A stretch of 64,000 bases of DNA from a virus, in the IMG/VR virus record IMGVR_UViG_3300032242_000738, positions 1 to 64,000 of that record; one strand, written 5' to 3'. Position 1 is the stretch's first letter; the number at the start of each line of letters is the position of its first letter. The notes under the pieces were generated by a model. The model did not search any database and was not told the DNA's origin. It saw only the letters and a list, made by a program, of their open reading frames with translations. The translations under genes were made by a program, and so were the position numbers. Positions 1-64,000 of this stretch are shown one piece after another.

Positions 1-1
1 A

Positions 2-586
2 GCTAACCCGATTCGTAGATTTATTATTAGTCCACAAATCTTTACAATCATCAAATCTAGTTTGATGGATCCAGATATGGAAGAATTGCCAACAGACTTT
101 ATGCGTGGTCTTGATTTGAATATCAAGAAAACAAGCAAGGGTGGCTATGCTGATTACAGCACAAGCAATTGGGCACGTAAAGAATCTGCACTAACAGAAG
201 CAGAACAAGCAGCCATTGAAGCACATGGCTTGTACAATTTGGCAGAGTTTTTGCCAAAGCGTCCCGGCGAAGCAGAATTGCGTGTCATTAAAGAAATGTT
301 TGACGCAAGTGTAGACGGTCAACCATATGACTTAGAGCGTTGGGGTAGTTACTATCGTCCTTATGGATTAGAAGCACCTGCAGGAGCAACCGCGGAAAAA
401 CAATCAGCGCCAGTACGTAATGAGGTAAGCGCACCCGCAACAGCACCCGTAGCAGAAACTTCAGCACCATGGGAAGAAGATGCAATGGCAGCAGCCGAAT
501 CTATTAAGGTTCCAACAGCACAACCATCAAGTGACAAAGCACAAGACATTCTAGCAATGATTCGTGCTAGACAAAATAAGTCTTGA
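2..586 (+). CDS. 32: gp32-like single-stranded DNA-binding protein (5' partial)
   Basis: The frame is open to the window edge, so only the C-terminal ~194 residues are present. The visible part reads ANPIRRFIISPQIF, then LDLNIKKTSKGGYADYS and a lysine/alanine-rich segment, matching the end of the OB-fold core of T4-type gp32. It is followed by a low-complexity Ala/Pro/Glu linker and a tail of the kind that binds partner replication proteins. gp32 coats ssDNA in replication and recombination. It sits directly upstream of UvsX and a UvsY-like gene, its recombination partners in T4. Recognition is by sequence resemblance; the N-terminal zinc-binding part is outside the window. Confidence 0.8.
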   Translation, partial: ANPIRRFIISPQIFTIIKSSLMDPDMEELPTDFMRGLDLNIKKTSKGGYADYSTSNWARKESALTEAEQAAIEAHGLYNLAEFLPKRPGEAELRVIKEMFDASVDGQPYDLERWGSYYRPYGLEAPAGATAEKQSAPVRNEVSAPATAPVAETSAPWEEDAMAAAESIKVPTAQPSSDKAQDILAMIRARQNKS

Positions 587-592
587 TAGAAT

Positions 593-606
593 GGGGCTAC
601 GGCCCC
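593..606 (+). terminator. Stem-loop with UACG tetraloop after gp32
   Basis: A perfect 5-bp GC-only stem (593-597 with 602-606) closes a TACG loop, a UNCG-class stable tetraloop with C-G closing pair. Only two T follow, so it may be a weak terminator or a 3'-end protector of gp32 mRNA. Confidence 0.55.
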
Positions 607-623
607 TTCCTAAGGAGAACTAG

Positions 624-851
624 ATGACACTACCAGACGAAAGATACCGAGCCATTAAGCAAGGTAAAAAACTATTGGAAGAATTATGCGATCCAGGTAA
701 AACCCCACGTGTTCCTAGCTTAATCAGAGATAGAGCAAGAACAGCATTACGTCATTACCCAAATGACTGGGAACTAGAATCTATTGCAGAAAAATGTCCA
801 GATATACTAGACAAACAAACATTTAGTGTGTACACTACTATAAACAAATAA
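624..851 (+). CDS. Small protein resembling the BPSL0761 family
   Basis: A 75-residue basic protein. The pattern TLPDERYRAI, then LL..L.DP, RDRAR and LRHYP resembles the small BPSL0761-type hypothetical proteins found in proteobacteria and their phages, whose function is unknown. AAGGAG at 612-617, six bases before the ATG, supports the start. It lies between gp32 and UvsX and is probably co-transcribed with them. The family match is from memory and is tentative. Confidence 0.6.
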   Translation: MTLPDERYRAIKQGKKLLEELCDPGKTPRVPSLIRDRARTALRHYPNDWELESIAEKCPDILDKQTFSVYTTINK

Positions 852-859
852 GGAATATA

Positions 860-1927
860 ATGGCAAAACCATTCGACATTAGTAAGTTCCGTAAGGACAT
901 TACAAAAAGCATTGAAGGTCTATCAATAGGATTTAATGATCCTACCGATTGGATCAGTACAGGAAATTATGCACTTAACTATCTCATTAGCGGTGATTTT
1001 AATAAAGGCGTTCCTCTTGGTAAAGTTACTGTCTTTGCCGGAGAGTCAGGAGCAGGTAAAAGTTTCATCTGTTCAGGAAATCTCGTTAGACACGCACAAG
1101 AACAAGGAATCTTTGTAGTATTAATTGATTCAGAAAACGCACTTGACGAAGCATGGCTACATGCATTAGGTGTTTCAACAGACGAAAGTAAATTGTTGAA
1201 ACTTAACATGGCTATGATTGATGATGTGGGTAAGACTATTTCAACATTCGTTAAAGACTATAAAGGTCTGCCAGAAACAGATAGACCTAAAGTATTATTT
1301 GTACTTGACAGTCTTGGTATGTTGTTGACACCAACTGACGTTAATCAGTTTGAAGCAGGTGATATGAAAGGTGACATGGGTCGTAAGCCTAAAGCACTAA
1401 CAGCACTTGTTCGTAACTGTGTTAATATGTTTGGTTCATTGAACATTGGACTAGTTGCTACTAATCATACATATGCGTCACAAGATATGTTTGACCCAGA
1501 TGATAAAATCAGTGGCGGTCAAGGTTTCGTTTATGCAAGTAGTATTGTTGTTGCTATGAAGAAATTGAAACTTAAAGAAGATGAAGATGGTAATAAGATT
1601 AGTGATGTGCGAGGTATTCGTGCCGCATGTAAGATTATGAAAACTCGTTATGCGAAACCATTTGAAAGTGTACAAGTTAAGATTCCTTATGAAACAGGTA
1701 TGAGTCCTTACTCAGGTATGCTTGACATGATTGAGAAAGCTGAACTTGTTAAAAAAGAAGGCAACAGTTTAGTCTATACAACACTTGATGGTGAAATCAT
1801 TAAGAAGTTTCGTAAGGCATGGGAAGCAAACACTGACGGTTGCTTAGATAAAGTGATGAGTGAATATAGTCAAAAAGCAACAACAAAGATAAGTACTGTA
1901 ACACCTGAGGAGGATAGTACAGTATGA
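860..1927 (+). CDS. uvsX: UvsX recombinase (RecA-like)
   Basis: 355 residues, close to T4 UvsX. The Walker A motif GESGAGKS is at residues 61-68, followed by LIDSENALDE and the hydrophobic Walker B strand KVLFVLDSLGML, then ATNHTYAS and GGQGFVYASSIV as in UvsX/RecA cores. The acidic C-terminus is typical. It polymerises on ssDNA and drives strand exchange for recombination-dependent replication, using gp32 and UvsY. AAGGA lies five bases before the ATG. It overlaps the next gene by four bases (ATGA), indicating translational coupling. Confidence 0.93.
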   Translation: MAKPFDISKFRKDITKSIEGLSIGFNDPTDWISTGNYALNYLISGDFNKGVPLGKVTVFAGESGAGKSFICSGNLVRHAQEQGIFVVLIDSENALDEAWLHALGVSTDESKLLKLNMAMIDDVGKTISTFVKDYKGLPETDRPKVLFVLDSLGMLLTPTDVNQFEAGDMKGDMGRKPKALTALVRNCVNMFGSLNIGLVATNHTYASQDMFDPDDKISGGQGFVYASSIVVAMKKLKLKEDEDGNKISDVRGIRAACKIMKTRYAKPFESVQVKIPYETGMSPYSGMLDMIEKAELVKKEGNSLVYTTLDGEIIKKFRKAWEANTDGCLDKVMSEYSQKATTKISTVTPEEDSTV

Positions 1928-2175
1928 GTTTAGATTTTGTTGCTGAAGTTTGGGATGCATTACGTACACACATTGATTTCAATGACCGTAATGATGCCGC
2001 AGATACATTAATCAATCTATTGATTGACAACAATTACGAAGCTGACGATATCAAAGATGCGTTCAGAAGTGACAAGGAAGTGCTTACTGCATTGAAAGGT
2101 TACGCTGAACAGCATGATATTGAAGATGACTACGAAGAATATGAAGAAGACGAAGACCAAGACGATTGGAACTAA
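1924..2175 (+). CDS. Small acidic hypothetical protein
   Basis: 83 residues, with a highly acidic C-terminal third (repeated E/D and Y). It starts by ATGA overlap with uvsX and ends directly against the following ATG, so it is translated within the recombination operon. GAGGAGG lies upstream inside the uvsX end. No family is recognised. Acidic small proteins in this position could modulate DNA-binding neighbours, but that is inference only. Confidence 0.7.
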   Translation: MSLDFVAEVWDALRTHIDFNDRNDAADTLINLLIDNNYEADDIKDAFRSDKEVLTALKGYAEQHDIEDDYEEYEEDEDQDDWN

Positions 2176-2637
2176 ATGTCAAATTGGTATACAAGGATCA
2201 CAACTAATTTAGGTGTGATACCCGATTTTATTTCATATTATGATAACGAAATAATTTCAGCAAAAAGTGATGTAAAGGTATACGGTAATGTTGAAAAGAA
2301 CATTGCCGCATTACCCGGAATTACAGAACATAGATTTAATCAACTACAAGAGATAGAAGCAGTATTGAACTATCTCAACATTCAATTACGGAAAATTCGC
2401 CGAAAGCATTTTCAAAAATACTTAGAAGCGTATAATAGAGCATTGACAAGTCGTGATGCTGAAAAGTATGTTGATGGTGAAGATGAAGTAGTTGACTTTG
2501 AAACACTTATCAATGAAGTAGCATTACTACGAAATCGTTGGTTAGGTATAATGAAGGGCCTTGAAGCTAAACAATGGCAGATGGGTCATATTGTAAGATT
2601 ACGTACAGCTGGTATGGAGGATATTAGAATTGACTAA
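2176..2637 (+). CDS. uvsY: UvsY-like recombination mediator
   Basis: 153 residues, compared with 137 for T4 UvsY. The helical body has a basic segment LRKIRRKHFQKYLEAYNRAL followed by an acidic patch and the C-terminal pattern RWLGIMKGLEAKQWQMGHI, which parallels the T4 UvsY ending (WGILLDFCSGALDAIKSRGFAIKHI). UvsY loads UvsX onto gp32-covered ssDNA. Its position two genes after UvsX agrees. Similarity is weak at residue level, so the call rests on pattern plus context. Confidence 0.65.
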   Translation: MSNWYTRITTNLGVIPDFISYYDNEIISAKSDVKVYGNVEKNIAALPGITEHRFNQLQEIEAVLNYLNIQLRKIRRKHFQKYLEAYNRALTSRDAEKYVDGEDEVVDFETLINEVALLRNRWLGIMKGLEAKQWQMGHIVRLRTAGMEDIRID

Positions 2638-2682
2638 ACATGATGAGTTACAATACTATCAACTTTTGAATTGGAATGTTGT

Positions 2683-3288
2683 ATGATTTTAGGTAATAAT
2701 ATTGCTAGTATGATATTCAGTAATAAAAAACTCACTGATTTTTTATTGCCGGATCCTGACCCATGGCATGGCACTTTCCTCCAGGGCTATGTTGATAAAA
2801 ATAATAAAGTTAAAGGCAAATTTGGTGAAATGTTAGTTGAGGCATTAATGTCACTATATGGACATTCTGTATTCAAACCAATAAATAAAGGTCATGATAG
2901 GATCATAACATCTAATGTAGTTGAACTTACTAATACAATTAAAAAAGTTACAAAAGAATTTAAAGTAGAAATTAAATTTGGCGTTGCACATAGAAATCCC
3001 AAAAACAAGGGAACTGTCCTGCCCGGAGTATTTTCTTTTAATCATTTTGGAATACAAAAAGATTGGGAACGTGCAATCATCATTTCAGTTGATCCGGGCC
3101 CAAATATATATGCTGTATGGTTTGATAAACAAGATTTAATAACAAATATTGCTTCTGAAAATCCCATATTTAGTAGACAGCAAGGCGGTAAAAATGGTAA
3201 CAATGATGATTGGATGTTTATCACTAATCCAACATCCTGGCAAAACTTTATTAATTTGTCTTGGGTTAAGAGCTTAGGACAATGGTAA
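2683..3288 (+). CDS. Putative PD-(D/E)XK restriction-type endonuclease
   Basis: 201 residues from the ATG at 2683 (a TTG at 2671 is an alternative start). The nuclease signature is visible: KGKFGE49M, then GHD72R, then VE96IK98FG, fitting the E...D...ExK metal-binding core of PD-(D/E)XK enzymes. The gene ends seven bases inside the start of a DNA methyltransferase gene, the arrangement of a type II restriction-modification pair. The closest specificity family is not recognised. Alternatively it could be a phage nuclease that degrades unmodified host DNA. The core motif is seen; the role is inferred. Confidence 0.6.
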   Translation: MILGNNIASMIFSNKKLTDFLLPDPDPWHGTFLQGYVDKNNKVKGKFGEMLVEALMSLYGHSVFKPINKGHDRIITSNVVELTNTIKKVTKEFKVEIKFGVAHRNPKNKGTVLPGVFSFNHFGIQKDWERAIIISVDPGPNIYAVWFDKQDLITNIASENPIFSRQQGGKNGNNDDWMFITNPTSWQNFINLSWVKSLGQW

Positions 3289-4280
3289 AACTAGCCGACA
3301 TACTAAATGTACGTTACTCAACACGTAATCTATCAGACATAGACTTTAACGCTGCCGTACCCAGTCTGGCTAAAGAACTAGAACAATATAACTTCTTACC
3401 ACAATACACAGATGATGTACTAAAAAAAGACTGGCAACAACTATGTAAATGGACTACTACTGATACAACAATCAGTAGTACATCACGTTTAGGAATGAAA
3501 CTAAGTGAACACTATTGCCACAATTTCTATGATATTGAAAGTAGTAGTGGTACTAGTTATAGAAGTTTGTGGACTAGTTCTAACTTAGAAAAAGTTCTTA
3601 GATGGAATCGTAGTAGTCATAGTACACCTTACCTTAGTGAATTAAAACGTGGTATATATTTCTGTTGTGGATTGACTAAAAATACAATGTATCGTCCGCA
3701 AATGATGAAATTAGCTTGTATTAAATATAAGCCAGAAATAGTATTAGATCCATGTGCAGGTTGGGGCGGCCGCATGTTAGGTGCAGTAAGCTATGGAGCA
3801 CATTATATTGCCTTTGAACCTAACACACAAACATATGATAATTTGATGAAGATTGTAAATTTCTTAGGTATACAAAACAAAGTTACATTGATATGTGATG
3901 ATGCATTGAACATGAAACAATATAATTTACCTAAAGTTGATTTAGTATTGACTAGTCCACCTTACTTTGATTTAGAAGTTTATACACATGAACCTACACA
4001 ATCAATAACAAAGACACCTACATATCAGGATTGGGCTGATGGGTTTTTGCGTGAGATTATTAAATTAGGTATAGAACATTTGAACCCCAATGGCGTAAGT
4101 TGTTGGAATGTAGGCAAGGTTCGTAATAGAGATATGGCAGATGATGTATTAAAATATCATAACGAATTTGGTTATAGCAAAATTGATATATTATCAGTTC
4201 AAAGTAGCAAACGACAAAGTAATCAAAATACAGTAAAAAACGCTAAAAGTAGTGATGATACCATAGTGTATAGAATTTGA
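3282..4280 (+). CDS. DNA amino-methyltransferase (N6-adenine or N4-cytosine)
   Basis: 332 residues. The SAM-binding motif I is DPCAGWGGRM at 156-165, preceded by TMYRPQMMKLACIKY (motif X region), and the catalytic motif IV is TSPPYFD at 224-230. The order X-I-IV and the SPPY motif place it in the amino-methyltransferases that modify exocyclic amines. The N-terminal ~130 residues may hold target recognition. It overlaps the upstream nuclease gene by seven bases. Likely roles are protection of phage DNA from its partner or from host restriction. Its TGA stop is embedded in the -35 box of the next promoter. Confidence 0.82.
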   Translation: MVKLADILNVRYSTRNLSDIDFNAAVPSLAKELEQYNFLPQYTDDVLKKDWQQLCKWTTTDTTISSTSRLGMKLSEHYCHNFYDIESSSGTSYRSLWTSSNLEKVLRWNRSSHSTPYLSELKRGIYFCCGLTKNTMYRPQMMKLACIKYKPEIVLDPCAGWGGRMLGAVSYGAHYIAFEPNTQTYDNLMKIVNFLGIQNKVTLICDDALNMKQYNLPKVDLVLTSPPYFDLEVYTHEPTQSITKTPTYQDWADGFLREIIKLGIEHLNPNGVSCWNVGKVRNRDMADDVLKYHNEFGYSKIDILSVQSSKRQSNQNTVKNAKSSDDTIVYRI

Positions 4281-4305
4281 CAATAAATGGATATTCCTAT
4301 ATAAT
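4277..4305 (+). promoter_or_regulatory. Consensus sigma70 promoter, early cassette 1
   Basis: TTGACA at 4277-4282, 17-base spacer beginning ATAAATGG, and TATAAT at 4300-4305. The -35 box contains the stop codon of the methyltransferase gene. Confidence 0.85.
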
Positions 4306-4339
4306 AGAGGCTTAGACAGTCACAAAGCAGGAGTTGTTT

Positions 4340-4552
4340 ATGGGTTATAGTGTTGTTGCTGACAAGTATCAAATGGACGAAATGCGTACAAAATACGGTC
4401 CACGTAAGGGCTTAGAAGGTCCATTCAATTTCAGCGGAAGAGTGTTGTATTATGACAACAGTGAAGGCCAGTACTATGATCCACGTACCGATTTCTATGT
4501 AGAACAGATGGAAATGAACGAAATTCATGCTAATTTAATTGCCAAAATTTGA
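4340..4552 (+). CDS. Small early protein, unknown
   Basis: 70 residues, starting at the ATG at 4340 with CAGGAG six bases upstream; an in-frame TTG at 4334 lacks its own ribosome site. The sequence is rich in Tyr, Met and charged residues (KYGPRKGLEGPFNFSGRVLYYDN) and is not recognised. It has a dedicated consensus sigma70 promoter and its stop overlaps the -35 box of the next one, so it is likely expressed early in infection by host polymerase. A host-interaction role is plausible but not shown. Confidence 0.75.
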   Translation: MGYSVVADKYQMDEMRTKYGPRKGLEGPFNFSGRVLYYDNSEGQYYDPRTDFYVEQMEMNEIHANLIAKI

Positions 4553-4577
4553 CAATAAATGGGCCCTGTGCTACAAT
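4549..4577 (+). promoter_or_regulatory. Sigma70 promoter, early cassette 2
   Basis: TTGACA at 4549-4554, 17-base spacer, TACAAT at 4572-4577 preceded by TGC (extended -10). The flanks AATTTGACAATAAATGG and ACTTGTATTGA are shared with cassettes 3 and 4. Confidence 0.85.
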
Positions 4578-4610
4578 ACTTGTATTGAAACTGATGTAGA
4601 GGACTACGAA

Positions 4611-4988
4611 ATGACTACAGAATATAAATCTTGGGAAGAGTTGACAACTTTAGAGCAGTATTCCAGTATCTATTGGGATATGTATAAGGATGCGTTTGGT
4701 ATTCGTCCACGTGGTATTGATACCTCTGCTTGGACTGAAGCAGACTTCCTAGCTGAGTTCAAGGAGTTGAGTGAAATCATTGACCGTAAAGAAATTGAAC
4801 GTAAAAGTGCCGAAGTTAAGGCTACTGAATTGTTTGAACGCCGTGTAGCAGAATTGATTAGTGTCGGTGCCAAAGACTATGAAATGGCTATGCGTTGGAT
4901 CCATGAAGCTGAGGACACTCAAGGTGATGATGACTATTTGGCTTATACACTAGGCTTGCCCTATCAGTATTTTCGCAAGGTAGCGTAA
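4611..4988 (+). CDS. Early acidic helical protein, unknown
   Basis: 125 residues from the ATG at 4611. An in-frame upstream ATG at 4539 lies before the promoter's transcription start, so it cannot be used from that promoter; GAGGA at 4599-4603 fits the chosen start. The protein is predicted mostly helical, with a charged stretch FKELSEIIDRKEIERKSAEVKATELFERRV that could form a coiled coil. No family is recognised. It is one of four genes under repeated early promoter cassettes. Confidence 0.75.
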   Translation: MTTEYKSWEELTTLEQYSSIYWDMYKDAFGIRPRGIDTSAWTEADFLAEFKELSEIIDRKEIERKSAEVKATELFERRVAELISVGAKDYEMAMRWIHEAEDTQGDDDYLAYTLGLPYQYFRKVA

Positions 4989-4989
4989 T

Positions 4990-5018
4990 TTGACAATAAA
5001 TGGCATTCGTGCTATAAT
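4990..5018 (+). promoter_or_regulatory. Consensus sigma70 promoter, early cassette 3
   Basis: TTGACA at 4990-4995 and TATAAT at 5013-5018, 17-base spacer, extended -10 TGC. Identical to cassette 4 over about 45 bases. Confidence 0.9.
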
Positions 5019-5047
5019 ACTTGTATTGATTGATTAAAGGAGCTTAT

Positions 5048-5386
5048 ATGTCTTACTATGATGTTGATGAAGATTCACGTACTAGAACAACTGCTTGGTA
5101 CGCTAGACAAGATTGTGAACAGTACAATCGTGAACACAAACATTTGTATACTAAAGATCAAATTTTGTCAGGCGAGTTATTGAAAAAAGCAGCCGAAATT
5201 GCATACTTTCGTAGTCGTGTGTTTTTGAATTTTCGTGAAAAATTTATGACTGTTAAAGTTGAGGCCCCGCAAATTGCTGATAAAATTTCTAATGAAGTAG
5301 AACAATTATTAATTCATGCAGGAAAAACTGGCATACGTGTTAAGCACGGCAAAGCTAGTGTAATTTTTGAATTTGCACATCGTTGA
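5048..5386 (+). CDS. Early hypothetical protein
   Basis: 112 residues from the ATG at 5048, with AAGGAG five bases upstream; a TTG at 5030 lies too near the predicted transcript start. The sequence begins SYYDVDEDSRTRTTAWYARQ and contains a helical, basic central part (KKAAEIAYFRSRVFLNFREKF). No family is recognised. It is flanked by two identical early promoter cassettes. Confidence 0.75.
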   Translation: MSYYDVDEDSRTRTTAWYARQDCEQYNREHKHLYTKDQILSGELLKKAAEIAYFRSRVFLNFREKFMTVKVEAPQIADKISNEVEQLLIHAGKTGIRVKHGKASVIFEFAHR

Positions 5387-5389
5387 AAT

Positions 5390-5418
5390 TTGACAATAAA
5401 TGGCATTCGTGCTATAAT
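5390..5418 (+). promoter_or_regulatory. Consensus sigma70 promoter, early cassette 4
   Basis: TTGACA at 5390-5395 and TATAAT at 5413-5418, 17-base spacer and extended -10. It drives the AAA ATPase gene. Confidence 0.9.
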
Positions 5419-5448
5419 ACTTGTATTGATTAACACACAGGAGAGATT

Positions 5449-6477
5449 ATGTCTACTATTCGCATATTGTCAGGTTCTTATCGCAATGAAGCAGTTACAG
5501 GTGAAGTGTTCACACTAGTCAAAGGCTTTCAAACAAGCAAAAAAGGTAGTTATGTGACTGTTAAAAATGAAGGTCAGTTTCCGGGTCGTAGTGATGAGAT
5601 TAAAATCTTAGTGGAAACAATTGATAATATTGAATTTTTGAATGGAGAGAAGGTAATGTCTAATAGTGTAGTAGAATTTAAGAAAGAAACTGTTAAAGAA
5701 ACTGAACAAGAAGCAATGGACCGTATTGCATCACGTTTTGAGGTCCTTGATGAAATGTCACGTGCTTGTATCAATGGTGACATTCGTGCTATGATTGTTT
5801 CAGGCCCGCCCGGTGTAGGTAAGAGTCATGGTGTTGAGACACAAATGGAACGTGCAAGTATGTTTGACAAACTTGCAGGCAAACGTGTACGTTTTCAAAT
5901 CGTCAAAGGTGCAATGACAGCATTGGGTTTGTATACTCAACTGTACAAATATTCTGACACTAAAAACGTATTGATTTTTGATGACTGTGACAGCGTTTTT
6001 ACTGATGACTTGAGTTTGAACATTCTTAAAGCGGCCCTTGATTCAGGCAAGACACGTAGAATTTGCTGGAATAGTGACAGTCGTTTGTTGCGTGAAGAAG
6101 GTATCCCTAATACTTTCAACTTCAATGGCAGTGCTATCTTTATCACTAACTTGAAATTCGGCAACTTGAAGTCTAAGAAATTGCAGGATCACTTAGAAGC
6201 TTTGCAGAGTCGTTGTCACTTTCTGGACCTGACTATTGATGGTGATCGTGACAAGATGTTGCGTATTAAACAGGTACATCGTGATAGTGATGGTGGCTTG
6301 TTCAAAGACTATGATTTTACTGAAGAACAATCACAAACTGTGATTAGCTTTATGTGGGACAATCATACTAAATTGCGTGAAGTGTCCTTGCGTATGTGTT
6401 TGAAGATTGCAGACTTAGTTAAGATCAGTCCCAACAACTGGCAGAATCTTGCTAAGACAACTTGCATGAAAGGTTAA
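5449..6477 (+). CDS. AAA-type ATPase, early
   Basis: 342 residues with AGGAG five bases before the ATG. The first ~70 residues form a small beta-rich domain (RILSGSYRNEAVTGEVFTLVKG), resembling a KOW-like fold. The ATPase core begins near 90, with Walker A SGPPGVGKSHG at ~119-129, Walker B VLIFDDCDS and a sensor-like IFITNL. Similar single-AAA proteins of unknown function occur in T4-type aquatic phages. The gene has its own early promoter and a strong terminator behind it, so it is a stand-alone early unit. Substrate unknown. Confidence 0.78.
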   Translation: MSTIRILSGSYRNEAVTGEVFTLVKGFQTSKKGSYVTVKNEGQFPGRSDEIKILVETIDNIEFLNGEKVMSNSVVEFKKETVKETEQEAMDRIASRFEVLDEMSRACINGDIRAMIVSGPPGVGKSHGVETQMERASMFDKLAGKRVRFQIVKGAMTALGLYTQLYKYSDTKNVLIFDDCDSVFTDDLSLNILKAALDSGKTRRICWNSDSRLLREEGIPNTFNFNGSAIFITNLKFGNLKSKKLQDHLEALQSRCHFLDLTIDGDRDKMLRIKQVHRDSDGGLFKDYDFTEEQSQTVISFMWDNHTKLREVSLRMCLKIADLVKISPNNWQNLAKTTCMKG

Positions 6478-6542
6478 CTCCTGCAGTGTGCGTAACGGCA
6501 ATGTCAATAAGTCCGTTTCGTTAATTTTTCTTCAGTACTTTT

Positions 6543-6566
6543 GGGAGACTATGGTCTCCCCTTTTT
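6543..6566 (+). terminator. Rho-independent terminator closing the early cluster
   Basis: Stem GGGAGAC (6543-6549) pairs perfectly with GTCTCCC (6554-6560) around a TATG loop, followed by CTTTTT. Confidence 0.9.
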
Positions 6567-6576
6567 CCTTTAATCA

Positions 6577-6605
6577 TTGTCTATCAACAAAATATATTGT
6601 ATAAT
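6577..6605 (+). promoter_or_regulatory. Promoter giving a leaderless mRNA for the 343-aa gene
   Basis: TTGTCT at 6577-6582, 17-base spacer, TATAAT at 6600-6605. The ATG is at 6611, only five bases after the -10 box, and no Shine-Dalgarno can fit. Confidence 0.65.
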
Positions 6606-6610
6606 TACTA

Positions 6611-7642
6611 ATGGTTGAATTGAATTACAAAGAACATCTAGTCTATTACATGATTAATAACCTACGATTAAGTAGGTATGATATTCGTTTCCTTCAAAAC
6701 CTTGAAAAAATTAGTATAGTTAAAAAAGTTATTACTAGCAATCAGGCTGAACTAGTTGATAAACTTATAGAAAAATATGAACGTCAATTTGTAAAAAATC
6801 AATTGTTCACTAGTGAATTATTAAAACTGCCATGGAAAACAATAATAGTAGAAACTACTGATGAATATACCTCTGCTCATATAGGTATATTGGAAGATAA
6901 CATCATATTGAAAACTCCATACAATAAATTGTTTATTGGAGCATTTAGGTCACTCAGTCAATCTAGTTTTGTTTGGGACCATGTCAATAAATACTATATT
7001 GCTGATTTAAGTACACATTCATTAAAACTGTCAATACACATGGTAAAAAAGTTCTTTAACGAAGTTAGATATAGCGACAATGTTAAAAAACTATTGGATC
7101 AATTAGATTACTATAAAGATGTAAAATATTGGAAACCAACACTAGTTAATAGTAATGGTAATTACATTATTGCTTGCACTAACAATGCACTAAATGAAGC
7201 TATTAGTCATATTGAACTAAACACAGAATTGACTACAATGGCTGAATTAGTAAGATATGGAATAGATATTGATGAGGATATTTTTCTAACTGATGAAGAA
7301 AGATTTGCAGGATCATATAATCCCAAAATAGAATTGTCAAAGATATGTGATATTGTGCCATGGTTAAAGAATATCAAATGTGATTATGTTTCAGTATCAG
7401 GTGTGGGTCTATCAACTTCAGTTAAGTTTAAAATTGAATTTAAACAGGCACTGGAACGTGCAGGAATAAAGTATAATGATACACTAAAGGTTATAGGATC
7501 GGAACATGTAAAACAATATAAGTTCCCTGTAATAGTCAAATTCAGATTAATGTCAGATTTCACAGAATCTGTACATATGGCAAAAGTAATCACTATTGTA
7601 AATAGTCAACCAGTTAACTTGGAAAAGAATGAAACAATGTAA
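6611..7642 (+). CDS. Hypothetical protein coupled to UvsW
   Basis: 343 residues, not recognised as a known family. It overlaps the uvsW start by 14 bases, so the two are co-expressed. A segment at ~105-140 (YNKLFIGAFRSL, then FVWDHVNKYYIADLS) is reminiscent of N-terminal substrate-recognition segments of SNF2/HARP-like helicases, but no catalytic motif is visible. A DNA-repair accessory role beside UvsW is an inference from position. The start is the only ATG after the -10 box. Confidence 0.7.
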   Translation: MVELNYKEHLVYYMINNLRLSRYDIRFLQNLEKISIVKKVITSNQAELVDKLIEKYERQFVKNQLFTSELLKLPWKTIIVETTDEYTSAHIGILEDNIILKTPYNKLFIGAFRSLSQSSFVWDHVNKYYIADLSTHSLKLSIHMVKKFFNEVRYSDNVKKLLDQLDYYKDVKYWKPTLVNSNGNYIIACTNNALNEAISHIELNTELTTMAELVRYGIDIDEDIFLTDEERFAGSYNPKIELSKICDIVPWLKNIKCDYVSVSGVGLSTSVKFKIEFKQALERAGIKYNDTLKVIGSEHVKQYKFPVIVKFRLMSDFTESVHMAKVITIVNSQPVNLEKNETM

Positions 7643-9086
7643 AATAATCGTCAAAGACGAAGTAAATGTAAAAATTGAGGGACTTGAACTATCAGAACGT
7701 AAAGCTCTAATGAAAATGTTTGAGTACGAAATACCCGGTGCACGTTATCTACCTGCAGTACGTTTAGGTAGATGGAATGGTAAGGTTAGTTACTTCAGTC
7801 TAGCCGGTAGTACGTACATCAATCTACTTCCTGAAATACTTCCTTACCTAGATAATGCAGGATATGATATTGAACTAGATGATTTACGTGATTACACTAC
7901 AACCTTTACTTTTGACAAAGTGTCCGAGAATACATTTATACATAAGAACTGGCCTAAAGGTCATCCTAAAGAAGGTACCCCAGTAGAATTACGTGATTAT
8001 CAAATTGAAATCGTAAACAACTTCTTAGAAAACCCACAAGCATTACAAGAAATCGCTACTGGTGCAGGTAAAACACTAATGACTGCCGCACTTAGCCATA
8101 GTGTTGAGAAGTATGGACGTAGTATTGTTATTGTCCCAAACAAAAGTCTGGTAACACAAACAGAAGCAGATTACATTAATCTTGGATTAGATGTTGGTGT
8201 ATACTTTGGTGATCGTAAAGAATACAATAAAACACATACCATCTGTACTTGGCAAAGTCTTAACAATATGCTTAAGAAAACTAAGTCAGGTGAAGCAGAA
8301 GTAGAGATTGGTGACTTCATTGAGGGTGTAGTTTGTGTAATGGTTGATGAAGTACATATGGCAAAAGCCGATGCACTAAAAACACTACTTACTAGTGTAT
8401 TCAGTAAAGTGCCCATTCGTTGGGGATTGACAGGAACTATCCCTAAAGCTAAGTTTGAATCACAAAGTATCTTTGTAAGTTTGGGTAATGTTATTGGTAA
8501 ACTAAGTGCAAGTGAATTGCAGGATCAGGGTGTATTAGCACGTTGTCATGTTAACATTATACAGTTACAAGATGGTAAAGAATTTACTAACTACCAAAGC
8601 GAACTAAAACATTTACTAGAAGATAGTGAACGATTGGATAAGATTGCCAGTTTAATCAGTGGTATTAATGATACAGGTAACACATTGATATTAGTTGATA
8701 GGGTCAATGCAGGTAAAGAGATTGTTAACAGATTACCCGGTAGTGTATTTGTTAGCGGTGCTACTAATATGAATGAAAGGAAAGAAGAATATGATGAAGT
8801 TGCTACAAGCACTAACAAGATTATCGTGGCTACATATGGTGTGGCTGCAGTTGGCATTAATATCCCTAGAATTTTTAATTTGGTGCTCATTGAGCCTGGT
8901 AAATCGTTTGTGCGAGTTATCCAGTCTATTGGTAGGGGCATCCGAAAAGCTGAGGATAAAGATCATGTCCAAATATACGACATAACTAGTAGTTGTAAGT
9001 TTGCCAAACGTCATTTAACCCAACGTAAAGCTTTTTATAAAGAGGCTAATTACCCTTTTGACGTAGAAAAGTTGACTTATAGATAA
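7629..9086 (+). CDS. uvsW: UvsW-like DNA helicase
   Basis: 485 residues (T4 UvsW about 500). The N-terminal ~110 residues carry the UvsW-type domain (PGARYLPAVRLGRWNGKV). Then come the Q-like motif LRDYQ, Walker A ATGAGKT (143-149), the DEVH box near 239, GLTGT motif III and QSIGRGIRK motif VI, all intact for an SF2 helicase. UvsW unwinds D-loops and R-loops, regresses forks and helps switch from origin to recombination-dependent replication. Confidence 0.92.
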   Translation: MKQCKIIVKDEVNVKIEGLELSERKALMKMFEYEIPGARYLPAVRLGRWNGKVSYFSLAGSTYINLLPEILPYLDNAGYDIELDDLRDYTTTFTFDKVSENTFIHKNWPKGHPKEGTPVELRDYQIEIVNNFLENPQALQEIATGAGKTLMTAALSHSVEKYGRSIVIVPNKSLVTQTEADYINLGLDVGVYFGDRKEYNKTHTICTWQSLNNMLKKTKSGEAEVEIGDFIEGVVCVMVDEVHMAKADALKTLLTSVFSKVPIRWGLTGTIPKAKFESQSIFVSLGNVIGKLSASELQDQGVLARCHVNIIQLQDGKEFTNYQSELKHLLEDSERLDKIASLISGINDTGNTLILVDRVNAGKEIVNRLPGSVFVSGATNMNERKEEYDEVATSTNKIIVATYGVAAVGINIPRIFNLVLIEPGKSFVRVIQSIGRGIRKAEDKDHVQIYDITSSCKFAKRHLTQRKAFYKEANYPFDVEKLTYR

Positions 9087-9100
9087 GAAAGTGTTATAAT
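9072..9100 (+). promoter_or_regulatory. Sigma70-like promoter inside the uvsW end, leaderless
   Basis: TTGACT at 9072-9077, 17-base spacer, TATAAT at 9095-9100. The ATG of the next gene is at 9107, six bases downstream, at the expected transcription start. Confidence 0.75.
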
Positions 9101-9106
9101 AATATC

Positions 9107-9607
9107 ATGCGTATACTTACATTAGAAAATTCCTATTATAATCTTGAAACACTTCCGGAAGAAATAGATGACCTTCGTTTTGCTATCTTAGATAACAGTA
9201 ATCCACAAAATGTAGATTATCATTATATCCCATTAATCTTTTTGGAATCATTTAACAGTCCGGCACTTGTATTAAAGATTGGTAATCAAACAATCAAAAT
9301 GCCAGTAGATTGGCAAATATTAATTGGTGAGCAAGAACATGGTGATTTAGAAACATTACCATTAACAAGTATCAATGATAGAGGATTTAATGCTTTTGAG
9401 TTTAATCCACTAACTGCATTTAGTCCTAGCTTTGTACCCATTGAGATTGTAGATATTTACCATGATGTAACATGGTATGCACCACGATTGAAAAACGGAC
9501 AATTCTTATGTGTACCGATTGATGACGGGCCTAAGCCCCGATGTGTATATTTTGTAAAAGAGATTAGTCGTAATTGTGAGATTGTGGACTATAGTCAGGC
9601 TTTCTAA
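9107..9607 (+). CDS. Conserved-looking hypothetical protein
   Basis: 166 residues, beta-rich, with MPVDWQILIGEQEHGD and PLTSINDRGFNAFEFNPLT, then YAPRLKNGQFLCVPIDDGPKP. This kind of protein recurs next to replication genes in T4-type aquatic phages as far as I recall, with no known function. It ends TAATG, sharing one base with the gp62-like gene, so it is probably translationally coupled to the clamp loader. It is expressed from a promoter that predicts a leaderless mRNA. Confidence 0.72.
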   Translation: MRILTLENSYYNLETLPEEIDDLRFAILDNSNPQNVDYHYIPLIFLESFNSPALVLKIGNQTIKMPVDWQILIGEQEHGDLETLPLTSINDRGFNAFEFNPLTAFSPSFVPIEIVDIYHDVTWYAPRLKNGQFLCVPIDDGPKPRCVYFVKEISRNCEIVDYSQAF

Positions 9608-10197
9608 TGGCAACTAAAAAGACTACTCCAATTGATGAGAAATTTGTAGCGCAAGACTTTGACTTGTTTGATGCACTTACTGCTATGGACAAGAAAGACT
9701 ATGGTTATTATGATAGGTTAAGTGAAGAACAACAAAAGAAGTTTGTACCCTACATGATGACACATTGGATGAGTGCTATTAAGGGCGATGGAGCTGTTCA
9801 AGATTATTATTTGCGTAGTGTAGACTATCATGCCAATAAACATTTGTTTAATGAATATGTACAGAAACATCCCAAATTGCAATGGTATATGTTATGTGCA
9901 AGTAGTCCGGGACTAGGCAAACAATTTCATCAATGGATCCCGCATTTAGGTAGCAAAATAACATCATTAAAAGAACCTGCTAAAACAAAAGAAATAAAAG
10001 AATATTATACTAAGATTTATCCTAAGGTAGATAGTGATGATATTGATGAGATAGCAAAGGCTTTTGTACAAGAACACAAACGCAAATGTTATTTGGCAGA
10101 ACTATATCCCAATTGTAAACAATCAGACATTGAAATTCTCAGTCAATTAGTAACTGAAGAAGATATCAAGCAATATGAAAAAGACCGAGGAAATTGA
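9607..10197 (+). CDS. 62: Clamp loader small subunit gp62-like
   Basis: 196 residues (T4 gp62 is 187). It opens with FDLFDALTAMDKKDY and SEEQQKKFVPYMMTHWMSAI, and has YVQKHPKLQWYMLCASSPGLGKQF followed by a helical C-terminus ending in an acidic/basic helix, the layout of gp62 in T4-type aquatic phages. gp62 with four gp44 subunits loads the gp45 sliding clamp. gp44 is at 62343. No P-loop is present, as expected for gp62. Similarity is by pattern, so moderate confidence. Confidence 0.62.
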   Translation: MATKKTTPIDEKFVAQDFDLFDALTAMDKKDYGYYDRLSEEQQKKFVPYMMTHWMSAIKGDGAVQDYYLRSVDYHANKHLFNEYVQKHPKLQWYMLCASSPGLGKQFHQWIPHLGSKITSLKEPAKTKEIKEYYTKIYPKVDSDDIDEIAKAFVQEHKRKCYLAELYPNCKQSDIEILSQLVTEEDIKQYEKDRGN

Positions 10198-10873
10198 TAA
10201 CAAACAGTGTTGCGAGTTTTGTAAAGCAGTGTTCCAACGTGAAAGTACAATACTTAAACATATATGTGAACCCAAACGTAGATGGTTAGAGCGTGACCGT
10301 CAGGGTAATCGTGTGGGTTTCCAAGCTTGGTTACAGTTCTATAAGAAGAATACTGCAGGTACAAAGAATCGCACATATGAAGAATTTATCAAGAATCCCT
10401 ATTATCTTGCCTTCATTAAGTTTGGTAACTATTGTGTAGATATCAAGTGTATCAACGTAAGTAGATTTAGTGATTGGTTATTAAAGAATAGTATACGTAT
10501 TGATAATTGGCGACAAGATAGTAACTATACAAGGTTCTTATGTGAATATTTGCGTACTGAAGATCCATTAGATGCAATACATCGTAGTATAGAAACTACC
10601 ATAGAAAAAGCAGAAGCTGAACATATTCAAAGTAGAGATTACTTACGTTATGGTAATGTAAACAACATATGTTATGAGATTGCCAGAGGAAGAATCAGTC
10701 CATGGTTATTGTATCAGAGTACTAGTGGTGTAGAGTTCTTAAGTACATTACGTGATGACCAGCAACGAATGATTATGGATTATATTAATCCAGAGCAATG
10801 GGCATTGAAGTTTAATCGTGATAGTGATAGTGTGAAACAAGTTAAGGAATTATTGAATGCCGGCGGGTACTAA
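10175..10873 (+). CDS. Zinc-finger-containing hypothetical protein
   Basis: 232 residues. The N-terminus has CEFCKAVFQRESTILKHIC (about residues 13-31), a C2HC zinc-finger-like motif. The rest is helical and rich in Arg, Trp and Tyr, and not recognised. The first 23 bases overlap the gp62-like gene and the last 17 overlap the first gene of the small-gene array, so it belongs to one long translationally coupled run. A nucleic-acid-binding role is suggested by the finger and basic character. Confidence 0.65.
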   Translation: MKKTEEIDNKQCCEFCKAVFQRESTILKHICEPKRRWLERDRQGNRVGFQAWLQFYKKNTAGTKNRTYEEFIKNPYYLAFIKFGNYCVDIKCINVSRFSDWLLKNSIRIDNWRQDSNYTRFLCEYLRTEDPLDAIHRSIETTIEKAEAEHIQSRDYLRYGNVNNICYEIARGRISPWLLYQSTSGVEFLSTLRDDQQRMIMDYINPEQWALKFNRDSDSVKQVKELLNAGGY

Positions 10874-11054
10874 AGTTCGTATAGGATGGCAAATAGATTT
10901 CCAATATAATAATTGGAATGAAATTTGTGTTTGGGCCATAGAAAAGTTTGGCTTACCGGGTGATAAATTTGAGACACATGCAACAGAAGAATACATGGAT
11001 TTTTATTTTATAAATGAACGTGATGCTATCTTATTTGAGTTGACTTGGGGATGA
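10857..11054 (+). CDS. LRW-array protein A
   Basis: 65 residues. It starts inside the end of the zinc-finger gene. The body has WNEICVWAIEKFGLPG and the terminus reads FYFINERDAILFELTWG, the array signature of an aromatic/acidic segment (F.NE.DA..F.L.W) ending one residue after the Trp. The tail overlaps the next ATG (ATGA). Function unknown; see array finding. Confidence 0.7.
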   Translation: MPAGTKVRIGWQIDFQYNNWNEICVWAIEKFGLPGDKFETHATEEYMDFYFINERDAILFELTWG

Positions 11055-11266
11055 AACAAGTAACACTGTACATTGATGCTAAAAGAACTATGGAAATAGG
11101 TAATGAGTTACGTACTAGTGGTTGGATCCAAGGTGTTGATTTTGATTATGCTTATTTTAGAACTGAACATGACAATTTCAGCTACGATCCCGTAGTAAGA
11201 CGACATGCAGTATTTACATTTTACAATGATAGTAATGCTAGTTATTTCATGTTGAGGTATGGATGA
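11051..11266 (+). CDS. LRW-array protein B
   Basis: 71 residues, start at the ATGA overlap (a TTG at 11045 is in frame but unnecessary). It reads MEIGNELRTSGW at the front and FTFYNDSNASYFMLRYG at the end, a divergent copy of the signature with Tyr for Trp. It stops by a four-base ATGA overlap with gene C. Confidence 0.7.
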   Translation: MKQVTLYIDAKRTMEIGNELRTSGWIQGVDFDYAYFRTEHDNFSYDPVVRRHAVFTFYNDSNASYFMLRYG

Positions 11267-11475
11267 GCGATTTACCTTATACTATAATTACTAAGAAACT
11301 TGACCATGATGCAGAAGAATGGTGTAGGGATAACATAGGAGAACGATGGTTTGCTGTGGGTAGAAAGACAGGTAATTGGACATGTTTTTGGGCAGGAAGA
11401 GATGATCCTAAAAGTTATCGTTGGCACTTTAGAAATGAAAAAGATGCTTTTTTCTTTGCGTTGAGATGGCAATGA
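11263..11475 (+). CDS. LRW-array protein C
   Basis: 70 residues. It shows the fullest form of the shared layout: EEWCRDNIGERWFAVG in the middle, then WHFRNEKDAFFFALRWQ at the end. Start and stop are both ATGA overlaps with its neighbours, which ties its translation to theirs. Confidence 0.72.
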   Translation: MSDLPYTIITKKLDHDAEEWCRDNIGERWFAVGRKTGNWTCFWAGRDDPKSYRWHFRNEKDAFFFALRWQ

Positions 11476-11720
11476 TACTTAAAATTGAAGATGGTACAGT
11501 GTACGGTGAACACTATTATTGTGTTTCACTCTCACGTGGTTCAAACGAAGTAATACTCTGGGATGATATTTCAAAATGGTGTGTAGATACATTTGGTCCT
11601 AGTGGTACGGAAGATAGACCCGGAGCATGGACTCCGTATGAACGTTGGTATATAAATAATGCCAGGTATTGGTTTAAAGATAAAAAAGATTTAGAGTGGT
11701 TCAGTCTACGATGGCAGTAA
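11472..11720 (+). CDS. LRW-array protein D
   Basis: 82 residues from the ATG in the ATGA overlap; an ATG at 11466 would add two residues. Contains SKWCVDTFGPSG and ends RYWFKDKKDLEWFSLRWQ. The ATG of the next gene is formed within the codons for the terminal LRWQ. Confidence 0.7.
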   Translation: MILKIEDGTVYGEHYYCVSLSRGSNEVILWDDISKWCVDTFGPSGTEDRPGAWTPYERWYINNARYWFKDKKDLEWFSLRWQ

Positions 11721-11953
11721 TATTTCAACATTACGACAATAATGTTGGTTGGGAGAACACTAAGCCGGGCTGGCATGAATGTTCAGTCAGAGCGGAACAC
11801 ATTGACAAATACGTTGAAATACTAGATTGGGTAGAACAGCACGTAGGTAAATACACAAGACATTGCAGATGGTGTGTGACTGATACCAGTATAGCAAGTT
11901 TTAAATTTAGATATGAACGTGATTATATCATGTTTACATTGAGGTGGTCATGA
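11711..11953 (+). CDS. LRW-array protein E
   Basis: 80 residues from the ATG at 11711, which overlaps gene D by ten bases. Has LDWVEQHVGKYTRHCRWCV in the middle and ends FKFRYERDYIMFTLRWS. The aspartate and flanking aromatics of the signature are kept (ERDYIMF). Confidence 0.68.
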   Translation: MAVIFQHYDNNVGWENTKPGWHECSVRAEHIDKYVEILDWVEQHVGKYTRHCRWCVTDTSIASFKFRYERDYIMFTLRWS

Positions 11954-12177
11954 CCTATCCTGTATTCAATACAGAATTAAACTTACCGGCATACACCTCA
12001 CATAATTGGACTGAAGTTCAACAATGGTGTAATGATAATATAGGTCCATGGAATGAATCTTGGTATAAATTGGGTATGGATCCAGCTGTCGGAATATTTT
12101 CTGATGTTAAATACCGTGACACATATCTTTTTAAGAACGAACATGATAGACTATTGTTTATATTGAGGTGGAGTTGA
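11950..12177 (+). CDS. LRW-array protein F
   Basis: 75 residues, starting by ATGA overlap (an in-frame GTG at 11944 is possible). Contains QQWCNDNIGPWNESWYKLG, very like protein C (WCRDNIGERW), and ends YLFKNEHDRLLFILRWS. It ends TGATG with gene G. Confidence 0.7.
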   Translation: MTYPVFNTELNLPAYTSHNWTEVQQWCNDNIGPWNESWYKLGMDPAVGIFSDVKYRDTYLFKNEHDRLLFILRWS

Positions 12178-12443
12178 TGGCGTCAATACCCCATATACAA
12201 GACTATGATGACGATGATCCAGAAATAGAAAGACGAAAGAATCGTTGGAACTATTGGGAAGCATTGAAGAAAGTTCGCAAAGAATATATGCAACAGAACA
12301 GTGAGTTTGATGCATATGACTTTGAAGATTATCTTGTAGGACAATATGGCATAAAGATGAACATAGTTAATGGTAACATCACTGATGGTTATGAGATAGT
12401 TAATGAAAAGAAATACTTAATATTTTTACTGAAATTCCAATGA
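12177..12443 (+). CDS. LRW-array protein G (divergent)
   Basis: 88 residues from the ATG overlapping the stop of F. It has an acidic, charged N-terminus (YDDDDPEIERRKNRW) and the eroded signature YEIVNEKKYLIFLLKFQ, with Lys-Phe replacing Arg-Trp. Part of the same coupled array; ends by ATGA overlap. Confidence 0.65.
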   Translation: MASIPHIQDYDDDDPEIERRKNRWNYWEALKKVRKEYMQQNSEFDAYDFEDYLVGQYGIKMNIVNGNITDGYEIVNEKKYLIFLLKFQ

Positions 12444-12796
12444 GCAACTTATTTCCCATAACCTCTTTACAAAACGATAAATTTCTAGTATCATGGCCTA
12501 AATGGGAAAACATTAAAAGATTTGATACAAAGAAAAAACTATTAGATGTGTTATTTGACGATATCGGTAGTAGTGAAGTTGGTATCGCAATATTAGCCGG
12601 AATACTAAGCGGTGGTGAAGTAGATGTTATGTGGATAAAATCAAATACTTGGTCACAGGATACATACGGAGAATATGCTAGATACCTAGAAGATATGTAT
12701 GATATTAAAGGTGTAGCATTTAATAGTTTAGATGAAGCAACAAGATTTCAAGATTACTTAGAAAAGAAATATATTTGGAAAACATTACAGGGATAA
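12440..12796 (+). CDS. Last gene of the small-gene array, partly related
   Basis: 118 residues, starting by ATGA overlap. The N-terminal 90 residues differ from the other array proteins (a hydrophobic stretch EVGIAILAGILSGGEVDV). The end, VAFNSLDEATRFQDYLEKKY, keeps an aromatic-acidic-aromatic spacing like the array signature but without LRW. Probably a fused or strongly diverged member; not recognised otherwise. Confidence 0.65.
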   Translation: MSNLFPITSLQNDKFLVSWPKWENIKRFDTKKKLLDVLFDDIGSSEVGIAILAGILSGGEVDVMWIKSNTWSQDTYGEYARYLEDMYDIKGVAFNSLDEATRFQDYLEKKYIWKTLQG

Positions 12797-12797
12797 T

Positions 12798-13361
12798 ATG
12801 GCAAACCACATTATGATAGATATTGAAAGTTTGGACACAACACCCAATTGTGTTATACTAACCATTGGTGCAGTACGTTTTGATCCTAAAGGTAGTGGTG
12901 TAGTTGAACGATTGGAACTACGTCCTACAGTTGAGGATCAAACAGAGATTTACAATAGAAGTATCAATGAAGATACATTACGTTGGTGGAGTGAGCAGAG
13001 CCCTGAAGCACTTGAAGAAGCATTGGGAGACAATGGACGCATGCCATTAAAAGACTGCATGGAGATACTTTATAAGTTTTGTTGGAACCGTGATGCTGTG
13101 TGGAGTAATGGTGCAAGCTTTGATGTGGTTGTGATGGAAAATGCATTCAGACAAACAAGTGATAAGCCTAATCCAATACCCTGGCCTTTTTGGACAATTA
13201 GAGATACAAGAACTATTTACGACATTACAGGCGTAAAACTTAAAGATGGTGGGCATAGTACAAGTCATAAAGCAGTTGAAGATGCCGAAAGACAAGCAAT
13301 TGTTGTGCAAAAAGCATATACTAAACTTATTAAAGCAGAATTGGTAGCACCAGCAAAATGA
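12798..13361 (+). CDS. dexA: DexA-like 3'-5' exonuclease (DnaQ fold)
   Basis: 187 residues. DEDD-type motifs are visible: MIDIESLDT (Exo I), LRWWSEQSPEA as in T4 DexA (STIEWWKNQSPEA), NGASFDVVVMENAF (Exo II) and HKAVEDAERQA (Exo III, HxAxxD). DexA degrades ssDNA or RNA 3' to 5'. It follows the small-gene array with a one-base gap after its stop and overlaps the DnaE-like gene by four bases, so it may act with it; polymerase palm and proofreading exonuclease being adjacent is suggestive. Confidence 0.85.
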   Translation: MANHIMIDIESLDTTPNCVILTIGAVRFDPKGSGVVERLELRPTVEDQTEIYNRSINEDTLRWWSEQSPEALEEALGDNGRMPLKDCMEILYKFCWNRDAVWSNGASFDVVVMENAFRQTSDKPNPIPWPFWTIRDTRTIYDITGVKLKDGGHSTSHKAVEDAERQAIVVQKAYTKLIKAELVAPAK

Positions 13362-13921
13362 GAATTGATAGTGACATTGATATAGATTTCGGTGACAGAG
13401 ATACTTTGTTAAGAGTAATACCGCATACCAGAGCGGCTATGCGTAATGTTAAACCTATACGTAATCATGCTACTGGTGTTTATATTACTGATATACCATA
13501 TGATCCGGTGAATAACATAGCAAGTATTGATTATACTGACGCAGAAAAGCGTGGGTATTTTAAACTAGATTTATTGAATGTTCACGTTTATAATCAAGTC
13601 CGTGATGAACAACATTTACTAGAATTAATGCGTGAACCTGATTGGGGTAAGTTGAAAGATCCAGTTTTTGTAGAGAAACTAATACATTTGAACAATCAGT
13701 ATTATAATCTACAAAAGATGCCAGAACCAGTAAATAGTATCCCAAGGTTAGCTATGTTTCTAGCTGTTATTCGCCCCGGTAAAAAGCATCTGATTGGGGA
13801 ACGATGGACTGATATTGCTAAAACAGTATGGGATAAGGGAACTGACGGATATACTTTTAAGAAGTCGCATGCCATAAGTTATTCATGGCTTGTTGCAGTT
13901 CATATGAATCTATTAGGGTAA
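13358..13921 (+). CDS. DnaE-like polymerase palm, C-terminal half
   Basis: 187 residues that align in order with the catalytic palm of bacterial DNA polymerase III alpha: SDIDIDFGDRD (5-15) for PDFDVDF...RD, HATGVYI (37-43) for HAGGVVI, YFKLDLLNV (67-75) for VKFDFLGL, AVIRPG (136-141) for ALFRPG, and YTFKKSHAISYS (165-176) for YGFNKSHSAAYA. All three catalytic aspartates (D6, D8, D71) are kept. PHP, fingers, clamp-binding and OB parts are missing. The N-terminal palm half is a separate gene at 60783. Function unknown; family match is strong by eye. Confidence 0.72.
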   Translation: MRIDSDIDIDFGDRDTLLRVIPHTRAAMRNVKPIRNHATGVYITDIPYDPVNNIASIDYTDAEKRGYFKLDLLNVHVYNQVRDEQHLLELMREPDWGKLKDPVFVEKLIHLNNQYYNLQKMPEPVNSIPRLAMFLAVIRPGKKHLIGERWTDIAKTVWDKGTDGYTFKKSHAISYSWLVAVHMNLLG

Positions 13922-14293
13922 GCGTTTAACCAGTGTAATGCTACGGCGTTTGCTTCTACGTTTGTTTAATTCAATGATACTACAAACAGGACCATGTAGT
14001 ATTGTGAGACTTTTGTTATTGAATGTTCTAAGATAAGGTTTAAAGATACTCCATTCGTCTTTTAAGAATAGATTTATGGGTATTAATCTATTACTTTCCC
14101 ACCACCAAACGTCTCCTAGTTCTAAGAATTTCTCTTTAATAGTATTATCTATAATAGATCCATAGTCATATATAGTGGTGACTATATCGTCACGGTTTTG
14201 GACAATACCCACATAATCTTGATTTGCATAGGAACAAATGGTTATGAAAGGGTGATTTTCGCTTAGGCGTTTAAAAAACTCGTTTTGTATCAT
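13913..14293 (-). CDS. Hypothetical protein, minus strand
   Basis: 126 residues on the minus strand. Features LELGDVWWWESNRLIPINLFLKDEW and a basic C-terminus (NKRRSKRRSITLVKR). Proteins with this WWWESNR.IPI pattern occur in T4-type aquatic phages as far as I recall, without known function. Its 3' end overlaps the convergent DnaE-like gene by nine bases. A late-type box lies 20 bases upstream, so it is probably a late gene. Confidence 0.7.
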   Translation of the reverse strand: MIQNEFFKRLSENHPFITICSYANQDYVGIVQNRDDIVTTIYDYGSIIDNTIKEKFLELGDVWWWESNRLIPINLFLKDEWSIFKPYLRTFNNKSLTILHGPVCSIIELNKRRSKRRSITLVKRLP

Positions 14294-14313
14294 TAAAAAT
14301 ATAGTCTCGGATA

Positions 14314-14321
14314 TATTTATC
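14314..14321 (-). promoter_or_regulatory. Late-type promoter box GATAAATA (minus strand)
   Basis: GATAAATA read on the minus strand, 20 bases before the ATG at 14293. T4 late promoters (gp55/gp33-dependent) carry TATAAATA. Confidence 0.6.
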
Positions 14322-14360
14322 GGGCAAATAAACCCATTAATAAATTAATATTATCCATGA

Positions 14361-14367
14361 CTAAATA
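14361..14367 (+). promoter_or_regulatory. Late-type promoter box CTAAATA
   Basis: CTAAATA followed by TACAATAGGAG, placing a late-type box just upstream of the Shine-Dalgarno of the structural gene that starts at 14388. Confidence 0.55.
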
Positions 14368-14387
14368 TACAATAGGAGACTACATTT

Positions 14388-15155
14388 GTGTACTCAACCC
14401 AAGTTTTTGTTTATACACAACGTCAGATTGTTGTATTATTATCAGGATATTCGCCAAGGAGTTATATGCCTCAGTATGCCAAGCCATTGACACTACACAA
14501 GGGTGTAGATAACATGATCCAGTTCCAGTTTTTAAACCAGGAACAAAAGCCAGTAAATATTACAGGCAAATCCATTGTATGTAGGATTATTAATTATACA
14601 GGAAACGAAGTGTTATTACAAAAAGTATTAACATTACAATTACCAGTTACTGGCATTGCAGCATTAATTCTTGGACCAGCTGATATAGACGGATTTGATG
14701 CACAGAAATGTTACTATTCATTAGAAATTCCAGTCAATGAGTTTGATTTCCCTGTATTTGTAGACCAAAATGCAGGTGCACGCGGTGATATTAATATTGT
14801 TAATAGTATCCTTCCAAGCTTTGTCCCTTCAATGCCAGTAACCATTCCTACTGGACAACGTTTTCCTAATAGTAATAGTAATGGAAATAGTGATAGCAAT
14901 TTAATATATTACACAAGTGTAATTAGTACAAATGATAGTAGTATACTAACCTTACAAGCACAATATAGTGATTATTATGGTAATATAGCTATTGAAGGTT
15001 CTACAATTGTAGATGGAGATTGGTATCCTATATTTGCTGACACATATGACGAAGTAACCGACACAAAAGGATATGTGGTAAAAGGATTTCATCCATATAT
15101 TAGGATGCAATTTGAAAGTAATGCCGGTGCTGTAACAAACATATTGGTAAGATAA
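14388..15155 (+). CDS. Putative virion structural protein (BppU-like N-terminal domain)
   Basis: 255 residues from a GTG start with AGGAG upstream. After a short lead, residues ~33-110 (LTLHKGVDNMIQFQFLNQEQKPVNITGKS, then VTGIAALILGPADIDGF) have the beta-sandwich pattern of tail-fibre attachment domains such as BppU-N. A Ser/Asn linker (NSNSNGNSDSN) leads to a C-terminal beta-rich domain. Its late-type promoter supports a virion role. The exact component is not recognised. Confidence 0.6.
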   Translation: MYSTQVFVYTQRQIVVLLSGYSPRSYMPQYAKPLTLHKGVDNMIQFQFLNQEQKPVNITGKSIVCRIINYTGNEVLLQKVLTLQLPVTGIAALILGPADIDGFDAQKCYYSLEIPVNEFDFPVFVDQNAGARGDINIVNSILPSFVPSMPVTIPTGQRFPNSNSNGNSDSNLIYYTSVISTNDSSILTLQAQYSDYYGNIAIEGSTIVDGDWYPIFADTYDEVTDTKGYVVKGFHPYIRMQFESNAGAVTNILVR

Positions 15156-15168
15156 ACAACCATAGTTG

Positions 15169-15197
15169 TTGATATCATTGTTATAGTATGTTATACT
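15169..15197 (+). promoter_or_regulatory. Sigma70-like promoter of the primase gene
   Basis: TTGATA at 15169-15174, 17-base spacer, TATACT at 15192-15197. The ATG is at 15208, so the leader would be only a few bases, with no Shine-Dalgarno. Confidence 0.65.
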
Positions 15198-15207
15198 ACT
15201 ACTACTA

Positions 15208-16182
15208 ATGTTTGATATTTTATCTATAATTCCCGGCAAAAAGAAAACAACAACTAGCGGATGGCATAGTTTTAATGCCATATGTTGTAGCCATTTAGGT
15301 CATAAACCCGATCGTAGAATGCGTGGTGGTATTAAGTTTGATGGACAAACTAATTGGTCAATGCATTGTTTCAACTGTGGGTATAAATGTAACTTTGTAT
15401 TAGGACGTAGTATCAGCTATAAAACTAAACAATTATTGTTATGGTGTGGTATTGATGATACACAAATAGGCAAGTGGAGTTTAGAAAGCCTACAACAAAA
15501 AGACTTATTAGATATTGTAATTCAAAAGAAAACTAAAATAAAAATTAAATTCAAAGATCATGAATTACCAGAAGGTATAATGCTTGATGGAAATAACCCA
15601 ACACACAAAGTGTACATTGATTATGTGCAAGCGAGGGGGATAAATTATAATGAGTATCCGTTCTTGATAACACCTAATCTACCCGGTCGTTATGCAAATA
15701 GAATAATCATCCCCTATACATATAAGAATAAAATCGTTGGTCACACCAGTAGATTCTTAGATAACAAAATACCTAAATATATTAATGAACAACAGCCTGG
15801 ATACGTGTTCAATATTGATATACAGAAACCTGAATGGCAGGTATGTATATTAACTGAAGGTATCTTTGATGCATTAAGCATTGATGGTATAGCAATTATG
15901 CATGATGACATAAGCAATGAACAAGCACAATTAATTGCATCATTAAATAAACAAATTATTGTTGTACCAGATAGAGATAAAACTGGGTTAAAGTTATGTG
16001 ATAGAGCTTTAGAGTTGGGCTATAGTGTTAGTTTACCTAATTGGGAACCGGGTATTAAGGACGTTAACGATGCTGTTGTGAGATATGGTAAGTTACCTAC
16101 ACTATTAAGTATCTTGCAAAATGCTACAATGAGTAAAATTAAAATAGAAATGCAGAGGAAGAAAATTGAGAAAACAATCTAA
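15208..16182 (+). CDS. 61: DNA primase gp61-like
   Basis: 324 residues. An N-terminal zinc-binding domain has CC..H at about residues 26-30 and HCFNCGYKC near 56. A TOPRIM core follows with LTEGIFDALSIDG and VVPDRDKTGLKL (acidic metal-binding residues intact), and DVNDAV near the end. It makes RNA primers with the gp41 helicase, whose gene overlaps its end by 17 bases. Length matches T4 gp61 (342). Confidence 0.88.
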   Translation: MFDILSIIPGKKKTTTSGWHSFNAICCSHLGHKPDRRMRGGIKFDGQTNWSMHCFNCGYKCNFVLGRSISYKTKQLLLWCGIDDTQIGKWSLESLQQKDLLDIVIQKKTKIKIKFKDHELPEGIMLDGNNPTHKVYIDYVQARGINYNEYPFLITPNLPGRYANRIIIPYTYKNKIVGHTSRFLDNKIPKYINEQQPGYVFNIDIQKPEWQVCILTEGIFDALSIDGIAIMHDDISNEQAQLIASLNKQIIVVPDRDKTGLKLCDRALELGYSVSLPNWEPGIKDVNDAVVRYGKLPTLLSILQNATMSKIKIEMQRKKIEKTI

Positions 16183-17605
16183 TAATAAAGAATATACCGT
16201 TGAAATGCAGAAGTTGTTTCTGCAAATGATGATTACCAACGCAGAACTTTATACTAGAGTTATGAACATTATGAACAGTGAAAACTTTGATAAGAGTTTA
16301 AGACCAGTTGCAGAATTGTTTAAAGAGCATACAACAAAGTATAGTGTACTGCCGGATAGCACACAAATTAAAGCAATTACTGGACAAGATATTGAAGTGA
16401 TACCTGAACTAGTACAAGGACATTATGATTGGTTCTTTGAGGAATTTGAAAGTTTTACTAGGCGACAGGAACTAGAACGCGCTATTCTTAAATCAGCCGA
16501 CTTACTAGAAAAGGGTGAGTTTGAACCTGTTGAGAAACTAATCAAGGATGCTGTACAAATCAGTTTACAGAAAGACATGGGTACAGACTATTTCTTAGAT
16601 CCAGCTGGTCGTATTAACAAATACTTCAATAGTGGTGGACAAGTAAGTACAGGTTGGCCCCAGCTTGACAAGATATTATATGGTGGCTTTAGTCGGGGTG
16701 AATTGAATATCTTTGCAGGTGGTAGTGGTTCAGGTAAGAGTTTAGTTATGATGAACATTGCATTGAATTGGTTGCAAACTGGGATGAGTGGTGTATATGT
16801 TACACTTGAATTGAGTGAAGAATTGACCAGTTTGCGTACAGATGCTATGTTAACTAATATGGGTACAAAAGACATTCGTAGAGATATTGGTTCAACTGAG
16901 CTTAAGGTTAAGATGGTTGGTAAGAAGTCAGGACAATATCGTGTTAAAGCATTACCCGCACAAAGCAATGTAAATGACATTCGTGCATATTTGAAAGAGG
17001 TACAGATACAAACAGGGATACGTATTGACTTTGTGATGATTGACTATTTGGATCTAGTTATGCCAGTTAGTGTTAAAGTTAATCCTAACGATCAATTTAT
17101 TAAAGACAAGTATGTTGCTGAAGAATTGCGTAATCTTGCAAAAGAGATGGGTATATTAATGGTAACAGCAAGTCAGTTGAATCGTACAGCGGTTGATGAA
17201 ATTGAGTTTGACCACAGTCATATTGCAGGTGGTATTAGTAAGATTAATACTGCTGATAATGTATTTGGTATCTTTACAAGTCGTAGTATGCGTGAACGTG
17301 GGAAGTATCAGATTCAATGTATGAAAAGTCGTAGTAGTACTGGTGTAGGACAGAAGATTGATTTAGATTATAATGTAGAAACTATGCGTATTAGTGATTC
17401 TGGTGGTGACGGTGAAGATAGTTATAGACCACAACCTAGTGCTACTGATATTATGAGTAAGTTAAAACCACAATCAGTATTACAATCTACAGAACCAATC
17501 ATTGACCAAACTACAGGAGAGATATTAGAACCTGAAAACAAGAAGGTTGTAGTAGATGTTCAGGGTTCAAAACTCAAAAGTTTACTTAATAGTTTAAAGA
17601 AATAA
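16166..17605 (+). CDS. 41: Replicative DNA helicase gp41 (DnaB-like)
   Basis: 479 residues (T4 gp41 475). The N-terminal helical domain spans ~1-140; the RecA-like motor follows with the Walker A GGSGSGKS near 185, MIDYLDLVMP (Walker B), TASQLNR and a DnaB-type arginine-finger region near FTSRSMRERGKY. It unwinds the fork 5' to 3' as a hexamer with the primase. It is translationally coupled to the primase. Confidence 0.92.
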   Translation: MRKQSNNKEYTVEMQKLFLQMMITNAELYTRVMNIMNSENFDKSLRPVAELFKEHTTKYSVLPDSTQIKAITGQDIEVIPELVQGHYDWFFEEFESFTRRQELERAILKSADLLEKGEFEPVEKLIKDAVQISLQKDMGTDYFLDPAGRINKYFNSGGQVSTGWPQLDKILYGGFSRGELNIFAGGSGSGKSLVMMNIALNWLQTGMSGVYVTLELSEELTSLRTDAMLTNMGTKDIRRDIGSTELKVKMVGKKSGQYRVKALPAQSNVNDIRAYLKEVQIQTGIRIDFVMIDYLDLVMPVSVKVNPNDQFIKDKYVAEELRNLAKEMGILMVTASQLNRTAVDEIEFDHSHIAGGISKINTADNVFGIFTSRSMRERGKYQIQCMKSRSSTGVGQKIDLDYNVETMRISDSGGDGEDSYRPQPSATDIMSKLKPQSVLQSTEPIIDQTTGEILEPENKKVVVDVQGSKLKSLLNSLKK

Positions 17606-17617
17606 AACCGTAATTTA

Positions 17618-17625
17618 GATAAATA
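17618..17625 (+). promoter_or_regulatory. Late-type promoter box GATAAATA
   Basis: GATAAATA 16 bases before the ATG at 17642, followed by AGGAAA as ribosome site. Confidence 0.6.
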
Positions 17626-17641
17626 CTATTAGGAAATCATT

Positions 17642-17896
17642 ATGCAAAAACAAACTCGCAGCCTTCTGCAGGAATTGGAAGCTATCGGCAATAATCGTGA
17701 TACAAGTCATGTTATTGAGAGTAGAGCCCACAACATTATTACCAGTGCTATAAATTTGCTAGAGATGATTAATAGGAATTATCCTAAAGAGCAAGCAGAG
17801 ATATTAGAGAGAAAATTGCTTGGTGCAATTAAATCACGTGATCAGGGTAAGTTTTCTAAATCTATAAAGAAGAACAGCGACAAAGAACAGTTATGA
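17642..17896 (+). CDS. Small helical hypothetical protein
   Basis: 84 residues, helical throughout (SRAHNIITSAINLLEMI, EQAEILERKLLGAIKSRDQGKF) with a lysine-rich end. Not recognised; similar small proteins are common near late genes of T4-type aquatic phages. It overlaps the next gene by four bases and shares its late promoter, so it may form a unit with the ligase-like protein. Confidence 0.65.
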   Translation: MQKQTRSLLQELEAIGNNRDTSHVIESRAHNIITSAINLLEMINRNYPKEQAEILERKLLGAIKSRDQGKFSKSIKKNSDKEQL

Positions 17897-19041
17897 ATTT
17901 ATCGGAAGCATTAGCCTTATTAAAATCTAAAATTGACAGTTTATCTATAAATGAAGATAAGGGTCATTTAGACCATCCAGAAGATTTAATCTTTTTAGGT
18001 GGAAGTGAGGGTGCTAATCGTGCCGTACAATCTATCGTTGCTACAGCTAAAAATCCAGCAACTGTTACAATTAAATGGGATGGATATCCTGCATTGATAT
18101 TTGGTCGTAATAGTTCAGGTAAGTTTAGTATTATGGACAAGCATATGTTCAATAAGAAAGATGGTACAGGACGTCAAGTATTCAGTCCAGAACAATTTGT
18201 ACAATATGACCAAGCACGTGGTGTAGAACGTGATAGTTTATGGCCTATTATTAATGAGATATGGCCTGGTTTAGAAAAAGCTAGTAAAGGTGCTAAAGGC
18301 TATTATTGGGGTGATTTGTTGTTCCATCAACCCTTAAAAGACCAAAATGGTAGTTATGTTTTTAAAGCTAATCCTAATGGCATTACTTATAAAGTAGATA
18401 GCAATAGTCCAATAGGACAACTGATAGGTGGAAAACGTGCTGGTATTGCAGTACATCAGTATATTGATCCTAATGCAATGACTACGGATGAAGCAACTAC
18501 ATTGAATGGAAATATAGGACAATTAAAGAATAATAGTGATGTAGCCATAGTTCCTAGTGCTATGCCAACAGCTCCTAAGCTTGCAGTAGATAATACATTA
18601 GTAAAAAATGCACAGAATGCTATAAAGAAATATGGTCCTGCAGTAGACCAATTGATGAATAGTGCACCTCAAGCACGTAATACGTTTAATCAATTGTTTA
18701 CTGTATATATTAACAAGAAGATTGTTGCAGGGGATTTGAACAATTTACTGGCTGGCTTTATGGATTTTGTACAGAATAGGCCAATGACTGATAGAATGAA
18801 AGCAAAGATAATTGAACATTTGCAAGCCAATGAAGCTGGACTAGTTGGTGCGTTTACTATCTGGAGTGAGATTTATAAACTAAAAATGTCATTGGTTAGT
18901 CAGCTTAATAAAGCCGCAGAAGTTAGTCCTGTTAAAGGATATTTACAAGATGGAACCGAGACACATGAAGGTTTTGTGGCAAATGGCTTAAAATTTGTGG
19001 ATAGAATGGGTTTCAGCCGTCAGAATTTAGCTGGAAGATAA
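17893..19041 (+). CDS. Nucleotidyltransferase/ligase-like protein (DUF6267-type)
   Basis: 382 residues. Residues 59-67 (TIKWDGYPA) match motif I of covalent nucleotidyltransferases (KxDG; K61 would carry the AMP). GYYWGDLLF near 138 sits where motif III is expected (with Asp in place of Glu), and HEGFV near 358 matches motif IV. The ending GFSRQNLAGR could replace motif V, but its lysine is not evident. I recall similar phage proteins filed as DUF6267. Expressed from a late promoter, so a role in DNA ends or virion assembly is possible. Enzymatic activity is inferred. Confidence 0.55.
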   Translation: MNLSEALALLKSKIDSLSINEDKGHLDHPEDLIFLGGSEGANRAVQSIVATAKNPATVTIKWDGYPALIFGRNSSGKFSIMDKHMFNKKDGTGRQVFSPEQFVQYDQARGVERDSLWPIINEIWPGLEKASKGAKGYYWGDLLFHQPLKDQNGSYVFKANPNGITYKVDSNSPIGQLIGGKRAGIAVHQYIDPNAMTTDEATTLNGNIGQLKNNSDVAIVPSAMPTAPKLAVDNTLVKNAQNAIKKYGPAVDQLMNSAPQARNTFNQLFTVYINKKIVAGDLNNLLAGFMDFVQNRPMTDRMKAKIIEHLQANEAGLVGAFTIWSEIYKLKMSLVSQLNKAAEVSPVKGYLQDGTETHEGFVANGLKFVDRMGFSRQNLAGR

Positions 19042-19070
19042 GCCCAAATCCTGGATTTTTTTGTGCCAGG

Positions 19071-19078
19071 CATAAATA
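19071..19078 (+). promoter_or_regulatory. Late-type promoter box CATAAATA
   Basis: CATAAATA followed seven bases later by a small stem-loop (GAGC 19085-19088 with GCTC 19094-19097) that would sit at the mRNA 5' end, then AAAGGA before the ATG at 19121. Confidence 0.6.
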
Positions 19079-19120
19079 ATAGTAGAGCTATATGCTCACA
19101 AAACTTAAAGGAATTTTAAA

Positions 19121-19510
19121 ATGGCACAATTTACAAGAACACATGGTGACTATCAACCAGTAATGAACTTTGACGCTCCAGCTTACACAGTTGGTGCAGT
19201 TAACGCAGTAACATCAGGCGCAACAGTACAACCACAAGGTCCTAAGTTAGATTACTTCACAGTAACCGCAGCTTCAGGTACAGGTTTCAGTACTACACAA
19301 GTTAACTTGATGGTTCAAACAATTCAGCAATTAGCTACAATCTATATCTATGAGTACACAGATGCATCTACAGATACATTTGCTTTTGCGGCTTATCCAA
19401 CAGGCGCATGGACAACTACAGCATTAGATACACAGATTCAAGCCGCTTTCACGGCAGCTAGTGTTGCTAACGTTGTTGTTTCATCAGCTACAGCTACATT
19501 CACAAACTAA
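19121..19510 (+). CDS. Virion structural protein, unknown
   Basis: 129 residues, rich in Ala, Thr, Val and Phe, almost without Lys/Arg after the first ten residues, as expected for a beta-rich virion protein. It has its own late promoter, a 5' stem-loop and a strong terminator, making it a single-gene late unit, probably highly expressed. The component (tail, decoration or fibre) is not recognised. Confidence 0.65.
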   Translation: MAQFTRTHGDYQPVMNFDAPAYTVGAVNAVTSGATVQPQGPKLDYFTVTAASGTGFSTTQVNLMVQTIQQLATIYIYEYTDASTDTFAFAAYPTGAWTTTALDTQIQAAFTAASVANVVVSSATATFTN

Positions 19511-19530
19511 TCTAATTAGTTTATAAAGGA

Positions 19531-19554
19531 CCCGAGAATTTCTCGGGTTTTTTT
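19531..19554 (+). terminator. Rho-independent terminator
   Basis: CCCGAGA (19531-19537) pairs with TCTCGGG (19541-19547) around ATT, followed by seven T. Confidence 0.93.
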
Positions 19555-19561
19555 ACGGATG

Positions 19562-19568
19562 TTAAATA
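19562..19568 (+). promoter_or_regulatory. Late-type promoter variant TTAAATA
   Basis: TTAAATA ends six bases before the ATG at 19575, which again predicts a leaderless late mRNA. It lies just behind the terminator. Confidence 0.45.
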
Positions 19569-19574
19569 GTGTAT

Positions 19575-20033
19575 ATGAGTTACATTATTACTTGCTATAC
19601 ACTATTTGATATCACACCGACTGGCGTAGTGAATAGAAACCGTCCTGTAGTTGATGAAGAAATCACTGCATGGCTATATAAAAGAAATACACAATGTAAT
19701 TTTGATACTGTATTACAAGCTATATCATTACGCAGTCAACCTGAAATAGTTAGAATGCCTGAAAAAACACAAATACGTTTTGATGATTTTACAGACTTTG
19801 GCTTTCTATTTGAACAAGTAGAAGATGAATTATACAGTTGCTGGTCATTTGACTTTGAAATACAACATGCTAGTGTGTTTCATGATGGGACTAATGAATT
19901 AGGATCATTATATAGTGATTGTGATACAGTTCCTATGATTAAAACTGATACGGTTTGGGATAAACTTCCTGCATTTTTAGATACAAGTGATGAACTTAAG
20001 AATATATATTTTAAGGTAGTAAAATATGGTTAA
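19575..20033 (+). CDS. Hypothetical protein
   Basis: 152 residues from the ATG at 19575 (GTG at 19569 is in frame but falls at the transcript start). It begins SYIITCYTLFDITPTGV and includes acidic stretches (FTDFGFLFEQVEDELYSCWSF). I recall similar proteins among conserved hypotheticals of T4-type aquatic phages. It overlaps the next gene by eight bases. No function is suggested by motifs. Confidence 0.68.
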   Translation: MSYIITCYTLFDITPTGVVNRNRPVVDEEITAWLYKRNTQCNFDTVLQAISLRSQPEIVRMPEKTQIRFDDFTDFGFLFEQVEDELYSCWSFDFEIQHASVFHDGTNELGSLYSDCDTVPMIKTDTVWDKLPAFLDTSDELKNIYFKVVKYG

Positions 20034-20505
20034 ACGAACCAATCCAGAAAAGCAGTTAGAAAAACTGATGAAAACTGATTTTGTAGGAAATTTAGAAGAT
20101 GTTATCATTTTTCAAAATCCCGACAATAGCTATGAGTTATTCAACACATATCATATTGATAAAAATAAAGATAATGAATATGTTGTAAAATTACATACAA
20201 CATTCACTACTCATAATTTTAACATACTTAAACATGCTGTGGCCTGGTGTACATTTGACAAAAGAAACATGATATCTCAAGCAAATAGAATATTAAAATT
20301 GGATAATTTATTAGCAGGATTGGATGTGGATATATCCATACATAGTAAAATCTTCAAAAATTCTAAAAATAGTGAGGATCGGTTGATCGTTCTAGCCAAA
20401 TTAAGTGAAGATAAACTGAAAAAACGACAGATTACACAAGAATTAAACATGTATATTAATGATTCTAAGAGATGGCAAAATAATAGATTTAACACAAAAC
20501 CTTAA
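20026..20505 (+). CDS. Hypothetical basic protein
   Basis: 159 residues, basic, with a helical N-terminus (NPEKQLEKLMKTDF), a beta-rich middle (NSYELFNTYHIDKN) and a lysine/asparagine-rich C-terminus. Conserved-hypothetical type; overlaps the preceding gene, with which it forms a two-gene late unit before the scaffold-like gene. Confidence 0.68.
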   Translation: MVKRTNPEKQLEKLMKTDFVGNLEDVIIFQNPDNSYELFNTYHIDKNKDNEYVVKLHTTFTTHNFNILKHAVAWCTFDKRNMISQANRILKLDNLLAGLDVDISIHSKIFKNSKNSEDRLIVLAKLSEDKLKKRQITQELNMYINDSKRWQNNRFNTKP

Positions 20506-20520
20506 CAATAATACAAAAAA

Positions 20521-20528
20521 GATAAATA
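20521..20528 (+). promoter_or_regulatory. Late-type promoter box GATAAATA
   Basis: GATAAATA 26 bases before the ATG at 20555, in the short gap between genes. Confidence 0.65.
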
Positions 20529-20554
20529 CTTTATATTAGTCTTGGAATATAACT

Positions 20555-21289
20555 ATGAAACTAACTGAATTTGACAACAAAAAAATATCAACTGCCGCTA
20601 AAGCGTTGAATGAACACTATTCTCTTCCGTTCAATACAAAGAGAATGACCGTTACGGAAACTAAGTCTATGCTTAGTAAAGTTCGTGGATTGATTAATGA
20701 AACTAAATCATCTGCTGAATTTTATCAAAGCCAGACTAGTCCATCATACATGAAACTAGTGTTTATGGAACAAGCATTAGCTGACCATTTTAGCTACTTA
20801 CAGTCACTACCTAAAACACGTATCGTTATTGAGAACGAAGAAGTTGAGAAGTCACAGGTTGTTCTTGCAGCCCAAGACATGGTAGACCAAGTACAGAAGA
20901 TGGTTGAAGAAGTATCTGATATGCTAGTAAAAGAATTACCAGCATTGACATCTGGTGTACAAAGCGAGATTGGTGTTAACGAAAGTGAATCTTTCAATCA
21001 ACAAGTTACTGAAGCATTAACTTCATTACAAGCCGCATTGACACAAAGTAAGGGAACATTGCAATCTGCATTGAACGGTATTACTGGTCAGGGTGGTGAC
21101 ATGATGGGTGGCAATACAGCAGATGATGCATTTGGTGATGACGGTGATGTATCTGCCGATTTAGATATGGACATGTCTGGTGATCTAGCCGGTGACGGTG
21201 AAGATGATTTCAGTGTTGATGATGACATTTCTGTTGAAGAACCAGAAGAAGAAGTTCCTGTAGCTGGTGCTGGCCGCGCAAAGAGATAA
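20555..21289 (+). CDS. Scaffold- or core-like late protein with acidic tail
   Basis: 244 residues. The N-terminal MKLTEFDNKK and AKALNEH resemble capsid-targeting and prohead-protease-like sites (LxE). The middle is a long helical region (residues ~85-175, QDMVDQVQKMVEEVSDMLVKELPAL) that may form a coiled coil, and the C-terminal 60 residues are strongly acidic (DDGDVSADLDMDMSGDLAGDGEDD). This composition fits a prohead core/scaffold protein. Its late promoter agrees. The precise T4 counterpart is not recognised. Confidence 0.5.
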   Translation: MKLTEFDNKKISTAAKALNEHYSLPFNTKRMTVTETKSMLSKVRGLINETKSSAEFYQSQTSPSYMKLVFMEQALADHFSYLQSLPKTRIVIENEEVEKSQVVLAAQDMVDQVQKMVEEVSDMLVKELPALTSGVQSEIGVNESESFNQQVTEALTSLQAALTQSKGTLQSALNGITGQGGDMMGGNTADDAFGDDGDVSADLDMDMSGDLAGDGEDDFSVDDDISVEEPEEEVPVAGAGRAKR

Positions 21290-21612
21290 TGCGTTTATTT
21301 GAACTATCTAATCCAAACCCACTATTAGTAAGATTAGTTGCTGTAACAAGTCAGTTAACTAGTGATATTGATAGTGGTGTTGAGCATTCGGATTGGACAG
21401 TTGATGAATTATTAAACTATTACAAAGATAATGATATCATATTAGCCAAAGATGATTTGTATGATATGATTAAAAAACCACCATTGAAGAATAAAATCTC
21501 AAACATTCAAGGTGATAAGGTTATATTTAAAGGGCAAGAAACACCAGTTGAGCCTGAAATAGATGATAGTAAAAAAGTTGTCAAGCAAATGGCACAAAAA
21601 GCAATGAAGTAA
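21289..21612 (+). CDS. Hypothetical late protein
   Basis: 107 residues, starting in the TAATG overlap with the upstream gene. MRLFELSNPNPLLVRLVAVTSQL leads to a charged region with DWTVDELLNYYKDNDI, an HTH- or SAM-like helical segment, and a lysine-rich end. No family is recognised. Likely translated with the scaffold-like gene. Confidence 0.65.
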   Translation: MRLFELSNPNPLLVRLVAVTSQLTSDIDSGVEHSDWTVDELLNYYKDNDIILAKDDLYDMIKKPPLKNKISNIQGDKVIFKGQETPVEPEIDDSKKVVKQMAQKAMK

Positions 21613-21613
21613 G

Positions 21614-21940
21614 ATGATTACGATCACCGAAAAAGCTTCCAATAAAATAAAACAAATAATAACAAAACGTGGTAAGGGTCTAGGAATACGAATAGGCGTC
21701 AAGACCACAGGTTGTAGTGGTTTGGCATATGTATTAGAATATGTTGATGAATATAGTTATGATGAATCTACCATAAATTATGCACAAGATACATTTATTG
21801 TGTTAGTGGATAAGAAGCATGATGTATATTTAAAGAACATGATTGTAGATTATGTGCGTAATGGACTAAATGAAGGTTTTGAGTTCAGCAACCCAAATGA
21901 ACGTGACCGATGTGGTTGCGGAGAGAGCTTTAGAGTTTAA
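21614..21940 (+). CDS. iscA: IscA/HesB-type iron-sulfur carrier
   Basis: 108 residues, the usual A-type carrier length. The three conserved cysteines are present: C34 in TTGCSGLAY and C100 and C102 in CGCGESF. A-type carriers hold and pass Fe-S clusters to apo-proteins. In phages this is an auxiliary metabolic gene; comparable copies are known from some aquatic phages. It follows the preceding gene by one base and so is in the late transcript. Host-derived origin is likely by family, but no composition shift is obvious. Confidence 0.88.
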   Translation: MITITEKASNKIKQIITKRGKGLGIRIGVKTTGCSGLAYVLEYVDEYSYDESTINYAQDTFIVLVDKKHDVYLKNMIVDYVRNGLNEGFEFSNPNERDRCGCGESFRV

Positions 21941-21949
21941 CCTAAATAC

Positions 21950-21978
21950 TTGTATTGTGTTATATAATATATTATAAT
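21950..21978 (+). promoter_or_regulatory. Promoter giving a leaderless mRNA for the exonuclease
   Basis: TTGTAT at 21950-21955, 17-base spacer, TATAAT at 21973-21978, ATG at 21985 six bases later. A CTAAATA late-type box (21942-21948) overlaps the -35 region. Confidence 0.65.
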
Positions 21979-21984
21979 AGCTAA

Positions 21985-22671
21985 ATGTACATTCCAAACA
22001 AATATAACTATGTCCCTATGAGCCGTGTAGAAATTGACGGCAAACGCAGATATGCTACACCAGATGGCGAAAAACTCCCTAGTGTTACAACTATTTTAGA
22101 TGCTACTAAAAGCGAAGAATCTAAGAAAGCATTACACGAATGGCGGAAACGTGTCGGTGTTCAGAAAGCACAAGAAATCACTACAGAAGCCGCAGGACGT
22201 GGAACACGTATGCACAAGTGGCTTGAGAACTATATTAAAACAGGAGAAACAGGTGAGCCCGGAAGCAATCCGTATAGCATCCAAAGCCATAAAATGGCAC
22301 AATCTATCATTAGTCAAGGTCTTGTCAAATGTAATGAATACTGGGGCACAGAAGTTCCCCTTTACTACCCTAAAGTATATGCCGGAACAACTGACTTGGT
22401 TGGCGTACATGATGGTATTCCTGCTATCATGGATCACAAACAGTCTAACAAACTAAAAAAGCGTGAGTGGATTGAAGATTACTTTGTTCAATTAGCCGCA
22501 TATGCTAATGCACACAATGAAGTACATGGTACGAATATCCGTAAAGGTGTTATTTTTATGTGTACAGCAGACAATGTATATCAGGAATTCATTATTGAAG
22601 GTAATGAATTTGATAGTTGGACTGATCGTTGGTTCAAGCGTGTTGAGAAGTATTACGAACAGTTCTTGTAA
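21985..22671 (+). CDS. MGME1/RecB-like PD-(D/E)XK exonuclease
   Basis: 228 residues. RGTRMHKWLE (72-81) with H77, TTDLVG (D137) and the core DHK (D150, K152), followed by a QLAAYANA helix motif near 170, form the Cas4/RecB-type nuclease signature also found in mitochondrial exonuclease MGME1. Such enzymes digest ssDNA ends and act in replication or recombination. The N-terminus (LPSVTTILDATKS) is typical of the phage members. All metal ligands are intact. Confidence 0.85.
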   Translation: MYIPNKYNYVPMSRVEIDGKRRYATPDGEKLPSVTTILDATKSEESKKALHEWRKRVGVQKAQEITTEAAGRGTRMHKWLENYIKTGETGEPGSNPYSIQSHKMAQSIISQGLVKCNEYWGTEVPLYYPKVYAGTTDLVGVHDGIPAIMDHKQSNKLKKREWIEDYFVQLAAYANAHNEVHGTNIRKGVIFMCTADNVYQEFIIEGNEFDSWTDRWFKRVEKYYEQFL

Positions 22672-22679
22672 GAAATAAT

Positions 22680-22687
22680 GATAAATA
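22680..22687 (+). promoter_or_regulatory. Late-type promoter box GATAAATA
   Basis: GATAAATA followed directly by AGTATAAATC; upstream of the fibre gene at 22716, which lacks a clear Shine-Dalgarno. Confidence 0.6.
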
Positions 22688-22715
22688 AGTATAAATCTAT
22701 TAAAGAATTATACTT

Positions 22716-24542
22716 ATGGCCATTATACAGATATCTAAAATCCAACAACGTTCAGGTAACCTTGTAGACCTGCCACAATTAGACCAAGCTCAATTGGGCT
22801 GGGCCAATGATGCTAAACGTCTTTTTATAGGAACTACTAGTCCTAATCCAAATGAAAATGTTGAAGTATTAACAGCATATTCAACTATTACCTTTAGTCA
22901 AATTTCAGGTGGTGAGGGTAATTTAAACATCTCTAATTCTCAGAATGGGCAAATATTAACTTATGTTAGTAGTACCGATACCTGGGAAAACTATACAGGA
23001 AATTCTGTCCAACTAGGTGGACATAAACTTCAGCTTGGTAATGTAGCAAATATATCCATGACCGGTGGTGCCATTGGATATGTATTAGAAACAGACGGAT
23101 TGGGTAATCTAAGTTGGACATCTAAATCAACAATTACTGCATATATCAGTGCAGTATCAAAAGCTAATCCTGGGGTAGTAACTACCACAGTTCCTAATTT
23201 CTTTACAGCCGGTGCATTAGTAACCATTACCGATGTTGTTGGTATGACTCAGCTTAATGGTAACAGTTATTATGCGAAGATATTAACATCTAATACGTTC
23301 TCATTATATTCTGATTCTGGGTTAACTACGCCGGTTGATACAAGTGGCTATACTACATATACTAGTGGTGGTAGAGTAATTTCTTCAGTAGGAGGATCTG
23401 GATCAAGTGCGGCAGCTGGTAGTAATACCACAGTACAATTTAATGATAACAATGTTCTTCAAGGTAGTGCAGGATTTACCTTTAATAAACTATCAGGAGT
23501 TTTAACAGCACCAAATCTTGCAGGTGATGGCGGTAGATTATCAAATATTGCTGGTGCTAATATTACAGGTTCAATACCTCTTGCTACATATGCAACAACT
23601 GCAAATAGTGTAGCTGGTGCTAATGTTTCAGGTGCAGTAGCATACGCAACAACAGCTAATAATGTAGCCGGTGCTAATGTGTCAGGTCAAGTCAGTTATG
23701 CGGCTGTAGCCAATAGTGTAGCAGGAGCCAATGTTTCAGGTACAGTAGGTCTTGCTACATATGCAACAACTGCAAATAGTGTTGCTGGCGCTAATATAAG
23801 CGGCGCTGTAGGTCTTGCTACATATGCGACAACAGCTAATAGTGTAGCCGGTGCTAATGTTTCTGGTGCAGTCAGTTATGCAACAACAGCTAATAGTGTA
23901 GCAGGTGCTAATGTTTCTGGTGCAGTTAGTTATGCAACAACCGCTAATAGTGTAGCAGGTGCGAATGTAAGTGGTACTGTAAGTAGTGCAACTACAGCAG
24001 GTACTGTAACAACCGCGGCACAGCCAAATATCACAAGTGTTGGTACATTAACTTCATTAAATGTAAGTGGTCAAATAACGAATAATAATATTACAACGGG
24101 TGCTAGTTCAACACCGGGCAATCTTACTGGTGCTTGGACATTAAGTAGCGGTTCAACACTACAAGCCACATATGCTGACTTAGCAGAATATTATGAATCT
24201 GATAATATCTATGAACCAGGTACTGTATTAGCATTTGGTGGTGATAAAGAAGTTACCATAGCAGAAGATGCCACTACAAAAGTTGCAGGTATTGTTTCTA
24301 CCAATCCAGCATATGTAATGAATAGTGCATGTGAAGGTGAACATATTGTAGCATTAGCATTACAAGGTCGTGTTCCGTGTAAAGTACGTGGAAATATTAA
24401 AAAGGGTGATATGTTAATAAGTGCAGGATATGGCTTTGCTCGTCCAGCATCATTCCCTGTATTGGGTACAGTCATCGGTAAATCATTAGAAAACTTTGAT
24501 GGTGTAGAAGGTATCATTGAAGTAGCAGTCGGCAGACTTTAA
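22716..24542 (+). CDS. Repeat-containing tail fibre protein
   Basis: 608 residues. The N-terminal ~45 residues (IQISKIQQRSGNLVDLPQLDQAQLGWAND) look like a fibre attachment segment. A module near 170-215 has LNGNSYYAKILTSNTFSLY. Residues ~270-430 contain about eight copies of a ~17-residue repeat (YATTANSVAGANVSGAV) likely forming a trimeric beta fibre. The C-terminal domain (~487-608, ADLAEYYESD, VAGIVSTNPAYVMN) resembles peptidase-G2-like autocleavage/chaperone modules. Repeats and C-terminus are shared with the 2639-residue protein at 47492. Confidence 0.78.
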   Translation: MAIIQISKIQQRSGNLVDLPQLDQAQLGWANDAKRLFIGTTSPNPNENVEVLTAYSTITFSQISGGEGNLNISNSQNGQILTYVSSTDTWENYTGNSVQLGGHKLQLGNVANISMTGGAIGYVLETDGLGNLSWTSKSTITAYISAVSKANPGVVTTTVPNFFTAGALVTITDVVGMTQLNGNSYYAKILTSNTFSLYSDSGLTTPVDTSGYTTYTSGGRVISSVGGSGSSAAAGSNTTVQFNDNNVLQGSAGFTFNKLSGVLTAPNLAGDGGRLSNIAGANITGSIPLATYATTANSVAGANVSGAVAYATTANNVAGANVSGQVSYAAVANSVAGANVSGTVGLATYATTANSVAGANISGAVGLATYATTANSVAGANVSGAVSYATTANSVAGANVSGAVSYATTANSVAGANVSGTVSSATTAGTVTTAAQPNITSVGTLTSLNVSGQITNNNITTGASSTPGNLTGAWTLSSGSTLQATYADLAEYYESDNIYEPGTVLAFGGDKEVTIAEDATTKVAGIVSTNPAYVMNSACEGEHIVALALQGRVPCKVRGNIKKGDMLISAGYGFARPASFPVLGTVIGKSLENFDGVEGIIEVAVGRL

Positions 24543-24559
24543 AATAATAGGAAAATAAA

Positions 24560-24847
24560 ATGGCATCAACAATTTACACAGCAAACGGCACCAGTCAACG
24601 TACATCAGCTAGTACTACAGACAAAGTTCGTATTGCTACTACAACATCAGCAATTGCAATATCTTCAGGCAATTCAAGTGTTACTACTGATTTAACAAAC
24701 GGTACAATTATACCAGCAAATACAGTAAACAACAACTTTTTAGTTGGTCAAGGTAATTACATTGCTTATATTAATGTAGCCGGAACAGCAGGTGCATTCA
24801 GTATTAGCACATTGGGGGCAAATCACGCTAATACAGGTACTCAATAA
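24560..24847 (+). CDS. Small virion protein, unknown
   Basis: 95 residues, Ser/Thr/Ala/Asn-rich, with ANGTSQRTSASTTDKVRIATTTSAIAISSGN at the front. The low charge and beta propensity fit a small fibre, decoration or adhesin subunit. It follows the fibre gene by 17 bases with GGAAAA as ribosome site and may be co-transcribed. Not recognised. Confidence 0.65.
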   Translation: MASTIYTANGTSQRTSASTTDKVRIATTTSAIAISSGNSSVTTDLTNGTIIPANTVNNNFLVGQGNYIAYINVAGTAGAFSISTLGANHANTGTQ

Positions 24848-24858
24848 TAGAGTTTTAA

Positions 24859-24866
24859 GATAAATA
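24859..24866 (+). promoter_or_regulatory. Late-type promoter box GATAAATA
   Basis: GATAAATA followed by TATAATACAC; the predicted transcript start (~24873) coincides with the base of the first of three stem-loops. Confidence 0.65.
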
Positions 24867-24874
24867 TATAATAC

Positions 24875-24930
24875 ACTTGCATTCGGCAAGTTTATGCAGT
24901 AACCCACTGCGTAGCGTCTAGAACACGCTA
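24875..24930 (+). promoter_or_regulatory. Structured 5' leader with three tandem stem-loops
   Basis: Three perfect hairpins in a row: ACTTGC (24875-24880) with GCAAGT (24886-24891); GCAGT (24896-24900) with ACTGC (24906-24910); TAGCGT (24912-24917) with ACGCTA (24925-24930). They fill the leader between the late promoter and the ribosome site (AAAGGA) of the gene at 24951. Confidence 0.7.
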
Positions 24931-24950
24931 ATTTTATAAAGGAAAATCAA

Positions 24951-26345
24951 ATGGGACGTCCTCTAAAAATCGCAAAGGCTCAAGCAGTCTTAACAATTAC
25001 TGATACAGCACAAACAGGCAGTATCGTTACAATATCAGGTGGTAATCTAACAACTAACCCAACTGTTGGTGTAGCAGAAGGTATGAAATTTGTAGTTGCA
25101 ACTACAGTTGGTGGTTTAGTTGCTGGCACAACATATTATGTTAATGTAGTATTATCAAATACTACATTTAGTGTTTCAGCTACACAAAAAAGTGTACAAC
25201 CGCAAGTTATGGCACCGATGACAGATACCACTGGTCAATCTGTTAGTGCAACATTTAATGGTGTTGATTCATATTTTAACAATCCAGTATCTGGTACAGG
25301 TTATCCAGCAACAAATACAGCAACATACGGTGTAGTTGGTGGAAATACTGCTATCTACGGTAAGCAAGTATTATGTAATGTAGCATTTGGTGTTCAGGGT
25401 ACAGGTACTGTATTCGCAAGCACAAGTAGCAACAATGTAGTTGGTCTTGGTACTGACTTTGCTAACGTAGCTACAGGTTCAATATTATTTGCTCAATGGG
25501 GTAATGACCCAAATGTAGCAATGTTATTAGGTACTACAACTAGTACTAAGGGTAATTTGAGTGTAGTTGTTGCTAACACAACAGTATCAGGTAGTATCAT
25601 TGGTACTTCTGGAAATGCACAAACATTGACAGTAAATACTCCAGTAGTGTTTGATTCTACATTTGGTAGTTTGACAGCAGGTACAACATACTTTGTTAAG
25701 ACTATTGCTAATGCAGCCGCATTTACTGTTTCTACTACACCTGGTGGTGCAGTAAAAACATTGACAGCAAATGCTAGTGTTACTGGTAACGCAATTCAGA
25801 ACCGTGTTGTATTAGGTGCTGTATCAGCAAATAACGCAACTGGTGCTACTAGTTATGGTGATCCATTCGTTCAAGCATTACCAGAAGCAGGTTATATTGT
25901 TCGTCAAAAAGGCAAAACAAAGTATTTGGTAACAGGTACAGTTACAGGTTTGACAGGTGCAGTATATACAGCTAATGTTGCTAACACAGCATTAACACCA
26001 AACACAATGAGTATTATTGCTACTAATGCAGCCTCTGGTACACAATATGTTTCAAGTGTAAATGACTATCAAACAGAATTGTTCCCAACAACAGTTGCCC
26101 CAGGAGCATTAAGTGTAGGTACATTGTATACAATTTATCAATCAGGAACAACAGATTGGACAGCATGTGGTGCAGCAAGTAACTTAACAGGTGTTACATT
26201 TACTGCTACTGCTACAGGTAGTGGTACAGGTCTTGCAGTATTGAATACAGTTAATCCTGATGTGATTTCTTCATTCAATGCGGCTGCCGCAGCTAATGCT
26301 AACCCAGGTCAGCCTAACCCAATCGTAACTATTGCTAATGCTTAA
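24951..26345 (+). CDS. Modular virion structural protein
   Basis: 464 residues, Thr/Val/Ala/Asn-rich. At least two copies of a module with the pattern (A)GTTYYV...NTTFSVSAT (near 55-75) and AGTTYFVKTIANAAAFTVS (near 235-255) are visible; the same module occurs in the proteins at 56049 and 58463. Near 380-430, GTLYTIYQSGTTDWTACGAASN is another module common in phage virion proteins. The late promoter plus three-hairpin leader suggest high expression. The exact position in the particle is unknown. Confidence 0.65.
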   Translation: MGRPLKIAKAQAVLTITDTAQTGSIVTISGGNLTTNPTVGVAEGMKFVVATTVGGLVAGTTYYVNVVLSNTTFSVSATQKSVQPQVMAPMTDTTGQSVSATFNGVDSYFNNPVSGTGYPATNTATYGVVGGNTAIYGKQVLCNVAFGVQGTGTVFASTSSNNVVGLGTDFANVATGSILFAQWGNDPNVAMLLGTTTSTKGNLSVVVANTTVSGSIIGTSGNAQTLTVNTPVVFDSTFGSLTAGTTYFVKTIANAAAFTVSTTPGGAVKTLTANASVTGNAIQNRVVLGAVSANNATGATSYGDPFVQALPEAGYIVRQKGKTKYLVTGTVTGLTGAVYTANVANTALTPNTMSIIATNAASGTQYVSSVNDYQTELFPTTVAPGALSVGTLYTIYQSGTTDWTACGAASNLTGVTFTATATGSGTGLAVLNTVNPDVISSFNAAAAANANPGQPNPIVTIANA

Positions 26346-26347
26346 TC

Positions 26348-26659
26348 ATGTCACGAACTATTAATATGCCAGCACAGACTACAAAAACTGATATCGCTGT
26401 ACTTCAAGTTCAAGTTAAAAACATTGAACAAGATGTCAGCGAGATCAAAAGTAGTCTTAAAGAGATGCATGAATGTCTTGACCGTAACGCACATGAAACA
26501 AGAGAAATGTTGAAAGAAATGCGTGAGGAAGATATTAAGGCACACAAAGAACTAGGATCAAAAGTCTCTGCATTAGAAAAGTGGAGATGGATGATGATGG
26601 GTGCAGGCGTAGTAATAGGGTCATTAGGTTTTGATACATTAGCAAAACTACTGAAATAA
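26348..26659 (+). CDS. Coiled-coil protein with C-terminal membrane segment (possible holin)
   Basis: 103 residues. Residues ~10-78 form a heptad-rich coiled coil (IAVLQVQVKNIEQDVSEIKSSLKEM), followed by WRWMMMGAGVVIGSLGFDTLAKLLK, a single hydrophobic segment near the end. This layout matches XhlA-type holin-associated proteins and small tail or lysis proteins. No other holin candidate was seen, and the endolysin at 55426 has no signal peptide and would need one. The holin role is inferred. Confidence 0.5.
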   Translation: MSRTINMPAQTTKTDIAVLQVQVKNIEQDVSEIKSSLKEMHECLDRNAHETREMLKEMREEDIKAHKELGSKVSALEKWRWMMMGAGVVIGSLGFDTLAKLLK

Positions 26660-26684
26660 AAAAACGGTCTTAGGACCGTTTTTT
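26657..26684. terminator. Bidirectional terminator between convergent genes
   Basis: ACGGTC (26664-26669) pairs with GACCGT (26674-26679) around TTAG, with an A-run on the left and a T-run on the right, so it works on both strands. It overlaps the end of the Nudix gene. Confidence 0.9.
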
Positions 26685-27086
26685 CGTAAGTGCTTTTAAT
26701 TTCTTCTGTACAACATCAAAGTTTACTGTACTAAATAACCCAGGATGTAATGGTTTAGGATATTGATTGTCCCCTACCCAAGCATACCCGCAATGTTCAT
26801 AGTTTAATAACGGGATAAATTCTTCATCTATTGCACAAAAGAATGTATGATATGTAAATGTGTTATTGACAAATTTTTGTATTGGAACTAGTTTTGGATT
26901 TTTAGGAAAGTATCCAATTTCTTCATTACATTCTCTAGCGATACCAACTAATAATGTCTCGCCGTTTTCTATTTTACCACCTGGTATACCCCAGTTACCC
27001 GGATTTTTATTGTCCGTTCTAAGTAGGTATAAGAATCGTTGTGTTTTTTTAGCGTAAAAGAATACGCCTGCGGATATATTTGACAT
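26670..27086 (-). CDS. Nudix hydrolase
   Basis: 138 residues on the minus strand. The complete Nudix box GX5EX7REUXEEXGU is present (GKIENGE, then RECNEEIGY). Nudix enzymes hydrolyse nucleoside diphosphate derivatives; T4 carries NudE for ADP-ribose and similar substrates. A single-gene unit, with TATAAT (27102-27097) and TTGTAA -35 on the minus strand upstream. Substrate cannot be told from the box alone. Confidence 0.9.
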   Translation of the reverse strand: MSNISAGVFFYAKKTQRFLYLLRTDNKNPGNWGIPGGKIENGETLLVGIARECNEEIGYFPKNPKLVPIQKFVNNTFTYHTFFCAIDEEFIPLLNYEHCGYAWVGDNQYPKPLHPGLFSTVNFDVVQKKLKALTKKRS

Positions 27087-27096
27087 ATGCTAATAT

Positions 27097-27125
27097 ATTA
27101 TAGCATAAAGTAAATCAGATTACAA
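27097..27125 (-). promoter_or_regulatory. Sigma70-like promoter for the Nudix gene
   Basis: On the minus strand: TTGTAA (27125-27120), 17-base spacer, TATAAT (27102-27097), ATG ten bases later. It lies within the end of the gp15 gene. Confidence 0.6.
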
Positions 27126-28491
27126 TACTATAATCGCCCTGGCCATACCAGCCTTCCCAACTTTTCATCCAAGCTCCTTCGGTATTAACGTAACGATATT
27201 GTACGGTTGTTGTTAAATTGGTAACATATTCTACTGTAGTGGCTGTTGCGCTATCAAATGACACAAACCATTCACCAGTACCACTATCATATTCAATAAT
27301 GTCATTAGCATATGCTATAACATTTCCCCATGCTATGGTTGAATCACCTGTACTACCGATATGATCTACTATAAGATATCTCATACCATTTTCGGCTGGA
27401 GGTAACCCTGCATTTGGTCCTGTGACTAATGGGTTAATCACGCTGTCTACAGGAGCCAATGTATTTTGAGGCAGGGTATCTGGGTCAATATCATATATCA
27501 ATAATCTATCATCAACTGGGTCAGGTACAATCGTACCCACAATCTCTGTATTCATATATGGATTTTGTAACCATATCTGACTAATACCCGGTCTTAATGT
27601 ACCATATACATTTAATAAACTACTCCAATATAAACTTGTATTAGGGTTAGGAGGTAATTCTAAATCTTCATTGTTTGGATAGAAATCCTGATCAGCTGGT
27701 AATAATTGTAAACTATTACCTATTAGTAATAACTTATATCCATATGGTGTAATCTTTTGTCTAGTACCTAATAACAAATCATCATTCTGTATATCATCAA
27801 GTGCCTTACCAGAAAATATACTTGCAATAATCTTTTCAATAACACCCATCTTTTTAAGTTTAGCCGCATTGCTAATCCATATAGGCATATAGAATTTCCA
27901 ACTCATTACATCAATTGGATTTTGTGTACCTTGTGGTATACTACGACTACTAAATGTTAATCCATCTTGATATACAACGCTTAAACTTGTCCAATCAATA
28001 AAGTTATCAGTACTTTGTATTTCTAAAGATGGATTGAATAATGTACCTAGTTGTTCTATCAATTGTAATTTTTGATTATAATTAGTTGTCCAAAAATCTA
28101 CACTAATACGTAATGTATAGGGCACTGGCATTAATCGTTCTACTGTAAATGCTTGTCCTTGTACTGATTCATAACTTTGTGTTTCACTATTATATGTACG
28201 TTGACGAACTTGAATCTTATCAATAAATGTAGGATCTTGTGTACGTCTTTGATCGTATTCTAAACCAGTAATGTAATAGGTAATTAGTGGGGCACTAGGT
28301 GTATTGCTAGCACTGTTATTAGCAATAATTGTAGCAGCCTGTCTACTACTATCGCCATACATAACTGGTACACGTACAAGTATTTCATTACCGTTAGGAT
28401 CTTTACCTTTAGTAACATACCAATTACTAAAGATTTTTCCAAATTGAATTAGAAATCTGCGTACCTGATTATCATAGAAAAATTGTGCCAT
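27115..28491 (-). CDS. 15: Tail sheath stabiliser gp15-like
   Basis: 458 residues, longer than T4 gp15 (272). The N-terminus YDNQVRRFLIQFGKIFSNWYV followed by ILVRVPVMYGD matches T4 gp15 (YNSSFRRYATLMGDLFSNI, FIRVPITYA), and LRISVDFWTTNYNQKLQLIEQLGTLFNPSLEI matches its middle. gp15 caps the sheath end of the tail and joins it to the neck. The extra C-terminal ~180 residues are unlike T4. It lies directly behind gp14 on the same strand. Confidence 0.85.
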   Translation of the reverse strand: MAQFFYDNQVRRFLIQFGKIFSNWYVTKGKDPNGNEILVRVPVMYGDSSRQAATIIANNSASNTPSAPLITYYITGLEYDQRRTQDPTFIDKIQVRQRTYNSETQSYESVQGQAFTVERLMPVPYTLRISVDFWTTNYNQKLQLIEQLGTLFNPSLEIQSTDNFIDWTSLSVVYQDGLTFSSRSIPQGTQNPIDVMSWKFYMPIWISNAAKLKKMGVIEKIIASIFSGKALDDIQNDDLLLGTRQKITPYGYKLLLIGNSLQLLPADQDFYPNNEDLELPPNPNTSLYWSSLLNVYGTLRPGISQIWLQNPYMNTEIVGTIVPDPVDDRLLIYDIDPDTLPQNTLAPVDSVINPLVTGPNAGLPPAENGMRYLIVDHIGSTGDSTIAWGNVIAYANDIIEYDSGTGEWFVSFDSATATTVEYVTNLTTTVQYRYVNTEGAWMKSWEGWYGQGDYSIVI

Positions 28492-30210
28492 TTAAATTAC
28501 CGGTGGTATTGAATTTGGTGATAATGTTAAGATAGTTGACAGACCTTGTTTCTGAGGTATAGTTGTTCCATCTGTAGTTATTGTCACATTGCTGTTATTT
28601 ATGAAGCTAGATTGTTGTGACAAATCTCCTTCAGTGAATCCTGTTTGTGTTCTTACATTCTTAGATATACGAACCCATATTCTACCGTCCCAGCGATAGA
28701 GAATTTGTGGTAGATAATCTGTACGTAAGAAATATGCACCTACTTGTGGGTTTTGCGGGAAACTTATTCCTGCACCAGTTGGGAATCCATTTGGCGCTTC
28801 GCCTGTACCATCTAAGTATCCTGTGGTATATCCAAAGCTTCTTGGGCTACTACGTGCAATGAATTGGAATCTTGGATCACAATCAGCACGATAGTCCATA
28901 GTATCTGGACCATATGGTTGTGTACCTGTAAAGCCCGGAGCTACTGGATTTTGATCTGCAGTGGCATATGTATTATCTGCTGTACCATATGGACCAGTGA
29001 CCGGACCTGTCGGCAATGCCGTTAATACTATTTCTCCTTGTACAGGACCAGATCCATTACCTATAAGTGTTGGTGCAATTGTTGTTGTTTCTAAGTTTAC
29101 TTGCCTACTATTTTGTAATGGCTCAATAAACATATCTATTGTCATGTCCCAAATACTTTGTACAGTTGATTTTGGAATACGTAATACTGGACTTGGGTTT
29201 TTATATTTAGGGTTATGAACCATTGCAACAGAGGCTCTGGCTACAACCGGTGCACCATTATTATTGGCTATAACATTTACTGGTGGTGCAGGTTGATTAT
29301 ATTTACCTGATAGTTCAGTATTAGTTTCAAATGTACCATAAGTAGGAACAATATATAATTTACTCTTATCATAACCTGATTTAGGTACTAATCTATTAGC
29401 TTCTTCAATAATAGAATTATTGATTTGTAGATTTTTATTATATGTAGCAAGAATATCTTTAAGATTTTGATTAGGATCAAGTTCCCAGAAAGTATCATTA
29501 GGTGGTATAATACCAATTGGTACATCCTGTTTAGCTAGATAATTCTTATCACCATATGTAATAACATAACCAGCTGGATATGTTTTATTAGCTTCCCATA
29601 ATCCAAGATAATTATCTGTGTTAATTGGTTGTTCTAATATCTGACTAAATTCTTGGCTATCAACTAATGGTTCACATTTAATACGCCATAAATGCGGATA
29701 CCAAGTTGGGCTAAATCCTTCACTTGCAAAATTACCATCAGTAATTTGATAAAATCTTTTTAATGCAACTGGTATAGTTTCTTTTAATGGATTATAATCT
29801 AGTAGATGAGGTAATTCTAATACATCACCTACCATTAACTTACGACCAACTAAATCAATCATATCATTATAATGAACGGTAATAAAGATAATGTCATTGT
29901 TTAAGAATAATCCAAATTGACTTAAATCAAAATCTAAATTCTGTACATTATAATGTCCACGTAATCTATAAATACTGGTATCATATGTTCTATCTCTATT
30001 TTCTAAAAACAATAAATCTTGTATATTAGTAGGATCTAACGCATCATATTGTGGTTGAGTATAATCAATACTAGGACCTTGATTAGTTGGTCCTAAATAT
30101 TTGTGTATATATAAATCAGTTGCGCCAACAGTAAACATCTCTGATATTGTTCTATCAAAGAAACGATAATCATTTGATTTCGTGGGGTGATATAATGAGA
30201 GTCTAGGCAT
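28492..30210 (-). CDS. 14: Neck protein gp14-like
   Basis: 572 residues, over twice T4 gp14 (256). The pattern FFDRTISEMFTVGATDLYIHKYLG, DLSQFGLFLNNDIIFITVHYND and LMVGDVLELPHLLDYNPLKE follows the gp14 core, while the C-terminal half (ParGly-rich, PTGPVTGPYGTADNTYATADQN and YFLRTDYLPQILYRWDGRIW) is an addition. gp14 forms the neck with gp13 (33621). It stops against the gp15 start and shares its late promoter. Confidence 0.75.
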   Translation of the reverse strand: MPRLSLYHPTKSNDYRFFDRTISEMFTVGATDLYIHKYLGPTNQGPSIDYTQPQYDALDPTNIQDLLFLENRDRTYDTSIYRLRGHYNVQNLDFDLSQFGLFLNNDIIFITVHYNDMIDLVGRKLMVGDVLELPHLLDYNPLKETIPVALKRFYQITDGNFASEGFSPTWYPHLWRIKCEPLVDSQEFSQILEQPINTDNYLGLWEANKTYPAGYVITYGDKNYLAKQDVPIGIIPPNDTFWELDPNQNLKDILATYNKNLQINNSIIEEANRLVPKSGYDKSKLYIVPTYGTFETNTELSGKYNQPAPPVNVIANNNGAPVVARASVAMVHNPKYKNPSPVLRIPKSTVQSIWDMTIDMFIEPLQNSRQVNLETTTIAPTLIGNGSGPVQGEIVLTALPTGPVTGPYGTADNTYATADQNPVAPGFTGTQPYGPDTMDYRADCDPRFQFIARSSPRSFGYTTGYLDGTGEAPNGFPTGAGISFPQNPQVGAYFLRTDYLPQILYRWDGRIWVRISKNVRTQTGFTEGDLSQQSSFINNSNVTITTDGTTIPQKQGLSTILTLSPNSIPPVI

Positions 30211-30216
30211 ATCTAT

Positions 30217-30224
30217 TATTTATC
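30217..30224 (-). promoter_or_regulatory. Late-type promoter box GATAAATA (minus strand), leaderless
   Basis: GATAAATA on the minus strand, ending six bases before the gp14 ATG at 30210, too close for a ribosome site. Confidence 0.7.
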
Positions 30225-30273
30225 GTTTATCCATTGCCCGTCAAATACATGTAAATTTGGGTCAATAGAAAAG

Positions 30274-30302
30274 TTGACAATAAACTAAACATATGCTATA
30301 AT
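30274..30302 (+). promoter_or_regulatory. Consensus sigma70 promoter
   Basis: TTGACA at 30274-30279, 17-base spacer beginning ATAAA, TATAAT at 30297-30302 with extended -10 TGC. It belongs to the early cassette type of 4277-5418. Confidence 0.88.
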
Positions 30303-30334
30303 ACACAAATGAAGTACAATTCTAGGAGAAACTA

Positions 30335-31528
30335 ATGGCAACACGTAAACCCATAAAGAAAATCATTAAAGCTAGTGATTATTCACAGGTTAAGACACTT
30401 AACCCTAAAGACCCGGATACAGAATATTTAGGTCCTGAACCTATGTTTGCCGTACAGCCCGATGCAGATAGACGCCGAGTAGCACTTATGCGTAGTTTTA
30501 CTTGGTATGGACGTTTTTATGGTAAGAAAGATGCTAAAGAATTCTTAGCACAATACTTAGACCTACGTGACCGCCCACAAGAAGCTAAAATCATGCGTAA
30601 GATTGATGAGAAAGAATGTATCAATACACTATGCTGGTTAGCACGTATGGAATTGCGTGGATTAGAACTGTCCGAAACAGAATCAGATACACTACAAAAC
30701 GAAATTGTACGATTGCTTGAAACTATTAATAAGCCACAAGTAGTTGAAGCTTCAATTACCGGTGCACCTGAAGTTCCCACAAGACCTAATATTCAGGAAA
30801 TTCTTAAAGATAAAGCACGTGAAGCCGGTGGTGAACTTGAAGGACTGTTTGATGAATATATTACATCAGGCGCCGGAACAAAACATACATTACGTCCAAT
30901 TGACGAAGTGGCTAAAAAGAATGTAATGCCACAACATATCAGTATGTTGACCGAAGTATGGAAAAAGAAATTGAATGAGATTGAAGAGGTACTGAAAGGT
31001 ACGGATAGTCAATTGGTTCAGGGATATCAGCATCTATCCAAAACACAACTAAAGAATGTTGTAAAGTTTATTGAATTGGTCATCAATGATTTAAACAGTT
31101 ATATTAGTGTTAAGAAAGCGGCAAAAGCACCACGTGCCCGAAAAGCTGTTCCTGTAGAGAAACAGGTGGCAAAATTGAAATATCTGAAAACATTTGTAGA
31201 TACTGCAAATAAGCTTGATTTAGTAAGTGTCAGTCCTATCAAACTACATGGTGCAAGTGAAGCTTGGGTATATGATACCGCAAAGCGTAAACTACATCAT
31301 TATGTTGCAGATGAATATAGCAAAACATTTACTGTTAAAGGTAGCACATTGTTAGGTTTTGATACTGCACAAAGTGAAACTAAGACATTGAGAAAGCCGA
31401 GTGAACAGATTAAAGAAGTTATGGGTAGCAAGCCGGCTGCACGTAAATTCTACAAAGATATTAAAGCAGTTAGCACAACACCTAATGGTCGCTTTAATGA
31501 GAATATGATTATACTGAAAGCATTTTAA
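30335..31528 (+). CDS. Hypothetical early protein, basic, multi-part
   Basis: 397 residues with AGGAG six bases before the ATG. N-terminal ~130 residues are helical (RRRVALMRSFTWYGRFYGKKDAKEFLAQYL); the middle is charged and helical; a basic linker (KKAAKAPRARKAVP) precedes a C-terminal part with a beta segment (SEAWVYDTAKRKLHHYVADE). I recall similar conserved hypotheticals in T4-type aquatic phages. It has a consensus early promoter and leads the operon with MazG and a MutH-like nuclease. Confidence 0.72.
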   Translation: MATRKPIKKIIKASDYSQVKTLNPKDPDTEYLGPEPMFAVQPDADRRRVALMRSFTWYGRFYGKKDAKEFLAQYLDLRDRPQEAKIMRKIDEKECINTLCWLARMELRGLELSETESDTLQNEIVRLLETINKPQVVEASITGAPEVPTRPNIQEILKDKAREAGGELEGLFDEYITSGAGTKHTLRPIDEVAKKNVMPQHISMLTEVWKKKLNEIEEVLKGTDSQLVQGYQHLSKTQLKNVVKFIELVINDLNSYISVKKAAKAPRARKAVPVEKQVAKLKYLKTFVDTANKLDLVSVSPIKLHGASEAWVYDTAKRKLHHYVADEYSKTFTVKGSTLLGFDTAQSETKTLRKPSEQIKEVMGSKPAARKFYKDIKAVSTTPNGRFNENMIILKAF

Positions 31529-31962
31529 TGAGTAATATTGATTTAAACAGATACAAAGATTTTGTAGAACAAGTAACTAGTCAACCTAGTGATGATTTGA
31601 CTACATTCATAAACCGTCTTGATGAACTTGATGGTAATTACATTGGTGATGGTGTTCATGGACCTAATATCAATGTACCATTATTATTGACTGCATGTTT
31701 AGGACTTGCAGCCGAAAGTGGCGAATTCATTGAAGTGCCCAAGAAGATGTTTTTTCAGGGTAAACCGCTCAATGAAGAAAATCTATTTCACATGAAACGT
31801 GAATTAGGTGACATTATGTGGTATTGGATCAATGCATGTAGAGCATTGAATCTTGATCCAAATGATGTTATTGATGAGAATGTGCGTAAATTAGAAAGTC
31901 GCTATCCCGGTGGCTCGTTTGATGCACATTATAGTGAAAATCGTAAAGAAGGTGACTTATGA
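31528..31962 (+). CDS. mazG: MazG-type nucleotide pyrophosphohydrolase
   Basis: 144 residues. GLAAESGEFIEVPKK provides the ExxE helix and ELGDIMWYW the ExxD helix of the all-alpha NTP pyrophosphatase fold. MazG enzymes hydrolyse (d)NTPs or alarmones, and phage copies are common in aquatic T4-type phages, where they are thought to shape the host nucleotide pool. It starts on the last base of the previous stop and overlaps the nuclease gene by four bases (ATGA). Confidence 0.85.
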   Translation: MSNIDLNRYKDFVEQVTSQPSDDLTTFINRLDELDGNYIGDGVHGPNINVPLLLTACLGLAAESGEFIEVPKKMFFQGKPLNEENLFHMKRELGDIMWYWINACRALNLDPNDVIDENVRKLESRYPGGSFDAHYSENRKEGDL

Positions 31963-32555
31963 AAGCTAAAATTAAATCTCTAAAAGTAAATTTATCTGAG
32001 GTGGATTTTGTAGATCCATCAAAGGTAAATGATGGTACTAATGGTAAAATCCTTGAACAAGCAATGATTGAACAAGGATTCCCTGTAGACACACAAGGAA
32101 CAGTAGATTTGCCGGGTGTTGAAGTTAAAAGCAGGAAAGCAACTACAAATTGTATGCATACAGTTGGTACTATGACATATGATGATATCATTAACACACC
32201 CTGGGATCAAATTCCTTTGAAAGATAAGCTACAAAAACAATATCGTGTTACTATTGATAAGGATGAAACAACAGATACAATTAATGCCACCGGCAAAGTT
32301 GTAGATTTAACTGATCCGGAGATTCAAGAAAGATTTAAAGAGGCATATGAAAAGAATCGTGCAGTACTTATTGCACAAGGTAAAATTCATAAAGGTCAAA
32401 CTATCACTGCCGGTGGACAGTATGGCGCATTAGAACATAAACCTACTAAAACCGGTAAAGGTAAAAGTTATGCAATACGTATTCCAAATTCAGGTATGAA
32501 AAAAGTACTTAATATTGCCAATAGTACATACTCTACTTTGTTTGAAGAAGTCTAA
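31959..32555 (+). CDS. MutH/Sau3AI-like PD-(D/E)XK nuclease
   Basis: 198 residues. GKILE33QAM, then TVD50LPGVE55VK57SRK, then a Thr/Cys-rich segment NCMHTVGTMTYDDI gives the E...D...ExK core in the MutH/Sau3AI arrangement (in MutH: DFPELGVELKTIPV). These enzymes nick or cut at short sites such as GATC. It is the last gene of the early operon with MazG; a role in host DNA breakdown or mismatch-type nicking is possible. Family placement is by pattern. Confidence 0.55.
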   Translation: MKAKIKSLKVNLSEVDFVDPSKVNDGTNGKILEQAMIEQGFPVDTQGTVDLPGVEVKSRKATTNCMHTVGTMTYDDIINTPWDQIPLKDKLQKQYRVTIDKDETTDTINATGKVVDLTDPEIQERFKEAYEKNRAVLIAQGKIHKGQTITAGGQYGALEHKPTKTGKGKSYAIRIPNSGMKKVLNIANSTYSTLFEEV

Positions 32556-32570
32556 TCATATATGTTTCCT

Positions 32571-32578
32571 GATAAATA
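32571..32578 (+). promoter_or_regulatory. Late-type promoter box GATAAATA
   Basis: GATAAATA in the context GTTTCCTGATAAATA, identical over 15 bases to the box at 33593. Confidence 0.65.
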
Positions 32579-32595
32579 TAAGTTAGGAAACATAT

Positions 32596-33564
32596 ATGTC
32601 AATAACAATTACAGGTGGAATAACTTTTGGTAGTGTAGGTGGTGTAAGTATTATTGCACCGCCCGGTGGCACTCAAAAGGCTATATTTGGATATGGTGCA
32701 AATTCTGGTGCCATAGCTGTTAAAATAACTAACTTAGTAAGTAATACCGGTGTTGTTGCTACGGATACCGCAGGCGCAGGTACAGCTAGGCTTTCTCTAT
32801 CAGCCTCTATATACGGCGGTGATAAAGCTGTATTTGGGTATGGTGCGGATACCGGCGGAGGTGCATTATCAATGACCAATCTAGTAAGTAATACAGGTGT
32901 GGTAGCGACAGATACAACCGGTGTTGGTATTACTAGGTTTTCATTAGCCGCGGCAGGCTATGGCACAGATAAAGCTATATTTGGATATGGCGCAAATTCT
33001 GGTGCTACGTCAATATCAATAACCAACTTAGTATCAAATGCCGGTGTAGTAGCTACAGATACAACAGGTGTTGGTACTGCTAGACGATATCTTGCTGCCG
33101 CCGGCTATGGTACAGATAAAGCTATATTTGGATATGGTGAAGATAGCGGTGGCGGTACATTGTCAATGACTAACTTAGTAAATAATACCGGTGTTGTTGC
33201 TACAAATACCACAGGTGTCGGCACTGATAGAAGTCACCTTGCAGCCACAGGATATGGTAGTTCAGGACAGGCTATATTTGGATATGGATCAAATTCCGGC
33301 GGTATTGGAGTAAAAATAACCAACCTAATAAGTAATACCGGTGTTGTTGCTACTGATACTACAGGAGTAGGCTCTGCTAGGCTTTCTCTATCAGCCTCTA
33401 TATACGGCGGTGATAAAGCTGTATTTGGGTATGGTGCGGATACCGGCGGAGGTGCATTATCAATGACCAATCTAGTAAGTAATACAGGAGTAGTTGCTAC
33501 AGATACAGCTGGTGTAGGTACTGCTAGATATGGATTAGCAGCCGCAGGGTATTCATTAACCTAA
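32596..33564 (+). CDS. Six-repeat propeller-like virion protein
   Basis: 322 residues. After ~25 residues there are six repeats of about 49 residues, each with KAIFGYG.(N/D)SG, ITNLVSN.GVVATDT and GTAR..LAAAGYG. This spacing fits blades of a beta-propeller (kelch-like), a fold used in phage tip proteins. Two blade segments are identical at DNA level over 113 bases. Late promoter upstream. Function in the particle, perhaps receptor binding, is inferred. Confidence 0.65.
   Translation: MSITITGGITFGSVGGVSIIAPPGGTQKAIFGYGANSGAIAVKITNLVSNTGVVATDTAGAGTARLSLSASIYGGDKAVFGYGADTGGGALSMTNLVSNTGVVATDTTGVGITRFSLAAAGYGTDKAIFGYGANSGATSISITNLVSNAGVVATDTTGVGTARRYLAAAGYGTDKAIFGYGEDSGGGTLSMTNLVNNTGVVATNTTGVGTDRSHLAATGYGSSGQAIFGYGSNSGGIGVKITNLISNTGVVATDTTGVGSARLSLSASIYGGDKAVFGYGADTGGGALSMTNLVSNTGVVATDTAGVGTARYGLAAAGYSLT
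32785..32897 (+). repeat. 113-bp perfect direct repeat, copy 1
   Basis: Identical to 33376-33488, four blades (591 bases) downstream in the same gene. Confidence 0.92.
33376..33488 (+). repeat. 113-bp perfect direct repeat, copy 2
   Basis: Identical to 32785-32897; the other blades have diverged in third positions, so this pair is recent or kept alike by conversion. Confidence 0.92.
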
Positions 33565-33592
33565 AAATCATAATTATTATCTATAGTTTCCT

Positions 33593-33600
33593 GATAAATA
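33593..33600 (+). promoter_or_regulatory. Late-type promoter box GATAAATA
   Basis: GATAAATA preceded by GTTTCCT, 20 bases before the gp13 ATG at 33621. Confidence 0.65.
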
Positions 33601-33620
33601 CAATATACAGGTAAACAACT

Positions 33621-34418
33621 ATGACAATATCATCAACAGCAAATATCCTATCTACACCATCTGGTCTACGACTAGATGAACTAAAACAGGCACTATTCCA
33701 AAACATTAGATATCGTCTAGGTGATGGTATCATTGACTTAGAATTAGATCCTCAACACTATGAGGCTGCTTATAACTATGCTATTAAAGTATATCGTCAA
33801 AGAGCACAAAACGCTACATCAGAATCTTATACTCTTTTTACAATAGAAAAAAACGTAGATACTTATACACTTCCTAGTGAATTCATCAATGTACGCTGTT
33901 TATATCGTAGAACAGTTGGTCTTGAAACAGGGCCAGGTTCTAGCAGTTTTGATCCATTCAGTAGTGCTATTCTTAATACATACTTACTAAACTATAACTA
34001 TGCAGGTGGTATGGCAACATATGACTTTTATGCTGGTTATGTTGAATTAGCCGCACGTATGTTTGGTGGTTATGTTGTATATACATTTGATCCAGTAACA
34101 AAAGTTTTACGTATAGTTCGTGATCCAAAAGGTAGTGGTGAACGTGTTCTTATTTGGGCAGACATACAACGAACAGAAGAAGTATTATTACAGGATCCGG
34201 GCGCTGGTGTTTGGATTGGCGACTTTGTGTTAGCTAATCTTAAAGTAATTATCGGTGAAGCACGTGAGAAATTTGCTAGTATTGCAGGGCCAGGTGGTGG
34301 AACAAGTTTAAATGGTGCAGCCATGAAAGCTGAAGGAAAGGCTGCAATGGAACTATGTATTGACGAACTCAAACGTTATGTAGATTATAGTCAACCACTA
34401 ACTTGGGTACAGGGCTAA
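33621..34418 (+). CDS. 13: Neck protein gp13-like
   Basis: 265 residues (T4 gp13 309). LDELKQALFQNIRYRLGDGIIDLELDPQHYEAAYNYAI parallels T4 gp13 ([27 protein letters not shown]). It continues with SYTLFTIEKNVDTYTLP, the beta-hairpin core, and ends with a helix carrying EAREKFASIAGPGGGTSLNG. gp13 and gp14 join head and tail. It ends directly against the next ATG. Confidence 0.78.
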   Translation: MTISSTANILSTPSGLRLDELKQALFQNIRYRLGDGIIDLELDPQHYEAAYNYAIKVYRQRAQNATSESYTLFTIEKNVDTYTLPSEFINVRCLYRRTVGLETGPGSSSFDPFSSAILNTYLLNYNYAGGMATYDFYAGYVELAARMFGGYVVYTFDPVTKVLRIVRDPKGSGERVLIWADIQRTEEVLLQDPGAGVWIGDFVLANLKVIIGEAREKFASIAGPGGGTSLNGAAMKAEGKAAMELCIDELKRYVDYSQPLTWVQG

Positions 34419-35588
34419 ATGAGAGCCAATGAATTCATAACAGAAGTCAGAGATCGGATGTATCAATACATCCGAAGCATTGTTCCTACATGGCCAGAAT
34501 ATGTTGTGCAAGACTTGTTGTATAAAGGTCGCGGTAAAAATAAAAATTATAATGTCAATAGTGATGTCAAAGGCGAAATCCTTGAAATGATTGCGGACGC
34601 AGGACTAAGTCCCAACACTAACCCTTGGCAACTTGTGCCCAACATGAAGTTTACCATGGATATGTTTACTCCAAAGACCAAACAGAATTTAATAGCAAGG
34701 GCTGGCGGAAAAAGTGATTTAGGTATGGGCATACCAAAAGATGCTGAAAGACATGCTACACAAGCCGCACTTGTTCAACAAGTAGGTGTGAGTAAAGAAC
34801 CAGTGATCTTAATAAAAACACCACACGGATATGCTCTACCAGAAGGTTGGCACAGAACTATACAACACTTTGCCAAGTATCCTGACGGATATACGGGTCC
34901 TGCTTATGTAGCAGTGGCACATGGTCAGAACAGTTTGGAGGAAGGCTTGGAAGATTATGAAGGTATAAAAATCAAGTTCAGCAAAGATTCTAATGGAGTA
35001 GCAATCAAAGCATTATCAAATGACAGCAACAAAGTATTAGGAAGTGTTGAACTATTTTTCAACGAAAAGGGACAGTTAGAACCGCAAGACCTTTGGGTCA
35101 ATGATCGTTATCAAGGACAAGGCATTGCTAAAGCAATGTATGACTTTTTAAAAAATAAAGGCTACACTATTATTAGAAGTTGGGATCAAACTGACGCAGG
35201 TGCAGGATTTTGGAACAAGCACAAAGGCACAGGGGTCAATGTCTGGGAACAAGGTGTGGCGGAAGGCATCTCAAACGACATGTCTACAAAAGATATGATT
35301 GCATATCTAAGACAACACCATGATACAAATCTACATCAAGATTATCTAAATCACATAAACACATTTAGCAAGTTTGTGTTACAAAATGTTCCTGTAAATT
35401 CAATCAAAACAAATTTGCCTAAACTAGATCCTGCAAAAGTAGAACAATACAAACAAATGGATTTTAGTAAGGCTCCTCCTATTGTAATGGGCGGGGGATA
35501 TATTTTAGATGGTTACCACAGAGCCAACGTAGCAAAAGCATTGGGTATTCCTACTATTAAAGCCTATGTTGGTATCACAACAAAATAA
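34419..35588 (+). CDS. Candidate capsid-packaged ParB-GNAT-ParB protein
   Basis: 389 residues. The N-terminus MRANEFITE|V closely resembles the capsid targeting signal of T4 internal proteins (MKTYQEFIAE|A). A first segment with EPVILIKTPHGYALPEGWHR (127-146) is ParB-like; L173-E-E|G is a prohead-protease-like site; residues 176-275 form a GNAT acetyltransferase with QGQGIAKAM (232-240); V280-A-E|G is a second site; 350-385 (PPIVMGGGYILDGYHRANVAKALG) is ParB-like. It follows gp13. Delivery into the host is inferred from T4 internal proteins. Confidence 0.6.
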   Translation: MRANEFITEVRDRMYQYIRSIVPTWPEYVVQDLLYKGRGKNKNYNVNSDVKGEILEMIADAGLSPNTNPWQLVPNMKFTMDMFTPKTKQNLIARAGGKSDLGMGIPKDAERHATQAALVQQVGVSKEPVILIKTPHGYALPEGWHRTIQHFAKYPDGYTGPAYVAVAHGQNSLEEGLEDYEGIKIKFSKDSNGVAIKALSNDSNKVLGSVELFFNEKGQLEPQDLWVNDRYQGQGIAKAMYDFLKNKGYTIIRSWDQTDAGAGFWNKHKGTGVNVWEQGVAEGISNDMSTKDMIAYLRQHHDTNLHQDYLNHINTFSKFVLQNVPVNSIKTNLPKLDPAKVEQYKQMDFSKAPPIVMGGGYILDGYHRANVAKALGIPTIKAYVGITTK

Positions 35589-35597
35589 CCTAATCTC

Positions 35598-35626
35598 TTT
35601 ACTTTATAGCTCTCCTGTAGTATAAT
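35598..35626 (+). promoter_or_regulatory. Sigma70-like promoter of the dNMP kinase gene
   Basis: TTTACT at 35598-35603, 17-base spacer, TATAAT at 35621-35626. The in-frame ATG at 35627 directly after the -10 box would lie before the transcript start and is rejected. Confidence 0.65.
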
Positions 35627-35647
35627 ATGTATTACAGGAGTTACCAT

Positions 35648-36280
35648 ATGATTATTGGAATTACGGGACTAATTTCGAGCGGCAAAGACACTATTGCCGA
35701 CTATCTTTGCACATTTCACGGGTTCAAGCGTGTTAGTTTTGCGGCATCATTGAAAGATGCAGTAGCAGCCGTCTTTGGTTGGGATAGAGAATACTTAGAA
35801 GGTTCAACTAAAAAAAGCAGAGAATGGCGAGAACAAAAAGACCAATGGTGGAGTGATCGTTTAGGAATGAATATTACACCAAGATGGGTATTACAATACT
35901 GGGGAACAGAGGTATGTCGTAATAACTTTCACAATGATATTTGGGTAGCTAGCGTAGAGAATAAATTACGTCAAACCACTGATAATATTGTAATTACCGA
36001 TTGTCGTTTTGCTAATGAAGTAAGTGCAATTAAGAATGCCGGCGGAATTACTATGCGTGTTAGTCGTGGTCTACGTCCAGAATGGTATAGTGCGGCAGTT
36101 GATTACAATAATGAACCTGCAGGTAGCGAATCACATCAAAAAGCTATGGTAGAATTAGCTAATTATGCAGTACATGCCAGTGAATATAGCAGTATTGGAT
36201 TATTGTATGACCATTATATTGATAATAATGGATCAATTGATGATTTGCACAAGCAAGTCAACTCAGTAGTCAACTTGTAA
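35648..36280 (+). CDS. 1: Deoxynucleoside monophosphate kinase gp1-like
   Basis: 210 residues from the ATG at 35648, with CAGGAG seven bases upstream. The P-loop GLISSGKDT is at residues 7-15, followed by FKRVSFAASLKDAV (substrate lid), a Trp-rich acceptor region (REQKDQWWSDRLG) and VITDCRFANE, as in T4 gp1 dNMP kinases. It phosphorylates dNMPs to dNDPs for phage DNA synthesis. Its 3' end overlaps the convergent HNH-like gene by 18 bases. Confidence 0.88.
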   Translation: MIIGITGLISSGKDTIADYLCTFHGFKRVSFAASLKDAVAAVFGWDREYLEGSTKKSREWREQKDQWWSDRLGMNITPRWVLQYWGTEVCRNNFHNDIWVASVENKLRQTTDNIVITDCRFANEVSAIKNAGGITMRVSRGLRPEWYSAAVDYNNEPAGSESHQKAMVELANYAVHASEYSSIGLLYDHYIDNNGSIDDLHKQVNSVVNL

Positions 36281-36607
36281 GTCACCACGTTTCCAAGTAA
36301 CTTCTTTCTTTTTAACTACTTCTACACAGTTAAGACATATACTACGTAAGTTAACCAAGTCAGCATTTTCTAAATTACCGTCAATATGAAAGACGGTAAT
36401 CTGACTTGGGAATAGACTTTTGAAACCGCATAAATCACATGCGGTTTTTTTCTTATATCCTTTAGTTTTCCATTTAGGATTTCTAGGTTTAAGTTTGTTT
36501 TTCTTTCTACCACACTCATCACACAAGCTTCTATAGTGTGTTATACCTAGCCGTTTATAGTTAACAGCACAGTGGTTCTTTCCGCAAGTATTACATATAG
36601 GTCGCAT
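36263..36607 (-). CDS. HNH-like zinc protein
   Basis: 114 residues on the minus strand from the ATG at 36607; a TTG at 36685 would add 26 poorly supported residues. It has paired CxxCG knuckles (CNTCGK, CDECGR, CDLCGF) and HIDGN...N...NLRSICLNC, the core of zinc-stabilised HNH nucleases. A GTAAATA late-type box ends four bases before the ATG. Could be a free-standing homing-type endonuclease or a packaging-associated nuclease. Confidence 0.62.
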   Translation of the reverse strand: MRPICNTCGKNHCAVNYKRLGITHYRSLCDECGRKKNKLKPRNPKWKTKGYKKKTACDLCGFKSLFPSQITVFHIDGNLENADLVNLRSICLNCVEVVKKKEVTWKRGDLQVDY

Positions 36608-36666
36608 GATGTATTTACTCACGGAACCTTCAAAGGCACGGTAAGACTGTCTTTTTAAAGGTATTT

Positions 36667-36674
36667 GATAAATA
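36667..36674 (+). promoter_or_regulatory. Late-type promoter box GATAAATA before the sheath gene
   Basis: GATAAATA, then a small stem-loop near the mRNA start (AGGT 36688-36691 with ACCT 36697-36700) and AAGGA before the ATG at 36728. Confidence 0.65.
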
Positions 36675-36727
36675 TTAATATGCAATCAGGTAGTAAACCT
36701 CAAAATTTTACATAAAGGAAATATAAA

Positions 36728-39700
36728 ATGGCATTAACATCTCCAGGCGTAGAAGTACAAATCATTGACCAGAGTCAATACCTTCCAGCCCCAACGAATT
36801 CAGTCCCACTTATTTTAGTAGCAACAGCACAAAACAAAGCTGATGCATCTGGAACAGGTGTAGCAGCCGCGACAACAGCAGCTAACGCAAACAAATTATT
36901 CCAAGTAACAAGTCAGAGAGACTTAGTAAACTTGTATGGTACACCGTTCTTCTATACAACGACAAATGGTACACCAATACAGGGTTATGAGTTAAATGAG
37001 TATGGTTTATTAGCAGCCTACAGTACATTAGGTGTAACAAATCGTTGTTATGTCTTACGTGCTGATATTGATCTAGCAAGTTTAGTAGGTCAAACAGGTC
37101 GTCCAACAGGTAGCCCAGACAGTGGTACATATTGGTTAGATACTACAACTAGTACATGGGGTATATATGAATTTAATCAAACTACTGGTCAATTCATGTT
37201 ACAGAATCCTATTGTTATTACAATGGATAGTGATTTAACAGCAGGTGTACCAAACAATAGTATTGGTAATATCGGCGATTATGCTGTAAATGCTATGCAA
37301 GCCATGAGTGACCCTGAAGCGTTAAATGATAGAACATATTTTTACAAAACATCATCAAATGCATGGACAATATTAGGTTCAAGTGCTTGGAAATTAGATG
37401 TTCCTACAATACAAGCAACACAATCTAATCCAACATTAGGTGCAGGTGTATTCACTATCAATTTATCTGGTACATCAGGCGTTACTGCAACTATTAATGT
37501 TTCTAGTGGCAACACTGTTGATAATGTTGCATCTACTATTAATGGTTTTGGATGGGCTGGTATGTATGCTGAAGTTCGTAGTGGTAAATTATGTATTTTC
37601 AGTAATCAATTTGGCAATGGTTCTTGTTTAATTATTGCTAATGTATCTGGTACTGCACTTGCAGATATAGGTATTGCAACTGGTCGTTATAATCAGCCTG
37701 CATTTGTATATGGTACAAGTGCCCAAATGCCATTATGGAACACAAGTCAAACAACTCCTCGTCCAACAGGTAGTGTATGGTTAAAAGTTGGATCAGCTGG
37801 TACTGGTTTAAGTCCAGCACTTTCTGTATACAACGGTGCTACAAATTCTTGGTCAGCTAAGAATGTATCTTTAGCAACAAGTGATTGGGTAGCAAGCGCA
37901 AACTTAGATGCTACTGGTGGTAAAGCAATACTTCCGGGAACTGTATATTGCCAATATGCATTTGATGCAACAGGTGTTAATCCAAGTCAGACTGCTCCTA
38001 TTTACATGTGGGAAAGAATAGCGACAGGTGAAACAGTAGTTACAGGTAATGTAAGTAATCCAATGTTTAATCTTGGTCCATATTACATGGAAGTATCTGT
38101 AAGTGTTCCTGGAAGCACAACTTTAGACGGTCCATATTATTTTGAATTAGACGATAATAGTGATGCAGTTGATTTTGTAACAGCATGGCAAGCAGCTGGT
38201 ATATCTTATACAACTGCAATGGTAACAACAGACGGTGCTATTCAATTAACACATACTGAAGGTGGTGAAATCATATTAAATGACTTTGTTAATAGCTCAT
38301 TTACTAATACAAATGCTTCTAATGGATTAATTGCCGCAGCTGGATTTGTTATAGATACAACATCTGGAGTAAAATATGGTCCTTCTAATACAACATATTT
38401 GAATGTTACTGGCACAGGTGGTACTGGATCAGGAGCTACTTATGACATTCTAGTAACTGCTGGAGTATATATAGTACATAATGCTGGCATAACAAGTCCA
38501 GGTGCAGGTGGTTATACATTGGGTGATCAAATTACTATACCAGGTACACAACTTGGTGGAACTAGCCCAGCAAATAATTTAGTTGTTGAAATAACATCAG
38601 TATCAGTAGGTGGTAACCCAACATCAATTACTTATGTATCAGGTAATCCTACACATACATATCTAACACAGTTAAGTAACTGGAGAGAGTTCACTTATAT
38701 TGCTAATGAAGGTGCGCCAGCAATGGCTCCTGCGAATGATACTAACTGGTTCTATAGTGTAGTAGATCAAGTTGATATTATGGTAAACTTCAGTGGTAAC
38801 TGGTATGGTTATGGTAATCGTAACTATGATAGTAACGGATTCCCATTACCAACATTCAGTACATCAGCTACTAATCCAACTGGTCCATTAATTAGTGCAA
38901 CTGCACCAACAACACAAAGTGATGGTACTAATTTAGTATACGGTGATATTTGGATTGACACTAGTGATTTAGAAAATTATCCAATTATTAATCGTTGGCA
39001 AAGTGTTAATGGTATAAATCAATGGGTATTACTTGATAATACAAATCAAACAAGTAGTACAGGTGTAGTATTTGCTGACGCACGTTGGTCAAGTAATCAA
39101 AACACTATTAGCCCAGTTGATGATCCTATACCAACAATCACTGGCTTATTAGCTAGTAACAACCTTGATTTAGATGCACCTGATCCAACATTATATCCTT
39201 CTGGTATGTTGTTATTCAACACACGCCGTAGTGGTTATAACGTAAAACAGTTCAGAACTAACTACTTCAATGGTACTAGTTTCCCTGATACACAATTACC
39301 ATATTACAAAGATACTTGGGTAACAGTAAGTGGTAATCAAGCAACAGGTGCACCTTACATGGGTCGTAAAGCACAACGTGCAATGGTTGTACAATCATTG
39401 AATATGGCAATTGCTACTAACACAGCAATACGTGATGAAGATAACTTCTTCAACTTGTTAGCAACACCAAACTATCCAGAACTACAACCTGGTATGATTA
39501 CATTAAATAATGACCGTGGTCAAACTGGTTATATTTTAGGTGACACACCGTTGCGTTTACCTGATAGTGCTACTGCAATTCAAGCATGGGCTAACAATGA
39601 AGCTGGCGCAGCAAGTACAGGTGAAGAAGGTTTAGTAACACGTGATACATATATGGGTCTATTCTATCCAAGTGGATTAGCAACTGACTTACAAGGTAAT

Positions 39701-40303
39701 CAAGTTGCAGTACCAGCATCATATATGATGTTGCGTACATTCTTACGTAATGATACGATTAGTTATCCTTGGTTAGCGGCAGCTGGTACTCGTCGTGGTA
39801 CAATTGACAATGCATTAAGTATTGGTTACGTTGATAATATGACTGGTGAGTTTATGCCGATCAAGACACGTTTAGGTATACGTGATGTATTGTATATCAA
39901 TTTCATTAATCCTTTAGTATTCTTTACTGGTGTAGGACTATTGAATTATGGTAACAAGACTAGCTTTAATAGTCAAAGTGCGTTAGATAGAACTAACGTT
40001 GCACGATTGATTGCTTATATACGTAGACAATTAACATTAGCAGCAAGACCGTTTGTATTTGAACCTAACGATGCATTGACACGTAATCAAATCGCAGGTG
40101 TTGTACAGTCATTGATGGTTGATTTAGTTGCTAAACGCGGTCTATACGATTATCTTGTAGTATGTGACGAAAGTAACAATACGCCAGCAAGAATTGATAG
40201 AAGTGAACTATGGATAGATGTTGCAGTTGAACCTGTTAAGGCAGCTGAATTTATCTATATCCCAGTTCGTATAATGAACACGGGCGCTATTGGTGCTCAA
40301 TAA
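36728..40303 (+). CDS. 18: Tail sheath protein gp18-like, enlarged
   Basis: 1191 residues, almost twice T4 gp18 (659). The N-terminus SPGVEVQIIDQSQYLPAPTNSVPLILVA and the C-terminal ~350 residues (RFGL-type body with YMMLRTFLRNDTISYPWLAAAGTRRG, LIAYIRRQLTLAARPFVFEPND and AAEFIYIPVRIMNTG) are typical sheath. Between ~110 and ~840 lies a large Gly/Thr/Ser-rich insertion containing three related modules (PTGS..YWLDTTTSTWGIYEFN near 120; PTGSVWLKVG near 350; YGDIWIDTSD near 740). The core assembles around the tube and contracts at infection; the insert probably decorates the outside. Confidence 0.9.
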   Translation: MALTSPGVEVQIIDQSQYLPAPTNSVPLILVATAQNKADASGTGVAAATTAANANKLFQVTSQRDLVNLYGTPFFYTTTNGTPIQGYELNEYGLLAAYSTLGVTNRCYVLRADIDLASLVGQTGRPTGSPDSGTYWLDTTTSTWGIYEFNQTTGQFMLQNPIVITMDSDLTAGVPNNSIGNIGDYAVNAMQAMSDPEALNDRTYFYKTSSNAWTILGSSAWKLDVPTIQATQSNPTLGAGVFTINLSGTSGVTATINVSSGNTVDNVASTINGFGWAGMYAEVRSGKLCIFSNQFGNGSCLIIANVSGTALADIGIATGRYNQPAFVYGTSAQMPLWNTSQTTPRPTGSVWLKVGSAGTGLSPALSVYNGATNSWSAKNVSLATSDWVASANLDATGGKAILPGTVYCQYAFDATGVNPSQTAPIYMWERIATGETVVTGNVSNPMFNLGPYYMEVSVSVPGSTTLDGPYYFELDDNSDAVDFVTAWQAAGISYTTAMVTTDGAIQLTHTEGGEIILNDFVNSSFTNTNASNGLIAAAGFVIDTTSGVKYGPSNTTYLNVTGTGGTGSGATYDILVTAGVYIVHNAGITSPGAGGYTLGDQITIPGTQLGGTSPANNLVVEITSVSVGGNPTSITYVSGNPTHTYLTQLSNWREFTYIANEGAPAMAPANDTNWFYSVVDQVDIMVNFSGNWYGYGNRNYDSNGFPLPTFSTSATNPTGPLISATAPTTQSDGTNLVYGDIWIDTSDLENYPIINRWQSVNGINQWVLLDNTNQTSSTGVVFADARWSSNQNTISPVDDPIPTITGLLASNNLDLDAPDPTLYPSGMLLFNTRRSGYNVKQFRTNYFNGTSFPDTQLPYYKDTWVTVSGNQATGAPYMGRKAQRAMVVQSLNMAIATNTAIRDEDNFFNLLATPNYPELQPGMITLNNDRGQTGYILGDTPLRLPDSATAIQAWANNEAGAASTGEEGLVTRDTYMGLFYPSGLATDLQGNQVAVPASYMMLRTFLRNDTISYPWLAAAGTRRGTIDNALSIGYVDNMTGEFMPIKTRLGIRDVLYINFINPLVFFTGVGLLNYGNKTSFNSQSALDRTNVARLIAYIRRQLTLAARPFVFEPNDALTRNQIAGVVQSLMVDLVAKRGLYDYLVVCDESNNTPARIDRSELWIDVAVEPVKAAEFIYIPVRIMNTGAIGAQ

Positions 40304-40308
40304 AATAT

Positions 40309-40328
40309 GATACCCCGAAAGGGGTATC
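40309..40328 (+). terminator. Stem-loop with GAAA tetraloop between sheath and tube
   Basis: GATACCCC (40309-40316) pairs with GGGGTATC (40321-40328) around GAAA, a GNRA loop. The T-tract is weak (TATTTCT), so partial termination or mRNA end protection is likely. Confidence 0.75.
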
Positions 40329-40339
40329 TATTTCTAATA

Positions 40340-40347
40340 GATAAATA
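40340..40347 (+). promoter_or_regulatory. Late-type promoter box GATAAATA before the tube gene
   Basis: GATAAATA with AGGAG at 40356-40360 six bases before the ATG at 40367. Confidence 0.7.
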
Positions 40348-40366
40348 TTAATAACAGGAGAAAAAA

Positions 40367-41005
40367 ATGGCAACAGCCTCACAATCATTGTTTAACATGA
40401 CAGTAGCGTCAGATAACTCTGGCGGAAATCAGGGCTTGCTAATGCCCAAACTACAATATCGTTTTAGAGTTAATTTTCTAAACTTTGGAGTTAGTAATGC
40501 CACTAATGAATTAACTAAGCAAGTTATTGACGTAACACGCCCATCAGTTAGTTTTGGTGAAATTAACATACCAGTTTATAACTCTACTATGTATTTGGCA
40601 GGTAGACATGAATGGCAACCACTAACGGTTAATGTTCGTGATGATGCATCCGGTAGTGTTTCAAAATTAGTTGGACAACAGTTACAGAAACAAATGGACT
40701 TTGTTGAACAAGCTTCAGCCGCAACAGGTCAAGATTATAAGTTTCAAACAAATATTGAAATACTAGACGGTGGTAACGGTACTGCTACTCCAGTTGTATT
40801 AGAAACATGGGAAGTATATGGTTGCTTCTTGCAGGCAGCTAATTACAATAACCTAGCTTATAGTTCTAACGAAGTTGTAACAATACAATTATCAATTCGC
40901 TTTGACAATGCAATTCAATCACCATTGAGTTCTGGAGTTGGTACAAGTGTTGGTCGTGCCTTAGGTGGTAAATCAACTACAGGTATTGGTTCTGGTCAAG
41001 CTTAA
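40367..41005 (+). CDS. 19: Tail tube protein gp19-like
   Basis: 212 residues. LLMPKLQYRFRVNFLNFG, then TRPSVSFGEINIPVYNSTMYLAGRHEWQPLTVNVRDD, then WEVYGCFLQAANYNNLAYSSNEVVTIQLSIRFDNAIQ is the tube fold of T4 gp19 (163 residues) with a slightly longer C-terminus. It forms the inner channel of the tail. It has its own late promoter immediately after the sheath gene. Confidence 0.92.
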   Translation: MATASQSLFNMTVASDNSGGNQGLLMPKLQYRFRVNFLNFGVSNATNELTKQVIDVTRPSVSFGEINIPVYNSTMYLAGRHEWQPLTVNVRDDASGSVSKLVGQQLQKQMDFVEQASAATGQDYKFQTNIEILDGGNGTATPVVLETWEVYGCFLQAANYNNLAYSSNEVVTIQLSIRFDNAIQSPLSSGVGTSVGRALGGKSTTGIGSGQA

Positions 41006-41023
41006 TATATTTTAATATATTAA
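41002..41023 (+). repeat. AT-only perfect inverted repeat at a gene junction
   Basis: TTAATATATT (41002-41011) and AATATATTAA (41014-41023) are exact inverted copies with two bases between. It spans the tube stop codon and touches the next ATG at 41024. Confidence 0.8.
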
Positions 41024-42211
41024 ATGTCTGGATTTTTTCAGAACTTATTAACAGACACTGCCGCGGGATTCTTCGGCAGTGAATACCTTCGTGATTATAC
41101 TCATGCTAGTAAAACATTTAGACCTAATGCATATCAATATGCACCTAAGTTTAAGTTTCTGTTTCATGTATATTTTGAAATCAATCAAAGTGCATATGCT
41201 GTGGGATTACCACAAGGTGCAAATTTTGGTCTAGCAGTTAAATCTGTAAAATTACCAAGCTATAGTTTTGATACACATACGATGAATCAATATAATCGTA
41301 AACGTATCGTGCAAACAAAAATAAAATATGATCCAATTGATATTAATTTCCATGATGACAATGGAAATTTAATACGTAACATGTGGTATAACTACTATAC
41401 ATATTACTATAAAGATGCAAGTATTCCAGTAGCATCAGTATCAGGCCGTCAAGCACAACAAACAGGTAATGGTAGTACAAATAGTCCCAATAATGCAAAC
41501 TATAACCTACGCAACATATATTCACAATCTATTACCGGTGACACAGATTGGGGCTATATAGGTGAAACATCAAGTACGCCTGCAACTAACATACAAGCAG
41601 GTAATGGACAAACCAAAATTCCATTCTTTAAAAATGTTACAATATTTGGTTTCAATCAACATAAGTATGTAGCTTATACATTAATTAATCCTATCATTAA
41701 TAGATTTGCACATGATACATACAATTATGCCGAAGGTAATGGTACTATGGAAAATACAATGACGTTGGATTATGAAACTGTTAAGTATTTCCAAGGTGCT
41801 ATTAGTGGCAAAGAACCTAGTAACATTGTTGCTGGTTTTGGTCTAGATCAAAATTATGATAGAATAGTTAGTCCTATTAGTAGACCGGGTAGTCAGGCTA
41901 GTATATTAGGTCAAGGCGGACTAGTTGACGGTGTTAATGGTGTCATTGATGATTTATCAGGATCTAATAAAAATATATTAGGTGCTATACAAAAAGCTGG
42001 TGCAACATATAATACTCTTAAAAATATCAATTTAAAACAAGCAATTAAGAGTGAAGTAACTGCAGGTATTACTAATGCTATTATGAATCCATTAAATAAT
42101 ACTGGAAGAAATGTATTGTTTAATTTACCTATATTTGGTAGTACCCCGAATCAAGCAGCACAAGCAAATGGTAGAAACGTACTTCCTCCGGATATAAATA
42201 TAGGGGGATAA
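41024..42211 (+). CDS. Tube-like protein, probably gp54 baseplate-tube junction
   Basis: 395 residues. The central tube-like fold is visible in APKFKFLFHVYFEINQSAYA, SVKLPSYSFDTHTMNQYNRKRIVQTKIKYDPIDINFHDD and PFFKNVTIFGFNQHKYVAYTLINPII, as in gp19 and gp54 proteins. A Ser/Asn/Gly-rich loop (~145-200) and an Ala/Asn-rich C-terminus (~300-395) are added. Position directly after gp19 and the length fit gp54 (T4 320), which starts tube assembly on the baseplate. A second tube-family role cannot be excluded. Confidence 0.6.
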   Translation: MSGFFQNLLTDTAAGFFGSEYLRDYTHASKTFRPNAYQYAPKFKFLFHVYFEINQSAYAVGLPQGANFGLAVKSVKLPSYSFDTHTMNQYNRKRIVQTKIKYDPIDINFHDDNGNLIRNMWYNYYTYYYKDASIPVASVSGRQAQQTGNGSTNSPNNANYNLRNIYSQSITGDTDWGYIGETSSTPATNIQAGNGQTKIPFFKNVTIFGFNQHKYVAYTLINPIINRFAHDTYNYAEGNGTMENTMTLDYETVKYFQGAISGKEPSNIVAGFGLDQNYDRIVSPISRPGSQASILGQGGLVDGVNGVIDDLSGSNKNILGAIQKAGATYNTLKNINLKQAIKSEVTAGITNAIMNPLNNTGRNVLFNLPIFGSTPNQAAQANGRNVLPPDINIGG

Positions 42212-42214
42212 ATT

Positions 42215-42577
42215 ATGGCAAGAATTATAGACGAAAGAACATCAACTGATTTAACAGTTAAAATATTTGACGATTTCTACGCATTTAACATGGTAGTAAA
42301 TAGCAATGAATTTGACATTGTTAATGGATATTTTAATTCTGTATGTGATACTAAAGCTATTGCGGGAAACTTTACAACGTTTTTATTTAGAATATCACAA
42401 GAAACAGGAATACCTGTATTAGATTTGTTAGGACAAATTCAAGGTACAGGTAGTAAGTTGCAAATGAATCAAATCATAACATACTATCTAAACAGTTTTA
42501 AATCTAAAACAAGTTTATATGGTGTAAGTACTGTACCACAATCTAATCAACCTGTAGCACGTAATATCGTGCAATAA
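42215..42577 (+). CDS. Conserved T4-type structural protein, unknown role
   Basis: 120 residues. VVNSNEFDIVNGYFNSVCDTKAIAGNFTTFLFRISQETGIPVLDLL is a strongly patterned helical segment that I recall as conserved in T4-type aquatic phages between tail and head completion genes, without an assigned function. Tightly packed between the tube-like gene and gp4, three and two bases away. Confidence 0.72.
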   Translation: MARIIDERTSTDLTVKIFDDFYAFNMVVNSNEFDIVNGYFNSVCDTKAIAGNFTTFLFRISQETGIPVLDLLGQIQGTGSKLQMNQIITYYLNSFKSKTSLYGVSTVPQSNQPVARNIVQ

Positions 42578-42579
42578 TC

Positions 42580-43017
42580 ATGGCTAAGTTTGCTCAAGGT
42601 ACATTTGTCCCCAAAAATACTCAAAAATATGTAGGTAAACATACCCCAAGATATCGTAGTGGATGGGAACTAACATTTATGATGTTCCTGGATTCTAATT
42701 CAAACATAATTCAATGGGCAAGTGAATCTATTAGAATTCCATATAGAAATCCCTTAACCGGAAAAGCTAGCATATATGTCCCGGATTTTTTAGTTTTATA
42801 TGAAAATAAGTATAAGAAGCAAATAGCTGAACTTGTTGAAATCAAACCAAAAAAACAATCACTAATTGAAAGTAAAACAGCTAGTGCTAGAGACCAAGCT
42901 ATTGTAGCAGTTAATCACGCTAAATGGGCATCCGCACGTGCATGGTGTTCTCAGAACGGTTTAACTTTTAGAGTAATTAATGAAAATGATCTTTTCTATA
43001 ATGGGCGAAGCAAGTAA
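42580..43017 (+). CDS. 4: Head completion protein gp4-like
   Basis: 145 residues. PKNTQKYVGKHTPRYRSGWELTFMMFLDSNSNIIQWASESIRIPY parallels T4 gp4 (PKNVSKYRG...[31 protein letters not shown]). VPDFLV and ELVEIKPKKQ complete a PD-(D/E)XK-type core. gp4 acts in the last step of head completion before tail joining, possibly trimming or protecting DNA at the portal. Confidence 0.85.
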   Translation: MAKFAQGTFVPKNTQKYVGKHTPRYRSGWELTFMMFLDSNSNIIQWASESIRIPYRNPLTGKASIYVPDFLVLYENKYKKQIAELVEIKPKKQSLIESKTASARDQAIVAVNHAKWASARAWCSQNGLTFRVINENDLFYNGRSK

Positions 43018-43024
43018 CTAAATA
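43018..43024 (+). promoter_or_regulatory. Late-type box CTAAATA, leaderless
   Basis: CTAAATA straddling the gp4 stop and ending five bases before the ATG at 43030. Confidence 0.5.
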
Positions 43025-43029
43025 CTTGT

Positions 43030-43515
43030 ATGACAAAAAAATTAACCGAATTGTTTGAGCTACCACAAGATGAGATTGACAGCTTGCATGTTCCTATTCC
43101 GGAAAATGCCAATGAAATAACAAGTGATGCATTAAGTGCGTTAGAAAAGATTGACCAAGCATTGCCACAAGTACGTGGATTAGATGCAAGTGATAGTGAG
43201 TTAGATGAATTAGCACAGATGGCTGTAGATAGTTTTAAGGATCTAAGTGATTTGGGTATGCAAGTTGATAGTAGATTTAGTAGTGAGATTTTTAGTGTTG
43301 CTAGTAATATGTTAGGACATGCTATTACAGCAAAGACTGCTAAATTAAATAAGAAGTTAAAGATGATTGATTTACAGCTTAAGAAAGCACAATTAGACCA
43401 GAAATTATCTAGTAAAGCAGAAGAAATAGAGAACACACCAGTTGGTGAAGGTAAAGCATTAGACCGTAATGAATTATTGAAGATGTTGGCTAATAAAGAA
43501 CCGTCTGATAAATAA
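43030..43515 (+). CDS. Probable small terminase subunit gp16-like
   Basis: 161 residues (T4 gp16 164). N-terminal LTELFELPQDEI, then a helical core ELDELAQMAVDSFKDLSDLGMQVDSRFSSEIFSVASNML and a coiled coil TAKTAKLNKKLKMIDLQLKKAQLDQKL, with an acidic/flexible C-terminus; this is the layout of T4-type small terminases. gp16 recognises phage DNA and activates gp17. No gp17 lies in this window, so the call rests on layout and position only. Confidence 0.5.
   Translation: MTKKLTELFELPQDEIDSLHVPIPENANEITSDALSALEKIDQALPQVRGLDASDSELDELAQMAVDSFKDLSDLGMQVDSRFSSEIFSVASNMLGHAITAKTAKLNKKLKMIDLQLKKAQLDQKLSSKAEEIENTPVGEGKALDRNELLKMLANKEPSDK
43507..43514 (+). promoter_or_regulatory. Late-type promoter box GATAAATA
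   Basis: GATAAATA overlapping the stop codon of the gp16-like gene, before the propeller-like gene at 43534. Confidence 0.6.
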
Positions 43516-43533
43516 TAGTATAGGAATAAAGAT

Positions 43534-44505
43534 ATGTCAGTAACATTTAGTGGAGCATTTACATTTGGTGGTGGTGGATTTACTGCTACTTTGGCACCAC
43601 CCTCAACACCCACAGCAGGTTGGTTTAGTACAGGTGCATATCTATCAACCGTAGATAGAATGATATTTGCAACTGACACCGCAGCAGTATCTGTTCGTGG
43701 ACCAATTAGTGTAGTTAAAAATGGCGCAGCCGCATTTGGCTCAAATACTTATGGATATAATACTGCAGGATACAATAGCCCAGCAGGTGTAATGTCATCA
43801 GTTGATAGAATAACATATGCGACAGACACAGCAACATCAAGTGTACGTGGTCCATTAGTAACAGCTAGATGGAGACATGGCACAACAAGTGACACTACAA
43901 CATATGGTTGGGCTGCTACAGGAGATAGTGTAAATTCATCAGTGGATCGTGTTACTTTTGCAGCCGACACTGCAACTGCTAGTGTACGCGGTCCATTAAG
44001 TTTGGCTAGATATGGATTAGGATCAACCGGGACAAATAGTTATGGATGGTTTATAGGTGGGCGATATGATAATCCAACTGCTGTAGTTGTTTCTACCATT
44101 GACCGCATTACATATGCATCTGACACTGCAACTGCTAGTGTACGTGGACCATTAAACTCAGTTAGATATTATGGTGTGGGAGCAGTCACAGACTATAATA
44201 CGTATGGCTGGTACGGTGGAGGTAACCCACTAGGCCCAGTCACGTCTGCAATTAGTCGTATTACTTATGCAAATGATACAGCAACTACTACTGTTAGAGG
44301 TTCATTATCAAACACCTACCTACAAGGCGGTGCAACCGGAGCGAGCGATACAACATATGGTTGGTGGGGAGGTGGTAATGCAGGAGGATCACCGACGTCT
44401 ATTATTACCCGTATTACATTTGCAACTGATACTGATATTACAACTAATAGAACCGTGTTGTCATCAACTAGATATCAAATTGCAACAACTTCAGGTATCC
44501 AATAA
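43534..44505 (+). CDS. Second six-repeat propeller-like virion protein
   Basis: 323 residues. Six repeats of ~47 residues with VDRITYATDTATSSVRGPL and TYGW..G, typical of propeller-like (kelch-type) repeats in phage virion proteins. The repeat differs from that of the 32596 protein but copy number, length and late promoter are alike. Probably a tail or head tip protein; the ligand is unknown. Confidence 0.65.
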   Translation: MSVTFSGAFTFGGGGFTATLAPPSTPTAGWFSTGAYLSTVDRMIFATDTAAVSVRGPISVVKNGAAAFGSNTYGYNTAGYNSPAGVMSSVDRITYATDTATSSVRGPLVTARWRHGTTSDTTTYGWAATGDSVNSSVDRVTFAADTATASVRGPLSLARYGLGSTGTNSYGWFIGGRYDNPTAVVVSTIDRITYASDTATASVRGPLNSVRYYGVGAVTDYNTYGWYGGGNPLGPVTSAISRITYANDTATTTVRGSLSNTYLQGGATGASDTTYGWWGGGNAGGSPTSIITRITFATDTDITTNRTVLSSTRYQIATTSGIQ

Positions 44506-44513
44506 CTCCCCAA

Positions 44514-44529
44514 GCATTTTACGAAATGC
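44514..44529 (+). terminator. Small stem-loop after the propeller gene
   Basis: GCATTT (44514-44519) pairs with AAATGC (44524-44529) around TACG. No T-run follows, so it may protect the mRNA 3' end. Confidence 0.4.
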
Positions 44530-44539
44530 AAATAAAAAT

Positions 44540-44555
44540 CATAAATAGATAAATA
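44540..44555 (+). promoter_or_regulatory. Twin late-type boxes CATAAATA and GATAAATA
   Basis: CATAAATA (44540-44547) abuts GATAAATA (44548-44555), then AAAAAGG before the ATG at 44577. Confidence 0.65.
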
Positions 44556-44576
44556 TATATAAGAAAAAGGATACCT

Positions 44577-45206
44577 ATGCGTAGTCTAAAACAATACATA
44601 ACCGAAAGTCTTAAAAGTTACAATTATACTATAAAGATTGCTGGTGATGTGGATAAAAACTTCTTAGATATGTTTAAATACAATCTAAACAAGTTTGACC
44701 CGATCAGAATCAGCGAGCCAACTAAAACACCTATACAGAAAGATCCGTATGGATTTCCTAATTTAAATAATCAATCTGTAACTATTATTAAAGCTGATTT
44801 TAGATATCCAGCTACTGAGCCAATGATACAACAAATTGCTCAATTATTGGGCTATAATGTTAACATGGTTCGTGTTATTAGTAGCCATTATGATGATAGC
44901 ATTAATAGTGAGGCTGAAGGCTATGCTAATGAAATGAAAGATAGTCCAATACTTACACATGAAGAAATGGGTGAGCAACCTGGTGCTAAAGAAGCTGCCA
45001 AACAATATGGTGATAGTTATTTAACTAGTATTAAAGATCAAATGAAGGGTTCAACTATTGATATTCCTTATGCAGGTCAAAAGACTCCTGATGCGTTTGA
45101 TCCATTCAAGCCATATTTGGATGATAAAAAAATGGGCGATAAGAGTCCAATGAGTACAATTAAACGCCCACCAAAGCCAGCAACTGGCGCTAGCGTATCA
45201 AAATAA
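44577..45206 (+). CDS. Prohead core-like protein with capsid targeting signal
   Basis: 209 residues. MRSLKQYITE|S resembles the T4 internal-protein targeting signal with a prohead-protease (gp21) type cleavage point. The body holds YTIKIAGDVDKNFLDMFKYNL and VTIIKADFRYPATEPMIQQIAQLLGYNVNMVRVI, and a proline/lysine-rich tail. It is directly followed by a second, larger core-like protein. Its fold suggests a small alpha/beta domain; function beyond head assembly is unknown. Confidence 0.6.
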   Translation: MRSLKQYITESLKSYNYTIKIAGDVDKNFLDMFKYNLNKFDPIRISEPTKTPIQKDPYGFPNLNNQSVTIIKADFRYPATEPMIQQIAQLLGYNVNMVRVISSHYDDSINSEAEGYANEMKDSPILTHEEMGEQPGAKEAAKQYGDSYLTSIKDQMKGSTIDIPYAGQKTPDAFDPFKPYLDDKKMGDKSPMSTIKRPPKPATGASVSK

Positions 45207-45218
45207 AAGGAACATAAA

Positions 45219-47396
45219 ATGGATTTCAAAAGTTTATTATCACAACTAGACCAGTTGAACGAAGCAAAAGAAAAAACTAAAACTGGATTAAAGCATACTG
45301 CTGAGCCAGGTGGTTACGGCCGTAAAGACGATGAAGATGACGAGGGTCATAAAGTTAAAGCCACTAGTGTCAAAAAAGGCAAGGGTCGTCCTAAGAAAGA
45401 TGCAGATGATTCAGGTGAAACTAAAAAGTATGACTTTAGTGCATTTGGTGTTAAGTCTGGTAAAGATGTTAAGTTACCTAAACATGATAAGAAGAAAACT
45501 ACAGTAGTTAAAGGTAAATCACAAAGCCATGCCTCTAATAAAGTAGATGACGGTACTGATCCAGGAGAAGAACCTAAAACAAAGAAAAAAGGTCTAAAAG
45601 AATATTTTGATTCATTGGATAAAGCATTGAACGAAGCTGAACAGATTGTAATCAAACCAGCAAGTCAAATGCCTAAACAACCTGGACAAACATCAATGGG
45701 TCAGAAGCCAGCAGTTCCTGGTCAGCAACAACAAGTTGCAGGTCAGCCACAAAAAGATACACAAGTTATTGCTCAAGGTAATAAGACATTAGGTACAGTT
45801 GACAATCCACAATTAGCACAACAGATTAAACAAAGTATCGGTAAAGGCGAAATGACTTTGATGCCTGATCAAATGCACGAAGAAATGGACGAAGATAGTA
45901 ACTACAGTGCAAAAGACGCACGTGCAGGTAAAGATATTGGTAAGCCAGGCAAATCATTTAGTAAAATTGCAAAATCTGCAGGTGAAAGATATGGTAGTAA
46001 AGCAGCCGGTCAACGTGTTGCAGGTGCAGTATTAGCTAAACTACGTAAAACAAATGAAGCCGATCAACCACCAAACGATAGTTTGTTAAGCCCAATGAGT
46101 GAAGTCAAGAAGCCAGATGCTAACAAGAATGGTATCCCTGACTATGCTGAAGATGGTAAGGGTAAAAACGATTTGAAGAAAAAGAAAGTTAAAGAAGGTA
46201 TGGAACATAAATTAAAAGCAGCTCGCCATACGGGTAAGGCACATGCTTTAGCTAAAGAAAGTTATAACTGCCGTTATGATGATATGGAAGAAGCAAGACA
46301 TTACCATGAAGGCTATAAAGAAGGTCTAGATGAATGCTATGGTCAAATGCCAATTCAAGGTTATGTTGGTGAAACTGGTAATGAATTAGGAAATATGGCT
46401 AGTTATGGTGCACATACTCCTACAATGGAAGATGATTTGGATGAAGTAAGCCGCGGTGAGTACATGAAGCAAAAAGCAAAAAGCACACCGGGCGATACAT
46501 TTAAAGCATTTGGACAAACTTTCCAAGACAAAGAAGTATTAGAAGATAATCCATTCTTTGAATCATTTGAAAAGCAATTAAATTCACTATTAGAAAGTGA
46601 AGAAGTTACTGAAGGTATGACTGTTTCTATCAGTAAAGGTCAGCAAGGTAGTCCTGATTCAGTAAGTGTTTCAGCACAAGATGGTGAAGCCGATCAGTTG
46701 TTATCATTAATCAAATCTGCTGGTTTAGGATTATTTGGTGGTGATGAACAAGCAGTATCAACTGGTTCACAACCAATGAGTGTTGCAGTTGACGGTGAAA
46801 CTACACCTGCTGATATAGAAGTTGTTGACGACCATGATGATATGTTATCATTGATCCGTAAGATGACTGGTCAAGGCCCTGCAGTAGCAGCCGGTGATTA
46901 TGAAGAAGAAGGTGGTGAACCAGCACATGGTCAACATGGACATGAAGAACATGAAGAACATGAAGAAAATTGCAATGAATGCGGTATGGCTTATGAGTCA
47001 TGTGGTTGTGATGACAACGCAGTAGAAGAAAATGAGTCAATGGATCAACGTGAATATGAAGTAGCTGAAGCCGCCGTAGAGACTGATGCTGAAGCTGATG
47101 AAAATGCAGAGGCTGCAGAAGACCAAGCACTAGCTACAGTAGATGCCGCACAAGATGAAAGTCAAGTTGATGAAGAAGAAAAAGTAGAAGAATCATATGC
47201 TAATGGTGATGATGATACATTTGAATCTGATATTGATTTTATGACTAATGTTATTAGTGGTGGTTTAAACAAGCGTAAATCTACTGGTCAGTCAACAATT
47301 CCAGTTGTATCTACACAAGTAAATCGTTTAGGTAGTCCAATGAAAGAATCTACAGATTTATTAACAGATTGGCGTAAACTAAGCGGTATTAAGTAA
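45219..47396 (+). CDS. Large acidic/basic prohead core polyprotein candidate
   Basis: 725 residues, alternating highly basic (residues 40-130, lysine-rich) and highly acidic (540-690) segments. Three related amphipathic helices each end in a cleavage-like site: FKSLLSQLDQLNE|A (4-16), LKEYFDSLDKALNE|A (~127-141) and FESFEKQLNSLLE|S (~447-460). This suggests a core protein processed into peptides by the prohead protease. A Gln/Pro-rich part lies at ~145-200 and a Cys pair (CNECGMAYESCGC) near 587. Not a single known family. Confidence 0.55.
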   Translation: MDFKSLLSQLDQLNEAKEKTKTGLKHTAEPGGYGRKDDEDDEGHKVKATSVKKGKGRPKKDADDSGETKKYDFSAFGVKSGKDVKLPKHDKKKTTVVKGKSQSHASNKVDDGTDPGEEPKTKKKGLKEYFDSLDKALNEAEQIVIKPASQMPKQPGQTSMGQKPAVPGQQQQVAGQPQKDTQVIAQGNKTLGTVDNPQLAQQIKQSIGKGEMTLMPDQMHEEMDEDSNYSAKDARAGKDIGKPGKSFSKIAKSAGERYGSKAAGQRVAGAVLAKLRKTNEADQPPNDSLLSPMSEVKKPDANKNGIPDYAEDGKGKNDLKKKKVKEGMEHKLKAARHTGKAHALAKESYNCRYDDMEEARHYHEGYKEGLDECYGQMPIQGYVGETGNELGNMASYGAHTPTMEDDLDEVSRGEYMKQKAKSTPGDTFKAFGQTFQDKEVLEDNPFFESFEKQLNSLLESEEVTEGMTVSISKGQQGSPDSVSVSAQDGEADQLLSLIKSAGLGLFGGDEQAVSTGSQPMSVAVDGETTPADIEVVDDHDDMLSLIRKMTGQGPAVAAGDYEEEGGEPAHGQHGHEEHEEHEENCNECGMAYESCGCDDNAVEENESMDQREYEVAEAAVETDAEADENAEAAEDQALATVDAAQDESQVDEEEKVEESYANGDDDTFESDIDFMTNVISGGLNKRKSTGQSTIPVVSTQVNRLGSPMKESTDLLTDWRKLSGIK

Positions 47397-47412
47397 TTAA
47401 TACTATTCAAAG

Positions 47413-47440
47413 AATACCCGAGTTTATCGGGTATTTTTTT
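47413..47440 (+). terminator. Rho-independent terminator
   Basis: AATACCCGA (47413-47421) pairs with TCGGGTATT (47427-47435), loop GTTTA, followed by T5. Confidence 0.92.
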
Positions 47441-47463
47441 GGTTATAGTGTTTATAGGAAAAC

Positions 47464-47471
47464 GATAAATA
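47464..47471 (+). promoter_or_regulatory. Late-type promoter box GATAAATA
   Basis: GATAAATA immediately followed by CTAAATA, 20 bases before the giant fibre ATG at 47492. Confidence 0.65.
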
Positions 47472-47491
47472 CTAAATAAGGTAATATAGTT

Positions 47492-50400
47492 ATGAGCCAA
47501 CAAAATATAGATTTCGGTGCTTTTCCGGATGATCCTCAAGCAGATGCTATAAGAATAGCGTTTCAAAAAGTACAAAATAACTTTGACCAGTTATTTTCAA
47601 CTGCATCCGTAGGCGTAGTTACATCAGTAAATCAAAATGCCGGTGCCGGCATACAAGTTAATACACCTACCGGTAACGTAATTGTTAGTGCTAATATTGC
47701 TTGTGTTCAAGTTGCTACTAGTTCATTAAGTATTGGTCAGGGTGGTAATGGTGGAACTTCTGCAACTATTACACAATCTAGTCAAACACTGGTAGTTGAT
47801 ATTAATCCAGCAAACGTATTTTCAAACAATTTTGCGGCTGTGGGTGGCGGATTAGCCAATATAACAGGTACACTAACTGCATCCGCTTCAGCACAACCTA
47901 ATATTACTACTGTAGGAACATTGGGTAATTTAGTAGTAACCGGTGATACTACTTCAGGTAATGTATATGCTAATTCAGGAACAGTAGTAGCAAGTATACT
48001 AACTGGAACACTAACCACAAACGCACAACCAAATATTACTAGTGTTGGTACATTAAGTAGTTTAACAGTTACAGGTACTATTACTAGTGGTAATGCTACT
48101 TTAGGTAACACAGCTAATGCTAATTATTTTGTTGGTGATGGTAGTCAATTAACTAATATTCGTGCTGATGGTGGTACATCAACTATATTATCTAACGGTA
48201 CTAGTAATGTAAACATTCCAGTAGTTAGTAGCAATGTTACGATAGGTGTTAGTGGTACTGCTAACACAGTTGTTTTTACTACAACAGGTGTTAATGTAAG
48301 TGGATACTTAAATGCAAATAGATTAATATCTACTGTTGCCACAGGTACAGCACCGTTAACAGTAACATCTACTACTCAAGTTGCAAACTTAAATGCAGCT
48401 ACTGCAGGTCTTGCTACATACGCCACTACAGCAAATAGTGTAGCAGGTGCAAATGTTTCAGGAGCAGTACCTTATGCAACTACAGCAAATAGTGTTGCCG
48501 GTGCTAACGTAAGTGGTGCTGTTGGTAGTGCAACTAATGCATCTGCAGTATTAAATAGCACACAAACGACAGGAACATATTATCCTGCATTCGTTTCATC
48601 AACAGTAACCGGTAATTATGCTTTAGCATCTAATACAGCATTTAGTGCTAACTTAGCTAATGGATCATTAACAGCAACAACTTTCATTGGTAATGTTCAG
48701 GGTAATGTAAATGGTAATATTTCTGGTAACATTAATGTAAGTGGTAGCAATACACAGGTGTTGTTCAATGATTCAGGTAATGCTAACGCTACTGCAGGTT
48801 TTACATTTAACAAATCATCAAATCTAGTAACAATGGCTGGTAACTTAATTACAGCTAATGCTAATTTGGGTAATGCCGCATCAGCTAATTATTTTATTGG
48901 AAGCGGTAATAATTTAAGTAATATTCAAGGTGCTAACGTTTCTGGTGCTGTACCTTATGCAACAACAGCTAATAATGTAGCTGGTGCTAATGTAAGTGGT
49001 ATTGTAGCTAATGCCACATATGCGACAAATGCCGGATCAGCAACGACAGCTGGTACAGTAACAACAGCCGCACAACCAAATATCACAAGTGTTGGTACAC
49101 TATCTTCATTAATTGTTAGTGGCAATATTAATGCCGGCAATCTTAGTGCAAATAACTTTACAGTTAATAATGCTAATATATCAGGTCAATATATAACAAC
49201 ACTAACTACAGGTACTGCACCATTAGTAGTATATTCAACTACACAAGTGGCTAACTTAAATGCAGCTACAGCAGGTCTTGCTACATATGCTACAACCGCA
49301 AACGCAGTAGCTGGCGCAAATGTTTCAGGTGCAGTAGCTTATGCAACCACAGCTAATAGTGTGGCTGGTGCTAATGTCAGTGGTGCTGTTGCTAGTGCTA
49401 CTAATGCATCTGCAGTATTGCAAAACACATCAACTGCTACTACAGCTTATCCTACATTCACTACATCATCTGCTAATGGTAACTCATCAATAGTAATTAA
49501 TACTAGTATTAATGCTAATTTATCTAATGGTGCATTAACTGCAACAACATTTATAGGTAACTTCCAAGGTAATATTTCTGGTAATATTAGTGTAGGTGGC
49601 AGTAATACACAAGTATTGTTTAATGATTCAGGTAATGCTAATGCTACTGCAGGATTTACATTTAATAAATCATCAAACCTTGTTACATTATCAGGTAATT
49701 TAATAGCAGCAAATGCTAATTTAGGTAATGCCGCAACAGCTAATTACTTTATTGGTAACTTCTATGGTTTGGCTAATAACTCAACAACAGCAGGTACAGT
49801 AACCTCTAACGCACAACCAAATATCACTAGTTTGGGTACATTAAGTAGTTTATCAGTAACTGGCAATATATCATCAGGTAATGCTAGTTTAGGAAATAGT
49901 GTATCAGCTAATTACTTTGTTGGTTCAGGTAATAACTTAAGCAATATACAGGCTGCTAATATTACAGGAGCAATTCCATATGCTAATATCGCAAATAATG
50001 TAGCCGGCGCAAATGTCTCTGGACAAGTAGGTAATAGTTTAATTGCAAGTACAGTTTATACTAATGCACAGCCAAACATAACTAGTGTAGGTACACTAAC
50101 TGGTTTAACTGTATCTGGGTCAACGAATTTGGGTAATGTAGGCAACGTTACAATTACTGGAGGTAGTGCAAACTATTTCTTAATGACAAATGGTTCTGGT
50201 GCATTAACTTGGACTAATGCCGCATTATCGCCTGTACCAGGTTCTAATACACAAGTTATCTTTAATGACGGTAGTGCGTACGGAGCAAATAGTAATTTAA
50301 CATTTAATAAATCAACAGGAGCATTAAGTGCTACATTACTAACCGGTACATTAACAACAGCGGCTCAACCAAATGTTACAAGTGTTGGTACATTAACTTC

Positions 50401-53400
50401 ATTGATTGTTAGTGGTAATATCAATGCAGGTAACGTTACTGGTGGTAATGTAGTTAGCGCAAATTATTTAACTGGTAACTTAACAACAGCGGCTCAACCT
50501 AATATAACAAGTGTTGGTACATTAACAAGTTTAGGTGTTAATGGTACAGTGACCGCAGTGGCATTTACTGCTAATACAGGTGTGTTCACTGGTAATGGTG
50601 CTGGATTAACTAACTTAAATGGTGCAAATGTATCTGGTTCTATTGCTAATGCAACATATGCACTAAGTGCAAATACAGCAAACACTGCAATTACTGTAAC
50701 AGGTAATAGTCAACCAAATATAACTAGTGTTGGTACGTTAACTTCATTGATTGTTAGTGGTAATATTAATGCCGGCAATGTCAGTGGTGGTAATGCAGTA
50801 TCAGCTAATTATCTTATAGGTAACTTATATGGTACAGCTAATTTAGCTACATATGCAACAACTGCTAATAGTGTTGCCGGTGCTAATGTCTCTGGTCAAG
50901 TGGCTAACAGTTTGGTTGCAGGCACAGTATATACAAATAGTCAGCCAAATATTACAAGTGTTGGCACATTAACTAGCTTAACAGTATCTGGTACAACTAA
51001 TTTAGGTGCCGTAGGTAATGTTACAATTACTGGTGGTACTAGTGGTTATTATTTACAGACAAATGGATCAGGCACACTAACTTGGGCAGCTATCCCAGTT
51101 GGTTCAGGTATAAGTAATGGTAATAGTAATGTAAATATTCCTAGTAGTAATGGTAATGTTAATATCAGTGCTGTGGGTAACGCCAATGTACTAATAGTTA
51201 CAGGCACAGGGATTAATGTAGCTGGCACACTAAATGCTACAGGCAATGCAAACGTAGGTAATATAGGTGCTACTAATGGCGTATTTACTAATGTTAGTGG
51301 TAACGGATCAGCATTAAGTTCTATTACAGGTGCTAACGTAACTGGTACAGTCGCCAACGCAACAAATGCAACTAGTGCAACAAATGCGGCTGCGTTATTA
51401 CAAAACACATCAAGTGCTACAACAGTTTATCCAACATTCACTACTAGTAGTGCTAATGGAAACTCATCAGCAGTAATTAATACTAGCATCAGTGCTAATT
51501 TAGCCAATGGATCATTAACTGCAACAACATTTATAGGTAATGTTTCAGGTAACATCTCTGGAAATATTGCAGTAAGTGGTAGTAATACACAAGTGTTGTT
51601 TAATGATTCTGGCAACGCTAATGCTACAGCAGGATTTACATTTAACAAATCATCAAACTTAGTAACAATGACAGGCAATTTAGTAACTGCTAATGCTAAT
51701 TTAGGTAATGCCGCAACAGCTAATTACTTCATTGGTAACTTCTATGGAACTGCTAACTTAGCTACATATGCAACTACAGCTAATAGTGTCGCTGGTGCTA
51801 ATGTCTCTGGTCAAGTGTCTAATAGTTTAGTTGCAGGTACTGTATATACGGCAGCTCAGCCAAATATTACGTCAGTTGGTACACTAAGTAGTTTAACTGT
51901 AACAGCTAACACAACTAGTGGTAACTTAGTAACCGGTGGAGTAATAACAGTTAGTGGTACAGGCGTAAGTTCTATTAACGGTAATTTGAACATGAACAGC
52001 AAATATGTTGTTTCTGTGTCTGATCCAGTTAATGCACAAGATGTTGCAACAAAGAACTATGTAGATGGTTTGGTAGCCACTGGATTAGCATATCATACAG
52101 CAGTAGTAGCAGCCACAACTACTACATTAGCAATTACTACAGGTGGTACAGTAACATATAACAATGGTGCATCAGGTGTTGGTGCAAATCTTGTAACAAC
52201 AGGTTCATTTAATCTAATTGATACTGCAAACGTACAGACGGTAGGTACTCGTATCTTAGTTAAAGATGAAGCCAACGGAGCTTGGAATGGTGTTTATACA
52301 TGGGCTAATGCTACTACTATTGTACGTTCAACTGATACCAATAGTTATGGTCCGGGTACAACTCAATTAAGCGAAAACGATTATTTCTTTGTAAGTAGTG
52401 GTAGTGTTAATAAAGGATCTGCTTGGGTTGTAACTACTGCAGGTACAATTACTTTTGGTACAACTAATATTATTTTTAGTCAGTTTAGTAGCTCACAGAC
52501 TTATAATGCTGGTACTGGTTTAACACTAGCTAGTACAACATTTAGTATTAGCAATACGGCAGTAACGGCAGGTTCATATGGCAATGGTGATCGTGTTTCA
52601 ACATTTACAGTAAATAATCAAGGTCAATTAACTGCCGCAAGTAATACTGCTATAACTGCTAATGCGGCTAACTTGACAGGTACTACTCTTGCTTCAAGTG
52701 TTGTAACATCAAGTTTAACTACAGTAGGAAATGTAACAGCAGGTATCTGGAATAACAACATTGGTTTAAGTGCAACATTTGCCGCAGGACTGTCAGGTGC
52801 AAACTTAGCAAGCATCACTGGTGCTAACGTAACTGGACAAGTTGGTAACAGCTTAGTTGCAGGTACAGTATACACAAATGCACAACCTAATATTACAAGT
52901 GTTGGTACACTAACAAGTTTAGGTGTTAATGGTACTGTAACTGCTGTAGCATTTACTGCTAATACAGGAATATTTACAGGTAATGGTTCTGGATTAACTA
53001 ACATTAATGGTGCTAACGTAACTGGCTCTGTATCAACTACTGTAAGTGCAACAAATGCATCTGCGTTATTACAAAATACATCAAGTGCTACAACGGTATA
53101 TCCAACATTTACTACTAGTAGTGCAAATGGAAATTCACAAGCAGTATTCAATACTTCTATCAGTTCTAATTTAGCTAATGCATCTATTACTGCTACCACG
53201 TTTGTTGGTGCATTAAGTGGTACTGCTAGTTTAGCTACATATGCAACAACTGCTAATAGTGTTGCCGGCGCTAACGTAAGCGGTGCAGTAGCATACGCAA
53301 CCACAGCTAATAGTGTAGCAGGTGCTAATGTCTCCGGGGCTGTCACATATGCAACAACTGCTAATAGCGTAGCAGGTGCTAATGTAAGCGGTACCGTAGC

Positions 53401-55411
53401 TAATGCAACATATGCAGTAACAGCAGGAACAGCATATTCAGTAAGTGCAGGAAATATTTCTGGTACAGTCAATCTTGCCAATTATGCAACCACAGCTAAC
53501 AGTGTTGCTGGTGCTAATGTAAGTGGTGCGGTATCATACGCAACAACAGCCAACAGTGTCGCTGGTGCTAACGTAAGTGGTGCTGTAGCGTATGCAACCA
53601 CTGCTAATAGTGTAGCCGGTGCTAATGTTTCTGGTGCTGTAGCAAGTGCAACTAGTGCAACAAATGCAGCCGCATTATTACAAAATACATCTAGCGCAAC
53701 GACTGTATATCCAACATTCACTACTAGTAGTGCAAATGGAAATTCACAAGCAGTATTCAATACTTCTATCAGTTCTAATTTAGCCAATGCATCTATTACT
53801 GCTACAACATTTGTAGGTGCATTGAGTGGTACGGCAAGTTTAGCGACATATGCAACAACTGCTAATAGTGTAGCTGGTGCTAATGTATCCGGAGCAGTAA
53901 GCTATGCAACAACAGCCAATAGTGTAGCCGGTGCTAATGTAAGTGGTACAGTAGCCAATGCAACATATGCTACTAGTGCAGGCAGTGCAAGTTCAGCAAG
54001 TAGCGCAACTACTGCAGGAAGTGTAACTAACGCAGTAACATTCAACAATGGTGGAACAGGCGACGTATCAGGAACTACATACAACGGTGGTGCTGCAAGA
54101 ACTGTTTCATATAATACAGTTGGTGCTCCAAGTACTACAGGTACGAATGCCAGTGGTACATGGAATATTAATGTTACAGGTAGTGCAGGTAGTGCAAGCA
54201 CAGCCGGTAGTGCTACTACAGCCGGTAGTGCTACTACAGCAGGAAGCGTAACTAATTCTGTAACATTCAATAGTGGTGGTGCAGGAGACGCATCAGGTAC
54301 TACATTCAATGGCGGCGCCGCAAGAACAGTTTCATATAATACAGTAGGTGCGCCTAGTACTACTGGCACAAATGCTAGTGGTACATGGAGTATTAATGTT
54401 ACCGGTAGTGCAGGTAGTGCAGGTAGCGCATCCAGTGCAACCACTGCAGGTAGTGTAACAAACTCAGTTACATTTAGTACTTCAGGAGGTGCTGCAGCCG
54501 GAACGACATTTAACGGAGGTGCTGCTAGAACTGTTGATTATAGTACAGTAGGTGCGCCTAGTACTACTGGTACAAATGCTAGTGGTACATGGAGTATTAA
54601 TGTTACCGGTAGTGCAGGTAGTGCAAGTACAGCAGGTACTGTAACAACTGCGGCACAACCAAACATTACTAGCGTTGGTACATTGAGTAGCTTATCTGTA
54701 TCTGGTAACATTAGTGGTGGTAACGTTGGGGGTATTATTAGACCTACTGCAGGTAGTGGTACAGCTGGTATTATATTCCCTGCAGACCCCGGAGGCGGAT
54801 CCGGCGATTTGGCAACAATCAAATATTATGCAATAACAGGTGAAACAACTGTATTAGAATTAACTGTAACTAATGATGCTGATGATACTATTAAGTTAAA
54901 TGCCAGTGGCGGAACAACTATTACAAACACATTAACTACTACATCTATAAGTGCAGGATCTAGTGGCACAGCCGGTACTATTACTGGCAACTGGTCACTA
55001 AGTGGTGGTTCACGCTTAAATGCAACATATGCTGACTTAGCAGAATATTACAAATCTGATACTGAACTTGTTGCGGGTGACGTAGTTGTACTAGGTGGTG
55101 ATTTTGATGTAACACTAACAGATGAATCACACGACCACAGAGTTGCAGGTATTGTTAGTACTGATCCAGCATATTTAATGAATCGCAAAGAAGATGATAC
55201 AGGATATGTTGCTGTTGCACTAACAGGACGAGTACCATGCAAAGTAAATGGACCAGTAAGAAAAGGTGATTTATTAGTAAGCTCATCACAAAAAGGTGTA
55301 GCACAAAAATTAGATAATACAAAATGGGTACCAGGTTGTGTTATAGGTAAAGCTATGGAAAACGTTGATGAAGGGCTACATATCATTGAAGTAGCAGTCG
55401 GTCGTTTCTAA
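47492..55411 (+). CDS. Giant repeat tail fibre, 2639 residues
   Basis: The N-terminal ~40 residues (IDFGAFPDDPQADAIRIAFQKVQNNFDQLF) form an attachment segment seen also at 58463. Most of the protein is built from recurring units: QPNITSVGTLTSL.VSG, NTQVLFNDSGNANATAGFTF, LLQNTSSATTVYPTFTTSSANGN and YATTANSVAGANVSGAV. Around 1495-1680 is a distinct module (SKYVVSVSDPVNAQDVATKNYVDGL, RILVKDEANGAWNGVYTW) common in tail fibres. The last ~125 residues (ADLAEYYKSD...VAVGRF) match the C-terminus of the 22716 protein. Likely a long trimeric host-recognition fibre. Confidence 0.85.
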   Translation: MSQQNIDFGAFPDDPQADAIRIAFQKVQNNFDQLFSTASVGVVTSVNQNAGAGIQVNTPTGNVIVSANIACVQVATSSLSIGQGGNGGTSATITQSSQTLVVDINPANVFSNNFAAVGGGLANITGTLTASASAQPNITTVGTLGNLVVTGDTTSGNVYANSGTVVASILTGTLTTNAQPNITSVGTLSSLTVTGTITSGNATLGNTANANYFVGDGSQLTNIRADGGTSTILSNGTSNVNIPVVSSNVTIGVSGTANTVVFTTTGVNVSGYLNANRLISTVATGTAPLTVTSTTQVANLNAATAGLATYATTANSVAGANVSGAVPYATTANSVAGANVSGAVGSATNASAVLNSTQTTGTYYPAFVSSTVTGNYALASNTAFSANLANGSLTATTFIGNVQGNVNGNISGNINVSGSNTQVLFNDSGNANATAGFTFNKSSNLVTMAGNLITANANLGNAASANYFIGSGNNLSNIQGANVSGAVPYATTANNVAGANVSGIVANATYATNAGSATTAGTVTTAAQPNITSVGTLSSLIVSGNINAGNLSANNFTVNNANISGQYITTLTTGTAPLVVYSTTQVANLNAATAGLATYATTANAVAGANVSGAVAYATTANSVAGANVSGAVASATNASAVLQNTSTATTAYPTFTTSSANGNSSIVINTSINANLSNGALTATTFIGNFQGNISGNISVGGSNTQVLFNDSGNANATAGFTFNKSSNLVTLSGNLIAANANLGNAATANYFIGNFYGLANNSTTAGTVTSNAQPNITSLGTLSSLSVTGNISSGNASLGNSVSANYFVGSGNNLSNIQAANITGAIPYANIANNVAGANVSGQVGNSLIASTVYTNAQPNITSVGTLTGLTVSGSTNLGNVGNVTITGGSANYFLMTNGSGALTWTNAALSPVPGSNTQVIFNDGSAYGANSNLTFNKSTGALSATLLTGTLTTAAQPNVTSVGTLTSLIVSGNINAGNVTGGNVVSANYLTGNLTTAAQPNITSVGTLTSLGVNGTVTAVAFTANTGVFTGNGAGLTNLNGANVSGSIANATYALSANTANTAITVTGNSQPNITSVGTLTSLIVSGNINAGNVSGGNAVSANYLIGNLYGTANLATYATTANSVAGANVSGQVANSLVAGTVYTNSQPNITSVGTLTSLTVSGTTNLGAVGNVTITGGTSGYYLQTNGSGTLTWAAIPVGSGISNGNSNVNIPSSNGNVNISAVGNANVLIVTGTGINVAGTLNATGNANVGNIGATNGVFTNVSGNGSALSSITGANVTGTVANATNATSATNAAALLQNTSSATTVYPTFTTSSANGNSSAVINTSISANLANGSLTATTFIGNVSGNISGNIAVSGSNTQVLFNDSGNANATAGFTFNKSSNLVTMTGNLVTANANLGNAATANYFIGNFYGTANLATYATTANSVAGANVSGQVSNSLVAGTVYTAAQPNITSVGTLSSLTVTANTTSGNLVTGGVITVSGTGVSSINGNLNMNSKYVVSVSDPVNAQDVATKNYVDGLVATGLAYHTAVVAATTTTLAITTGGTVTYNNGASGVGANLVTTGSFNLIDTANVQTVGTRILVKDEANGAWNGVYTWANATTIVRSTDTNSYGPGTTQLSENDYFFVSSGSVNKGSAWVVTTAGTITFGTTNIIFSQFSSSQTYNAGTGLTLASTTFSISNTAVTAGSYGNGDRVSTFTVNNQGQLTAASNTAITANAANLTGTTLASSVVTSSLTTVGNVTAGIWNNNIGLSATFAAGLSGANLASITGANVTGQVGNSLVAGTVYTNAQPNITSVGTLTSLGVNGTVTAVAFTANTGIFTGNGSGLTNINGANVTGSVSTTVSATNASALLQNTSSATTVYPTFTTSSANGNSQAVFNTSISSNLANASITATTFVGALSGTASLATYATTANSVAGANVSGAVAYATTANSVAGANVSGAVTYATTANSVAGANVSGTVANATYAVTAGTAYSVSAGNISGTVNLANYATTANSVAGANVSGAVSYATTANSVAGANVSGAVAYATTANSVAGANVSGAVASATSATNAAALLQNTSSATTVYPTFTTSSANGNSQAVFNTSISSNLANASITATTFVGALSGTASLATYATTANSVAGANVSGAVSYATTANSVAGANVSGTVANATYATSAGSASSASSATTAGSVTNAVTFNNGGTGDVSGTTYNGGAARTVSYNTVGAPSTTGTNASGTWNINVTGSAGSASTAGSATTAGSATTAGSVTNSVTFNSGGAGDASGTTFNGGAARTVSYNTVGAPSTTGTNASGTWSINVTGSAGSAGSASSATTAGSVTNSVTFSTSGGAAAGTTFNGGAARTVDYSTVGAPSTTGTNASGTWSINVTGSAGSASTAGTVTTAAQPNITSVGTLSSLSVSGNISGGNVGGIIRPTAGSGTAGIIFPADPGGGSGDLATIKYYAITGETTVLELTVTNDADDTIKLNASGGTTITNTLTTTSISAGSSGTAGTITGNWSLSGGSRLNATYADLAEYYKSDTELVAGDVVVLGGDFDVTLTDESHDHRVAGIVSTDPAYLMNRKEDDTGYVAVALTGRVPCKVNGPVRKGDLLVSSSQKGVAQKLDNTKWVPGCVIGKAMENVDEGLHIIEVAVGRF

Positions 55412-55425
55412 TAAAAGGAAAATAA

Positions 55426-56046
55426 ATGGTAACAATAGAATTATTAACAGCAATGTGTCCAAAAACAAAACGCTCTATATTAGAGGGTTATGTTGAGCCA
55501 CTAAACACAGTAGCAGAATACTATGAGATGTTTGACAACCCAAAACGTGTTGCAGGCTTCTTAGCACAAGTAGCACATGAAAGCGGTGGGTTTAATGCTA
55601 CAGTTGAAAACTTAAATTATAGTGCTAAGGGATTGATGGGTACTTTTAAAAAGTATTTCCCGTCAGAAGATATCGCTAAACAATATGAACGTAAGCCAGA
55701 AATGATTGCTAATCGTGTTTATGCTAATCGTATGAAAAATGGTGATGAACATAGTGGTGATGGCTACAGATTTAGAGGGCGTGGATTAATACAATTGACC
55801 GGTCGTGATAACTATACCAAGTTTGCTGAAGCATTAGATATGAGTATTGAAGATACAGTAGCATATTTAGAAACACCAAATGGTGCTGTTGCGAGTGCCG
55901 GTTGGTTCTGGGATAACAATAAACTAAATCAATACTGTGACCGTGATGATTTTGTTACATTAACAAAACGTATTAATGGTGGTACTATTGGTTTGGAAGA
56001 TAGACAACATCACTATCATATTGCATTACAATATTTAGGCGCATAA
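55426..56046 (+). CDS. GH19-family endolysin
   Basis: 206 residues. FLAQVAHESGGFNATVENLNYS carries the catalytic Glu of glycoside hydrolase 19 lysozyme/chitinase folds, followed by RFRGRGLIQLTGRDNYTKFA and ASAGWFWDNNKLNQYCD and TKRINGG, all family signatures. It would cleave peptidoglycan at lysis or, as part of the tail, on entry. No signal peptide, so holin-dependent release is expected. It lies 14 bases after the giant fibre gene. Confidence 0.92.
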   Translation: MVTIELLTAMCPKTKRSILEGYVEPLNTVAEYYEMFDNPKRVAGFLAQVAHESGGFNATVENLNYSAKGLMGTFKKYFPSEDIAKQYERKPEMIANRVYANRMKNGDEHSGDGYRFRGRGLIQLTGRDNYTKFAEALDMSIEDTVAYLETPNGAVASAGWFWDNNKLNQYCDRDDFVTLTKRINGGTIGLEDRQHHYHIALQYLGA

Positions 56047-56048
56047 TA

Positions 56049-58430
56049 ATGGCACAACCAATTTGGAATACCCCAGCTGGCTCTTTAGGTAGATATCCTG
56101 CTACAATAGCATTGGCAACACAATTATCAGCTACAGCCGTATCTCCTGCAACTACCGTCACTTATAAAGTATTAAGTGGCAAATTGCCATCTGGAATTAG
56201 TATCAGTTCTAATGGATTAATTAGTGGTACTCCTACATTGGTTACGTCAGATACAACTAGTTCTTTTACTATTAGAGCTACTGATAATTTGTCTAATATA
56301 CGTGATAGAACTTTCTCAATGACAATATCTGGTTTAGCTATACCAAGGTTTACTACGCCAATTGGTAGCATATTAAACACGTTAGATAGTTTATGGATTT
56401 CATTACCTATAACATATTCAAATCCAGTAAGCACAAATAAAATTGTAGTAGAATTACAAGAGGGCACATTGCCACCTGGATTAGAAATAAATAGTCAAGG
56501 ATTGATTAGAGGATATCCAAATCCTCCTACAGTAAATGTTACTTTAAATCAAGTAACCACAGTAGCAACATTATCAGATACTACTAATTTGATAACATGT
56601 ACTAGTACTACACAATTTACAGTAGGCAGACCAGTAGTTTTTACAGGTACAACATTTGGTGGTATAGTTAGCGGTACTACATATTATATAAAGACCATTA
56701 ATAGTAATACTACTTTTACTATATCAGCTACTCAGTACGGTAATGTATTTACGTTAACGTCCGGATCAGGATCAATGACTGTTACTTTACCTGCAACATC
56801 GGTAGGTCAACCAACAATACGTACATATTCATTCGTACTTAGACTATCAAGTCTATTAGGTGGAGATACCGCAAATTATACAATTACAGTAGTAAATCAA
56901 AATACACCTGTTAATCAAGGTGGTCCAGGTAATGTTTCTAATTCACGTACCCCTACAATACTTAACACTAGACCTAGAACATTTGTAATACCAAATAGCG
57001 ACCCCTATCAAGGATATTATATATTACCACCTGTTAGTCCTTCTGTAAATGCATTTATAGGCACCATAAAAAGTGGAGAATACTTTACTTTTAAAGTAAT
57101 AGGTTATGATTTTGATGGTAATTCACTAACATATCACTATACAAATTTACCTACAGGATTAACAGGAGATACTGTTACTGGTTGGATAACAGGTACACCT
57201 ACACTAAGTTCAAATGGATTAAGTACCTTTAGTTTTTCTGTAAATGTATATAAAACAAATAACAGTAGTATAACTTCTACTAACTTTAATTATAGTTATA
57301 ATGTAAGTAAAGTAATTACTGATACCGTAATATGGATAACTCCATCAGATTTGGGAACAATATCTAATAGTACAGTAAGCACATTAAGTGTATTTGCTGA
57401 AGCAGATACTACTTTAAATTATAGAATAACTAGTGGTTTATTGCCCAATAATCTTATACTACTAGACAACGGTGAAATAACCGGTAGAGTAGCGGATCAA
57501 CCTACTAGTACACTATTAGCACAAAACAGTGAAACAGTTTTTACATTTACAATACAAGCCTATTCAGAACTATATCCAGGAGTAGAGTCTAGTAAGACAT
57601 TTACAGTAACAGTATTACAGCAATATGCTAGACCAACTGATACGCTTTATATTAAGGCAACTCCTAGTGTAGATGATAGAAATATTATCAATAGTTTATT
57701 GACAAATACTACATTAATTCCTGATGAGTATGTATATAGACTTGATGATATATATTTTGGAAAAGCAACTGATGTAATATATGAACACGCATATGGTATA
57801 TATGCAAGTGATATAGGTGAGTATTTGGCAGCGGTCACCGAAAATCATTATTGGAGAAATATTACATTAGGTGAGATAAAAACTGCAGTAGCAAAAAATA
57901 GTGCAGGCGATGTAATTTATGAAGTAGTATACAGCGAAGTTATTGACGATCTGGTTAATCCATCAGGTATTAGCGTACAACAAGAGATATATTGGCCTAG
58001 ACCAATAGATTTAAACCCGGGTACTGTAAGAACATTATACCCAAACAGTTTATTTAATATGCGTAATCGTGTAGCACAAGTTGTTGGACAAGAATATGAC
58101 AGTGGATTGTTACCTTTGTGGATGACCAGTCAACAGTCAAATGGTGGTATATTGGGCTATACACAAGCTTGGGTAATATGTTATACTAAACCGGGATTTG
58201 CTAATAAAATTAAACAAGATATACAAGATACGTGGCCATATACATTAAATCAAATTAATTTTAAAATTGACAGATTTACTGTAGATAAGAGTGAAACATA
58301 TAATTATGATAAGAACTTAACTCCGGCAGCTTGGACAGGATTACCCAGTGCAAGTCCTGTACCCGATCCATTGGACAGTAAGGATTTCTATGTATTGTTC
58401 CCTAGACAAACAATTTTACCAAACCAATAA
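56049..58430 (+). CDS. Ig-like/cadherin-like baseplate or fibre protein
   Basis: 793 residues. Putative Ig (He_PIG-type) domains are seen as VTYKVLSGKLPSGISISSNGLISGTPT near 38-64, VVELQEGTLPPGLEINSQGLIRGYP near 137, and LTYHYTNLPTGLTGDTVTGWITGTPT near 360 and again near 460. A VSGTTYYIKTINSNTTFTIS module is at ~215. The C-terminal ~240 residues are not Ig-like (YKPGF, LYPNSLFNMRNRV, DKSETYNYDKNLTP) and probably form the baseplate anchor. Likely late, translated right after the endolysin (two bases between). Confidence 0.72.
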   Translation: MAQPIWNTPAGSLGRYPATIALATQLSATAVSPATTVTYKVLSGKLPSGISISSNGLISGTPTLVTSDTTSSFTIRATDNLSNIRDRTFSMTISGLAIPRFTTPIGSILNTLDSLWISLPITYSNPVSTNKIVVELQEGTLPPGLEINSQGLIRGYPNPPTVNVTLNQVTTVATLSDTTNLITCTSTTQFTVGRPVVFTGTTFGGIVSGTTYYIKTINSNTTFTISATQYGNVFTLTSGSGSMTVTLPATSVGQPTIRTYSFVLRLSSLLGGDTANYTITVVNQNTPVNQGGPGNVSNSRTPTILNTRPRTFVIPNSDPYQGYYILPPVSPSVNAFIGTIKSGEYFTFKVIGYDFDGNSLTYHYTNLPTGLTGDTVTGWITGTPTLSSNGLSTFSFSVNVYKTNNSSITSTNFNYSYNVSKVITDTVIWITPSDLGTISNSTVSTLSVFAEADTTLNYRITSGLLPNNLILLDNGEITGRVADQPTSTLLAQNSETVFTFTIQAYSELYPGVESSKTFTVTVLQQYARPTDTLYIKATPSVDDRNIINSLLTNTTLIPDEYVYRLDDIYFGKATDVIYEHAYGIYASDIGEYLAAVTENHYWRNITLGEIKTAVAKNSAGDVIYEVVYSEVIDDLVNPSGISVQQEIYWPRPIDLNPGTVRTLYPNSLFNMRNRVAQVVGQEYDSGLLPLWMTSQQSNGGILGYTQAWVICYTKPGFANKIKQDIQDTWPYTLNQINFKIDRFTVDKSETYNYDKNLTPAAWTGLPSASPVPDPLDSKDFYVLFPRQTILPNQ

Positions 58431-58435
58431 CAATA

Positions 58436-58442
58436 CTAAATA
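58436..58442 (+). promoter_or_regulatory. Late-type box CTAAATA
   Basis: CTAAATA followed by TATAACGGA, 20 bases before the ATG at 58463. Confidence 0.55.
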
Positions 58443-58462
58443 TATAACGGAACAAAAAGAAT

Positions 58463-59860
58463 ATGAGTACAATTAACACAAACGGTATCAATGTAAATTA
58501 CCCTGTACCAGGGGTGAATAACAATAGTCAAGGATTCAGAGATAACTTTGCATCTATTAGAACTAATTTAAATACAGCTGCCAATGAAATCACTGACCTA
58601 CAAAATAAAGTTGTAGTTAAATCTGCACTGGCTAACTCTATTGTTAATAACGACATGGCTAATACTCTTATTAGTAATGCATTAACACGTAGTTTTCGTG
58701 CTAGTACTTATAATTTGGGCGGCGCACTATCTGGTATCGTGTCAGTTAATGTATCATTAGGTGATGTACAATATGGTACAATCGCAGGTAATACTACCAT
58801 TCAATTTACAGGATGGAGTCCAACTGGTACTCAAAGTAATGTACAATTACAACTAGCAGTATCAAATAACTTAGCAACAATTTCATTACCAGCAGAAGTT
58901 ACAACTGGTGTAACATCATTAGAAAACTATGCAAATGTTGCTAATACTACTACCATTACAGTACCGTATGGTGTAACACAATTAGATTATAGATTTAGTA
59001 CAATTGATTGTGGTAATACAATAGTTGTAGAACCATATAATAATAGTAGAGTAGCATCACAAGTTCAAAGTCGCACACCATCTCCAACTGGTTCGCAAGG
59101 TGATGTAGCCGGTGATGTTGCTGTAGATGCAAATTACATTTACGTTTGTACTGGTTCATTTGATTCAAATGTAGCAAATACTATATCTATACCCAGTATT
59201 ACATCAACATATGCAGGTAATTTAATAGACTGTGTTACTACTAGTAGTTTAAGAGTAAATTCACCAATCATATTTAATGGAACTACTTGGGGAAATATTG
59301 TTGCAAATACAGTTTATTATATCAAAACAATACCTGACTCTGCTAATATAACAATTAGTGCTACTGGTTTTAGTGGTATTGCTGGATCAACATTTGTTAT
59401 TAGTGCTGGCACCGGTGCTATGGCAGCGAATAGTTATAACGGTACAGCTATATGGAAAAGTATTGAATTGGCTGGTTTGGGTAGTGCTAATCAAACAATT
59501 CAGGGTAGTTTAACAGTGGGTGGACTATTAGCAGTAAGTTCTAGTGATACTGTTACCGCAGCCGGAACTTTCCAATCAAATGCTACATTATTGTCAAATA
59601 ATATTAATATTGTAACCACTGCACCAACTAGTTCAGGTGTAAAATTACCAATAGCAGTTGCTGGATATAGAATAATCATAAGAAATAATACAGCTAATAC
59701 AATAAATGTATATCCAAATACAGGATCTGAGATTAACGGCGGATCTATCAATGTTCCAGTAACACTAGGTGCTTCATCCTCAACAGAATATTTCTGTTCT
59801 ACCAGTGCTATCTCTAATGTAGGTGGACATTGGTATACATTAAATTCTACTTACGCATAA
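58463..59860 (+). CDS. Fibre/baseplate protein with shared attachment segment
   Basis: 465 residues. GINVNYPVPGVNNNSQGFRDNFASIRTNLNTAANEITDLQNKV is the attachment-type N-terminus common in T4-type aquatic phage fibres. Beta-rich sections follow, including VANTVYYIKTIPDSANITIS (~280-300) of the shared module and a C-terminal GYRIIIRNNTANTINVYPNTGSEINGGS domain typical of phage fibre ends. It ends a cluster of fibre genes; position in the particle unknown. Confidence 0.72.
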   Translation: MSTINTNGINVNYPVPGVNNNSQGFRDNFASIRTNLNTAANEITDLQNKVVVKSALANSIVNNDMANTLISNALTRSFRASTYNLGGALSGIVSVNVSLGDVQYGTIAGNTTIQFTGWSPTGTQSNVQLQLAVSNNLATISLPAEVTTGVTSLENYANVANTTTITVPYGVTQLDYRFSTIDCGNTIVVEPYNNSRVASQVQSRTPSPTGSQGDVAGDVAVDANYIYVCTGSFDSNVANTISIPSITSTYAGNLIDCVTTSSLRVNSPIIFNGTTWGNIVANTVYYIKTIPDSANITISATGFSGIAGSTFVISAGTGAMAANSYNGTAIWKSIELAGLGSANQTIQGSLTVGGLLAVSSSDTVTAAGTFQSNATLLSNNINIVTTAPTSSGVKLPIAVAGYRIIIRNNTANTINVYPNTGSEINGGSINVPVTLGASSSTEYFCSTSAISNVGGHWYTLNSTYA

Positions 59861-59882
59861 AAATATCAAGGACATATTATCC

Positions 59883-59890
59883 GATAAATA
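59883..59890 (+). promoter_or_regulatory. Late-type promoter box GATAAATA, leaderless
   Basis: GATAAATA ends five bases before the ATG at 59896. Confidence 0.6.
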
Positions 59891-59895
59891 TTTGA

Positions 59896-60129
59896 ATGGA
59901 ACATCCCTTCATCTCATCACTATCGGATAAGACATTAGAAGAACTACAAACTTCTATTTCTGAACTAACCAAAAAACTTAACTTTGCATATCGTATGCAG
60001 AATGGAGCAATGATCCATCAATTAAATATGGTAATAGAAAGTTACCGAAAAGAATACGGTCGCAAAATGGATGAGTTACTCAAAAAGCAAGGTGACCGTA
60101 CACAAATTAACATTCAAAAAGAAAGCTAA
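59896..60129 (+). CDS. Small coiled-coil protein
   Basis: 77 residues, helical: KTLEELQTSISELTKKLNFAYRMQNGAMIHQLNMVIESYRKEYGRKMDELL. Small proteins with this arrangement recur in T4-type aquatic phages; function unknown. No ribosome site is present; translation likely starts at the mRNA 5' end. It ends two bases before the next ORF. Confidence 0.68.
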   Translation: MEHPFISSLSDKTLEELQTSISELTKKLNFAYRMQNGAMIHQLNMVIESYRKEYGRKMDELLKKQGDRTQINIQKES

Positions 60130-60131
60130 AA

Positions 60132-60734
60132 TTGACCACACGTATACAAAGAGACTTTTCATTTCAAGCAGGTGTTTATTTTAAAGAAGAATTTTTAATG
60201 AGCCTCTATACTATAACATGTTACATGGAAGTAGAAACTGAATCTATCAGAGAACAAAACGTAGCAATGGAACGAATAAAGTATTTCTTAAACGAATGTT
60301 TAGACAATTGTTTTTTTGTTCAGGATATTGAACATAAAGTGATTGAGAAATACATGTCATGTGGTTTTAAAGTGTGTACCGTACCAGAAGAACCCTATGA
60401 CCAAATTGTTGCACTATTACTATTAACTAAACTTAACAGTATAACTGAAGGTAGGTTGGTTATTACTGACCTAACATTAGGTTCACGTATAAGTGATGAA
60501 GTTAAGTTTATATGTGATATTGAAAGTCCTCTTGGTCCATTGGAAGCACCAGGTTGGTGGACAGATAACGGAACATCAATCTCTAACCCTATTAAAAAAT
60601 CAGTAAAAAAAGATAAAATAGTTAAACTATTTAAAACTACAACAACAGATTGGGCAGACTATAATTTAGTTTGGAAAGAAAAAGACCCATTGTCTAAGTG
60701 TGAAATTGTTTTTACAACTGAACAAGAAAAATAA
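60132..60734 (+). CDS. Hypothetical protein
   Basis: 200 residues if the TTG at 60132 is used (two bases after the preceding stop, supporting coupling); an ATG at 60198 would remove 22 residues. It has alternating beta and helix (YTITCYMEVETESIREQNVAMERIKYFL, LVITDLTLGSRISDEVKFICDIESPLGP) and a tryptophan-rich lysine tail. I recall similar conserved hypotheticals in T4-type aquatic phages. No function assigned. Confidence 0.65.
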   Translation: MTTRIQRDFSFQAGVYFKEEFLMSLYTITCYMEVETESIREQNVAMERIKYFLNECLDNCFFVQDIEHKVIEKYMSCGFKVCTVPEEPYDQIVALLLLTKLNSITEGRLVITDLTLGSRISDEVKFICDIESPLGPLEAPGWWTDNGTSISNPIKKSVKKDKIVKLFKTTTTDWADYNLVWKEKDPLSKCEIVFTTEQEK

Positions 60735-60747
60735 GTATCCAAAATTA

Positions 60748-60776
60748 TTGTATTACAATACCATTTGTGATATAAT
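60748..60776 (+). promoter_or_regulatory. Promoter giving a leaderless mRNA for the DnaE N-half
   Basis: TTGTAT at 60748-60753, 17-base spacer, TATAAT at 60771-60776, ATG at 60783 six bases later. Confidence 0.65.
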
Positions 60777-60782
60777 AAACAA

Positions 60783-61289
60783 ATGAAAACAGACAAATAC
60801 GGACAATTAATATATAATCAAGATGATTTATGTAATCTGTTTTTACAAGATCCAACACGCACTATCAGTAACGCCTTAGTAGATAGACCAATAGAATTTA
60901 ATGGGTTTCTATCATTAGAAAACGTTCCAAATTTAAAAGAATATGTTAATTCAACGTTATCTTTAGAAAAATTTGATAAAATAAATCAATCAAACTGGCA
61001 TATGCCCATAGAATACTATGAGCTAGATATTGCTAAATGGGTGTTAGATCAATGTAAAGATGAAAGTGAATTGCAACGTGCAGGTGATGAACTGATTAAG
61101 TTCCAAGAACGTAATATGTTTGTATTGCTTCAATATTTAAAATATTTGGTTGATACAATGCGTAAACATAACATAGTATGGGGTGTAGGTCGCGGTAGTA
61201 GTGTAGCAAGTTTTGTATTGTTTATTATAGGAATACACCGTATAAATAGTTTATATTACCAATTAGATATTGGTGAGTTTTTAAAATAA
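60783..61289 (+). CDS. DnaE-like polymerase palm, N-terminal half
   Basis: 168 residues. The last ~65 residues (ELIKFQERNMFVLLQYLKYLVDTM, then GVGRGSS at 134-140, then INSLYYQLDIGEFLK) align with the segment of bacterial DnaE that runs up to the catalytic strand (in DnaE: GRGS..., DPL.FDLLFERFL). It ends at the residue where DnaE continues into the PDFDVDF strand. That strand begins the gene at 13358. No intein sequence is present. It has no catalytic Asp alone, so it would need the other half. PHP domain absent. Confidence 0.68.
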   Translation: MKTDKYGQLIYNQDDLCNLFLQDPTRTISNALVDRPIEFNGFLSLENVPNLKEYVNSTLSLEKFDKINQSNWHMPIEYYELDIAKWVLDQCKDESELQRAGDELIKFQERNMFVLLQYLKYLVDTMRKHNIVWGVGRGSSVASFVLFIIGIHRINSLYYQLDIGEFLK

Positions 61290-61298
61290 GGAAATAAT

Positions 61299-61679
61299 AT
61301 GGCTAATTACAGAACAGCAATGGGTAAAAACGTTGACATGGCAGCACTAACTGCTAAAAATGAAAAAACCAGAGCAGTGGGAAATATGAAAGTTAATGCA
61401 CGTGGTGATTCTATTGATGCAAATGGACATATTGTGCAAACTGCAACAACTAAGGTCAATAATGCATATAACAGAACTGTGGGCAATCGTTCAGCACAAC
61501 CTGTACGAGCAAGACCATCAGCTCCGGCTCCTACGCCACCTAAGCCGTCAATTGATTTGTCACAACTAAATGAAATTGAACGTGAACTAGAAGAATCATT
61601 GGAAGATGATTTGGAAATTGAAAAGATCAAAGCACAAGAAGTTGAAAAAATTAAAACACAGGAAAACAAAAAGAAATGA
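61299..61679 (+). CDS. Conserved-type hypothetical protein with disordered tail
   Basis: 126 residues. MGKNVDMAALTAKNEKTRAVGNMKVNARGDSIDANG is an N-terminal pattern that I recall from T4-type aquatic phages; then a Pro/Arg-rich linker (RARPSAPAPTPPKPS) and a long charged helix (ELEESLEDDLEIEKIKAQEVEKIKTQE). Function unknown. It overlaps the co-chaperonin gene by four bases (ATGA), so coupled expression is expected. Confidence 0.7.
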   Translation: MANYRTAMGKNVDMAALTAKNEKTRAVGNMKVNARGDSIDANGHIVQTATTKVNNAYNRTVGNRSAQPVRARPSAPAPTPPKPSIDLSQLNEIERELEESLEDDLEIEKIKAQEVEKIKTQENKKK

Positions 61680-62053
61680 GTGATTACAGTAAACCGGCAT
61701 TTAGCCCCACCAAAGTTGATAAATTAACATTCTTCAATAAAGATATCATTGTAACTGATATGAAGTTTGACCAACGTGTAACTTCAGGTGGTATTATATT
61801 GTTGGACGATGACAAGAAAAGTTCGGGTATTCGTCCAAGATGGGCTAAGATTTATGGTTTGGGTCCAGAACAAGATGACCCACAATTAAGTATTGGAAAA
61901 TATATCCTTATCAGTCACGGTCGTTGGACACGTGGAATTACTGTTGAAACACCAGAGGGCAAATTGACGTTGCGAAAAGTAGATCCTAATGATATACTAC
62001 TAGTATCGGATGAGCCGATGGACGATGAAACATTAAGCGATAAGGTATACTAA
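61676..62053 (+). CDS. 31: gp31-like co-chaperonin (GroES fold)
   Basis: 125 residues. TKVDKLTFFNKDIIVTDMKFDQRVTSGGIIL places a mobile-loop-like segment after the first strand, followed by RWAKIYGLGPEQDDPQLSIGKYILISHGRW and LRKVDPNDILLVSDEP, the typical GroES beta-barrel order. In T4, gp31 replaces GroES so that GroEL folds the major capsid protein. Length and motif order fit gp31 (111 residues in T4). Confidence 0.72.
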   Translation: MSDYSKPAFSPTKVDKLTFFNKDIIVTDMKFDQRVTSGGIILLDDDKKSSGIRPRWAKIYGLGPEQDDPQLSIGKYILISHGRWTRGITVETPEGKLTLRKVDPNDILLVSDEPMDDETLSDKVY

Positions 62054-62346
62054 TGAAAAGCTGGATTAGACAAAAATTACATAATTTTATATTCCCACAC
62101 GATAATGAGGTTGTGGAAACTAAAACTCATAGAAGAGGTGCTATTGTTTCTTCTAGATCCTCACATATTGATAGTAGAGGTATGAACTTTACAATACATA
62201 TGGCTAATGGCGGGTATGTGTTAGAGTACTCAACATACAATGAAAAAACAGACAGGCACGATACCGCACTACACATCATTACTTCTGATACAGATTTGGG
62301 TCAAGGTATTGCACACGTTATCACACTAGAAATGCTAAGAAAATGA
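62053..62346 (+). CDS. Small hypothetical protein
   Basis: 97 residues starting on the last base of the previous stop. N-terminus basic and aromatic (KSWIRQKLHNFIFPHDNEVV), then beta-rich (NFTIHMANGGYVLEYSTYNE) and a final helix. It overlaps the gp44 gene by four bases. Not recognised; T4-type conserved hypotheticals of this kind lie beside replication genes. Confidence 0.68.
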   Translation: MKSWIRQKLHNFIFPHDNEVVETKTHRRGAIVSSRSSHIDSRGMNFTIHMANGGYVLEYSTYNEKTDRHDTALHIITSDTDLGQGIAHVITLEMLRK

Positions 62347-63266
62347 ACAAGAAACTTTGGGTAGAATCATACAGACCACAAACAGTACAAGATTATGTAT
62401 TTGTGGATGATAGACAAAAAGATCAGGTAGAAGGTTGGGTACGTGATGGTAGTATTCCACATCTGTTACTATCAGGTGATCCGGGTACTGGTAAAACAAC
62501 ACTTGCTAAAGTATTGATACATGAACTTGATGTAAGTGAATATGATGTATTAGAAATCAATGCAAGTCGTGAGAATAGCGTTGATGTTGTGCGTAATAAG
62601 ATTGTTAACTTTGTACAAACAATGCCCTTTGGTAATTTCAAAGTGGTATTACTAGATGAAGCAGATTATTTGACACCAGCTGGTCAAGCGGCATTGCGTA
62701 ACGATATGGAAGCATATCACATGACCGCACGATTTATATTAACTTGTAACTATCAACATAGGATTATCCCTGCATTGAAGTCACGCTGCCATGAGTTTCA
62801 CATTACAAAAACAGATAAAACAGAGTTCACTGCGAGAGCGGCAACTGTGTTAGTAAGTGAAAACATTGAGTTTGATTTAGATGATTTAGATAGTTATGTT
62901 CGTGCTACATATCCAGACTTACGTAAATGTCTAAATCAATTACAAGTTAATAGTAGTACAGGTAAACTATTACCACCACAAACACAAGGTAGTAGTGAAG
63001 ATGAGTTATTAGTAGAAGCAACTAATCTATTCAAAGCAGGTAAGATACTTGAAGGTAGACAGCAACTATTGCAATATATTGCATTGTATCCTACACGTAT
63101 TGAAGATACATATGCATGGATGTATCAGAATTTAGATTTGTGGGGTAAGTCTAATGAAAAGCGTGATGCCAGTATTATTGTTATTAGAAATGGTTTAGCT
63201 AATCTAAGCTTAGTGGGTATTCCCGAGATAAGTTTGGCAGCCACATTGGTAGAATTAACAAGTTAA
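62343..63266 (+). CDS. 44: Clamp loader large subunit gp44-like
   Basis: 307 residues (T4 gp44 319). WVESYRPQTVQDYVF, Walker A GDPGTGKTT (45-53), Walker B VVLLDEADYLT, SRCHEF (SRC arginine-finger motif) and a helical C-terminal collar region are all present. With gp62 (9607) it loads the sliding clamp. Ends with AAAGGA that doubles as the ribosome site of the next gene. Confidence 0.93.
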   Translation: MNKKLWVESYRPQTVQDYVFVDDRQKDQVEGWVRDGSIPHLLLSGDPGTGKTTLAKVLIHELDVSEYDVLEINASRENSVDVVRNKIVNFVQTMPFGNFKVVLLDEADYLTPAGQAALRNDMEAYHMTARFILTCNYQHRIIPALKSRCHEFHITKTDKTEFTARAATVLVSENIEFDLDDLDSYVRATYPDLRKCLNQLQVNSSTGKLLPPQTQGSSEDELLVEATNLFKAGKILEGRQQLLQYIALYPTRIEDTYAWMYQNLDLWGKSNEKRDASIIVIRNGLANLSLVGIPEISLAATLVELTS

Positions 63267-63276
63267 AGGAAACAAA

Positions 63277-64000
63277 ATGATTAAAAATATATTAATAGGA
63301 ATATTGATTAGTGTAGCATTGATAGCTAAGGCAGAAGATGCACCAACAACATTACTAAACTCTGGTACTATAAGCCCTTATAAGGCTCATCGTGGTGGAA
63401 TATTCTTAGCACCAGACTTTCTAGCTATTATTCCAGGAGATACAAAACTTGACATAAGTACTCAGTCTTGGGTAGATTCTTCAAACAATACAATTGTTCT
63501 TTCAAAGATGCCATATGTCAGTGGTACTAAGTATGCTAAAGACTATGCAAAAGAAGGCAGTGTTTTTACTGTAACCACTGATAACAGGTATCGTTATTTT
63601 AAAGGTAACGGATTACCATCAACACCAATGGGAGAGTATCCTGTACAACAAGGTACCGAAGCATATAAGTATTATAGTGTTGCACCCGGTGGACATGATT
63701 TTAGAACAGGCATTCCTGGTTCAGACTATTCTAGTGCTGCCGCTATTGGCATTAGTCCTTATAACTTAACAGTTCAATTACCAAAACATCCTAAGGCAGC
63801 TATTACCCCAAATCCAATTGCTTCATTGCCAATTGGTGTAACACTAACTGGTACTGTGTGGCATTTTGAACTAGCAAATGCTAGCGGTACTGCATGGTAT
63901 AATCCAACTTCATTATTGCCAATTGACCAATGTTGGGGGCATCCTTATGCTCAACAATATCACCTACATGGCTATTCATGGAAGTGTTTCCCTAATCAAG
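63277..64000 (+). CDS. Secreted YHYH-like protein (3' partial)
   Basis: Open to the window edge (241 codons visible). The N-terminus IKNILIGILISVALIAKAEDA is a clear signal peptide with cleavage near AKA|ED. The mature part is rich in Gly/Ser/Thr, with NIVLSKMPYVSGT and GLPSTPMGEYPVQ. Near the end CWGHPYAQQYHLHG resembles the YHYH-domain core of secreted bacterial proteins of unknown role. It starts six bases after AAAGGA, behind gp44. Such a secreted protein in a replication-gene neighbourhood is unusual; possible roles include envelope modification or exclusion. Confidence 0.68.
   Translation, partial: MIKNILIGILISVALIAKAEDAPTTLLNSGTISPYKAHRGGIFLAPDFLAIIPGDTKLDISTQSWVDSSNNTIVLSKMPYVSGTKYAKDYAKEGSVFTVTTDNRYRYFKGNGLPSTPMGEYPVQQGTEAYKYYSVAPGGHDFRTGIPGSDYSSAAAIGISPYNLTVQLPKHPKAAITPNPIASLPIGVTLTGTVWHFELANASGTAWYNPTSLLPIDQCWGHPYAQQYHLHGYSWKCFPNQ

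Follow-up and report, generated by a model that had tools for sequence, protein, structure and literature searches.

Rows of overlapping paralogous small genes at a phage replication locus, joined through C-terminal codons that may double as translation signals

Known cassette systems and the array

The promoter-early stem-loop (PeSL) cassettes of T4-type phages, attributed to Arbiol (2010) and Comeau (2014), are reportedly units proposed to undergo modular shuffling by recombination. The PeSL studies are cited in PMC4503421. Like the locus described here, such regions reportedly show repeated short DNA elements between the small ORFs of plastic regions, but the PeSLs are intergenic promoter-terminator elements and their ORFs are unrelated. 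In the present array, by contrast, the ORFs are paralogues of one another, and what repeats is a coding gene end together with a ribosome site or start. Borders of the PeSL type, with an intergenic promoter and a stem-loop, are not found at its ORFs: the genes overlap and leave no intergenic DNA.

A second point of comparison is termination-reinitiation at overlaps of the ATGA or TGATG type, which couples the translation of neighbouring genes (PMC6728339, PMC10666635). The overlap types are the same here and coupling is expected; the difference is that the ribosome-binding site is written in a conserved protein motif, which recurs from one paralogue of the array to the next. There are precedents for tandem paralogues, for translational coupling and, in T4-type phages, for shuffling elements. 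As far as could be checked, the use of a family-wide C-terminal motif as both ribosome site and gene border has not been described, and our search of the open-access literature found no description of such an array.

The window, the whole stretch of DNA that was analysed, takes up the first 64 kb of a virus record 84 kb long. It carries T4-like replication genes (UvsX, a UvsW-type helicase, primase, DnaB helicase and clamp loader) and a tail sheath gene. Eight consecutive small ORFs, A to H, sit between two conserved flanks on the + strand: X (10175–10873), which matches the phrog_11058 family and has no assigned function, and Z (12798–13361), an exonuclease by family match (PF16473, phrog_255). 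On one side are the UvsW-like helicase and X; the other side has the exonuclease, a polymerase-like protein, primase and DnaB helicase. The array is housed in a replication-gene operon. A preliminary description of this DNA had reported about eight tiny overlapping genes, and both the ORFs and the kinds of overlap are as it stated. The joints are ATGA at A/B, B/C, E/F and G/H, TGATG at F/G, and 10-base overlaps at C/D (where ATGA is an alternative) and D/E.

Elsewhere in the window, two long ORFs (22716–24542 and 47492–55411; 608 and 2639 aa) repeat the motif YATTANSVAGANVSGAV... many times over and finish with similar C-terminal domains; they probably encode fibre-like virion proteins. Two further ORFs (32596–33564 and 43534–44505) consist of degenerate repeats of ~40–55 residues (FGYGADTGG... 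and DTATASVRGPL...) and are probably virion or adhesin-like proteins.

A family of small jumbo-phage proteins

Genes A to G (10857–12443, + strand) are tandem paralogues from one uncharacterised family of small (about 65–90 aa) jumbo-phage proteins. Profile homology identifies A (10857–11054, tail LTWG), C (11263–11475, LRWQ), D (11466–11720, LRWQ), E (11711–11953, LRWS) and F (11950–12177, LRWS; missing in most relatives by locus comparison) as clear members. When ortholog profiles from relatives were compared with hhalign, these five matched one another at 94–98% probability, over 45–56 columns for most pairs and over the 20-residue tail only for A and C. Two members are divergent: B (11051–11266, LRYG), whose homology lies mainly in the last ~21 residues, reached 19–88% against the family over about 21 tail columns, and G (12177–12443, LKFQ) gave marginal hhalign values, with 69% against the A3 profile.

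An iterated HMM converged at 395 members in the X/Z anchor loci, with 0 reversed-sequence decoys and all members on the anchors' coding strand. After more loci were added, the family comprised about 893 non-redundant members from about 280 loci, with 0 decoys even at E 0.1. The iterated profile takes in A, C, D, E and F clearly; its values for B (3e-4 to 1.6e-3) and for G (6e-4 to 0.012) are marginal. Among the 264 window ORFs of at least 40 aa, a true [LIVM][RK][WFY] C-terminus (0–3 residues from the end) occurs in six, B to G, all in the array; two further regex matches were non-homologous. The reversed decoys and this window-wide scan rule out chance Trp/Phe content as the source of the LRW motif, and the pairwise profile comparison finds homology among A, C, D, E and F, with B joined mainly by its tail and G marginally.

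Gene H (12440–12796, + strand) was rejected as a family member, with no match to A–G in profile comparison; searches of PHROGs and Pfam gave it no family match either. It is nevertheless kept at the array's end, forming the right end in about 100 loci, and is single-copy in the four records checked. Of the array of about eight genes in the preliminary description, A to G form the family and H does not belong to it. Of the two motifs it named, A, C, D, E and F show the middle WC..N.G segment clearly and B and G do not, and the C-terminal LRW-type motif is borne out across the family, with the divergence in B and G that had been described and with LTWG at the end of A. Its picture of a shared, putatively binding tail behind a variable front is right only in that the C-terminus is common. 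The common part, however, is not the tail alone but a domain of roughly 50 residues that ends in LRW, with the consensus WxEIxxWCxxNxG ... W ... FxFxxxxDAxxFxLRWx. In a 96-member alignment, W38, W61, F70, D75, F79, L81, R82 and W83 (gene D numbering) are near-invariant.

No family model in Pfam, PHROGs or NCBIfam scored above cut-off, with only isolated single-member matches (E 0.005–0.1), and the PADLOC anti-phage defence profiles yielded just two weak single-member matches. Members D and G were modelled. The AlphaFold2 model of D, built from 96 sequences, has a beta-beta-alpha-beta-beta-alpha order (pLDDT 83, pTM 0.73), and only the C-terminal half of the G model (pLDDT 73.5) shares the helix-strand-strand-helix order with it. 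The family may share a compact domain, a helix, two strands and a further helix, whose last helix is predicted to terminate in F-x-L-R-W-x. A search of the PDB with the D model gave no significant fold match (best E 0.41). Among BFVD viral structures, significant matches (E 2.9e-6 to 2.6e-4, 23–34% identity) were confined to uncharacterised proteins of uncultured Caudovirales phages (A0A6J5KVW6, A0A6J5L6V8, A0A6J7WGK8 and A0A6J5T1G0), and their records describe neither a function nor an array.

The strand-helix topology of the model would allow the proteins to be small nucleic-acid or ribosome-binding modifiers, with a ferredoxin- or eIF1-type-like fold, that tune host translation or transcription. 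Foldseek points weakly in the same direction, with similarities to permutants of ribosomal protein S6 and to one chain, 83 residues long, of a translation initiation complex from an archaeon (5jb3_1, TM 0.50, E 1.8); all of these matches are non-significant (E above 0.4), and we regard such a role as highly unlikely.

Putative initiation signals within the gene ends

At the junctions, Leu-Arg-Trp is mostly written TTG AGG TGG, which makes a strong Shine-Dalgarno sequence for the gene that follows: when TTG-AGG-TGG is followed by xxA-TGA, GAGGTG, which is complementary to the 16S 3' end, stands about 5 nt before the ATGA start. In the window (all on the + strand), this arrangement is seen at the E/F junction (TTGAGGTGGTCATGA, 11939–11953), with the F start at ATGA, and at the F/G junction (TTGAGGTGGAGTTGATG, 12163–12179), with the G start at TGATG, while at the B/C junction (TTGAGGTATGGATGA, 11252–11266) the Leu-Arg codons give GAGG before the ATGA start of C. 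At the D/E junction (CTACGATGGCAGTAA, 11706–11720) the ATG of E lies inside the Arg-Trp codons, and at the C/D junction (TTGAGATGGCAATGA, 11461–11475) gene D starts either in this way or at ATGA. Start codons formed inside the LRW codons had been noticed before, and correctly so; that the same codons more often make a ribosome-binding site had been missed.

Across the family, 66% of unique L-[R/K]-W-x tails write Arg as AGG, a share that becomes 72% after dereplication by gene-pair cluster, compared with 8% in the bodies of the same genes (Fisher p ~1e-159), and the Leu codon before AGG is TTG in 84% against 19% in gene bodies. The Shine-Dalgarno energy before ATGA starts has a median of -10.3 kcal/mol, versus -4.05 when the same residues are recoded synonymously at the codon frequencies of these genes (n=322 dereplicated junctions, p ~1e-43), and 119 non-family ATGA junctions have a median of -3.5. 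A start at the stop codon is absent from 91 of 190 AGA, CGA or AAA tails but from only 25 of 359 xxG tails (p 5e-28), and with AGA, CGA or AAA the start is more often an ATG formed within the R/K-W codons. The LRW codons would therefore have two ways of serving the next gene: as TTG AGG TGG they would form a ribosome-binding site some 5 nt ahead of its ATGA or TGATG start, and with AGA or CGA for Arg they would supply the start itself (CG-ATG-G). An ATGA or TGATG overlap combined with a downstream initiation signal, the arrangement expected of translational coupling, occurs at the window joints and at the 322 dereplicated ATGA junctions, which on this basis are putatively coupled.

The extreme AGG and TTG bias and the very strong Shine-Dalgarno site could also be taken to mean that LRW is a ribosome site at the nucleotide level that merely happens to encode Leu-Arg-Trp, in proteins that are otherwise unrelated. 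This reading is scarcely credible and is largely refuted. The homology spans about 50 residues, including the near-invariant W38, W61, D75 and F79, and an RW tail is encoded at 0 of the 119 other ATGA junctions. In addition, the tail persists as LKW written with AAA (49 cases), as RW+1 in 24 of 37 dereplicated members without an overlapping downstream ORF of at least 50 aa, and with CGC/CGT in the cultured Sinorhizobium phage Phosso. Since the motif persists without a downstream gene, both the protein and the translation signal are selected. The codon choice differs: AGG is used in LRW in 8 of 21 members without such a downstream ORF and in 220 of 321 otherwise (p 0.007).

In our reading, LRW is ancestral as a protein motif, and its additional use as a translation signal arose later, within this lineage. 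The embedding of the ribosome site is lineage-specific, because the LRW-like tails of Phosso use other, varied codons (CGC/CGT for Arg) and lack the AGG-TGG ribosome-site bias.

Variation among relatives and possible role

The preliminary description had held the array to be the unusual part, unless close relatives proved to have it as standard. They do: the X–Z slot carries 2 to 21 family genes (median 4) in 83 distinct relatives, yet the array is a lineage trait and not an artefact. Gene order and content differ among these loci (ABEGH, ABDEGH, ABCDEGH), with rows of about 20 in L124 and L245, and contigs that lack the X/Z anchors, some of them 250–525 kb, yielded additional arrays when scanned for a degenerate tail pattern; this locus set is skewed towards LRW-bearing members, a skew from which the X/Z-anchored set is free. 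Larger genes (about 215–515 aa) are inserted in the array slot between X and Z in L105, L121, L046, L095 and L148. The 352 kb contig of L124 (G001) has two more members far from its main array (259344–259532 and 263851–264021), so that dispersed members occur too.

In cultured phages the family was reached only by profile search of selected records. A tblastn search of 50,697 phage records with C, a relative of D and the consensus gave no match. Phosso (PV764938.1), a jumbo phage, has 31 profile matches at E<=1 (best 1.3e-9), many of which end FKLxW or FKLxF. Phosso resembles the present lineage in having the same family by profile, with members that end in FKLRWS, FKLAWS, FKLTWS or the like and that often stand in rows of small genes which overlap; it differs in that its copies are spread over several genome places and its X–Z slot has only one weak member. 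Its matches lie in several clusters of overlapping small genes, at about 5–14 kb, 113–117 kb and 404–410 kb, and all are annotated hypothetical. Atu_ph07 has five profile matches and Pseudomonas phage Paride three; in Paride a polymerase-like gene directly follows X and the slot is without an array. In Erwinia phage Hallingskeid the single match was weak and interrupted by a stop (E 0.04), and a match in SCTP-2, a WC..FG-like stretch within a larger deaminase/MazG-like protein, was judged spurious. The same profile search found none in T4, T7, phiKZ, P-SSM2, HTVC008M, 121Q, Vibrio phage 2.275.O, CcrColossus, phiM12 and phage G. The single copies that the preliminary description mentioned for some phages have a weak counterpart in Paride and Atu_ph07, while in Phosso the members are many.

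Two loci comparisons locate the points at which genes were gained or lost. Gene C, present between B and D in L026, is missing in L008, where the B/D junction consists of the B tail of L026 continued by what comes after the C tail of L026, the two meeting within a 17-nt identical repeat, GTTGAGGTGGGGATGAA. Gene F, between E and G in the window, is missing in L026, where the sequence at the E/G junction begins as that of E and passes into that of F within GTTTAyATTGAGGTGG, a 15/16-nt junction repeat. More broadly, in-register runs of at least 9 nt are shared by 26% of adjacent tails versus 1% of non-family gene ends, although random family tail pairs already have 9-nt runs in 19%; runs of at least 12 nt occur in 10.5% of adjacent-gene tails and 4.5% of random family pairs. 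The downstream gene is a modest predictor of the upstream tail's last codon and stop (observed 0.648; permutation mean 0.615, maximum 0.655), only slightly above permutation, and we did not retain its control of these positions as a global rule. With two clean examples as local evidence, junction recombination is a plausible general route of turnover.

We therefore propose that the array is a translation-coupled cassette row of paralogues, in which each gene would hand translation on to whichever gene comes next. Recombination within a junction could then add, delete or reorder genes with reading frames and initiation intact, because junction DNA is similar between genes, and the breakpoints of array indels would fall inside TTGAGGTGG junctions. 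In such a model, junction recombination would drive gene turnover.

Large copy-number variation and shared junction repeats could also arise from selfish or near-neutral proliferation, in which the repeats ease duplication with little benefit to the phage. However, every gene from A to H is under purifying selection (median dN/dS 0.13–0.27 per gene), and core residues are invariant across deeply diverged members, which makes proliferation of this kind distinctly unlikely. The repeated tandem duplication suggested in the preliminary description has support: common descent by this route is backed by profile homology, by the arrays of 2–21 members and by the purifying selection.

As to what the products do, the position in the replication operon and one host-type promoter consensus suggest that the array is expressed early. 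The latter, at 9072–9100 on the + strand upstream of the array's small operon, is the best + strand sigma70-like match of the region (TTGACT-17-TATAAT, TG-extended) and is a consensus match only; promoter-like sites across the region show no excess over shuffles. The products may be early-expressed host-interaction proteins, serving host takeover or counter-defence and kept as a changing repertoire. Alternatively, the paralogues may be subunits of one heteromeric complex, such as a replication or recombination accessory, with coupling setting its stoichiometry. Replication and recombination genes adjoin the array on both sides, heteromeric complexes are over-represented among the overlapping gene pairs of bacteria (PMC10666635), and the strong junction Shine-Dalgarno sites would set expression, all of which suits a complex. 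Content, number and order nevertheless vary between close relatives, a poor fit to fixed stoichiometry, and members also occur at unrelated genomic places; we consider a complex unlikely. The variable copy number, the diverged but individually conserved paralogues and the absence from most cultured phages would seem to fit a host-interaction repertoire better than a fixed complex.

In sum, we hold the account as a whole, a translation-coupled cassette row with junction recombination and an early host-interaction repertoire, to be somewhat better than an even proposition. More tentatively, and with rather less than even confidence, the conserved C-terminus may act as both ribosome or start signal and recombination site, through which the phage could grow, shrink and reshuffle a small host-interaction repertoire without disturbing its expression.

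Large as the family is, the libraries searched contain no curated model of it, so that annotation leaves these genes hypothetical. Phosso, with some 20–30 members, opens the question of function to experiment in a cultured phage. The family also gives a clear case in which selection acts on the protein and on a translation signal within one brief segment of coding DNA, with up to about 20 such segments following one another, and it suggests a concrete and testable route by which phages may expand and shuffle their small-gene repertoires.

Follow-up and report, generated by a model that had tools for sequence, protein, structure and literature searches.

DUF6267, a predicted ligase-fold nucleotidyltransferase and possible core of the ligase that T4-like cyanophages appear to lack

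Introduction

How do T4-like phages without a recognizable DNA ligase seal their DNA, and could a gene family with no assigned function take part? T4-like cyanophages are common ocean viruses. As stated in an excerpt of PMC2984593, homologues of g30 were not found in cyanomyoviruses and an RNase H homologue was found only in S-PM2, so that the sealing of the lagging strand was left open. The question arises here from one gene in a 64,000-nucleotide stretch of viral DNA (hereafter the window), which is part of an 84,219-base virus record (IMGVR_UViG_3300032242_000738) with genes of the large T4-like myophage type, among them those for UvsX, helicases, a primase, a DnaB-like helicase and a tail sheath. 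Megablast of its first 25 kb against INPHARED returned one match, at query bases 1286-1703, to Xanthomonas phage XbC2. A first-pass annotation made from the sequence had read the gene as an atypical ligase-fold enzyme, made late and possibly tied to head or DNA-end processing. Here we weigh that reading against the predicted fold, the conserved residues and the genomic company of the family, and arrive at a candidate for the missing ligase core.

The gene and its family

The open reading frame is real and runs exactly as first annotated, from an ATG at 17893 to a stop that ends at 19041, encoding 382 amino acids:

17893 to 19041, + strand: DUF6267 gene, predicted covalent nucleotidyltransferase with a ligase fold, from PF19782, an AlphaFold2 model and its structural neighbours

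The sole Pfam match of the protein at an E-value cut-off of 0.1 is DUF6267 (PF19782, E 6.1e-40), and its score of 138.2 bits against a curated cut-off of 27 makes it a member of that family; it also matches PHROG 455 (E 1.2e-32). DUF6267 is widespread, with 471 INPHARED records, mostly of cyanophages, recovered by one tblastn query (a count without a denominator), and a scan with the Vibrio member yielded no confirmed relatives. In the literature searched, no paper named DUF6267 or "cytitidyltransferase", and among the matches listed, titles and abstract openings gave no function for the family.

Conserved motifs

Six short stretches of the gene, listed in their order along the protein, recall the motifs of covalent nucleotidyltransferases or stand out by their conservation:

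17965 to 17985, + strand: N-terminal HLDHPED (residues 25-31, consensus HLEHLED), with H25, H28, E30 and D31 invariant
18067 to 18093, + strand: motif I, TIKWDGYPA (residues 59-67), with K61, D63, G64 and P66 invariant
18139 to 18153, + strand: KHMFN (residues 83-87), at the motif Ia position, with K83 and F86 invariant
18310 to 18321, + strand: GDLL (residues 140-143), at the motif III position, with G140, D141 and L142 invariant
18964 to 18978, + strand: motif IV, HEGFV (residues 358-362), with E359, G360 and V362 invariant
18991 to 19005, + strand: motif V, KFVDR (residues 367-371), with K367 invariant and V369 in place of the second lysine

Conservation was read from alignment A1, which comprises the window protein and 42 relatives (n = 43) down to 23% identity with it and was built with no motif filter, the relatives having been retrieved through six short peptide patterns per query, a few of which span K61 or K367. 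Invariant in A1 are H25-x-x-H28-x-E30-D31, then K61, W62, D63, G64, P66, K83, F86, G140, D141 and L142, and further on H188, E359, G360, V362, K367, D370 and R371. K61, the presumed nucleophile, is encoded at 18073-18075, and KHMFN would be motif Ia by its spacing. The TIKWDGYPA, GYYWGDLLF (residues 136-144, a strand in the model that GDLL closes) and HEGFV stretches picked out at first pass all lie at their given positions and, judged from sequence, are more than chance resemblances. The motif V lysine, which had been called not evident, is in fact present: K367, in LKFVDR, lies 8 residues past E359 and is invariant in all 43 sequences, the spacing being about 12 in relatives and a hairpin being shorter in the window's clade.

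The same residues persist in larger samples. KxDGxP is found in 405 of 416 family ORFs, the other 11 being ten cut at the locus end and one that is frame-disrupted. E359 and K367 recur in 60 of 61 representatives, the remaining one having a gap; because the 401 sequences from which this table was drawn had been required to match K[WYF]DGxP[AS], the filter itself imposed the invariance of K61, D63, G64 and P66 there, A1 being unfiltered. That pattern dropped 12 of the 416 ORFs, namely the ten cut at the locus end, L298 with its disrupted frame and L313 with KIDG, a variant also carried by the P-SSM2 and S-CREM2 members. K61, E359 and K367 are conserved in a further alignment, A2.

Predicted fold and structural neighbours

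Comparison at the sequence level was uninformative: phmmer and the A1 profile found no meaningful match in the PDB, and HHalign of the 61 DUF6267 representatives against 29 T4-Rnl2-type sequences produced a wrong, insignificant pairing, for which reasons sequence-only homology to ligases was dropped. Nor did the window protein match PF01068 (T4 gp30-type ATP-dependent DNA ligase) or PF09414 (Rnl2-type RNA ligase, which the T4 Rnl2 control did match), and PF01653 (LigA adenylation) was absent from it as well as from 15 records.

Structure prediction is more telling. We compared AlphaFold2 models of the window protein (pLDDT 85.6) and of the marine relative L160 (pLDDT 86.2, built from a broader alignment that overlaps A1) with solved structures, by running VIA-align on Foldseek's first 1000 chains. 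In both models ranks 1-49 are all polynucleotide ligases and rank 50 is unrelated, with the matched chain in non-homologous end-joining complexes assumed to be ligase IV. The window model scores Z 8.0 with the Naegleria RNA ligase, 6.7 with T4 Rnl2 and 6.4 with TbREL1, and the L160 model 8.0 with the Naegleria enzyme, 7.4 with TbREL1, 6.8 with T4 Rnl1, 5.4 with T4 DNA ligase (6dt1) and 5.3 with the Chlorella virus ligase, values which at 8 or below are middling by the tool's own note and are tied wherever they differ by less than 1. The Naegleria superposition has an rmsd of 3.8-3.9 over about 180 residues.

The alignment to T4 Rnl2 (1s68, Z 6.7) pairs model residues 24-376 with Rnl2 residues 6-233. 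Since model residue 24 is aligned to Rnl2 residue 6, the offset would bring HLDHPED near the SLEN stretch of Rnl2, and the range ends would likewise put K367 at or beside Rnl2 K225, with V369 at or beside K227.

Plain Foldseek found no PDB match under E 0.001 (best E 0.47), with an archaeal RNA ligase at rank 1 and CorA chains mixed in; against predicted viral structures, the L160 model recovered its own family, and outside it the first protein with a ligase name was a phage Atu_ph07 RNA ligase (E 1.4e-3, TM 0.25). The weak Foldseek score against the PDB may be due to a helical stretch that interrupts the fold before motif IV:

18592 to 18918, + strand: helical stretch of the model (residues 234-342), between the half that holds motif III and motif IV

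In the window model its helices run from H234-256 to H314-342. The stretch is much reduced in the P-SSM2 (about 290 aa) and S-CREM2 (about 295 aa) members, which retain K-x-D-G-x-P, EG[YF]V and KLVDR.

We accept the fold because, in both models, every one of the 49 rows belongs to a single superfamily and the row below them is unrelated, and because the conserved residues follow one another in motif order. The hallmarks of the superfamily that were sought are found in the fold itself, the motif I KxDG lysine, the motif IV glutamate and the motif V lysine. K-x-K of motif V is not found in the window protein, which has K367-F-V369, and a C-terminal OB domain is absent, with only 11 residues past R371. 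The protein is thus very probably a ligase-type covalent nucleotidyltransferase, and the first-pass idea of an atypical ligase-fold enzyme has held up on the points that could have undone it, the fold being ligase-like and K61 invariant in 43 of 43 sequences. What was computed is the fold and its catalytic residues; cofactor, acceptor and sealing are inferred from them. That the protein acts on polynucleotide ends is a somewhat favoured reading, and a DNA rather than an RNA substrate is a tentative one that falls a little short of even.

DNA or RNA ends?

Might the protein instead be an RNA ligase of the Rnl1 or Rnl2 kind, sealing RNA such as tRNA cut by host anticodon nucleases and unrelated to DNA replication? 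The top structural matches of both models (the Naegleria ligase, Rnl2, REL1, Trl1 and Rnl1) do stand above the DNA ligases, although rows with a Z difference below 1 are tied, and the N-terminal HLEH stretch falls near Rnl2 SLEN by offset. Moreover, PF09414 occurs in only 2 of 15 records (T4 and Vibrio 2.275), which leaves the RNA-ligase niche open in most. The genomic context speaks against this alternative. Several marine copies of DUF6267 follow the replication cluster: the gene comes after the polymerase-uvsX-gp41-mazG cluster in P-TIM40, S-PM2, P-HM1 and S-SSM2, and after genes for RecA, primase and a DnaB-like helicase in Melnitz-2. It lies away from that cluster in S-CREM2 and Vibrio 2.275. 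DUF6267 further co-occurs with a ligase-type DNA-binding domain that adjoins RNase H in four phages, as described below, and no polynucleotide kinase or tRNA-repair gene adjoins it among the named features of six annotated loci. On balance we regard an RNA ligase as unlikely.

DUF6433 and the missing ligase

That DNA-binding domain has a history of its own. According to an excerpt of PMC7824862, most subgroup 2.1 jumbo phages are without a known ligase and carry a stand-alone ligase DNA-binding domain, AAX44695.1, which was proposed as able to recruit host ligase. AAX44695.1 is gene 317 of the Prochlorococcus phage P-SSM2, and its relatives in S-PM2 and S-SSM2 are DUF6433 (PF20025); DUF6267, a different protein, is therefore ruled out as the helical domain of that paper. 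A DUF6433 profile aligned by HHalign with the N-terminal parts of five phage ligases scored 34 (probability 62%, 119 columns), whereas 30 shuffles never exceeded 14.9 and two decoys scored about 14. The gene adjoins RNase H in S-PM2, Cr30, phiN3 and S-CREM2; AAX44695.1 of P-SSM2 has no annotated RNase H next to it.

Are the two families found together? DUF6433 is present in 10 of 16 records; PF01068 is found in 0 of these 10, PF01653 is absent from the nine of them tested, and DUF6267 is present in all 10, nine of which had been preselected for DUF6267 and four of which are IMG/VR records of unrated completeness. S-CREM2 is a phage that encodes both. Across phages, one tblastn tally each gave 471 records for DUF6267 and 485 for DUF6433, tallies rather than records being compared. 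It is these ten records, with DUF6267 and DUF6433 and no PF01068, that make DUF6267 a candidate for the ligase core otherwise missing from T4-like cyanophages.

The pairing is not strict. The six records without DUF6433 are T4, G001, Vibrio 2.275, G000, G002 and G003, and DUF6267 thus occurs alone in Vibrio 2.275 and G000-G003. Judged by eye, the N-terminal domain in the PF01068 ligases of T4, G001 and Vibrio 2.275 is of the T4 type. Such a ligase is also encoded in three of the 17 DUF6267 records (G001, Vibrio 2.275 and DLP6), by which a strict replacement of gp30 is ruled out. G001, a 348,701-base record, bears directly on the window, since its protein (L011) is 93% identical to the window's and an ordinary ligase is present as well. 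G000, G002 and G003 gave no PF01068 match, which carries little weight in records of 84, 230 and 111 kb of unrated completeness. Conversely, Cr30 and phiN3 have DUF6433 and no DUF6267, together with a PF01068 ligase that by eye is without the T4-type N-terminus, which is what one would predict were DUF6433 to act in trans for a ligase core.

Three of these DUF6433 genes merit a remark of their own. In Cr30 (Caulobacter; L475:1507-1938) and phiN3 (Sinorhizobium; L476:2498-3007), DUF6433 stands beside RNase H, and together with the PF01068 ligase it could possibly make up an ordinary-type DNA ligase divided between two genes. In S-CREM2, the DUF6433 protein (167 aa, L498:44930-45433) is annotated "DNA ligase" despite being just a domain-sized relative of the ligase N-terminus.

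A HIGH-type nucleotidyltransferase as neighbour

Outside the window's clade, DUF6267 has a conspicuous neighbour that a plain DNA ligase does not need, and this is evidence against the DNA-ligase reading. Of 245 loci, which are related sequences and not independent events, 236 have a HIGH-type (NMNAT-like) nucleotidyltransferase that is fused to DUF6267 or lies no more than 3 kb downstream of it (69/69, 52/52, 50/54, 56/57 and 9/13 in five groups, the fifth consisting of bacterial or MAG contigs); the same test upstream gave 0 of 306. In S-PM2 the two are fused in a 591-aa protein. PF01467 is present in all 17 DUF6267 records tested, and the closest relatives of the HIGH profile are nicotinate/NMN adenylyltransferases, its best PDB match being a nicotinate-nucleotide adenylyltransferase (E 6.5e-4). 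The presence of a HIGH gene in a genome was dropped as a sign of partnership, since KVP40, Cr30 and phiN3 have one without DUF6267; adjacency alone is informative.

Does the pair then act together, with a small molecule or a cofactor as substrate (NAD+-like, or an NDP-conjugate), or does DUF6267 carry out a capping-type transfer to a target other than a nick? The fusion and downstream placement, the match to nicotinate-nucleotide adenylyltransferase and the finding of HIGH proteins in virion preparations would all suit such a role: in an excerpt of PMC3037559 the HIGH protein T4-GC190 is reported as detected in S-SM1 virions, and in one of PMC10665884 the S-CREM2 HIGH protein ORF154 is placed in the virion preparation, co-purification being allowed for by the authors. 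This role is at odds with the window's freshwater clade, where adjacency is 0 of 62. In the window's genome, the HIGH gene is about 54 kb off (L249:8541-9530), and 47-57 kb separate DUF6267 from the nearest PF01467 match in G000-G003; a long distance likewise lies between the two genes in Vibrio 2.275, P-SSM2 and S-CREM2. HIGH genes without DUF6267 and structural neighbours that are end-joining ligases weigh against it too, and we consider a joint role of this kind rather improbable. More improbable still is a further scheme: a split DNA ligase of T4-like marine phages, with a DUF6267 core and DUF6433 in trans, in which the HIGH protein, as NMN adenylyltransferase, would regenerate NAD+ from NMN, forming a new NAD+-using, self-recycling lineage with a late freshwater sister form beside an ordinary ligase.

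Late expression in the window's clade

The first-pass annotation had the gene expressed late. Upstream of it stand two replication genes, then a promoter-like box and a short gene that overlaps its start by 4 nt:

15208 to 16182, + strand: DNA primase, upstream context (PHROG 47, E 1.6e-33)
16166 to 17605, + strand: DnaB-like replicative helicase, upstream context (PHROG 19, E 4.3e-67)
17618 to 17625, + strand: GATAAATA, a late-promoter-like box before the two-gene unit, from the strand bias and placement of ATAAATA
17642 to 17896, + strand: 84-aa gene (PHROG 11854 "virion structural protein", E 6e-17)

The box lies about 274 nt 5' of the DUF6267 start, and its ATAAATA starts 23 nt ahead of the 84-aa gene, relatives of which are present in 77 of 81 freshwater-group loci. 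In the window ATAAATA has 21 copies on the + strand and 3 on the − strand; by a simple greedy ORF model, 16 of the 21 begin 12-91 nt before a + strand gene and 12 fall in intergenic sequence, which makes up 4.3% of the window. The bias recurs in five groups of relatives' loci (+:− ratios of 279:68, 305:1, 139:11, 184:4 and 156:2). ATAAATA stands within 350 nt 5' of DUF6267 in 49 of 75 freshwater-group loci, but in the other groups late boxes within 60 nt of its start are uncommon or lacking (0/72, 0/73, 3/43, 23/70 and 4/22 loci). TATAAATA, the T4 late promoter in its exact form, shows no enrichment in the window, with 4 copies against 13.65 expected; only ATAAATA, mostly as GATAAATA, is strand-biased and placed ahead of genes. 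Further GATAAATA boxes occur at 20521-20528, 22680-22687, 32571-32578, 33593-33600, 40340-40347, 43507-43514, 47464-47471 and elsewhere, and the boxes of the window stand some 20-40 nt ahead of + strand genes. GATAAATA is thus probably the late promoter of this phage, and late expression of DUF6267 in the window's clade is plausible; it fits the box before the overlapping gene, a promoter-like motif being its sole basis.

The late-promoter-like box and an overlapping gene that matches a virion structural protein raise the alternative that the fold was retained while catalysis was lost or became irrelevant, the protein serving as a late virion or scaffold component. This we hold to be highly improbable: the catalytic K61, E359 and K367 are invariant, and the S-CREM2 member, gp87, is missing from the virion proteome of 52 proteins in the excerpted part of PMC10665884. 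The idea of a virion protein was set aside on that absence, although a single mass-spectrometry list is weak evidence, and the suggested tie to head or DNA-end processing stays unproven.

Other genes noticed

Three other genes caught our attention. Within the window, a 608-aa protein (22716-24542) with many ATTANSVAGANVSG-type repeats is fibre-like by eye, and a 108-aa protein (21614-21940) with spaced cysteines (CSG ... CGCG) presumably resembles an A-type iron-sulfur carrier (IscA/SufA), again by eye. Beyond the window, in the same record, a 727-aa protein (L249:13986-16169) has an N-terminus that matches PHROG 36119 and, by eye, resembles a nucleotidyltransferase of the Pol-beta type; its S-CREM2 relative, gp156, matches PF01909 (E 3.4e-4) and is listed in the virion proteome as excerpted from PMC10665884.

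A proposed role

Taken as a whole, the explanation we find best is a covalent nucleotidyltransferase that would be the core of a marine DNA ligase and would exist in a late form in the window's lineage, a composite reading whose chances appear evenly balanced. Attack by K61 on the alpha phosphate of its nucleotide cofactor, which is probably ATP, would give a lysyl-NMP; the nucleotide would next be handed to a 5'-phosphate end, and this end would be sealed. In marine T4-like phages, DUF6267 would be the catalytic core of a polynucleotide ligase acting on phage DNA in place of T4 gp30, with the ligase-type DNA-binding domain (DUF6433) provided by another gene. The window's freshwater lineage probably has a late-made version, which may be specialised in repairing ends or nicks at a late stage of infection; the role in this clade is less certain because its close relative (L011, in G001) has an ordinary ligase.

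With the family placed in the ligase fold, a single purified protein and a single lysine mutant are enough to put the cyanophage sealing question to a direct test. Confirmation would add a lineage of ligases that has a helical insert, lacks an OB domain and may rely on a DNA-binding domain in trans.

Comparison with known systems

DUF6267/PHROG 455, the family to which the window protein belongs, is a Pfam family of unknown function, within which the window's clade differs from the rest in having KWDGYP for KWDGAP and YYWGDLL for VLQGDLL or similar, and in the HIGH gene not being adjacent. DUF6433 (PF20025), whose phage tally is close to that of DUF6267, is a separate gene and not the catalytic fold. 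Among characterized enzymes, those of the Rnl2 type (T4 Rnl2, Naegleria NgrRnl and TbREL1) provide the closest solved folds and share the motif order; in contrast to them, the window protein has a helical insert of about 110 residues ahead of motif IV, is without the Rnl2 C-terminal domain, reads K-x-V rather than K-x-K in motif V and has no match to them at the sequence level. As for T4 gp30 and other PF01068 ligases, DUF6267 differs in having no in-cis DNA-binding domain, OB domain or PF01068 match, and shares with them the nucleotidyltransferase fold itself (6dt1, Z 5.4).
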